A DNA stretch of 33,474 nucleotides from Rubrobacter sp. (lineage in GTDB: Bacteria; Chloroflexota; Chloroflexia; Thermobaculales; Thermobaculaceae): positions 1-33,474 of the forward strand of contig JADDPP010000445.1 in NCBI GenBank assembly GCA_016781845.1, in the 5' to 3' direction. A program made the translations under genes and the position numbers. Each line of letters opens with the position of its first letter. Within the stretch, counting starts at the first letter, position 1. A model generated the notes under the pieces. It did no database searches. It worked only from the letters and a program-made list of their open reading frames with translations, and was not told where the DNA came from. Positions 1 through 33,474 of the stretch are shown here, piece by piece.

Positions 1-140
1 CCCTGAGCGTACTGCCCATCTAAAGCGGGAATGCTCAAGAACTCAGGCTAGATAGCGGGTGGATCCTGACAAAAGGCGGACACCCAAACACGCCTCATAC
101 ATATGACCACCCTTGCGAGCGCACCGCAGCGACCCTCGCG

Positions 141-146
141 TATACT
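141..146 (+). promoter_or_regulatory. Possible -10 box upstream of the GNAT gene
   Basis: TATACT lies 34 nt before the acetyltransferase start and matches the sigma-70 -10 consensus at five of six positions. No good -35 stands at 16-18 nt; the nearest, TTGCGA at 113-118, is 22 nt away. The call rests on the -10 alone. Confidence 0.3.
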
Positions 147-180
147 GTTTCGGACATTCGTGTAGCTGCTGGGGTGAGCC

Positions 181-1101
181 ATGATGCTATTCTTGCGCCG
201 ATCCGGCGAGGATGACCAGCACGGAATTGAGGCATTAAGTGAGGCCGTGTATCCCGAATATCGCGGGCAGTCTCATGCGTGGCGCCCCGCCGAGCAGTAC
301 GACGGAGAGCGGTTGAGCCGCTACGGGTATGTGGCTACGGATGCCAACACTGAGAGGGTCGTGGGATACGGCGCCGTTCGGACGTCCCGCCTACCCTATG
401 CCAGGCTGGACCTGATGGTCCACCCGACCTGGCGCCGGCACGGAGTCGGGGGTTCCTTGCTAGAACTGCTCCTCGCCGACGCTCGCGCGTTACACGCCAT
501 CACGCTGCAAGCACGCGCCCGTGCCGATAACCTAGACGCGCTAGCCTTCCTCGCCGGGCGTGGCTTCGAGGAGCGGCACCGGATGTACGGGCTGCGGCTG
601 GTGGTGGCCGACGCGGAACTCACCCCCTTCCTGCCGGTGGTGGAGCGCGTGGGCGCGATGGGCATCGTCCTCAGCACCTATGCGCACGAGCGCGAGCACG
701 ACCGCGGTTACTTGCCCAAGCTGCACGCGCTCCAGAACGCCGTCTTGCCCGACTGGTCGGACCCTGATCCCGCCCCCATCGCCTCCATGTCGCTGGAGGA
801 CTTCGCGCGCCGCCTCCAGGAGGCCGACCCGCTCCCCGATGCGCTGTACATCGCCAGGTGCGGCGAGGAGTACGTGGGGTACAGCGGGATGTTCGCCCTC
901 GGGACCGCGGTGCATCCCGCGTATCGCGGTCGTGGCCTGGCTACGGCGCTCAAGGTGAGAACGATTGAGTATGCCAAGCGACTAGGGTACGAGAGCGCGA
1001 TCACCTGCACCGCCAACCCCGCGATGCTGGCGATCAATGAGAAGCTAGGCTACCGGCGCGAACTCACCGAAGTCAGGCTGATCAGGCGCTTGAAGGGCTG
1101 A
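181..1101 (+). CDS. GNAT family N-acetyltransferase with two GNAT domains
   Basis: This 306-residue protein appears to carry two tandem GNAT folds, which transfer an acetyl group from acetyl-CoA to an amine. The first covers roughly residues 5-140 and has the acetyl-CoA loop RRHGVG at 85-90 after a hydrophobic strand. The second ends in HPAYRGRGLATAL near residue 242, followed by the typical NEKLGYRR tail of the fold. Double-GNAT proteins of about 300 residues are common, often with one domain degenerate; here both pyrophosphate loops look intact. The ATG is preceded by GGGGTGAG as ribosome-binding site; a second ATG follows immediately. The substrate cannot be predicted. It looks like a single-gene unit, with 75 nt before the next start. 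Confidence 0.85.
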   Translation: MMLFLRRSGEDDQHGIEALSEAVYPEYRGQSHAWRPAEQYDGERLSRYGYVATDANTERVVGYGAVRTSRLPYARLDLMVHPTWRRHGVGGSLLELLLADARALHAITLQARARADNLDALAFLAGRGFEERHRMYGLRLVVADAELTPFLPVVERVGAMGIVLSTYAHEREHDRGYLPKLHALQNAVLPDWSDPDPAPIASMSLEDFARRLQEADPLPDALYIARCGEEYVGYSGMFALGTAVHPAYRGRGLATALKVRTIEYAKRLGYESAITCTANPAMLAINEKLGYRRELTEVRLIRRLKG

Positions 1102-1176
1102 ACCAGCGCGCTTAAGGGTAAGGCAAGGGAGTGAGGCAACAATGGTATGATCGGGACGGTCGAGAGGAGGGATCCA

Positions 1177-1506
1177 GTGCCACAGACTAACAACGTCGGT
1201 GCTTCGCTAGCCACCATAGCGCTGGTGTGCGCCGTGCTCTCGTTCCCGCTCTGGCTGCTCTCCTTTTCCTGGGTCCCGTTCGCGATGGCGGGGCGTCCGC
1301 TCGGATCCGTCCGGTATATCGTCATAGCCGCCGAGGTGGGCGCCGTGCTCGCGGCACTCCTCGGCGCCGGACTCGGCCTCACCGTCCGACGACGTTCGCC
1401 AGCCGGGACCGCAGGTCGGCGGGCGACGTGGGCGCTGGTGATTGGAGTCGCAGTCATGGTATTCCTCGTGGGGTTCAACGTCCTGGGTCTGATCTTCGGT
1501 TCGTAG
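1177..1506 (+). CDS. Small integral membrane protein of unknown function
   Basis: A 109-residue hydrophobic protein with about three predicted transmembrane segments (roughly residues 10-32, 47-68 and 84-106) and a short basic loop (RRRSPAGTAGRR) between the second and third. I do not recognise the family; it resembles small DUF4190-like membrane proteins in general character only. The GTG start at 1177 is preferred over an in-frame ATG at 1147 because AGGAGGG lies 5 nt upstream of the GTG, while the ATG overlaps a possible -10 box (TATGAT at 1146-1151). It lies beside the decayed transposase on the other strand, which ends 29 nt downstream. Confidence 0.6.
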   Translation: MPQTNNVGASLATIALVCAVLSFPLWLLSFSWVPFAMAGRPLGSVRYIVIAAEVGAVLAALLGAGLGLTVRRRSPAGTAGRRATWALVIGVAVMVFLVGFNVLGLIFGS

Positions 1507-1534
1507 GGTGCGCTGTGATTCGACCAGGGTGGTC

Positions 1535-3834
1535 TCATGCTACATGCCTGTCCCGTGCGTATGGCTCGGATCGGCAGACGCAGTGAGTCGCGAACGATAG
1601 CAACCGTCCGTCAAGCAGTCGGAGCGGCTCTCGAGCGATTCGACCGCAGATCCCTGTCAGGTCGCGATTCAGCCCCCGGTCGTTAAACGCCCGCAACTCA
1701 ACCGCGACCTTATCCACCTCCCGTACCACTCGGCCCGATAGCCGCAAGAAGGGTACAATCCGCTGCCAGGTGGCATGTGAGTACTCGGCAGGGAAGTAGT
1801 TGTCGCGGACCCACATCCCGAGATTAGCCAGAGCCAGCTTCAGTGCCGTCATGATCTGGTCTTTCGCATCGTCCAGCTCGTACATCCGCCTCTCGTCCGC
1901 CTTCAAGGCCTCCAGCTCACGCAGGATTTCCTGCTGGTCCCGGCAGTAGCTCTGCGACTTGGCGTACTCCCGGTTGCAGATACCTAAAGCCCGGTAATAC
2001 CCTCGCCAGTGGTCCTCCATCTCCGCCTCCACCGCGACCACGAGCTCCCGTTTCCGGGGCCGATACTCCCGCTCGGACGCTCCCTTCGCCTCCAGGTCGG
2101 CCAACTCTCGGTTGAGCTCGGAGTAAGCCTCGCGGCTACGCGCCTTGGCTCGCTTCCATCGCCGGTCGGAGGTCTTCTGCGCCCTCAGCGACGCCAGTCT
2201 CGCCTGCTCACCCCACCGCTTGGCGTTCCCTAGCCTCTTCTCCAGGGTGGCACGCTTCTTCTCCACCTCCGAGTTCCTCACCGGTGCCTTCGAATATCCG
2301 TGATTGGTGTCCAGGCCTAGGGGGAGCAACCAGTCGCGGATGACGTTCTCCTGCGTCGGCCAGCGGCGCGTATATGCCCTGGCCAGTTCCACCGGATCAA
2401 TCCCGGTAGCGGTCGTGACGATCGGGACGAGTGCGGGCTCGGTGGCTACTGGCGGCGCCGGTGTGGCGGCCCACTCGGCGTCGAACCATGAGGGGTTATC
2501 CGGGTAGGGTGCGGGCTGGTAATCCTCCTCACTACCCTCTGGCGCATGCGGAACCATCCGTCGCAGGTCGCGCACGAGCGCCACGCACAACCCCAACCGC
2601 TCGCCGGGGTGATCCGGGAGGGACAGGCTGCAATGAGCCCTTGCCACCTCGCGCGCGGGTTGCCCTGCAGGTTCCAGGAGAGCGGCACGAACTCGCCGAG
2701 GTCGGTGAAGGACTCTATACCCTTATACTGGCTGGCCTGCAGCACGGTGACGACGCATCGCCCAGCCTCAGTCTGATCCGCTAGGAACTCCGCCGCCATC
2801 CCCTCCCGGTCGACAATCAGTCGGCGGAGTGAGCGCCGCCCTGCCGCCCGCTTGTACCACTCGACCATGTGAGGTAAACCCGCTGTGAGGTGCGTGTCGC
2901 CGCGGTGGGTGGTGGCAAGCAGCGGATGTCCCCACTCATCGTGCAGCAGCATCAGCGCCCGGCACCCCAGCGCCTTGCCGTACCTCGATACCAGCCCTCT
3001 CGGGATGAGCTTGCCCGAATGTACCGCCTTGCGATGGCCATCGAGGCGGGAGGCGGCTCCTCAGCCGGTCGCAGCCCCGTTCGCCGCAGCCTCGCTGTCC
3101 ACCCGGCGAGCGCATCGGTCAACGTCTCGGCCCCGCCAGCCCCCGCGACCGCGGACAGGAATCGCTCAGTGTGTCGGTAGCTGTAGGCTCGCATCCTACC
3201 GGTGAGCAACGTGAGCGCTTCGCCGGTGTAGCCGCGAAGATCGTGCGTCCGTTTGAGCCCGACAGCAGGCAGGAACAGTAGTGTCAGGAGCAGGGATTGG
3301 CGGCTGGAGGCATCCTTGTGGTGCCGCCGGGAGTTGTCGGCCGGGATGTCCTCGAGCAACGCGGACTCGAGCGCATCGATCAGCCCGGTCTCGCGGGCCG
3401 CGGCGAGGAGAAGCAGCGATCCCGCCGCCTCGCGCCACTCAGGCTCAGCGGGTGGCTGCTGGTTTTCCCCCCCGAACCCGGGAGGTGTTGCCCACCCCCA
3501 GCTCGGCCCTCACTCGGTTGAGGTGGGTGATGCTCACGGTGACGCCGAATCGATCCGATAGCTCCGCGCGCAGCACCCTGGCCGGGACACGGGGCATCCC
3601 GCGGCAGCGCTCGACCAGCCATTCGCGTACCGTGCCGGTCAGCTTGTACGGGTGGCCGTGCCTCCTCTCCCCGAGGGCCGCCTCGCCCTCAGTGCGCAGT
3701 ACCCGTAGCAGCCGGTAAGCCGCCGTCTGGCTCGTCTACAGGCCGGCGGCACCGGCGGCCTCGTCCCACCTCTTGCCCTCCAGCATACCAGCCACCAGGC
3801 GCGCCTTTCGTCGCCGGCGTTCCTCGTTGTCCAT
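1535..3834 (-). pseudogene. Decayed DDE-type transposase (stop plus several frameshifts)
   Basis: Read on the minus strand from ATG 3834, a helix-turn-helix-like N-terminus meets an in-frame TAG at 3736-3738. The same frame continues until about 3470, where a run of seven C marks a frameshift. It resumes through residues such as LLLTLLFLPAVGLKRTHDLRGY, shifts again near 3045 into DGHRKAVHSGKLIPRG and LIVDREGMAAEFLAD, and again near 2640. The final stretch holds ARAYTRRWPTQENVIRDW, a typical transposase segment (Y/RW-x2-E-x2-I), then a long charged coiled coil and a C-terminal basic domain. No frame is intact, so the element cannot make its own transposase. I could not define convincing terminal inverted repeats or assign an IS family. 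Confidence 0.8.
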
Positions 3835-3953
3835 ACGCTACCCCCGGTACCATCGGTGCGACGGAAGAATTGGGGGGAGTGTAACAGGCCAGCTTCTGCC
3901 GGTCTAGATGTTCAGAGATGAGAGTGGGCCGAGATCCTGTCATAACTGCGCCT

Positions 3954-4751
3954 TTACACATCCATAATTATATCCCGAACGAGCCATGAGAGCAGCGAGA
4001 GCTGCACCAGAGCCAGCGATAGAGCCACAGCGCCCGGCCACAACAGGTCCCTCACACGCTCCACCCGGTTGTCGCGCCTGAGAGCCAGAAGCAGGAACAA
4101 CAGGTTCACACCCCCGAACAGAGCGAGCGTCGCCCCGGTGGTAAGCAGCGCGACCGGCAGGGCAAGCGCGTCTATCCCCAGTACCACCGCGAGCCAGAGC
4201 AGCGCCGCGAGCAGCACCACACCCAGGAGCGCCCGGTAGCTCGGCAGTGCCGGCCGCGCGTCGGCATCGCGCCACAGCAACCCGTTCAGCACCGGCAGGA
4301 AATAAGGGCCTACGGCAACGCCCGCGAGCAAGCCCGTGCCCAGCCGCAGTGGTATCGTCGGCTCGTACGGAGTTGGGTAACCTATCTCCGCCACCAGCGA
4401 GTTGACGCCGTCGGCCACCATCACACCGAACAGTAGGGCGAGGGCGAGGCCCAGCCGCAGAGGGGGGAAACCCTGTGCCCTTCCACGGCCGCTCGCCCAG
4501 GCCCACAGAAACAACAGCAGCGCTCCTGTGTAGATCCCTGTGTTACGGGCGCACATGACGCTCTGCGCGCCCGCGAGGAAGAATGAATGGCTCGCGTCCT
4601 CGTGGTAGTCCACGCCGGAGTGAAACAGCCGGAGTGCGGCGATGACCGCCTGCGTGTTGGGCACGAGCGCCAACGCTGCCACGCCCAGGAGAAGCGCCGC
4701 GAGCAGCCACTCCAGGGGCAGCACCCCTGTATGCCTGCGCGATGCTTCCAT
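3954..4751 (-). CDS. DUF2085 family membrane protein
   Basis: A 265-residue polytopic membrane protein with about seven hydrophobic segments. The stretch AGAQSVMCARNTGIYTGALL (residues about 60-80) matches the DUF2085 signature, in which a Cys-Ala-Arg-x-x-Gly-Ile-Tyr sequence opens a membrane helix. The following ADGVNS motif also fits the family. No function is established for DUF2085. ATG 4751 is chosen because GGGAG lies about 11 nt upstream; a TTG at 4772 would add seven residues and has a poorer site. It is the third gene of the minus-strand unit after polyprenyl synthetase and mobA, with a 39-nt gap. The transposase pseudogene begins 119 nt beyond its stop. Confidence 0.75.
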   Translation of the reverse strand: MEASRRHTGVLPLEWLLAALLLGVAALALVPNTQAVIAALRLFHSGVDYHEDASHSFFLAGAQSVMCARNTGIYTGALLLFLWAWASGRGRAQGFPPLRLGLALALLFGVMVADGVNSLVAEIGYPTPYEPTIPLRLGTGLLAGVAVGPYFLPVLNGLLWRDADARPALPSYRALLGVVLLAALLWLAVVLGIDALALPVALLTTGATLALFGGVNLLFLLLALRRDNRVERVRDLLWPGAVALSLALVQLSLLSWLVRDIIMDV

Positions 4752-4790
4752 CAGGCCGCGGACTCCCTGCAACTCGACCGCGCTGGCTTG

Positions 4791-5393
4791 CTACGCCTCA
4801 CTCAGCATCTCCCTCGCCCGCCCCCACTCCTCGGGAGTGTTCATGTTGTAAAAGGAGCGCAGTTGCGGGTCATATCGCTCTATCGTGTCTCGCTCGACAC
4901 GGCGCACGTTCGCCTTATCGAACCACCCTATAATCTTGTAACGCCCCGCGCGAAGCCTTTCTTCCATCCACGGCAGGCACGCACGCGAGTAGATAGCGTG
5001 CATCGGCTCGGGCTCGTCCAGCACAGGGATGAGCACGTCGTAGTCTCGGGGCTGCGATGCCATGTACTCCAGCAGAGGGACATTCAGGAACGGCATATCG
5101 CACGCAACCACCAGCGCGTGCTGCTTGGACGCGGCGCGCAGGCCGGAGTAGATGCCGCCGAGTGAACCAGCGCCGGGAAAGACATCCGGTACCTGCGACA
5201 GGCCGAGAAAGGCGTACGGTTCAGCGTCGGAGCCAACGAGCAGCACCTCGTCCACGACGTGGCGCAGTCGCTCCACCGCCAGGCTCACCACGGTCGGGCC
5301 GCCAGAGGAAAGGCTGAGGAGCGCCTTGTTCTGCCCCATCCGGCTGGAGCGCCCGCCAGTAAGCACGAGGCCGGTGAGCGGTTCGCTCCTCAC
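4791..5393 (-). CDS. mobA: Molybdenum cofactor guanylyltransferase MobA
   Basis: A 200-residue cytoplasmic nucleotidyltransferase expected to join GMP from GTP to molybdopterin-Mo, giving the bis-MGD precursor used by DMSO-reductase-family enzymes. The N-terminal nucleotide loop LTGGRSSRMGQNK (residues 11-23) is the MobA/GlmU signature, and ACDMPFL near residue 98 carries the metal-binding Asp. The C-terminal NMNTPEEW is also typical of MobA. Length matches the family (about 190-210). The GTG start overlaps the stop of the polyprenyl synthetase gene by four bases (GTGA), indicating translational coupling. No other Mo-cofactor gene is in the window. A related 2-phospholactate-type or generic NTP transferase is possible but less likely. 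Confidence 0.85.
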   Translation of the reverse strand: MRSEPLTGLVLTGGRSSRMGQNKALLSLSSGGPTVVSLAVERLRHVVDEVLLVGSDAEPYAFLGLSQVPDVFPGAGSLGGIYSGLRAASKQHALVVACDMPFLNVPLLEYMASQPRDYDVLIPVLDEPEPMHAIYSRACLPWMEERLRAGRYKIIGWFDKANVRRVERDTIERYDPQLRSFYNMNTPEEWGRAREMLSEA

Positions 5394-6427
5394 GAGAGCA
5401 GCGCCTCTGCGAACTCGCGCAGTTGCGCTTCAGCCGGGCCGGAGGCGTCGGAAGCTGAGAGCGCGTCAAGAGCGGCCCCCATGCACTGCCTGACTCGCGC
5501 CCTGCCCTCCTCACGCAGCCCCAGCTCGGTCATCAGCTCCCGAACCCAGAGGGCGTCCTCATCGCATACCGAGGTCCCTGCATATATCTCACGCAGGCGG
5601 GCGGCGGCGTCCCCGGTGGCCGACTCGAAGGCGCGCACCGCGGGGTAACTCTTCTTGCGGCTGTAGATGTCCTCCATGGGCCTCTTGCCTGTGCTCGACG
5701 CCTCGTGCCAGACGCTGGCGAGGTCGTCATGTATCTGATAGCCCGCGCCGATGTGCTCCCCGAACCTGCGGTACTGCTCGAGCACGCTCTGGTCCGCCCC
5801 TCCGACAAGCGCACCCAGGTAACACGCGAAGCCCATCAACGCCCCGGTCTTGCGCTCTATCATCGCCTGGTACTCGGCGTATGAGACAGACTCTCGCCGC
5901 TCGTACGAGATGTCCAGGTGCTGCCCCTCGCAGAGCCGCCGTGCGCACAGGTCGAACTGCTCTAGCGCTTGCAGCACGAGCGCGTGCTCCACCCCCCGGC
6001 GCGCGAGTGAGGCGAGCACGACATGGGAGGTGGCGTATATCGCGTCGCCCGCGTTCAGGGCGAGCGGCATCCCTATCAGTCTCCACATGGCGGGGCGATG
6101 GTGGCGCTGCAGGCTTCCGTCCTGTATGTCGTCATGCACGAGCGTGAAGCTGTGCAGCAACTCCGTCGCGGCTGCGGCAGGCACGGCGATTGACGAATCT
6201 CCGCCGGCCGCGGCACACGAGAGCAGGCAGAGACGCGGACGAAACAGCTTCCCACCGCCGATATCCGCAGGCCTCAGCTGCTCGTCCGCCCAGCCGACCG
6301 CGTACTGCATAGCGGCGTAGAACTCGGCGGGCTCGCCGTCCTCCGGCGAGAGCGCGCACCGCATCTCCTCCCGCACCAGCCGCAGCAACGCACCGATGTC
6401 TACCGCAGCACGCATCTCCGTCTTCAC
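5390..6427 (-). CDS. Polyprenyl (geranylgeranyl-type) diphosphate synthase
   Basis: A 345-residue all-alpha prenyltransferase that condenses isopentenyl diphosphate with an allylic diphosphate. GKLFRP (60-65) is the isopentenyl-diphosphate site. The first Asp-rich motif, DDIQD at 99-103, is complete. The second reads HDDLASVW at about 233-240, so the third Asp of the usual DDxxD is Ser, followed by the TGK and RKKS segments of this subgroup. The GTG at 6427 is chosen because AGAGGGGG lies ten nt upstream; an ATG four codons further in is an alternative, and longer in-frame starts extend into non-conserved sequence. It opens the unit that continues with mobA. IspE, encoded 2.2 kb away, supplies precursors through the MEP pathway. 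Chain length cannot be told from the sequence by eye. Confidence 0.85.
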   Translation of the reverse strand: MKTEMRAAVDIGALLRLVREEMRCALSPEDGEPAEFYAAMQYAVGWADEQLRPADIGGGKLFRPRLCLLSCAAAGGDSSIAVPAAAATELLHSFTLVHDDIQDGSLQRHHRPAMWRLIGMPLALNAGDAIYATSHVVLASLARRGVEHALVLQALEQFDLCARRLCEGQHLDISYERRESVSYAEYQAMIERKTGALMGFACYLGALVGGADQSVLEQYRRFGEHIGAGYQIHDDLASVWHEASSTGKRPMEDIYSRKKSYPAVRAFESATGDAAARLREIYAGTSVCDEDALWVRELMTELGLREEGRARVRQCMGAALDALSASDASGPAEAQLREFAEALLS

Positions 6428-6654
6428 CAGGTCGTTACCCCCTCTGTACTCTCTGTCTGATGATAACAGACGCACGAGACCCCAGTGCACGACCTGCCGT
6501 GCCGGGGTAACTTCCGCATCTGCCGCGGCGCAGGCAGACACTACCCGTCCAGGCGGCATTCCGGGCAAGACACATGCGTATATACTCGGAACAACACGGC
6601 AGCCACAAGACTCTCTGGAGATACGAGACGCGAGCACAAGCGGGAGGAGCTACC
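6428..6654. promoter_or_regulatory. Divergent intergenic region with a candidate plus-strand promoter
   Basis: This 227-nt gap separates the minus-strand prenyl synthase from the plus-strand oxidoreductase, so it should hold two promoters. On the plus strand TATACT at 6581-6586 lies 16 nt after a poor -35-like TTCCGG (6559-6564). On the minus strand TATCAT near 6460-6467 falls inside a small inverted repeat with arms GTCTG and CAGAC. Neither -35 is convincing. Confidence 0.35.
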
Positions 6655-7728
6655 TTGCAGACGAACAAATTAGCCCTGGGCATTATTGGCTGCGGCAATA
6701 TCGCCGGGCAGTACGCGCGCGACCTGACAACGTACCCCGAGCTGGAGCTCGTCGGCGTGGCCGATATGGACACCCCTCGAGCGGAGGCCCTCGCATCCAG
6801 CAGCGGCGCGCGCGCGTACCCGTCCCCACAGGCACTGATGGAAGACCCGGCGATAGACGTGGTGGTGAACCTGACGACGCACCTCGCGCACAAGGAAGTC
6901 GTTACGCAGGCTCTGAACGCGGGCAAACACGTCTACAGCGAGAAGCCGCTCGCCCTCTCCTACGAGGATGCGAAGGGGCTGGTGGAGCTTGCGGAGCAGC
7001 GGAACCTGCGCCTCGGTTGCTCGCCGTGTACGTGGATGGGCGAGGCGCAGCAGACGGCGTGGAAGCTGCTGCGTGAGGGGAGAATCGGCAAGGTGCGAGT
7101 CGTGTATGGGGAGATGAACTGGGGCCGCATCGAGTCGTGGCACCCTGCTCCGGCAGCGTTCTACGATGTCGGGCCGTTGTGGGACATCGGGGTGTACCCG
7201 CTGACGTTCGTGACTACGGTGCTGGGTCCCGCACGGCGGGTGATGGCAACAGGGAAGGTGCTGTATCCCGACCGGGTCACTAAGGAGGGCGTGCCGTTCC
7301 ACGTGACCACTCCGGACTTCGTTACCGGGACGGTAGAGCTAGAGGACGGAACGCTCGTAAGGATAACGGTGGACTTCTACGTCAGCCAGAAGGGCAAGCA
7401 GAACGGCGTCGAGCTACACGGCGACCTCGGCTCGGTGTACCTCGGCAGCCCGCAGCACTACAACACGGTGGTAGAGCACGCGGAGTTCAACCAGCCGTAC
7501 CAGCCCGTACCGTACGTCCGGGAGCCGTACAACGGCACGGAGTGGGGTTGCGGCGTGCGTGACATGGCGAATGCGATCCGCGAGGACCGCCCCCACCGCG
7601 CGACGGGTGCACAGGCTGCCCATGTGGTGGAGATCCTGGAGGCTATGGCGCGTTCCATGCAGGAGGGCCGCCCGATGGATGTCCATTCGAGCTTCGCCCC
7701 GCCAACCCCCATGGAATGGGGAGTGTAG
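6655..7728 (+). CDS. Gfo/Idh/MocA family oxidoreductase
   Basis: A 357-residue NAD(P)-dependent oxidoreductase. The Rossmann motif GIIGCGNIAGQY (residues 9-20) opens the protein and the catalytic-region EKPLAL lies at 96-101. The C-terminal half is the alpha/beta sheet domain that contacts the substrate, usually a sugar or inositol derivative; WDIGVYPL matches the usual conserved segment with Asp before the His/Tyr-like position. Length is normal for the family. The TTG at 6655 is chosen because GGGAGGAG ends six nt before it; the in-frame ATG at 6574 would lie upstream of the candidate -10 at 6581 and add unrelated residues. The gene stands alone on its strand before rsmA, so its substrate is unknown. 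Confidence 0.85.
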   Translation: MQTNKLALGIIGCGNIAGQYARDLTTYPELELVGVADMDTPRAEALASSSGARAYPSPQALMEDPAIDVVVNLTTHLAHKEVVTQALNAGKHVYSEKPLALSYEDAKGLVELAEQRNLRLGCSPCTWMGEAQQTAWKLLREGRIGKVRVVYGEMNWGRIESWHPAPAAFYDVGPLWDIGVYPLTFVTTVLGPARRVMATGKVLYPDRVTKEGVPFHVTTPDFVTGTVELEDGTLVRITVDFYVSQKGKQNGVELHGDLGSVYLGSPQHYNTVVEHAEFNQPYQPVPYVREPYNGTEWGCGVRDMANAIREDRPHRATGAQAAHVVEILEAMARSMQEGRPMDVHSSFAPPTPMEWGV

Positions 7729-7735
7729 CCCAGAG

Positions 7736-7744
7736 TGATATAAT
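7736..7744 (+). promoter_or_regulatory. Extended -10 promoter placing the rsmA start at +1
   Basis: TGATATAAT is a perfect extended -10 (TG, one base, TATAAT). Only six bases separate it from the GTG of rsmA at 7751, so transcription should begin at or within a base or two of the start codon. No -35 match is seen at the right distance, which is common for extended -10 promoters. There is no Shine-Dalgarno between the box and the GTG. Confidence 0.6.
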
Positions 7745-7750
7745 TCCCGC

Positions 7751-8617
7751 GTGGCCGAACAGCTCCCCCCAGATTCGTATCTGGACCCGCGCCCGCTCCT
7801 GCGAAAGTACAACCTGCGCGCCAGGCACAAGCTCGGGCAGAACTTCCTCGTAAGTCCTGGCGCCCTGCACGCCATAGTGGAGGCTGCTGAGCTGCAGCCC
7901 GACGACACCGTCCTTGAGGTCGGGCCTGGCGTCGGCACTCTGACTGCGGAGCTGGCTAGATATGCTGGCTGCGTGGTGGCTGTGGAGTTGGATGACACGC
8001 TCGTGGGAGTGCTGCGCGCGGAGCTGGGGCACGTGCCGAACCTTCACGTACTGCAGGGCGACATCCTGAAGTTGCAGCACGCCGAGGTCGTGCGCGAGCG
8101 GTGCGGCGCTCCTCCGTACAAGGTGGTCGCCAACCTGCCGTACTACATCACGTCACAGGTATTGCGGAAGCTGTTGGAGGAGGAGCCACGGCCCGAGCTC
8201 GTCGTTGTGATGGTACAGAAGGAGGTCGCGGAGAGGGCCGTCGCGGGCCCCGGAGAGATGAGCCTGCTCGCTCTCTCCGTGCAGATGTACGCCGAGCCCC
8301 GGATCGTAGAGCGGGTGCCCGCGGGGGCCTTCGTGCCCCGGCCCGATGTGGACTCGGCAGTACTCCGGCTGCGGACGCGGCCCGAACCTCTCTTTCCTGA
8401 CCTGCCCCTGGCACGATTCTTCGAGGTTGCCGCCGCTGGCTTCGGGCAGAAGCGCAAGACGCTCCTCAACTCCCTCTCCTCCAATCTGGAGATGGAGAAG
8501 GCAATAGTCGCGGACGCACTCCGCCAGGCGAACATTGAGCCGTCGGCGCGGGCGCAGGAGCTGAGACTGGAGGACTGGGCAAGGCTATGTACCACGCTCC
8601 CGGCGCCTACCACATAA
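7751..8617 (+). CDS. rsmA: 16S rRNA dimethyladenosine transferase RsmA (KsgA)
   Basis: A 288-residue SAM-dependent enzyme that dimethylates two adjacent adenosines in the 3' terminal helix of 16S rRNA during small-subunit maturation. The diagnostic N-terminus HKLGQNFLV (about residues 27-35) is followed by the SAM-binding loop EVGPGVGTLT (57-66) and the catalytic NLPYYI (about 127-132). The C-terminal domain includes the typical RRKT-like segment GQKRKTLLNSL. Length is normal. The GTG start has no ribosome-binding site and sits at the predicted transcription start, so the message is probably leaderless. Its last 31 nt overlap the start of ispE, a pairing found in many bacteria. Confidence 0.95.
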   Translation: MAEQLPPDSYLDPRPLLRKYNLRARHKLGQNFLVSPGALHAIVEAAELQPDDTVLEVGPGVGTLTAELARYAGCVVAVELDDTLVGVLRAELGHVPNLHVLQGDILKLQHAEVVRERCGAPPYKVVANLPYYITSQVLRKLLEEEPRPELVVVMVQKEVAERAVAGPGEMSLLALSVQMYAEPRIVERVPAGAFVPRPDVDSAVLRLRTRPEPLFPDLPLARFFEVAAAGFGQKRKTLLNSLSSNLEMEKAIVADALRQANIEPSARAQELRLEDWARLCTTLPAPTT

Positions 8618-9453
8618 GCGCTCCCGCCAAGGTGAACCTCTGCCTGGAAGTGCTCCGCCGCCGCCCGGACGGCTACCACGAGCTGTGCACGCTGTTCCAG
8701 ATGATAGACCTTTCCGACCACCTCAGCTTCGTTCCCGATTCCGAGCTTTCCCTCACCGTTGAAGGCGACGCGCCGACTACCGACGAGAACCTGGTCCTGC
8801 GCGCCGCTCGGGCGCTGCGAGAGCACGCACCGGGCAAGGGAGCGCGCATCCACCTGGAGAAGCACGTGCCCACGGGCGCAGGACTCGGCGGTGGCAGCAG
8901 CAACGCCGCAGCGACCCTGAAGGGTCTCCGGCAGTTATGGGGACTAGACTTAGAGCTCGACGATCTGACTGAGATTGGCCGGAAGCTCGGCGCGGACGTG
9001 CCGTTCTTTCTGTCTCAGGGCGGCGCTGCGCTCGGCGTCGGCAGGGGTGACCTTATCCAGTCCCTCCCCAACACTCCCCTGCTGTGGCTCGCGCTGGCTG
9101 TGCCCCCGTTCTCGCTGGCGGGCAAGACAGGCCGCGTCTTCGCGGCGCTGCGGGAAGAGGAGTACAGCGACGGCTCGCACACGCGGGAAGTCGCCAAGCG
9201 GCTGGAGAACGGGGAGATTCCAGCGACCGACCAACTGGAGAACGCTTTGATGGCCCCGGCGTGCAGAGCCTTCGGCGAGCTCGCCTCGTACGCAGCCTCC
9301 CTTCACCGCGCCTCCGGCCGCCAGTGGACGCTCACGGGCGCGGGCCCCACCCTGTTCTGCGTCGCAGAGACGCCGTCGGAGGCCCGCCGGGCAGCGGAAT
9401 CCGTCGGACACCTGCCCGGAACGCGCTTCGTCGTAGCGTCCCTGCCAGAATGA
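8587..9453 (+). CDS. ispE: 4-diphosphocytidyl-2-C-methyl-D-erythritol kinase IspE
   Basis: A 288-residue GHMP kinase that phosphorylates the 2-hydroxyl of CDP-methylerythritol in the MEP isoprenoid pathway. AKVNLCLEVL (residues 14-23) contains the substrate-binding Lys and Asn, PTGAGLGGGSSNAA (95-108) is the ATP-binding GHMP loop, GADVPFF follows, and TGAGPTLF near the C-terminus is the third GHMP motif. The ATG at 8587 lies inside the end of rsmA; the conserved sequence begins a few residues later, so no shorter start is plausible. Translation is probably coupled to rsmA. It provides precursors for the prenyl synthase encoded on the opposite strand. Confidence 0.95.
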   Translation: MYHAPGAYHISAPAKVNLCLEVLRRRPDGYHELCTLFQMIDLSDHLSFVPDSELSLTVEGDAPTTDENLVLRAARALREHAPGKGARIHLEKHVPTGAGLGGGSSNAAATLKGLRQLWGLDLELDDLTEIGRKLGADVPFFLSQGGAALGVGRGDLIQSLPNTPLLWLALAVPPFSLAGKTGRVFAALREEEYSDGSHTREVAKRLENGEIPATDQLENALMAPACRAFGELASYAASLHRASGRQWTLTGAGPTLFCVAETPSEARRAAESVGHLPGTRFVVASLPE

Positions 9454-9592
9454 TCACCACAGAGAACAGAGCGTGTAGAGGGACAGGGGGCAGGGCAGAC
9501 GTATATGTTGGACATGTACAACTACCATCCAGCCGCGTACGTCCGCGGCACCCTTTCTCGATCTCGGTGAGACCTCTGGTGAATCATCCCCG

Positions 9593-11011
9593 TCAGATCT
9601 CCGACGAGAGCACCTCCGCGAGGCCGAGCATGAGCCAGAAGAACACGGCCAGCGGCAGCCCGAAGTAGAACGCATCCACGAGCCCATGTACGATAGAGCC
9701 TGTCATCGCGGCAATGAGCGCCACGGCGAGCGCCCTCGTCATGGCCTCTCCGCGGCGGTAAGCCTGCAGCGCCAGCAGGTAGAAGCGCGCGACGAGCCCG
9801 AGGATGGCTAGCAGCCCGATGATTCCCAGCTTAGACCAGAAGTCCAGGAACAGGTTGTGGGCGTCAATCAACTCCGTGCCCCGCAGCCGGCGCCGTCCGA
9901 CGTAGCGGTGCATCCACTCTACGTGCCCCAGCCCCGTGCCCCACAGCGGGCTCCTCTCGATCTCCTCAATCGCAGCCTTCCAGATGCGCTCCCGCGTATC
10001 CGCGGAGTTCCTGCCCGGACGGAAGAGACTCGAAAGACGGTCCAGGCCGGTGAGCAGGAGGAATCCTATACCCACTGCTCCGGCTGCCCCCGCCAGCACG
10101 AGCCAACGATAGCTCCGCGACAGCAGCGCGATGGGCACCGCGGCGGCTGCGACAGCGATCCACCCACCACGAGAGCCGGACAGCAGCATAGCCGCGCCCA
10201 TCAGCGCTACGCCTGCGAGGTAGACGCGCCTTCGCCTCTCCCCGGCGGGCAGCGCGACCGCGAGCGCGCCAAAAATGGACAGCGTGCGCGTCAGATAAAG
10301 CGCGAGGCTATTCGGGTGGTTGAAGAAGCTGCTTATCCTGTAGTAGCCGCCCACTTGTGGGGACGGGTTCACCGCCACCCACAGCGCCTCCAGCACTCCA
10401 TACAAAGAAACCACAAGCGCTCCCGCGACCACCACGTCGAGCAGGAGCCAGAGTCTGTCGCGGCGCCCGCGCAGCCCGAGCAACACGAGCGCGTACACAG
10501 CCAGCGGCTCGATAATGATAGAGTAGGCGCGCAAGCCGACCACCAGCCCTCGCGAGGTCTGCGGCGGCAGCAACACTAGCGTGAGGGTGCTGATAGCAAC
10601 CAGCAGCAGGCCGGGCAGGAAGTACGGACTCCTCAGCATCCGCCGCAGGGGCGACTTGAGTTCGCCGGAACCCCGCAGCAGCGCGCGCCAGTACACCCGC
10701 CCAAGCAACCCGAGCACGCACGCGAGCAACACAGCGTCGGGCAGCGAGAGCTCCAGCGGTCCGATGAAGGGGCGACGCAAGGTGAAATGCAGGGGCACGG
10801 CTCCGAGCAGCGAGAGCAATGCCCCGAACGGGGCAACCGCCGCAAGCACTGCGAACGCAACGAGCGTCAGCACCACCCCCAGCGGAGACGGTAGCGCCAG
10901 AAACGAGAGCAGTCCACCGAGAAACAACCCACCGTGGATCCTGTCTATCGGACCCAGCCGCGTGGCAACCGCGCCCCGGCCATACAACCTCCCCGTAGCT
11001 TCCTCCCGCAC
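9593..11011 (-). CDS. O-antigen ligase/polymerase (Wzy_C) family membrane protein
   Basis: A 472-residue polytopic protein with roughly twelve transmembrane helices. The central FFNHPNSLALYL, the SGSRGGW segment, and the large loop with ERIWKAAIEEI, GTGLGHVEW and DAHNLFLDFW are the signature of the O-antigen ligase/polymerase (PF04932) family; the loop carries the Arg and His residues used in glycan transfer. These proteins join or polymerise undecaprenyl-linked glycans at the outer face of the inner membrane. The GTG start follows GAGGAGG at close distance. It is a single gene on the minus strand, with no glycosyltransferases beside it, so the glycan made is unknown. About 140 nt separate its stop from the convergent ispE, without an obvious terminator. 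Confidence 0.85.
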   Translation of the reverse strand: MREEATGRLYGRGAVATRLGPIDRIHGGLFLGGLLSFLALPSPLGVVLTLVAFAVLAAVAPFGALLSLLGAVPLHFTLRRPFIGPLELSLPDAVLLACVLGLLGRVYWRALLRGSGELKSPLRRMLRSPYFLPGLLLVAISTLTLVLLPPQTSRGLVVGLRAYSIIIEPLAVYALVLLGLRGRRDRLWLLLDVVVAGALVVSLYGVLEALWVAVNPSPQVGGYYRISSFFNHPNSLALYLTRTLSIFGALAVALPAGERRRRVYLAGVALMGAAMLLSGSRGGWIAVAAAAVPIALLSRSYRWLVLAGAAGAVGIGFLLLTGLDRLSSLFRPGRNSADTRERIWKAAIEEIERSPLWGTGLGHVEWMHRYVGRRRLRGTELIDAHNLFLDFWSKLGIIGLLAILGLVARFYLLALQAYRRGEAMTRALAVALIAAMTGSIVHGLVDAFYFGLPLAVFFWLMLGLAEVLSSEI

Positions 11012-11134
11012 ACCGCCTCCTCACCCCAGTTCAAGCCCCCGCAGTATACCAATGGGTAAGGCTCGCAAGCAGCAGGAGCGCACGTGGCTCACACCGTCTC
11101 GCATTGCTTTGCCCTGGCGGAAGGGAGGACGACC

Positions 11135-11150
11135 TGTAGAGACATCTACA
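11135..11150. promoter_or_regulatory. Palindromic operator candidate overlapping a -35 region
   Basis: TGTAGA, a 4-nt spacer (gaca), then TCTACA forms a perfect 6-4-6 inverted repeat. It covers the -35 of the promoter proposed for the methyltransferase gene, the classical place for a dimeric repressor. The cognate regulator is not visible in the window. Confidence 0.5.
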
Positions 11151-11166
11151 CTCACTTCTGTACAAT
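11137..11166 (+). promoter_or_regulatory. Sigma-70-type promoter of the methyltransferase gene
   Basis: TACAAT at 11161-11166 matches the -10 at five of six positions. TAGAGA at 11137-11142, 18 nt upstream, matches the -35 at four of six. The -35 lies inside the 16-nt palindrome. Transcription would start about 70 nt before the GTG start, which also argues against the longer in-frame ATG at 11084. Confidence 0.5.
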
Positions 11167-11242
11167 GCGGCCAGGACAGCGGTGCCAACGGGGTGGCGCT
11201 GGAAGCGATTGGACATGGACGGGTGGTGACAGGAGTGCTGGC

Positions 11243-11881
11243 GTGAAGCGAGATGTGGAAGCGGCGGGCGAGCAATCAGGCCACGACAGGGAGACTCCAG
11301 GCGGGGCCCGTAACCTCGGACGGATAAGCACGGCAGGACGTCGCCTGCTATCGGGGAACGTTCCACGCGCCCTCGACCAGCTTCTGGACTCTGTTCCGTG
11401 GCGGGGTGATGAGCTTGTGCTGGACGTCGGGACGGGCTCGGGCCTCCTGCTTATAGCTGTGGCCCGGCGTCTCACCACGGGGCGAGCTATCGGCATTGAC
11501 GTCTGGAGCGCGGAGGAGAGCTCCGGCAACCGTCCTGAAGTAACACTCGCGAACGCTCGGAGCGAGGGGGTAGCGGATAGGATCGACCTGTGGGAGGGAG
11601 ACGCGCAAAAGCTGCCGTTTGGCGACGAAGAGTTCGACGTGGTGCTCTCCAGCCTGGTGCTCCATAACATCGGCGAGACGGCCGGGCGGGAGCAGGCTGT
11701 GCGCGAGATGGCGCGCGTGCTCAAGCCGGGCGGGCGCGTGCTCATCCAGGACTCCCTCCATACCGAGCAGTACGAGCGGGCGCTGAAGGAATGCGGCGCG
11801 ACCGATGTCACCCGGTCGAAACTGAGCTTTCTCCTCCTCCCTCCCGTGCGCGTCGTCAGCGGCACAAAGGCAGGGGCGTAG
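11243..11881 (+). CDS. Class I SAM-dependent methyltransferase
   Basis: A 212-residue methyltransferase. The SAM-binding loop LDVGTGSGLLL, the acidic end of the second strand (GIDVW), the GDAQKLPF segment with its Asp, and the post-motif DVVLSSLVLHNI and VLKPGGRVLIQD all fit the UbiE/Methyltransf_11 type. The substrate is not predictable. GTG 11243 is chosen because GGAG stands seven nt upstream and because the promoter and operator lie before it. It begins a plus-strand group with the AhpD-like gene (89 nt downstream), a DUF5808 protein and a DNA glycosylase. The likely operator suggests that the group, or at least this gene, is induced by a signal. Confidence 0.8.
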   Translation: MKRDVEAAGEQSGHDRETPGGARNLGRISTAGRRLLSGNVPRALDQLLDSVPWRGDELVLDVGTGSGLLLIAVARRLTTGRAIGIDVWSAEESSGNRPEVTLANARSEGVADRIDLWEGDAQKLPFGDEEFDVVLSSLVLHNIGETAGREQAVREMARVLKPGGRVLIQDSLHTEQYERALKECGATDVTRSKLSFLLLPPVRVVSGTKAGA

Positions 11882-11969
11882 GACTCCTCCGCGACCGCCC
11901 CCTGGCGTATGCGGACTCGCGGCACACACTATGCATCACAAAGCGTTACCAGATAAGGGGAGATTCTGA

Positions 11970-12497
11970 GTGCCGAGAGTACAGCCAGTTGCGATAGATA
12001 ACGCACCGCCCGAAGCCAGGGAGGTGTTCGCGCGCTTCCAGGCCGAGCGCGGCAACGTCCCCAACATGTTTCGGACTCTCGCCCTGCGGCCCGAGGTGAT
12101 GACAGCGTTCGACGCAGCCTTGCGGGCGGTGCTGCACACCGGCGCCCTCCCGCTGCGGCTCAAGGAGATGGTAGCGGTTAGGGTGTCGCAGCTCAACGGC
12201 TGCCGCTACTGACTATCGAGCCACTCCGCCTTGTTAAGGCGGTTGGGTGTGTCGCAGGAAACCATAGACGAGATGGAGACCAGAGGCAGTGATGCCGATG
12301 TTGGTGGACGTGAGGCCGCGGCCCTCGCCTTCGCCGAGCACATGACGCTGAACGCACGCGCCGTACCCGACGAAGTGTGGATTGAGCTGAGACAGCACTT
12401 CGACGAGGGCGAGATTGTCGAGGTGGCCGCCGTTGCGGCGCTGTTCAACGGTTTCAACAGGTTCAACGACGCACTCGAGGTGGAGGTAACGAGATGA
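11970..12497 (+). CDS. AhpD-like (carboxymuconolactone decarboxylase fold) selenoprotein, UGA read as Sec81
   Basis: Two open stretches, 11970-12209 and 12213-12497, lie in one frame with only TGA 12210-12212 between them. Joined, they give a 175-residue AhpD/CMD-family protein. The first ends ...LNGCRY and the second begins LSSHSALLRRLG, so the stop falls exactly at the second Cys of the family's CxxC-xxx-H redox centre (Cys78, position 81, His85; Glu66 upstream). UGA differs from the Cys codon UGC by one base, and a SECIS-like hairpin follows. Both halves are otherwise intact. AhpD-type proteins reduce peroxides or peroxiredoxins through this dithiol, and AhpD-like selenoproteins with CxxU are known from genome surveys. 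GTG start with GGGGAGA upstream. If UGA is not decoded, the product would be an 80-residue fragment. No sel gene is visible in the window. Confidence 0.8.
12210..12246 (+). promoter_or_regulatory. Bacterial SECIS-like hairpin immediately after UGA
   Basis: The in-frame UGA (12210-12212) is followed after 13 nt by CCGCCTT (12226-12232), loop GTT (12233-12235) and AAGGCGG (12236-12242), a perfect 7-bp stem. CCA 12221-12223 can pair with TGG 12244-12246 across a small asymmetric internal loop, extending it to ten pairs. The apical loop starts 20 nt after the UGA with G then U. Known bacterial SECIS elements lie in the coding frame just after UGA, with a small loop bearing G in its first two positions. 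SelB would bind this hairpin. Confidence 0.75.
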
Positions 12498-12790
12498 GGA
12501 AGAGGCTCTCGCTGAACAACGTCCTCGGCGTCATCACCGGGCTACTAGCGATTGCGGCGGTGGTAAGTGAGCTTAGGAAGCCGAGCGCAGAGCGCACGTG
12601 GCATGGAAAGGTGGCAGGCGTGCCGTACGACTTCCGCCCTCTCACCCAGGAGCGGCTGCTGCGGTCGTTCTGGCGACCCGACAGCGACTCACTGTTCACC
12701 GAGCATGCGCTCGGCGTCGGTTGGGGCATCAACCTCGCCTACCCATTGCGCCTGGTCCGCTCTGCGCGCCGCGCCCCACAAACGTCGTGA
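12494..12790 (+). CDS. DUF5808-type small protein
   Basis: A 98-residue protein with one hydrophobic N-terminal segment (about residues 7-25) that may anchor it in the membrane. The remainder, with GVPYDFRPLT, SFWRPDSDSLFTEHALGVGWG and INLAYPL, resembles the DUF5808 pattern of a proline-rich entry, a WxPxD segment and a GWGWxxN ending. No function is known. Its ATG overlaps the stop of the AhpD-like gene (ATGA), so translation would be coupled to full readthrough of the UGA and the two are probably made together. This overlap is further evidence that the 3' half of the AhpD-like gene is still translated. Confidence 0.6.
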   Translation: MRKRLSLNNVLGVITGLLAIAAVVSELRKPSAERTWHGKVAGVPYDFRPLTQERLLRSFWRPDSDSLFTEHALGVGWGINLAYPLRLVRSARRAPQTS

Positions 12791-12851
12791 TGCCTCGCGT
12801 TGTGTCCGCGCAACAGCTCCGTCCAACCCCTCACCCGCTCGGAGCACTCCG

Positions 12852-13478
12852 ATGACCCAGCCAGACCTGTTCCAGGCTAACTACGGCCCCTCGCTCGATG
12901 CCGCGCGCCGCGATGCCCTCGACTGCCGCCGCTGCGACCTGTGGCGCTCAGGCACACGCACGGTCTTCGGCTCGGGCTCTGCGGACGCGCAGCTGATGCT
13001 CATCGGCGAGGCTCCGGCGGAGGCGGACGACCGCACCGGCCTGCCCTTCAGTGGCCCCTCGGGCGCGGTGCTTGATGCGTGGCTGGAGGAGATCGGGCTG
13101 ACGCGCGGCGACGTATGGCTTACGAACGTGGTGAAGCACCGCCCCACCGTGGTTGAGAACGGGCGCGAGAAGAACCGCCCTCCGCGCGCTGGCGAGGCCA
13201 ACGCCTGCAGGGTCTGGCTAGACATCGAGCTTTCCCACGTGCGTCCCTCACTCATCCTCGCCCTCGGGGGCACGGCGGGCAAGGCTCTGCTCGGCAAGGG
13301 TTTCAAGATAACTCAGCAGCGCGGCAGAGTCCTCCCCGGCCCCGGTGCCATCCCCGTCATCGCCACCTTCCATCCTGCCTACATCCTCCGGCTTGAGCCG
13401 CCGGAGCTGCAGCAGGCGGAGAAGCTGGTGAGCGACGATCTGGCACTCGTGGGGCGGGAGTTAAAAATTGGGTCGTAG
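12852..13478 (+). CDS. Uracil-DNA glycosylase, family 4-like
   Basis: A 208-residue glycosylase expected to remove uracil from DNA. Motif GEAPAEADDRTGLPFSGPSG (52-71) is the family 4 water-activating and binding loop, TNVVKHRP (91-98) lies at the second conserved block, and TFHPAYILR (172-180) is the DNA-intercalation motif with its His. Family 4 enzymes hold a 4Fe-4S cluster with four Cys. Here only Cys25, Cys28 and Cys119 exist, and the usual Cys of KCRP is His96. The protein may bind an unusual cluster or none. The ATG has GGAG seven nt upstream. UdgX-type enzymes were considered, but their KRRIH motif is absent. Confidence 0.85.
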   Translation: MTQPDLFQANYGPSLDAARRDALDCRRCDLWRSGTRTVFGSGSADAQLMLIGEAPAEADDRTGLPFSGPSGAVLDAWLEEIGLTRGDVWLTNVVKHRPTVVENGREKNRPPRAGEANACRVWLDIELSHVRPSLILALGGTAGKALLGKGFKITQQRGRVLPGPGAIPVIATFHPAYILRLEPPELQQAEKLVSDDLALVGRELKIGS

Positions 13479-13512
13479 GGGCAGAAGGGCACGCACGAAA
13501 ACGTGCCCCTAC
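13475..13512. repeat. REP-like inverted repeat at the end of the glycosylase gene
   Basis: GTAGGGGCA (13475-13483) is the exact reverse complement of TGCCCCTAC (13504-13512), and an inner pair GGGCACG (13487-13493) and CGTGCCC (13502-13508) can form instead. The element overlaps the stop codon of the glycosylase gene. The 11-nt word CGTGCCCCTAC recurs at 28653, so it looks like a dispersed repeat. It could also end transcription, but no T-run follows. Confidence 0.6.
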
Positions 13513-13801
13513 AAAGACCAGCGTACCCCCTGAATGGATACACCGTCCGATACGGTCGTATACGCGTAAATAAACTTGGAACAGTCCCCTTCCCCACCCT
13601 CACCGCTCGGCATAGATCAGCACGTGGTAGTCACAGTCACGGTGCCCTGTACGCTTGTCACATTGCTGGGCATACCCTGTAAGGAACGGGAATTGAACCC
13701 GCAGGTGCTGCCCCTCGCACCAGACACAGGACCAACTTCATCAGTTGGTACGGTTGTGTGCTCGCCTCCATCCCAAACAGCTACCTACTGCATCCTTCCT
13801 C
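13479..13801. other. Intergenic region between convergent genes
   Basis: These 323 nt lie between the converging glycosylase and DIP1984 genes. They hold the REP-like repeat at the left, an AT-richer stretch near 13550-13575, and a cluster of hairpins at 13686-13759. I see no credible protein gene; the short open frames here lack ribosome-binding sites and recognisable content. Confidence 0.6.
13686..13759 (-). ncRNA. Structured, partly tRNA-like RNA candidate
   Basis: Three consecutive hairpins are seen. One is ACCAAC/GTTGGT with a 7-nt loop (13731-13749), extended by ACACA/TGTGT (13724-13728 with 13755-13759). The second is GGTGC/GCACC (13704-13721). The third is CGGG/CCCG around a 7-nt loop (13687-13701). 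On the minus strand the last reads GCGGG-TTCAATT-CCCGT, an exact tRNA T-arm pattern, followed by TCCTTAC, and about 95 nt upstream GGAAGGA could pair with that at six of seven positions. The anticodon-arm candidate lacks U33 and the D-to-anticodon spacing is too long for a tRNA. It may be a decayed tRNA or an unrelated structured RNA. Confidence 0.3.
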
Positions 13802-14260
13802 CTACTCCGACAGTTCCGTACTCCAGTTGGTCTCCTGGATTCTCGAGTCCAACTCGCGATACTCCTGGGCCAGAGCATCCGCGCGCCTCTGGACATCCGC
13901 CACGTTGACCGTGCTCTCGAACCGTACTTCGGATGAGCTATAGCGTTCTTGTGTAACGGACGCTGCCTGGGCAAGCTCCCTGTACACCCCCTGCCTGATC
14001 CCAAGCGCGTCTCTGGCTGCAAGCGAGTCAGACACGGTCCTTCGCCCCTCAAGCACCGTCACAGCATTCGTCTTGTTGATACGCTGGACCAACTGGGTAA
14101 GCTGTGCTACTACTCGCTCTAGCTCCTCGATAAGCTCCTGCGGATCCTCCGATGGGTTATCTCCTTCCTGGACCTTTGCATTGCGAAGAAGCCTCTGCTT
14201 CAGTTGCTGTACCCGCTTCTGCAGATCAGCTCGTAGTATTAGGGCTTCCGCTAGCTTCAA
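13802..14260 (-). CDS. DIP1984 family protein
   Basis: A 152-residue, largely helical, charged protein. The start MKLAEALILRADLQKRVQQL, the NAKVQEGDNPSEDPQEL segment and RINKTNAVT match the DIP1984 (septicolysin-like) family, whose role is unknown. Coiled-coil character is strong over residues 8-70 and 118-145. The TTG start has GGAGGTGA four nt upstream and lies 24 nt after the stop of the VWA gene, so it is likely the third gene of that unit. Its presence beside an AAA+/VWA pair may be informative. Confidence 0.8.
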   Translation of the reverse strand: MKLAEALILRADLQKRVQQLKQRLLRNAKVQEGDNPSEDPQELIEELERVVAQLTQLVQRINKTNAVTVLEGRRTVSDSLAARDALGIRQGVYRELAQAASVTQERYSSSEVRFESTVNVADVQRRADALAQEYRELDSRIQETNWSTELSE

Positions 14261-14284
14261 CCCTTCACCTCCATAGCCGTATCT

Positions 14285-16438
14285 TTACCTGAGGTTCTTG
14301 CGCTTGTTGCTCACGTAGTCTACCAATACGTACTGGCCCAGGCGTTCAGGTGTTGCGTAAAAGGCGCGGCCCTTGTTCAGCTTGCTCATCTGTTCCACGA
14401 ACGCGCTCAGATACGGGCTACGGTCGAGCATGAACGTGTTGATGACGATCTGATCCTTCGTGCAGCGACGGACCTCCGCGAGCGTCGCCGTGTACGTCTC
14501 GCGCAGGGGTGGGTAGTTGAAGATGACCCGGTTGGTGCCCGCGTCAACGTGCGCGGTCGGCTCGCCGTCGGTGACGACTATCACCTGCTTATTGCCAGAG
14601 TGCCGGTTGAGGAGCTTGCGCGCGAGCATCAGCCCGTGCTCCAGGTTCGTGCCATACTCGTACTCCGAGGACGTTATCGCGGGCAGGTCGGCGGGCTTCA
14701 TCTCGCGGGCGAGGTACGCGAAGCCGACGATGTACAGGTTGTCGCGCGGGAACTGGCCGCGGATCAGGCTGTCGAGCGCCATCGCGACTTTCTTCGCGGA
14801 GAAGAACAGCCCGCGCAGCATCATCGAGCGGCTCATATCTATCATCAGCACCGTCGAGCTCTGCGTGCTCAACTCCGTGCGGTACACCTCGAAGTCGTCG
14901 GGGACAAGACGCAGAGGAGTTCCCGCACCACTTCTGCCCACGGCGTTCATCATCGTCTGCTTCATGTCGAGCAGGAAGGGGTCGCCGAAAGCGTACGGCT
15001 TGCTTTCGTCCATGCGATCGCCGCCGACACCGTAGCGGTCCACCTTGTGCCCCCCGAAGCGGTCGCGCGAGAGCTTCCCGAAGATGTCCTGAAGCGCGCG
15101 CTGGCCGATGCGCCGTATCGCTCGTGGCGTCAGCTCCCAGTGGTCGCCCCTTCGCTGAATCAGCCCTGCCTCCTCGAGCACCTTCGTCAGGTTCTGAAGC
15201 TGCTCTAGCTGCTGTGCCGCCTCGGGGCCAAGCAGGCCGCTCACCTTCTTTGGGTCTATCTGGTCGAGGCCCCGTCCGTACTGCGCGCCCTCCATCTGGC
15301 CCTCCAGCTCGTCCAGACCCTGCATGCGCTCCATCAACTGCATCGCCTCCTGCAGGCCGAGCGGCTGGGAGCCGGAGAAGTTGTACGAGTTGCCGAACTG
15401 GTCACCGGGGGCGAGCTGGTCGAGCATCGCGGCCATCTGGCCGAGCTCGGAGCGGAGCTGGTCGTCCCCGAGCAGATTGTCCATCATCTGCTGGAGCTGC
15501 TGGCGCTGCTCCGGGGACAGGCTGTTCAGGAGGCTCTGCATCTGGGCGCGCTGCTTCTGCAGATGCTCAATGAGCTCATCGAGCGAGTTGATGTCGGGCG
15601 GGAAGAAGCGACCGTGCTTCTCCTTGAACTTCTGGAAGTCCGGCTCGATACCCTGCATGCGCTGGTTGAGCATCTGGTTGAGGTCGCGCACCATCTCGCG
15701 CACCGGCTCCAGGTCTTGTGGCGTCATACCGCTGATGGCGTCCTTGAGTCCCTGAAACTGCTGCTGCATCACCTGCTGCTTGAGCATCTCCTGCAGCTCC
15801 GCGAACTTCGCTGCCGCGTCCGGGTTCATGAACTCGTACTCGGAGAGCTCGCGCAACTGCCCCGCGGGGTCGGCCGGCAGGTCCTGCAGGAACTGCTGTT
15901 TCTTCGCCGCTACCTGCTCGAGCAGCTTCCTTAGTGCCGGGTCTATCGGAGGCCGTTGCGCACCCTGCTGCCCGGACTGAGCGCCTTGCGGCGACTGCAT
16001 CCCCTGCTGAGACGGCTTGCGCCCCTGCGGTGGGTCTCCCTGCTGGCCGGACTCCCCCGGCTCCTGCGGGGAACCCTGCTGCGGCGTCTGCCCTCCCAGC
16101 TCGCGGTCGAGCCGGTCCTGGATGCCCTGCCGCTCCGTGTCAACCACGTCCTGCAACCGCTCGCGTATCTCATCGAAGATGCCTCCGAGGTCGTGCTGCG
16201 CGAGCTCCGCCTGTCGCTGCTGGCGCAGGCGCTCCAGAAGCTGCTGCAGGCCCGGTATCTGCCCGTCCAGCCTGCCCTCGTCACCCCACCGATACATTCG
16301 ACGGAGGGCTCCGTACAGGTCGCCGTCCGCGATGAGCTCATCGGAGAGCGCGTCGAGCAGGTCCTCAGCGGAGAGGTCTTCAAGCTGCTGAGTGTTGTCC
16401 CAGCGGGAGTAACGGAACCGGTTCGTGAAGCTGCTCAT
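14285..16438 (-). CDS. VWA domain protein, partner of the AAA+ ATPase
   Basis: A 717-residue protein. The N-terminal 100 residues are charged and helical, followed by a Gln/Pro/Gly-rich low-complexity stretch (about 112-170), then a long Gln- and Met-rich helical region to about 400. The C-terminal VWA domain has the metal-site DMSRS at 534-538, the Thr of YGTN at about 597 and the Asp of VTDGE at about 624, so the MIDAS is complete. VWA proteins of this kind pair with MoxR- or ChlI-like ATPases to assemble or insert metal into target proteins. The ATG has AAGGAGAG seven nt upstream. The AAA+ gene ends 123 nt before it. Confidence 0.8.
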   Translation of the reverse strand: MSSFTNRFRYSRWDNTQQLEDLSAEDLLDALSDELIADGDLYGALRRMYRWGDEGRLDGQIPGLQQLLERLRQQRQAELAQHDLGGIFDEIRERLQDVVDTERQGIQDRLDRELGGQTPQQGSPQEPGESGQQGDPPQGRKPSQQGMQSPQGAQSGQQGAQRPPIDPALRKLLEQVAAKKQQFLQDLPADPAGQLRELSEYEFMNPDAAAKFAELQEMLKQQVMQQQFQGLKDAISGMTPQDLEPVREMVRDLNQMLNQRMQGIEPDFQKFKEKHGRFFPPDINSLDELIEHLQKQRAQMQSLLNSLSPEQRQQLQQMMDNLLGDDQLRSELGQMAAMLDQLAPGDQFGNSYNFSGSQPLGLQEAMQLMERMQGLDELEGQMEGAQYGRGLDQIDPKKVSGLLGPEAAQQLEQLQNLTKVLEEAGLIQRRGDHWELTPRAIRRIGQRALQDIFGKLSRDRFGGHKVDRYGVGGDRMDESKPYAFGDPFLLDMKQTMMNAVGRSGAGTPLRLVPDDFEVYRTELSTQSSTVLMIDMSRSMMLRGLFFSAKKVAMALDSLIRGQFPRDNLYIVGFAYLAREMKPADLPAITSSEYEYGTNLEHGLMLARKLLNRHSGNKQVIVVTDGEPTAHVDAGTNRVIFNYPPLRETYTATLAEVRRCTKDQIVINTFMLDRSPYLSAFVEQMSKLNKGRAFYATPERLGQYVLVDYVSNKRKNLR

Positions 16439-16561
16439 CGAAGGACTCTCCTTATGCCAATCTCAACAGGTACGCGCCTTCAGAGTAGTGAGGCTCATCG
16501 GCGCCGCTTGCAATTGCCGAGTCTGCGACTGTGCGGCGACTACATGGGCCCGGACACCGCA

Positions 16562-17962
16562 TTACCTTCTGTAAAGCGACCGTCCCTCGGATCGGTCCTT
16601 GTTGAGCTTGCGGCTCAGGTGCAGCCCTTCAAGAACGAACTCGACTGCCGAAGCCACGGCAGCGGGGTGCTCACCCACGCCTAGCCTCTGCACCGCGCTG
16701 CGCATCTCCGGCCACTCCAGGGCCTGCTGCGCGTAGTCCGGCGACGGCATAAGCTCCGCGACCTCTATCATCGCGCCTGTGTTGAAGCGCCCTATCGCGC
16801 TCGCGAAGTCCGAAAGCTGGAAGTAGCGGTTGAACGTGGTCAGCACGGACTTCTGCACGAGCTTGCGCACCACGCGCTCCTCACTCACGTCGCCTGCCGA
16901 CTCCAGCTCTATCTTTCCCGCCGTGGACGCAACTATCGCGTCCAGGTCGCTGATGCGTGGGGAAACCGAGCTCTCGTCCAGCCGCACCGCGCGCTTGAGC
17001 GCGTTCGAGAGCACGTTCTCATAGTTGGAGACGCTGACGCGCACGCTCACACCGGAGCGCTGGTTGATGTCCGCCGACTTGCGCGCGAGGTGTGTAACGT
17101 CGGCTACAATCTCCTTCATGAACTGCGGCACGAGCACGTTCATACCGGGAGCCTCGTACAGGTTGCCCTCCTGCTCCATGATGCGGATCTCGTACTCGAT
17201 CTCGCGGGGGTAGTGCGTGCGTATCTCGGAGCCGAACCGGTCCTTGAGCGGGGTGACTATCCGGCCGCGGTTCGTGTAGTCCTCCGGGTTAGCGGACGCC
17301 ACCACGAAGACATCGAGTGGCAGGCGCACCTTGTAGCCCCGGATCTGGACATCGCGCTCCTCCATGATATTCAGGAGGCCGACCTGGATGCGTTCCGCGA
17401 GGTCCGGCAGCTCGTTGAGCGCGAAGATGCCCCTGTTCGTGCGCGGGACCATCCCGTAGTGGATAGTCAACTCGTCCGAGAGGTAACGGCCCTCCGCCAC
17501 ACGTATCGGGTCCACCTCGCCGATGAGGTCCGCTATGGTGATGTCGGGGGTGGCGAGCTTCTCCCCGTAGCGGCGGTCTCGCGAGAGCCATTCGATTGGG
17601 GTGGCGTCCCCGTGCTCCTCGACCTTCTGGCGGCATACAGCACAGATTGGGTTGAACGGGTCGTCGTTGATCTCGCAGCCATCTATTATGGGTACGGACT
17701 CATCGAGCAGGTTCGTGAGCGAGCGGGCGATGCGCGTCTTCGCCTGGCCGCGCTCCCCCAGGAAGATGATGTCCTGCCCGGAGAGAATGGCGTTCTCCAC
17801 CTGGGGGATGACGGTGTCCTCATAGCCAACTATGCCGGGGAAGAAGTCCTCGCCTCTGCGAATCATCCGTATGAGGTTCTGGCGCATCTCCTCCTTGACG
17901 GGCTGGACGGTGTAGCCCGTGGCCCGAAGCTCACCTATGGTTGCTGCTGGTGTTGCTGTCAC
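16562..17962 (-). CDS. MoxR/magnesium chelatase ChlI-like AAA+ ATPase
   Basis: A 466-residue AAA+ ATPase. Walker A is GERGQAKT at 69-76. The Walker B block reads GIFALNELPDL, with Asn183-Glu184 where most AAA+ proteins have Asp-Glu. Sensor 1 is ASANPEDYTN and KDRFGSEIRTHYP follows. An insert after Walker A holds Cys96, Cys107 and Cys110, a possible metal site. The inserted helices in ELPDLAERIQVGLLNIMEER resemble ChlI and MoxR. Such ATPases act as chaperones with a VWA partner, which is the next gene. The GTG start has GGGAG six nt upstream. The unit probably contains this gene, the VWA gene and the DIP1984 gene, and its client is unknown. Confidence 0.8.
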   Translation of the reverse strand: MTATPAATIGELRATGYTVQPVKEEMRQNLIRMIRRGEDFFPGIVGYEDTVIPQVENAILSGQDIIFLGERGQAKTRIARSLTNLLDESVPIIDGCEINDDPFNPICAVCRQKVEEHGDATPIEWLSRDRRYGEKLATPDITIADLIGEVDPIRVAEGRYLSDELTIHYGMVPRTNRGIFALNELPDLAERIQVGLLNIMEERDVQIRGYKVRLPLDVFVVASANPEDYTNRGRIVTPLKDRFGSEIRTHYPREIEYEIRIMEQEGNLYEAPGMNVLVPQFMKEIVADVTHLARKSADINQRSGVSVRVSVSNYENVLSNALKRAVRLDESSVSPRISDLDAIVASTAGKIELESAGDVSEERVVRKLVQKSVLTTFNRYFQLSDFASAIGRFNTGAMIEVAELMPSPDYAQQALEWPEMRSAVQRLGVGEHPAAVASAVEFVLEGLHLSRKLNKDRSEGRSLYRR

Positions 17963-18330
17963 TATGCACTCCCATATCTACTACTTGAACAGCCGACTCG
18001 GACTACGCTCGCGCCTCTTGTGTGCAGGAGGCAGACATCCCGCGCAGGGCGAGGTGCAGGGTTGATGGCAGGCACTGTAGATGCCAGGTGTGGAGTTATA
18101 GGGGACCGCGCACCGCCTGTCAAGTCCATGGATGAAGGCCCGGAACCGGCAGCGCGGCGCGATTGAAACATACGGCGAAGCTCCGTTCTAACCCTGATGC
18201 CCGACTCTGGAGAAGCGAGGCTGTGGGTAGCTGCCGTTGATGTCACTATACCCCACCCTTGCGGACCTGTCTACACGCCATTCAGGTAAAGCTAAATCGA
18301 ACGCAGTTCAGGTCGCATGGGACGCTTGCA

Positions 18331-18352
18331 GAGACGTAGCACGCTACGTCTC
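18331..18352. repeat. Perfect 22-nt palindrome upstream of sbcD
   Basis: Ten-base arm GAGACGTAGC, spacer AC, then GCTACGTCTC, with no mismatch. It lies about 140 nt before the sbcD -10 box. The two-base spacer is too short for an RNA hairpin loop, so at least one pair would open in RNA; a dimeric protein site is equally possible. Confidence 0.6.
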
Positions 18353-18491
18353 CGCCGATCTGGACTGCACCTACGACCAAGGTCGTGTCAGGGTCGGCGC
18401 TGGTGGCGGTGGACAAGTGATCCAGACGTTGCGTGCAGCGTCTCTTCGGGCTGACTCTGGAAACGCCCCCGTACCAATCGCACCTCGCCCC

Positions 18492-18500
18492 TGTTATACT
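18492..18500 (+). promoter_or_regulatory. Extended -10 promoter of the sbcD operon
   Basis: TGTTATACT gives an extended -10 (TG, one base, TATACT). The -35 region is poor (TACCAA at 17 nt). Transcription would start near 18507 and give a leader of about 19 nt containing the AGAGGG ribosome-binding site before GTG 18526. Confidence 0.55.
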
Positions 18501-18525
18501 CTGGGCCAGCTAGAAAGAGGGTTCC

Positions 18526-19815
18526 GTGAAGATCAGGTGGATACATACCGCCGACGTTCACCTTGGTTACCAGCAGTACGGCCTGCACACGCGCGCCGAT
18601 GACTTTGCGCGCGCGTTTATGCACGTCTGCGAGCACGCTATCTCCTCCCGCGTGGACTTCATGCTCATCGCAGGGGATCTGTTCCACAAGCGCGCCGTGG
18701 ACGCCCGCACAATGACGCAGGCGTTCGACCTGCTAACTCGCATGAAGCAGGCTGGCATTCCCGTGCTCTGCGTGGAGGGCAACCACGAGCGCGCGTTCTA
18801 CAACTCCAGCTACACGTGGCTGGAGTTCCTGTGCTTCCACGACCTGCTCTACCTGCTCGGTCCCGACCATAGCTCGGGGCAATCGAGGCTCGAGCCGTGG
18901 GACGAGGAAAACAGGCTGGGCGGCTATGTGGACATCGGTCCGGCGCGGGTGTACGGCATCAAGTACCACGGCGCGAGCGCGCCGAGGGTGCTGGAGCACG
19001 TATCAGAGCAGCTTGGGGGTGAGGCAAGGCGTCCGTTCAGCGTAGCCATGCTGCACGAGGGGTTGGAGGGCCAGATACCGCGCTCGACTGGCGGCCTCAG
19101 CAGCACGCAGATGGAGATGCTGCGGCCCCACTGCGAATACCTCGCGCTTGGGCACATACACAAGCAGTACGAGCTTGGCGGCTGGGCGTACAACCCCGGT
19201 AGCTTGGAGACGTGCTCCACCGAGGAGTGGGACTGGAGCCGAGGGTACTACGAGGTCGAGGCCGACACAGAGAGCCGCCAGCTGCTCTCCGTGAAGCACC
19301 ACGAGAACCCGCGCAGGCAGTTCCACCGAGTCTTCGTCGGCATCGAGGCATGCACTACGCCGCAGAGCCTGGAGGACACCGTGCTGCGGGAGGTAGAGCG
19401 CAAGATCTCGGCGGTGCGCGCTCACAAGCCGGTCGTGGATGTGACATTGCGAGGCACGCTTCAGTTCGGGGACGACGGCCTGAACCTCGACCAGATCGAG
19501 GCGCGGGTACGCGAGAACTGGGACCCCCTCGTCGTGCGCATCAAGAACAACACGGTGCCAGTGGGCTACAGCGCGAGCGCTGCGATAAACGAGGACGGAA
19601 GCATAGACCGCCGAGCGCTGGAGCTGCAGGTTCTTACTGACCTGCTCGTGCGCGACGCCCGGTACGCAGGGGCCGCGGCCGAGTGGGCGCAAACCTTCCA
19701 GGAGCTCAAGGACTCCGCGCTTGCCGGCCTGCCGCCCGAGGAGGTCGTTACGCTGCTGGAGCGCGGCCTGGAGCGAGCGGCGAAGAGCCCCAGAGTACAG
19801 GATAACGCCGCGTGA
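18526..19815 (+). CDS. sbcD: SbcD/Mre11-type DNA repair nuclease
   Basis: A 429-residue metallophosphoesterase, the nuclease subunit of the SbcCD/Mre11-Rad50 complex that opens hairpins and processes DNA ends. Metal-binding motifs appear in order: TADVHLG (8-14), AGDLFH (49-54), GNHE (85-88), LHEG and ALGHIHKQYE. A capping region and a C-terminal helical part that contacts SbcC follow. The GTG start has AGAGGG upstream and lies just after the promoter. The stop overlaps the start of sbcC by four bases. It is the first gene of the five-gene resection operon. Confidence 0.92.
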   Translation: MKIRWIHTADVHLGYQQYGLHTRADDFARAFMHVCEHAISSRVDFMLIAGDLFHKRAVDARTMTQAFDLLTRMKQAGIPVLCVEGNHERAFYNSSYTWLEFLCFHDLLYLLGPDHSSGQSRLEPWDEENRLGGYVDIGPARVYGIKYHGASAPRVLEHVSEQLGGEARRPFSVAMLHEGLEGQIPRSTGGLSSTQMEMLRPHCEYLALGHIHKQYELGGWAYNPGSLETCSTEEWDWSRGYYEVEADTESRQLLSVKHHENPRRQFHRVFVGIEACTTPQSLEDTVLREVERKISAVRAHKPVVDVTLRGTLQFGDDGLNLDQIEARVRENWDPLVVRIKNNTVPVGYSASAAINEDGSIDRRALELQVLTDLLVRDARYAGAAAEWAQTFQELKDSALAGLPPEEVVTLLERGLERAAKSPRVQDNAA

Positions 19816-22800
19816 GGGTGCTCTCAGTACAGCTCACCAACATCAAGAGCTACACAAACCAGACCGTCCGCTTCGAACACGGCACGAACTGCATCTGCGG
19901 GGAGAACGGCGCCGGGAAGACCACGATAGTCGAGGCGATTGGCTGGGCGCTGTTCGACTACCTGCCGTACAACCAGAAGCAGTTCCGCCGCGATGGTGCG
20001 ACCGCCGGCCAGGTGGCGGTCACCTTCCTCGCGCGCGACGACCGACCGTACGAGGTGGTGCGCAAGACCGGCGGCGCCGCGCCACTCTGGTACGTGTTCG
20101 ACCAGGAGATCAATGCCCGCCTGGTTGAGGGCTCGAAGGACGTAAAGGAATGGCTGCAACGGCAGCTCGGCACAGAGGACGCCGCCGCGCCGCAGGTCCT
20201 GTTTGCAAACGCCGTCGGCGTGCCCCAGGGCGGGCTGACCGCGCCGTTCCTGCAGAGCGCGGAGGGGCGCAAACATGCCTTCGACCCCATCCTGCGCGTC
20301 CATGAGTACGCAAACGCCGCGGGAAACCTCCTGGATACGAACCGTCACCTCGAGAACAAGGTGCGCGACCAGCGGGAGCTCGTAGCGACGCACGGTGTGG
20401 AGGCCAGCAAGATACCGGATATTACCCTGGCGATGCAGGCCGCACACGACGCGGTCGCTACCGCCGGAGGACTGCTTAAGGAGCGGGAGACCCGGAAGCA
20501 GCGCGAGGACGCGCACGTCGCGGCGCTGGAGACCGAGGAGCGGCGCATCTCCGACCTGCGAAACACGCTGGAACTCTCGCGGCAGTCGCAAGCCGGGCTT
20601 GGCCAGAGCTATGAGCAGGCCACGGCGCGCGTGAACCAGGCCTGGCGGGCGCACGAGGTCGTGGAGCGCTCCACAGTAGGGCACAAGCTGTACGTGGACG
20701 CTCAGGCGAAGCTGCGCGATCTGCAGCCGCGACACGCCGAGTATCGCCGCCTCCTCGGACTACTGGAGCTGGAGGAACGAGACCTGGAGCGCACAGGCCT
20801 CGAGATCGCGAACAGGGAGCGGGAAATCGTGCGTGCGGAGTCCGAGGCCGCGCGCCTGCCCGAGCTCAAGGCCAGGGCCGAGGAGGCCGCGGAGCTCGGC
20901 AAGCAGGTCCACGCGCTGGAGCAGGTCAGGCAGCAGCTCCCCAAGCTGGAGGCGGACCTGCGCACTCTGACAGACCAGATGCAGCGCGACGAGCGCGAGA
21001 TACTGCGGCTGGACACCGAGGTCGCACGCATTGAGCGGTTGCGTCCTGAGGCGGAGCGTGTGCCGCAGCTCAGGCAGCGGCGCGAGGACGTGAGGCTTCG
21101 CCTGCGGTCCGCACACCAGGCGAGCGAGCAGGCGCGCAAGCTGGCGGGCGACATGACTGCGCTGCAGGCCCAAATCAAGGGTGCTGAGACAGCAGTACAG
21201 AAGCTCACCAGCGAGGCGCGCCTCTCCCCGGAGGTCGAGCGGTTGGCTTCGGAGGTCGAGGCGCTCCATCAAAGGGAACGTGTCGCCTCCGAGCACCGGC
21301 AGGAGCTTATTGCCCAGTACAGGGAGCTGGCGGCGCAGAAGAAGGCGCAGGCGGTGGCCTGCCCGATGTCGCGCGCCGACTGCCTGGCGCTGCAACGTGA
21401 GCGCGCGCAAGACGACTGGTTCGGGCGAGAGATGAAGCGGGTTGAAGCCCTGGGCAAGCAGGCTGCCAGGGACCTGGAGCAGGCGCAGGCCCTTCGCGAG
21501 CAGGCTCAGGTTGCTGCAAAGACTGTCCAGGCTAGCCAAATGATGCGTGTTCAGCTCGATGGAGAGCGGCGCAGGCTCGAAGAGCTACGCACCCGACAGG
21601 CGGACCTGCACGCGGAGATAGCGGAGCAGGAGGGCACCGTAGCGCAGCTTCCAATGCTGAAGCAGGAGGATGCCGCGCTCGCTGCCGACTTGGAGCGCGC
21701 GGAGGCGGCGCAGCGCGACGTCGGACGGCTGCCCGACCTGCAGAATCAGAGACGCAGGCAGGCCGACGAGAACGAGGAGCGCGCACACGCGAGGTCACGA
21801 AGGGAGGAGGACCTCGATCAGGCACGCGAGCGGCTCGGCGAGCTTCGGGAGCTCCAGCGCCGCCTGGCGGACCTGGGTGACGCGGGGGGAGCGTACGCGG
21901 ATGCCCGCGGCCTGGCGAACGCCCTGCCGCAGCTGCAGGCCGCACGTGATGCGCTTTTCCAGACACGACAGGCGACGCTGGAGCGTATCACAGCCTTGCA
22001 GCGGGACATAGCTCCGCTGCAGGGCGTGGAGGCTTCCGTGCGGGACGCGGAGGAGATAATCCGCCTGAACCATGCCGACTATGAGGCGTACCTTGCGAAC
22101 GCATCCATGGCGGCGGAGCTGCCACGTCATCAGATAGAGCAGAAGCAGCTCGAGGGCCAGCTGTCCCGGCAAACCGCCGAGCTGGAGCGTCAGGAGGGAG
22201 TGCTGCAGAGGGCGCTGGAGCGGTGGGACGAGCGAGCGTTGCAGGACGCGAGAACCAGCGTTGAGCAACTCAGCAGTGAGATAGGCGGGCTCAAAACCAA
22301 AATCCAAAACGAGACCGACCGCCTGAACGAGCTCCGAGCAGCGCTCGACAAGGCCGAGCAGCACGCCAGCCTCAAGGAAGCGGCGCTCGCCGAGGCTGAA
22401 CGGCTGCAGAGGCTTCAGGAAGTGCTCGGGTACGCCCGCAAGACGCTCAAGGAAGCGCAGGGGCCGGTGACGGAGGCGCTCCTGTACGGCGTCTCCCAGG
22501 AGGCGCGCGGCATCTTCTCCGATATCATTGACGACCACTCTGCCCGGCTGGTGTGGACTCCCGAGTACGAGGTACAGCTCGAGCGCGGGGCCGAGCGGCT
22601 TGTGTTCAACCAGATGTCCGGCGGGGAGCAGATGAGCGCCGCGCTCGCCGTTCGCCTCGCCCTCCTAAAGAAGCTCTCCGACATTGACATCGCGTTCCTC
22701 GATGAGCCAACGCAGAACATGGATGAGACGCGCCGAACGAACCTCGCTGCGCAGGTGCGTGAGGTCAAGGGCTTCGAGCAGTTGTTCGTGATCTCACACG

Positions 22801-22892
22801 ACGACACGTTCGAGCGCCAGGTGAGCCACGCAGTCGTCGTGCGTAAGGTCGGCGGCGACAGCACGGTCGCGTACGGGCACGAGGGCTCGTAG
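19812..22892 (+). CDS. sbcC: SbcC/Rad50-type SMC-like ATPase
   Basis: A 1026-residue ABC ATPase of the SMC type that partners SbcD. N-terminal Walker A is GENGAGKTT (30-38). Two long coiled-coil arms rich in Glu, Arg, Gln and Leu follow (about 180-510 and 530-870). The C-terminal half-site has signature MSGGEQ (935-940), Walker B IAFLDEPT with Asp964-Glu965, and the switch His of ISHDD at 996. At the apex, where Rad50 proteins have a CxxC zinc hook, this one has CPMSRADC with Cys517 and Cys524. Length is typical. The GTG overlaps the sbcD stop (GTGA), and nurA follows after four bases. Confidence 0.92.
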   Translation: MRVLSVQLTNIKSYTNQTVRFEHGTNCICGENGAGKTTIVEAIGWALFDYLPYNQKQFRRDGATAGQVAVTFLARDDRPYEVVRKTGGAAPLWYVFDQEINARLVEGSKDVKEWLQRQLGTEDAAAPQVLFANAVGVPQGGLTAPFLQSAEGRKHAFDPILRVHEYANAAGNLLDTNRHLENKVRDQRELVATHGVEASKIPDITLAMQAAHDAVATAGGLLKERETRKQREDAHVAALETEERRISDLRNTLELSRQSQAGLGQSYEQATARVNQAWRAHEVVERSTVGHKLYVDAQAKLRDLQPRHAEYRRLLGLLELEERDLERTGLEIANREREIVRAESEAARLPELKARAEEAAELGKQVHALEQVRQQLPKLEADLRTLTDQMQRDEREILRLDTEVARIERLRPEAERVPQLRQRREDVRLRLRSAHQASEQARKLAGDMTALQAQIKGAETAVQKLTSEARLSPEVERLASEVEALHQRERVASEHRQELIAQYRELAAQKKAQAVACPMSRADCLALQRERAQDDWFGREMKRVEALGKQAARDLEQAQALREQAQVAAKTVQASQMMRVQLDGERRRLEELRTRQADLHAEIAEQEGTVAQLPMLKQEDAALAADLERAEAAQRDVGRLPDLQNQRRRQADENEERAHARSRREEDLDQARERLGELRELQRRLADLGDAGGAYADARGLANALPQLQAARDALFQTRQATLERITALQRDIAPLQGVEASVRDAEEIIRLNHADYEAYLANASMAAELPRHQIEQKQLEGQLSRQTAELERQEGVLQRALERWDERALQDARTSVEQLSSEIGGLKTKIQNETDRLNELRAALDKAEQHASLKEAALAEAERLQRLQEVLGYARKTLKEAQGPVTEALLYGVSQEARGIFSDIIDDHSARLVWTPEYEVQLERGAERLVFNQMSGGEQMSAALAVRLALLKKLSDIDIAFLDEPTQNMDETRRTNLAAQVREVKGFEQLFVISHDDTFERQVSHAVVVRKVGGDSTVAYGHEGS

Positions 22893-22896
22893 AGTA

Positions 22897-24093
22897 GTGC
22901 TGCATGCAAGCCGCGCCGCACGGGCACTGGAGGCCAACCTCGACCGCTTCACCGGCTACGACCGCACACTCAGCGACGACCTTGCGGCGTACCGTGACGC
23001 CCTGGCGCGGCTTGAGGGCCGGAGCGCGCACGAGATATCGGCTCCCTTGCCCGGCGGCCCCACCGGCGCCCTGCCCTCCCCCGAGTGGGACACCTACTGT
23101 CGTCCGGTCCTGCCCTTTGGCGTGGAGTTTACCAACCACGAGGAGGCGCGGGAGTGGGCGGCACGGACGCTGTACGACCGGATCACCTTCGCCGCAGATG
23201 GCAGCCAGATACAGCCCCTGCCGGACATCTCGGTGCCCGTCGCGGCGGTTCAGGTGGGATGGTTCGAGAACCCGCACAACCCGGACGTGCCGTACATCAA
23301 GGATGTCCACGTGGAGGTCCTGCCCCCCGACGAGGTGTTCGTGGTGCGCAACGGGGTGTCTGTCTTCTCCGACCAGCGGGTGAGCCTGCGCCGGTTCGAG
23401 CTGGAGGTGGACCGCTTGTGCGAGTGGATGCAGGAGCACTCAGGCGTGCGTCCACTGCCCGTCGCGTTCTTCGACGGGTCGCTCGTCGTCTCGTTCGCGG
23501 AGAACCTGGAGCCTCAGACACGAGAGTTCTACATCCAGCAGGCGGTGCGGCTGCTCTCGACGTCGGAGCGGACCCGCGTGCCGCTTGTAGGCTACGTGGA
23601 CAGCAGCCGCGCGCGTGACCTTACAACCATGCTCGCCCACGCATACCCGGAGCTGGAGCCCGCCGAGCTCGTCACGGACGCGGGACTCTTGCGCGGCAGC
23701 ATGAACTGGGGTGACCGCACCCCCGCCTGGCTCTGCAACCGCGAGGGAGTGCTCGCGGACTACAAGGCGGGCGAAGGAGACGGCGCGGCGGACCTGAGTG
23801 ACCGCGTCTGCTTCCTCTACCTGAAGACCTCCGCCTCCAATGTTCCCGCCCGCCTCGACCTCCCCCGTTGGGTCGTCGAAGAAGGGCAGGCGGAGGACGT
23901 CGCGCAGATTGTCCGCGCGGAAGCGGTGGTAGGCAATGGCTACCCGTACGCTATCGAGACGGCCGATGCCGTGGCTGTCATCACCTCCGAGGACAGGCGC
24001 CGCTTCTATGGGCTCTTCGAGCAGTTCGCCGAGCGCAATGGCATCAGGCTCAGGGTCGCGAGTAAGATACAGAGCAAGTACAGGCGTCGGTAA
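22897..24093 (+). CDS. nurA: NurA domain nuclease
   Basis: A 398-residue protein with a NurA fold, a 5'-3' exo/endonuclease that works with the HerA translocase in DNA end resection. Acidic positions sit in the expected blocks: Asp101 in AADGSQI, Asp193 in FFDGSL and Asp235 in GYVDSSRA. The C-terminal YPYAIETAD and VAVITSEDRRRFYGLFE also fit the family. The GTG start four bases after the sbcC stop indicates tight coupling. Experimentally studied NurA-HerA pairs are mostly archaeal or from Deinococcus and Thermus. Confidence 0.85.
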   Translation: MLHASRAARALEANLDRFTGYDRTLSDDLAAYRDALARLEGRSAHEISAPLPGGPTGALPSPEWDTYCRPVLPFGVEFTNHEEAREWAARTLYDRITFAADGSQIQPLPDISVPVAAVQVGWFENPHNPDVPYIKDVHVEVLPPDEVFVVRNGVSVFSDQRVSLRRFELEVDRLCEWMQEHSGVRPLPVAFFDGSLVVSFAENLEPQTREFYIQQAVRLLSTSERTRVPLVGYVDSSRARDLTTMLAHAYPELEPAELVTDAGLLRGSMNWGDRTPAWLCNREGVLADYKAGEGDGAADLSDRVCFLYLKTSASNVPARLDLPRWVVEEGQAEDVAQIVRAEAVVGNGYPYAIETADAVAVITSEDRRRFYGLFEQFAERNGIRLRVASKIQSKYRRR

Positions 24094-24188
24094 GAAACGG
24101 GGCAGGCACGACGCCTTCCATAACCGATCATTATGACAGGGACTCCCGCGCTGCCACTGCATCCTTCCCAGGAGAGTCACGGACAGAC

Positions 24189-24782
24189 ATGACCACAATC
24201 GGCAAGATTATCAAGAGCAACTCACACATAGACTACGTCTGCCAGGTGTACGGGCCGGGTGAGACCGCGCACGCGCCCGTGCCGGAGGATCACGCCCTGG
24301 GCACGTGGGTTCAGATGCCCGCGGGGTCGGAGCAGGGAGACGCGGCAGTGGGCCTCGTCTACGACACACAACTCTACAACCCCGACTACGGCACCTTCGG
24401 CCCCAGGCTCTCCAGCCAGTCGCAGTTGGAGGTGTTCTCGCCCGACTATCTCAACGAGACTGCCGTGCTGCTCGGCATCCTCGTTGTCGGGCAGATGCGG
24501 GGCGGCAGACGGATGACCAGTGGGTACTGTCCGGTTGTTGCTCCCATTGGGGCGCCTGTCACACGGCTGGCGCCGGAGGGCGTGCGCGCGTTCCATAACG
24601 GCGCGGGACAACTGGAACTCGGCTACTACAGCCTGCTCATGTCCATTACCGACCCTATTATGCCCTCGCTGTTGCTAAGCGTTCTTGACGGGCTGGAGGA
24701 CCTCATGCCGGAACAGACGCGCACAATAGGCGCGCTGCGGACTAATCTTTCGTGGAAGACGCGGGTTGAGCTTGCGCGCTGA
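24189..24782 (+). CDS. Unrecognised protein between nurA and herA, possibly HAS-barrel-like
   Basis: A 197-residue protein that I do not recognise by family name. The N-terminus IGKIIKSN, the segments LGTWVQM and VGLVYDTQLYNP, and VLLGILVVGQM suggest a small beta barrel like the HAS domain that precedes the HerA motor. A C-terminal part of about 50 residues (from SLLMSITDP to the end) looks helical. There is no signal peptide and no membrane helix. It lies 95 nt after nurA, with AGGAGAG 12 nt upstream of the ATG, and herA starts 16 nt after its stop. The position inside the operon suggests a subunit or regulator of the HerA-NurA motor; that is inference. Confidence 0.7.
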   Translation: MTTIGKIIKSNSHIDYVCQVYGPGETAHAPVPEDHALGTWVQMPAGSEQGDAAVGLVYDTQLYNPDYGTFGPRLSSQSQLEVFSPDYLNETAVLLGILVVGQMRGGRRMTSGYCPVVAPIGAPVTRLAPEGVRAFHNGAGQLELGYYSLLMSITDPIMPSLLLSVLDGLEDLMPEQTRTIGALRTNLSWKTRVELAR

Positions 24783-24798
24783 GGAGGTACACACGACG

Positions 24799-26472
24799 AT
24801 GCACACCGAGCCCGTCGGGGCGGCGAAAGGGCCTGGAGAGACTCCGCACGAGTACACGCTTATCAGTGCGGACCCGGAGCAGAAGCTCAAGAACGGCGAG
24901 TTCGTGTACTACAAGGCGCACGTGGAGGGCCGGGAGCGCCGCATTCTCGGCCGCATAACCCGTCGTGAGCCGGTCAAGCTCTTCCCCGACAGCTTCCTCG
25001 CGGACCCGCGCATCTCCCCTGACGAGCTGGCGCGCGCGGTGGGCTACACGCACCCTGAGAGAGAGCTGTTCCAGCTAACCGTCACCTTGCTCGGCTACTA
25101 CGACGAACGATTCAAGGCGTTCATAAACCCGCGACTGTCGCCGAGCTGCGGCTGGCCCATATACCTGGCGGAGAACGAGCTGCTCAGGGATACACTCTCC
25201 AAGAAGCTTCCCGGTGAGCGCGGTTCGGCGTGCATAGGCTCGTTGCTGAGCAGGCGCGAGGGCGAGGTGCCTGTGGTCCTCGACGTGCGCGAGTTCACGA
25301 GCACGCACATGGCTATCATCGCGAGCACAGGCTCCGGCAAGAGCTATCTCGCGGGCGTGCTGATAGAGGAGTTGATGAGTCCGGCGAACAAGGCGTGCGT
25401 ATTGGTGCTGGACCCGCACGGAGAGTACGGCACGCTCAAGGAGCTTCCGAACACAGAGGCTTTCCACGAACGCGGGAGCCTGTCCGACTACAGGCCACGG
25501 TCGTGGATACTTCGTCCCGAGCGCATCAAGGTAAAGCTCTCGACGCTGGAGTACCCCGACCTTCGCTACCTGCTACCCACGATGACGGAGCGGATGGAGG
25601 AGCTGCTCTCCAGGGCGTTCACGCGCGTCCAGAATCAGGAGAACCGGGCGTGGTCTGTCGGCGAGTTGGAGGTAAAGATACGCAACATCGCGGATGAGCG
25701 CCGTGACGACCAGGGTGTAGACTACTCCATGACCGCCGACGGACTGTGCCGCCGTCTGGACTCGATGCTCGGCAAGCCGCCGTTCTCCGCCTCTGAGGAC
25801 CTGGACCTCCGAGAGCTGCTCAAGCCAGGGCAGTGCAGCGTGCTCCAACTCGACGACATTGATGAGAAGCGACAGCAGGTGATAACAGCCACGCTCCTGC
25901 GACGCATCTACCGAGCGCGCCAGCGCACGGCGCGAGGTGAGACATCGCAGGGCGACGCCGAGCACATTCCGTATCCGGTATTCGTGCTACTGGAGGAAGC
26001 ACACCACTTCGCGCCCGCGGGTGGTGATGCGATGAGCACAGGCATACTCAAGCAGGTGCTCGCTGAAGGGCGCAAGTTCGGGCTTGGGGTGGGCCTGATC
26101 AGCCAGCGTCCGGGCAAGCTGGACGCGGACGTTCTCTCGCAGTGTATGACTCAGTTCATCATGAAAGTGGTCAATCCAATAGACCAGAACACCATCGCCT
26201 CCGCCGTGGAGAGCGCGAGCCGCGATATACTCGATGAGTTGCCGGCGCTTAGCAAGGGGCAGGCGATAGTGACCGGCAGCTCGATGAACGCGCCTGTGCT
26301 GTGCAGGGTGCGGGAGCGGCTCACAGAGCATGGTGGTGTGAGTATGGATGCCCCAGACGAATGGAACCGCTACTGGAACGGGGACGCTATCCGGGAACGC
26401 GAGCGAGAGTACGCGGTGCTCCACACCTCCGGTCCGCGCGGCAGGAGGTCGCTGTATGGGAGTGAGAGGTAG
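24799..26472 (+). CDS. herA: HerA-type hexameric DNA translocase ATPase
   Basis: A 557-residue ATPase of the HerA/FtsK class. An N-terminal beta barrel (about 18-125) precedes Walker A STGSGKS (176-182), then DPHGEYGTL, and Walker B FVLLEEAHHF with Glu399-Glu400. EGRKFGLGVGLISQRPGKL and the Gln/Arg-bearing segments after it match HerA. The hexamer pumps DNA and stimulates NurA. ATG 24799 is preferred over an upstream in-frame TTG at 24766 that lies inside the previous gene, because GAGGAGG stands 11 nt before the ATG. It closes the five-gene operon; the next gene has its own promoter. Confidence 0.88.
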   Translation: MHTEPVGAAKGPGETPHEYTLISADPEQKLKNGEFVYYKAHVEGRERRILGRITRREPVKLFPDSFLADPRISPDELARAVGYTHPERELFQLTVTLLGYYDERFKAFINPRLSPSCGWPIYLAENELLRDTLSKKLPGERGSACIGSLLSRREGEVPVVLDVREFTSTHMAIIASTGSGKSYLAGVLIEELMSPANKACVLVLDPHGEYGTLKELPNTEAFHERGSLSDYRPRSWILRPERIKVKLSTLEYPDLRYLLPTMTERMEELLSRAFTRVQNQENRAWSVGELEVKIRNIADERRDDQGVDYSMTADGLCRRLDSMLGKPPFSASEDLDLRELLKPGQCSVLQLDDIDEKRQQVITATLLRRIYRARQRTARGETSQGDAEHIPYPVFVLLEEAHHFAPAGGDAMSTGILKQVLAEGRKFGLGVGLISQRPGKLDADVLSQCMTQFIMKVVNPIDQNTIASAVESASRDILDELPALSKGQAIVTGSSMNAPVLCRVRERLTEHGGVSMDAPDEWNRYWNGDAIREREREYAVLHTSGPRGRRSLYGSER

Positions 26473-26528
26473 GACCCGAGGCATCAGCGCCTCTCCAGGC
26501 GCCCCGCCCCTCGCCCCCTACCGCGCAG

Positions 26529-26558
26529 TTGCCACGACCATCACCATAGGGGTAGAAT
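26529..26558 (+). promoter_or_regulatory. Sigma-70 promoter of rsfS
   Basis: TTGCCA at 26529-26534 and TAGAAT at 26553-26558, with an 18-nt spacer, each match the consensus at five of six positions. The in-frame ATG at 26557 overlaps the -10 box, so it cannot be the start of a transcript from this promoter. That supports the TTG at 26581. Confidence 0.65.
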
Positions 26559-26580
26559 GAGGAAAAAGGATGGTGCGTAT

Positions 26581-26949
26581 TTGGCAGTAGACACCCAGGT
26601 AAGAACTTCACCCGAACAGTTGGCGCGAGCGCTCGTCGAGTCGGTTGCTGACCGCAAGGCCGACGACATCGTCCTGCTTGACCTGCGTGATATCTCGATC
26701 ATCTCGGACTTCTTTGTACTCTGCACCGGTGGCACCGAGCGGCAGATCAACACGCTCCTGCGCGCCCTCCTCGACAGGGCGGCAGAGATGGGGGTCGAGA
26801 GCAAGCGCATCGAGGGTACCAGCGACGGCGGGTGGATACTTATCGACTTTGGGGATGTCATAGCCCATGTCTTCTCACCACAGCAGCGGGCTTTCTACCG
26901 GCTCGACGAGCTCTGGAAGGATGCTCGCCCCCTACTCGTCATTCAGTAG
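26581..26949 (+). CDS. rsfS: Ribosomal silencing factor RsfS
   Basis: A 122-residue RsfS/Iojap-family protein, which binds ribosomal protein uL14 and blocks subunit joining under nutrient limitation. KADDIVLLDLRDISIISDFFVLCTG-type core and GWILIDFGDVIAHVF are the diagnostic segments. TTG 26581 is selected because AAGGATGG lies eight nt upstream and the promoter rules out ATG 26557. Length is typical. The small membrane protein follows 13 nt after the stop, probably in one transcript. Confidence 0.88.
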   Translation: MAVDTQVRTSPEQLARALVESVADRKADDIVLLDLRDISIISDFFVLCTGGTERQINTLLRALLDRAAEMGVESKRIEGTSDGGWILIDFGDVIAHVFSPQQRAFYRLDELWKDARPLLVIQ

Positions 26950-26962
26950 CGACGGAGGAGAC

Positions 26963-27151
26963 ATGAGAACGAATCGCGACGATCGAGGCGTCTTTCTGCT
27001 GGGCGCGCTGATCGGCGTGCTTGGCGGGTTTATAGTGGGTTCCGTTGCCACCGCAGGCATAGGCGACAGGGTCGCGGACCTGACTCGCCGCCTTACGAAC
27101 AGGCTGTTCGACGAGCAGGAAGCTATTCGCTTCGAGCTCCTCGGCCAGTAG
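26963..27151 (+). CDS. Small YtxH-like membrane-anchored protein
   Basis: A 62-residue protein with one glycine-rich hydrophobic helix (about residues 10-31, LLGALIGVLGGFIVGSVATA) and an amphipathic basic C-terminal part. This shape is that of YtxH-type proteins, found near the membrane and without a known biochemical role. The ATG has GGAGGAG six nt upstream, an excellent site. It probably shares a message with rsfS. A small GGTGG/CCACC hairpin lies right after the stop but has no T-run. Confidence 0.6.
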   Translation: MRTNRDDRGVFLLGALIGVLGGFIVGSVATAGIGDRVADLTRRLTNRLFDEQEAIRFELLGQ

Positions 27152-27325
27152 GTGGCGTAACCACCGCGACACCGAGGTCGCCAGGAAAAACCGAAAACAC
27201 GCGCCCCGGGCTGTACCTACTTGCCGGCGATGTTCTGCGCGGCTTCGACGGCCCTGGTGGATGCACAACTCGCCGGTCCCAACAGCATCCGATCCTGGCG
27301 ATCCTAGAGATAATGCCTCCCTGGT

Positions 27326-27952
27326 TCACGCTGTCCCGAAGAGCCGGTCACCCGCGTCGCCCAGGCCCGGCACTATGTACGCATCCTCATTCAGGTGCGA
27401 GTCCAGCGCGGCGACGTAGATCTGGACATCCGGGTGCGCGTCGCGCAGAGCCTTCACACCCTCGGGCGCGGCTATGAGCCCGACAAACTTTACGGAGCGC
27501 AGGTCGCGCAGTTTCAGCACGTCCACCGCCGCCACCGCGGAACCTCCGGTGGCAAGCATCGGGTCGAGCACTATGGCAACATCTATGTTCAGGTCCTCGG
27601 GCAGCTTGTTGTAGTACTCCACCGGCATCCGCGTCGAGTGCTCCCTGTAGATGCCGAGGTGCCAGACCTGAGCGTGAGGCAGCAGGCTCGACGCGGCAGG
27701 CACCATGCCTAACCCCGCGCGAAGGATAGGAATGAAGCCTATGTTCGCCTGGAGCTCGGCGCCGGTAGCGGTCGTCAGTGGTGTCTGGACCGGTATCCTG
27801 TCAACAGGAAGGTCGGCCGTCGCCTCGTACAGCAGCAGCGTTGTGATCTCGTGGGCAAGCTCGCGGAACTCCTTGGTTCCGGTTCGCGCGTCGCGAAGTC
27901 TGGTGACCTTGTGAGCGACGAGTGGATGTGTGGAAACTACTACCTCGGACAA
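27326..27952 (-). CDS. upp: Uracil phosphoribosyltransferase
   Basis: A 208-residue type I phosphoribosyltransferase that makes UMP from uracil and PRPP for pyrimidine salvage. The PRPP loop DPMLATGGSA lies near residue 133, and the uracil-binding end YIVPGLGDAGDRLFGT is complete. Length matches the family (208-210). The start is TTG, with GGAGGAG a few bases upstream; the ATG that overlaps this site is out of frame. It converges with the rsfS unit, with a 174-nt gap in which I see nothing clear. No promoter was recognised. Confidence 0.93.
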   Translation of the reverse strand: MSEVVVSTHPLVAHKVTRLRDARTGTKEFRELAHEITTLLLYEATADLPVDRIPVQTPLTTATGAELQANIGFIPILRAGLGMVPAASSLLPHAQVWHLGIYREHSTRMPVEYYNKLPEDLNIDVAIVLDPMLATGGSAVAAVDVLKLRDLRSVKFVGLIAAPEGVKALRDAHPDVQIYVAALDSHLNEDAYIVPGLGDAGDRLFGTA

Positions 27953-28240
27953 ACATCTCCTCCGGCAAGAGCTGTGACTGGTGGCGGACCGATTTCGCCC
28001 CTGTCATGCCTGGTCGGGGCGCACAGTTGCGTATGCTTCGGGAGAGTAAAACACAAACCCGAGGCGCGCGCAAGGAAGGCATCGAGTGGGTGCGGGTTTA
28101 GGTGCTATTGAAACAGGTGCGGATCGCTCGGAGTGTTTGGACGCCTTGTAACCAGGACGCACGGCGTACGTGACGCACGGTGAGACCGAGGCACTGCACC
28201 TCAAGAATCAGCATTGTCGCGTTATTGCAACTGACCGGAC
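27953..28240. other. Intergenic region between upp and the tRNA cluster
   Basis: This stretch is upstream of both upp (minus) and the tRNA operon (plus). I see no gene in it and no convincing -10 for upp. The consensus promoter of the tRNA cluster begins right at its end. Confidence 0.4.
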
Positions 28241-28270
28241 TTGACATGCACTGCCTCGAATCCATATAAT
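28241..28270 (+). promoter_or_regulatory. Consensus sigma-70 promoter of the tRNA cluster
   Basis: TTGACA at 28241-28246 and TATAAT at 28265-28270 both match perfectly, with an 18-nt spacer. The first tRNA begins nine bases after the -10, so the transcript starts almost at the mature 5' end of tRNA-Leu. Confidence 0.9.
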
Positions 28271-28279
28271 CTTTGGTGC

Positions 28280-28364
28280 GCCGAGGTGGCGGAATAGGCA
28301 GACGCGCTAGCTTGAGGGGCTAGTGCCCGTTGAGGGCGTAAGAGTTCGAGTCTCTTCCTCGGCA
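28280..28364 (+). tRNA. tRNA-Leu (GAG)
   Basis: An 85-nt type II tRNA. Acceptor GCCGAGG pairs with CCTCGGC. The anticodon stem CTAGC/GCTAG closes a 7-nt loop TTGAGGG with anticodon GAG at 28314-28316. A long variable arm (TGCCC..GGGCG) and T-loop TTCGAGT follow. The 3' CCA is not encoded (A then CCCC). Confidence 0.95.
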
Positions 28365-28373
28365 CCCCTTCCA

Positions 28374-28450
28374 GGGCGGTTAGCTCAGTTGGCCAGAGCG
28401 CCTCGTTTACACCGAGGAGGTCACAGGTTCGAGCCCTGTACCGCCCACCA
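28374..28450 (+). tRNA. tRNA-Val (TAC)
   Basis: Acceptor GGGCGGT pairs with ACCGCCC. Anticodon stem CCTCG/CGAGG closes loop TTTACAC with anticodon TAC at 28408-28410. The T-loop is TTCGAGC. The 3' ACCA is encoded (28447-28450), unlike its two neighbours. Confidence 0.95.
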
Positions 28451-28451
28451 G

Positions 28452-28524
28452 GCCGAGGTAGCTCAGTCGGTAGAGCATGCGACTGAAAATCGCAGTGTCG
28501 GCAGTTCGATTCTGCCCCTCGGCA
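28452..28524 (+). tRNA. tRNA-Phe (GAA)
   Basis: Acceptor GCCGAGG pairs with CCTCGGC, the same stem as in the tRNA-Leu. Anticodon stem TGCGA/TCGCA closes loop CTGAAAA with anticodon GAA at 28485-28487. The T-loop is TTCGATT. CCA is not encoded. Confidence 0.95.
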
Positions 28525-28531
28525 CCCTCCC

Positions 28532-28562
28532 AAGACCGGTTCAACTCGGGCCGGTCTTTTTT
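28532..28562 (+). terminator. Intrinsic terminator of the tRNA cluster
   Basis: AAGACCGG (28532-28539) pairs with CCGGTCTT (28551-28558) around an 11-nt loop, followed by a run of T (28557-28562). It starts eight nt after tRNA-Phe. Confidence 0.9.
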
Positions 28563-28652
28563 GTTGCCTGGTTTGCAGCCGAATCCCTCACACGTGCTGT
28601 GATGACAGGGTAAAGCTCGTGCCCGAGTTCAATCACCGAGACCGCCAGGCAT

Positions 28653-28663
28653 CGTGCCCCTAC
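28653..28663. repeat. Half copy of the REP-like word
   Basis: CGTGCCCCTAC repeats exactly the right arm of the inverted repeat at 13502-13512. Only one arm is present here. It lies between the tRNA terminator and the DUF255 gene. Confidence 0.35.
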
Positions 28664-28756
28664 ACGGATGGGCTACTTCCCCTCACGATAGCGAGCCTGC
28701 CCTGGCACACCGCTTGCACACCACCGTTATGTAGTGACGAAAGCGAGACTTTCCCC

Positions 28757-30835
28757 ATGCCTAACAGATTGGCGAACGAGACGAGCCCTTACCTGCTGCA
28801 ACACCAGGACAACCCGGTGGACTGGTATCCGTGGGGCGATGAGGCTCTCCAGAAGGCGCGTGCCGAGGACAAGCCCGTGCTGCTCTCTATCGGGTACTCC
28901 GCGTGTCACTGGTGCCACGTCATGGAGCACGAGTCGTTCGAGAACCCGGATATCGCGCGCATAATGAACGAGAACTTCGTGAACATCAAGGTGGACCGCG
29001 AGGAGCGGCCAGACCTGGACTCCATATACATGGACGCCGTGCAGGCTATGACGGGGCACGGCGGCTGGCCGATGACCGTCTTCCTCGCGCCGGACGGCAG
29101 GCCTTTCTACGGTGGCACGTACTTCCCGCCCGAGGACAGAATGGGCATGCCTGGCTTCCCGAAGGTGCTCCGGGCGCTCGCTGAGGCGTGGCGCGACCGG
29201 CGCGAGGAGCTGGAGCACGGCGCGGGCGAGCTGCGCGAGCATCTGGCTCACGTAAGCCACCTGCAGATACCGAACAGGGAGGAGTTGAGCCAGGAGACAC
29301 TGGACAGGGCGCTCGCCGCCCTCTCTCAGAGCTACGACACCCGGCACGGAGGCTTCGGAGGGGCGCCGAAGTTCCCGCAGCCTATGACGCTCGAGTTCGC
29401 GCTGCGCTCGTACAAGCGCACGGGCGACCTGCGCGCGCTCGACATCGTGAGTCACTCGCTCGACGAGATGTCCGCAGGCGGGATCTACGACCAGATCGGC
29501 GGCGGCTTTCACCGCTACGCGGTGGACGACCGCTGGCTCGTGCCGCATTTCGAGAAGATGCTCTACGACAACTCGCAGCTCGCGCGTCTCTATCTACAGG
29601 CGTGGTTGGCGACAGAAAACGAGCACTACCGCAAGGTCTCGGAGGAAACCCTCGACTACGTCCGGCGCGAGATGACCTCCCCTGAAGGAGGTTTCTACTC
29701 CACGCAGGACGCGGACAGCGAAGGTGAGGAGGGCAAGTTCTACGTCTGGACTCCCGCGCAGATCAGGGAGGTGCTTGGCCCGGACGACGCGGCGGTGGTG
29801 AACCTGTACTACCACGTCACAGAGCGCGGCAACTTTGAGGGGACAAACGTCCTCAGCGTCCCTCGCCCAGTCGACACCATCGCCACCCTATCCAGTAAAG
29901 AGCCGGGCGAGGTGATGGAGATTGTGGAGCGCTCGCGCAAGAAGCTGTACGAGGCACGGGAGCACAGGGAACGTCCCGGCCGCGACGAGAAGGTCCTGAC
30001 GGGATGGAACGGGCTGATGCTGCGCGCGTTCGCCGAGGCCGCTGCCGCGCTCGACCGCGCCGATTACCGCGAGATCGCGGTGCGAAACGCCGAGTTCGTG
30101 CTCTCTCACCTGAAGGCGGAGGACGGCCGCCTGCTGCGCACGTACAAGGACGGACGCGCAAGGCTCAACGGCTACCTCGAGGACTACGCGTTCTACGCGG
30201 ATGGCCTGGTCTCCCTCTACGAGGCGACCTTCGATGTGCGCTGGCTGCGGGAGGCGCGGGCGCTCGCCGACAGAATGATCGAGCAGTTCTGGGACCCAGG
30301 ATTGCCCGGCTTTTACGACACGAGTGCCGACCACGAGCAATTGTTCAACCGCCCGCGCAGCCTGTACGACAACGCCGTCCCCGCGGGTAACTCCGTCGCG
30401 TGCGAGCTGCTGCTGAGACTCTCCGCGTTCTTCGCCGAGTTCAACTACCAGGATGTGGCGGCGAAGGTGCTCAACAGCATGGCCCCTATCATGGCGGAGC
30501 ACCCGACCTCGTTCGGAAGGCTGCTGTGCGCCGCTGACTTCCTGGTCTCCACGCCGCTCGAGGTAGCCATCGTAGGGAACCCGGTGGAGGACCGTGCTCG
30601 CGCCCTGCTGCGCGAGGTCTATAGCCGCTATCTGCCGAACCGAGTTCTCGCGGCGGCTGAGCCGGATGACACCCAGACGACCGGGTACGTTGCCTTGCTG
30701 GCGGAGCGTCCACAGGTGAACGGGCAGCCGACGGCGTACGTGTGTCACAACTACGTATGCCGCCAGCCAGTGACCTCGGTAGCAGAGCTGGCGGAGCAGC
30801 TCGGGGAGGAGCCAAGCAGGAGCATAGCGCTGTAG
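28757..30835 (+). CDS. DUF255/YyaL-type thioredoxin-fold protein
   Basis: A 692-residue protein of the YyaL/SPATA20 type. The N-terminal thioredoxin-like domain (about 1-165) begins [20 protein letters not shown] and has the CHWCHVM motif near residues 48-54, with GGWPMTVFL following. The remainder is an alpha/alpha toroid like N-acylglucosamine epimerase and glycosidase folds, with [28 protein letters not shown] and [12 protein letters not shown] as family landmarks. Its biochemical role is not established. ATG 28757 begins the conserved sequence; a longer in-frame start at 28619 would include the repeat word and unrelated residues. The ribosome-binding site is weak. It is a single gene, convergent with the phosphatase 49 nt away. 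Confidence 0.88.
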
Positions 30836-30884
30836 TCGCCGCAGGGGGCGCGATCCACCGCGTCCCCGAAGACACATCAGACGC

Positions 30885-31892
30885 CTAAGCTGGTATGATC
30901 TCGGCGAGGACGACGCTGATGTTGTCCTTGCCACCCGCCTCGTTGGCGGCGCGGACGAGCGCGCGGCACGCGGTATCCAGGTCGGGTTCGCGGTTGACTA
31001 TATACGCCACCCTCTCGTCGGGCAACATAATCGTGAGTCCATCGCTGCACAGCAGGATGCGGTCACCCGCCTGCAGTGGCTCGACGAAGAGATCTACCTC
31101 CACGTTTGGCTCGGTGCCGAGCGAGCGGAAGACGAGGTTGCGCTGAGGGTGCAGCCGCGCCTCCGCCTCGGTTATCTGCCCGCTCGCGACCATTCGCTCC
31201 ACGAGGGAGTGATCCTCCGTGATCTGCTCTATCCCTCCGTCGCGCAGCAGGTACGCCCTGCTGTCCCCGACGTTCGCCACGTACGCCTTTGAGCGTATCA
31301 CGAGGGCGAGCACGAGGGTCGTGCCCATATTCGTCTGCTGGTCCATCCTCAGGCCGTAAACCTCGCGGTTGGAGACCATTACGGCGCGCCGCAGCACCTC
31401 GACGACATCCTGGTCGGTATACTCGCCATCGGGATACCCGGTGCTTCTGAAGAAGGGGTCCGTTCGCAGGGCCTGCTCGACAGACCTGGTCGCGGTTCGG
31501 CTCGCTATCTCGCCCTTCTCGTGGCCGCCCATGCCATCGGCGACCGCATACAGCGCCGTGCGAACCTGGCCTTCCTCGTCCTTGAGTTCCAGGATGAGCG
31601 TATCATCCTCGTTGGCGGAGGTGGCCCGCACGCGGCCGCGGTCGCTGCGCTGGGCGGAGCGCAGGCTCGCGGTTGGCGCTATCTGGACCTGTGGACGGAT
31701 GGTAGCGGGCAACGGCTGGGTGATCTCCTCGCGGGCGTTCGGCTCCGAGCTGCCCCTGGAAACACTCCCTGCGTACTGGCGGTGTCTGGCCGACCTGAGG
31801 CGGGTTACGGCATAGAGCATCGCCACCGCCAGGAGGGCGCCTATCGCCACTATTATCGCGATTGCGGTTGTGGTGAGTGGAAACGCAATCAT
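30885..31892 (-). CDS. Membrane-anchored PP2C-family Ser/Thr phosphatase
   Basis: A 335-residue protein. An N-terminal transmembrane helix (about 8-29) and a linker of about 55 residues precede a PP2C catalytic domain. Metal and phosphate residues lie in TSANEDD (91-97), ADGMGGHEKGE (118-128), NVGDSRAYL, LLCSDGL and GGKDNISVV. The enzyme would remove phosphate from Ser and Thr of kinase substrates at the inner face of the membrane. It follows the Ser/Thr kinase gene by 110 nt on the same strand, the usual kinase-phosphatase pairing. An extended -10 lies between the two genes, so it may also be transcribed alone. Confidence 0.88.
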   Translation of the reverse strand: MIAFPLTTTAIAIIVAIGALLAVAMLYAVTRLRSARHRQYAGSVSRGSSEPNAREEITQPLPATIRPQVQIAPTASLRSAQRSDRGRVRATSANEDDTLILELKDEEGQVRTALYAVADGMGGHEKGEIASRTATRSVEQALRTDPFFRSTGYPDGEYTDQDVVEVLRRAVMVSNREVYGLRMDQQTNMGTTLVLALVIRSKAYVANVGDSRAYLLRDGGIEQITEDHSLVERMVASGQITEAEARLHPQRNLVFRSLGTEPNVEVDLFVEPLQAGDRILLCSDGLTIMLPDERVAYIVNREPDLDTACRALVRAANEAGGKDNISVVLAEIIPA

Positions 31893-31970
31893 CGGTCTGT
31901 GTGAAGCCTCACTGCTCTGCTACTACTACTCCTGTTACACCTGTGAAAGCCGAGGGTGGAAGATTGGCGG

Positions 31971-31979
31971 ATTATATCA
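31971..31979 (-). promoter_or_regulatory. Extended -10 promoter of the phosphatase gene
   Basis: Read on the minus strand, TGATATAAT is a perfect extended -10, identical to the one before rsmA. No good -35 is seen. It would give a leader of about 72 nt before ATG 31892. Confidence 0.5.
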
Positions 31980-32002
31980 CGCCGCCTGCACTCGTATCGC
32001 AT

Positions 32003-33474
32003 CTAGCTCTCAAGATACGCCACGTACGCGCGGTCGAGCATGAAGAAAGGGGGGCCTCGGAAGCCGCCGTTGGGTTCGAGGTTCGTGATTGTGAGAGTGT
32101 TGCGTCCCTCTCGCAGGACGGCTGCGTCGAACTCCAGATTGGAGGTACCCCAGTTACTGGTGCGAGTATCAACTGTGTCATTCGGCAGCGGGTTTCTGCC
32201 CTCGAAGATGGTCCGGCCGTTCATCTGGATCCGAATCAGAGTTTTCGGCGGATTCTCCGAATCCATTCCGTGCAGCTGCAGTATCGCCGTGTTGTCAGGT
32301 CCCGCACCGACAGGCTCCCCCTCTATCGTGAACGTGGCCCGCATCGTCGTGTACTCCGTCCGTTGTCCGTACACCCAGCGGGCAGTGCGCCCCTGGTAGA
32401 AGCGCGGGGAGGAGAAGCCGCCGGTGAACTGATTGTCCTCAAGCTCCGTTACTCTGGCGGCTTCCACGGTACGGGTCGGCGGCTGCGGAGGCGGTGGCTC
32501 CGGCGTGGGAGTGTCGGGTGGCTCCGGGGTAGGGGTCTCGGTAGGCCTGGGCCTCGGTGTGTCTGTCGGCTCCGGGATGTCGGTTGGAGTCGGTGTCGGT
32601 GTACTGGTCGCTGTTGGGGCGAGTGTGGGCTCCGGCTCCTCCGTCGGCGTGGGCGATGGCGTCGGTGTATTCGTGGGGTCCGGCTCCTCAATGGGAGCTG
32701 GCAGCGTGGCAGCGCTCGCGAGAACCCAGCTAGAGGCTTGCCCCTCCCCCGTGGCGCGCAACCTGTAGGTATACCTCCTGCCAGGGAGGAGACCGCTCTC
32801 ATCGCTGTACGCTGTCGCATCCGCGTCCATCGTGGCGAGCAGCTCGTACCCCCCGCCTGCCACGGCGCGCTGTAGCTGGTATCCGGTGACGCCTGCGGAC
32901 GCAGGAGCCCATCGAAGCTGTATACGGTCCTGCGACACGGCGCGCGCTCTGAAGCCAGCCGGCCTGTCCGGCCTGACTGGCGCAGTGGTGGGGTCAGGCT
33001 CCTGCGTGTCCGCAGGCACTGTGTTTGTGGGGAGTTGCGGTGGTGTGGTGGGAGTCACCTCCACAGCAGGGGTGGCAGGCACGACGCCCGCGACCGCCCC
33101 CTGCGTCGCCGTCGCAGTGCCTCTGATGACCAGCGGTGCGCCTCCCAGGACACCGAAGAGCGGGTCCCGCAACGCTACAGCGGCGAAGAGGCAGGCCAGG
33201 AGGAAAGCCGGAATGAGGAGCAGAAGCCCGCGAGGCCGCCGTCCCTCCGTCGCGGAGACGGGAGGGCGGTATCCCCTTGCAATACGGGGGTCCGCAGCCG
33301 CCACGGGTTCGCGAGTCGTGGCAGGGCGGACCGTCTCCGACCGCACCACAGGCATTGCGATGGTTGGTTCCGCATGGGAGGCTGGCGGAACTGCGGCCGC
33401 GCTGGGAGCAGGACTCGCCAGCGCCGCCTCGAGTGCTTCTCGCATATCGAGAGCGGTAGGGAAGCGCTCGGTTG
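32003..33474 (-). CDS. Ser/Thr protein kinase, C-terminal part (cut by window edge)
   Basis: The frame is open to the right edge, so the N-terminus and nearly all of the kinase domain lie outside. The first residues visible, TERFPTALDMREALEAAL, match the end of a bacterial protein kinase domain. Then come a variable linker, a transmembrane helix (LLLLIPAFLLACLFAAVAL), a spacer rich in Thr and Pro, a fibronectin type III domain (RPAGFRARAVSQDRIQLRW to WVLASAATLP), a Pro-Thr-Glu repeat region (about 32440-32720) and a C-terminal beta-rich domain of about 130 residues with RIQMNGRTIFEG and FFMLDRAYVAY. The outer part may bind a wall polymer or carbohydrate. The PP2C gene follows. The kinase call is inferred from the fragment and the neighbour. 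Confidence 0.7.
   Translation of the reverse strand, partial: TERFPTALDMREALEAALASPAPSAAAVPPASHAEPTIAMPVVRSETVRPATTREPVAAADPRIARGYRPPVSATEGRRPRGLLLLIPAFLLACLFAAVALRDPLFGVLGGAPLVIRGTATATQGAVAGVVPATPAVEVTPTTPPQLPTNTVPADTQEPDPTTAPVRPDRPAGFRARAVSQDRIQLRWAPASAGVTGYQLQRAVAGGGYELLATMDADATAYSDESGLLPGRRYTYRLRATGEGQASSWVLASAATLPAPIEEPDPTNTPTPSPTPTEEPEPTLAPTATSTPTPTPTDIPEPTDTPRPRPTETPTPEPPDTPTPEPPPPQPPTRTVEAARVTELEDNQFTGGFSSPRFYQGRTARWVYGQRTEYTTMRATFTIEGEPVGAGPDNTAILQLHGMDSENPPKTLIRIQMNGRTIFEGRNPLPNDTVDTRTSNWGTSNLEFDAAVLREGRNTLTITNLEPNGGFRGPPFFMLDRAYVAYLES

Follow-up and report, generated by a model that had tools for sequence, protein, structure and literature searches.

A gene at positions 11970–12497 on the forward strand of the window (the whole stretch of 33,474 nucleotides analysed here) very probably encodes an AhpD-like oxidoreductase of the TIGR01926 type in which codon 81, a UGA, is read as selenocysteine (Sec) via SelB at a downstream hairpin. 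The gene appears to be broken by an internal stop but is almost certainly intact; ordinary annotation would miss it, either splitting it in two or calling it a pseudogene. The original prediction of a functional selenoprotein rather than a broken gene is supported by conservation of the UGA and the hairpin, by alternation of Cys and UGA codons in homologues, and by the presence of selA and selB. The matter is settled by comparison, since the UGA, the hairpin and the gene neighbourhood are conserved across genera and exchange with Cys occurs class-wide.

The gene starts with a GTG at 11970, preceded by the Shine-Dalgarno-like sequence AAGGGGAG, and ends with a TGA at 12495–12497. A single in-frame TGA (12210–12212) lies between them, and the read-through product is 175 aa long. 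This UGA replaces the second Cys of a CxxC within the active-site motif C78-R-Y-U81-L-S-S-H85-S (12201–12227, forward strand), with Glu66 situated 12 residues ahead of Cys78. The position and frame of the UGA, described earlier as a single in-frame TGA at the second redox Cys of an otherwise intact AhpD/CMD gene, are confirmed. The next forward-strand ORF (12494–12790; 98 aa, with a weak DUF5808 match) begins at an ATG at 12494 that overlaps the selenoprotein gene stop as ATGA, and its orthologue follows in four relatives. The overlap had been offered as an argument that the 3′ half of the gene is still coupled to translation; the overlap itself stands, but the 98-aa ORF also has its own GGAGG, so that coupling is not needed and the argument is weaker than first put. 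A uracil-DNA glycosylase (UDG) superfamily ORF (12567–13478, forward strand) is part of the conserved neighbourhood, and its real start is probably further downstream.

The window also holds two other loci of note. The genes at 18526–26472 follow one another and encode a calcineurin-like phosphoesterase (Mre11-like), an SMC/Rad50-like ATPase, NurA and a HerA-type helicase, making up a DNA repair cluster of the HerA-NurA/Mre11-Rad50 type in a Chloroflexota genome. At 28619–30832 lies the gene for a 738-aa thioredoxin-domain protein that is DsbH-like (PF03190).

Family searches in which the UGA was read as Cys give matches that span the UGA position. The window protein matches the Pfam CMD family (1.1e-23) and passes the curated cut-off of the TIGR01926 peroxidase-related enzyme model (105.3 bits, cut-off 81.8; residues 2–172 of 176). 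Two CxxU selenoprotein families that share the CMD fold, NF053654 (YciW-related (seleno)protein) and NF041238 (AhpD_rel_CFYUT), have detectable similarity at 81 and 63 bits respectively, both far short of the equivalog cut-offs (310 and 175). The NF053654-like homologues L026, L088 and L092 have Gly or Asn at the position of the window's His in CxxU-xxx-H. The window protein resembles the solved AhpD-like structures 6k40, 2oyo and 2prr, and a structure model of moderate confidence (pLDDT 67.8, based on five sequences) is all-helical, with the CxxU opening a helix after a helical hairpin; its Foldseek matches are 2prr, 3c1l and 6k40.

The family of the host genome is represented here by seven genomes, and orthologues of the gene are present in four others of these (G002–G005), which belong to other genera and encode proteins with 67–78% identity. 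Each orthologue contains exactly one in-frame stop, a TGA at codon 81, and no further lesions; the G005 orthologue is spread over the ends of two contigs (C14 and C71). The named records among the relatives are MAGs from Chloroflexia, of which one carries the label Thermobaculum and another Rubrobacter. The gene order ksgA – ispE – O-antigen-ligase-like gene – AhpD(Sec) – 98-aa ORF – UDG is shared, although the G005 locus is split. Random additional lesions in close relatives, named at the outset as grounds for refutation, are not seen, and the same TGA is kept in all four. These data bear on the simplest alternative, that the gene is a pseudogene arising from a recent nonsense mutation of a Cys codon or from a sequencing or assembly error. 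TGC or TGT becomes TGA by one base change, and the failure to find selC and selD in the draft genome is in keeping with such decay, but the UGA occurs at the same codon with intact flanks in four assemblies of other genera, the gene has no other lesion, the same UGA column recurs in more distant clades, and double changes preserve the hairpin stem. A pseudogene is therefore very improbable. Two further AhpD-like genes with an in-frame TGA at the second Cys of CxxC (L026 and L028) are present in another genome of the same family (G001); L026 (CPFULDIG) has no His after the CxxU and is nearer to NF053654 than to TIGR01926.

A class-wide search gives a match in 45 of 158 genomes. In an alignment of 34 sequences, all 14 interrupted genes carry the TGA in the column of the second Cys, and TGC or TGT is found there in 19 others, such that the alternation of position 81 between Cys and UGA that had been proposed as a check is present across the class. 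Six changes between Sec and Cys are required on the tree, and well-supported branches force at least four of them. Searches of viral contigs reveal no relatives, and searches of plasmids only matches below 60% identity, the best at about 31–36%. The same alignment addresses whether the gene might be genuinely split into an 80-residue N-terminal part and a re-initiated C-terminal part (from an internal TTG at 12231 or a GTG), with the UGA acting as an ordinary stop. An 88-aa ORF does run in the same frame from TTG 12231; however, the UGA coincides precisely with the catalytic Cys codon of relatives (TGC or TGT), the interrupting stop is UGA in all 14 aligned genes and never UAA or UAG, and both flanks are highly conserved, which is unexpected for a break in a catalytic helix. 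A split gene is accordingly even less probable than a decayed one.

Sec insertion is predicted to depend on a bacterial SECIS-type hairpin located at 12226–12242 on the forward strand. It contains a perfect 7-bp stem (CCGCCTT, 12226–12232; AAGGCGG, 12236–12242) and a GUU loop (GTT, 12233–12235), just as first described; the stem begins after 13 nt and the loop G after 20 nt, such that this G is at +21 relative to the UGA. By itself the hairpin is weak evidence and only mildly improbable. Synonymous recoding of codons 82–97 at local codon usage yields seven or more Watson-Crick stem pairs anywhere in the SECIS window in 4.5% of versions (p about 0.045), the fold z-score against dinucleotide shuffles is -1.7, and the folding energy (MFE) is average relative to synonymous shuffles of the window gene and is uninformative. 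Because the hairpin alone is not very surprising, the case for Sec rests on comparison.

Within the family, the stem and loop are nearly identical in four members, and the codons TTG-TTA-AGG-CGG are kept in four genomes, with TTA at codon 89; TTA makes up 0.8% of the window's Leu codons and is rare in relatives too. Synonymous-codon conservation in the stem is in the right direction but is not significant by count (5/6 versus 47/106; p=0.07). In further comparisons that do not fully correct for relatedness, seven homologues that share a register (with that of A3 picked by inspection) have 95.9% of cells paired, against 31–67% in slid registers. Three stem pairs are altered on both sides in a compensatory manner, and none of 500 shuffles attains the covariation score. 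In an energy comparison with the same limit on relatedness, the best hairpin at a set distance from the codon has a mean of -7.4 kcal/mol in the 14 TGA genes versus -1.4 in the 19 with Cys (p=1.5e-5, or 7e-4 once near-identical rows are thinned). The hairpin at the SECIS position is weak in two homologues, L028 and L092.

The host genome contains intact, full-length selA (contig C471; TIGR00474, 533 bits) and selB (contig C475; TIGR00475, 362 bits) genes, whereas selC and selD were not found in its 502-contig draft; the proposed check of the sel genes favours Sec as regards selA and selB and is incomplete for the other two, whereas every other proposed check that was run came out in favour of Sec. 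A 47.5-bit tRNA-Sec candidate in this genome is identified as tRNA-Ser(GCT) by ARAGORN. A gene that flanks selD was also sought, and only a 53% homologue on contig C6 and a short fragment on C71 were recovered with no selD on either contig. Most family members do have these genes: a tRNA-Sec with anticodon UCA is present in five family genomes (confirmed by ARAGORN), as is selD (L045–L048 and L067). Each of these selD genes has its own in-frame TGA, with the context ASCAG-UGA-AAK in those read, and SelD itself is therefore a predicted selenoprotein in the host's family.

The selC gene lies within about 2 kbp of a release-factor gene in four family members (L060, L062, L064 and L065); this neighbour is taken as prfA from its higher-scoring PCRF domain. 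Proteins with a PCRF domain (RF1 or RF2) are absent from the host draft (G000; estimated completeness 96.7%) and present in the other six of the seven family genomes. Because release factors are essential, the 502-contig draft must lack some genes, and the absence of selC, which neighbours prfA in four relatives, is consistent with that gap. For selD, the general incompleteness of the draft is the sole explanation. With a draft that is fragmented and without RF1 and RF2, the absence of selC and selD is weak evidence against Sec.

The release factors are also relevant to the reading of UGA as another residue (e.g. Trp) through general reassignment or read-through. Loss of RF2 usually accompanies general UGA reassignment, and the draft has no RF2. 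Nonetheless, RF1 is missing too and the relatives have both, such that the draft is simply incomplete; the gene's own terminal stop is UGA; the internal UGA occupies a Cys rather than a Trp column; and selA and selB are present. Reassignment is the least probable of the three alternatives considered, all of which are rejected.

The family alignment shows no variation at Glu66, Cys78, Tyr80, position 81 or His85, and the spacing of these residues is that of the five proton-relay residues of Pseudomonas PA0269, Glu36, Cys48, Tyr50, Cys51 and His55 (PMC3141380). The window protein shares with PA0269 and Mycobacterium tuberculosis AhpD the all-helical fold and a relay of Glu, Cys, an aromatic residue or His, Cys and His (PMC3141380), but these are Cys-Cys enzymes, the window protein has Sec for the second Cys, and overall identity is low. 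PA0269 is a weak peroxidase when assayed (PMC3141380).

The original prediction placed the UGA at the resolving Cys, a label that is probably wrong. Sec81 corresponds in the alignment to the C-terminal CxxC Cys of M. tuberculosis AhpD, Cys133. This Cys is described as the exposed attacking residue at the base of the cleft, where it cross-links to AhpC, and Cys130 as partly buried (PMC6626918). Because of this exposure, the attacking role more likely falls to Sec81 and the resolving role to Cys78, although in Burkholderia thailandensis AhpD the first Cys mattered more (PMC6626918), and for the window enzyme we infer these roles by analogy.

The most likely pathway would begin, when selenium is available, with SelB and Sec-tRNA, bound to the hairpin 13 nt beyond the UGA, decoding codon 81 as Sec. 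The product is predicted to adopt the all-helical AhpD fold with a Glu66-Cys78-Tyr80-Sec81-His85 relay, in which Sec81, activated by His85, would act as the nucleophile towards a peroxide or an oxidised partner (e.g. a peroxiredoxin). Cys78 would then resolve the selenenyl-sulphide, which a cellular reductant would reduce. These catalytic steps follow AhpD biochemistry, and the peroxidase activity, partner and reductant of the window enzyme are inferred only. No ahpC is present among the nearby window genes examined.

The protein is a selenoprotein of an already catalogued kind (AhpD-like CxxU, TIGR01926) and is less new than first implied. AhpD-like CxxU selenoproteins have been reported from the Sargasso Sea (27 sequences; PMC1088965) and in Global Ocean Sampling data (PMC2398784), an 'AhpD-like protein, TIGR01926, CxxU' is listed in a 2026 review (PMC13188914), and Sec/Cys exchange in redox proteins is well described (PMC1794560). 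The marine proteins and the window protein share Sec in place of the second CxxC Cys, a downstream SECIS-like stem-loop and widespread Cys homologues. They differ in that the marine reports concern other communities, whereas the window gene belongs to a Chloroflexota family in which it has a fixed neighbourhood (ksgA, ispE, the O-antigen-ligase-like gene, DUF5808 and UDG). No paper on AhpD-like selenoproteins in Chloroflexota was found in the literature covered, which was incomplete. It is reasonably likely that these genes constitute an undescribed AhpD-like selenoprotein branch specific to this Chloroflexota family, with repeated Sec/Cys swaps within one class and a SECIS hairpin that the majority of Sec members possess, whereas most Cys members have a weak one or none.

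The finding would add a selenium-dependent redox enzyme to the poorly studied Chloroflexota. If true, a lineage-specific branch of this sort would be a good natural series for studying the gain and loss of Sec. Several closely matched Sec and Cys versions of this enzyme occur within the class, and assaying such pairs side by side could show what Sec adds to AhpD chemistry.
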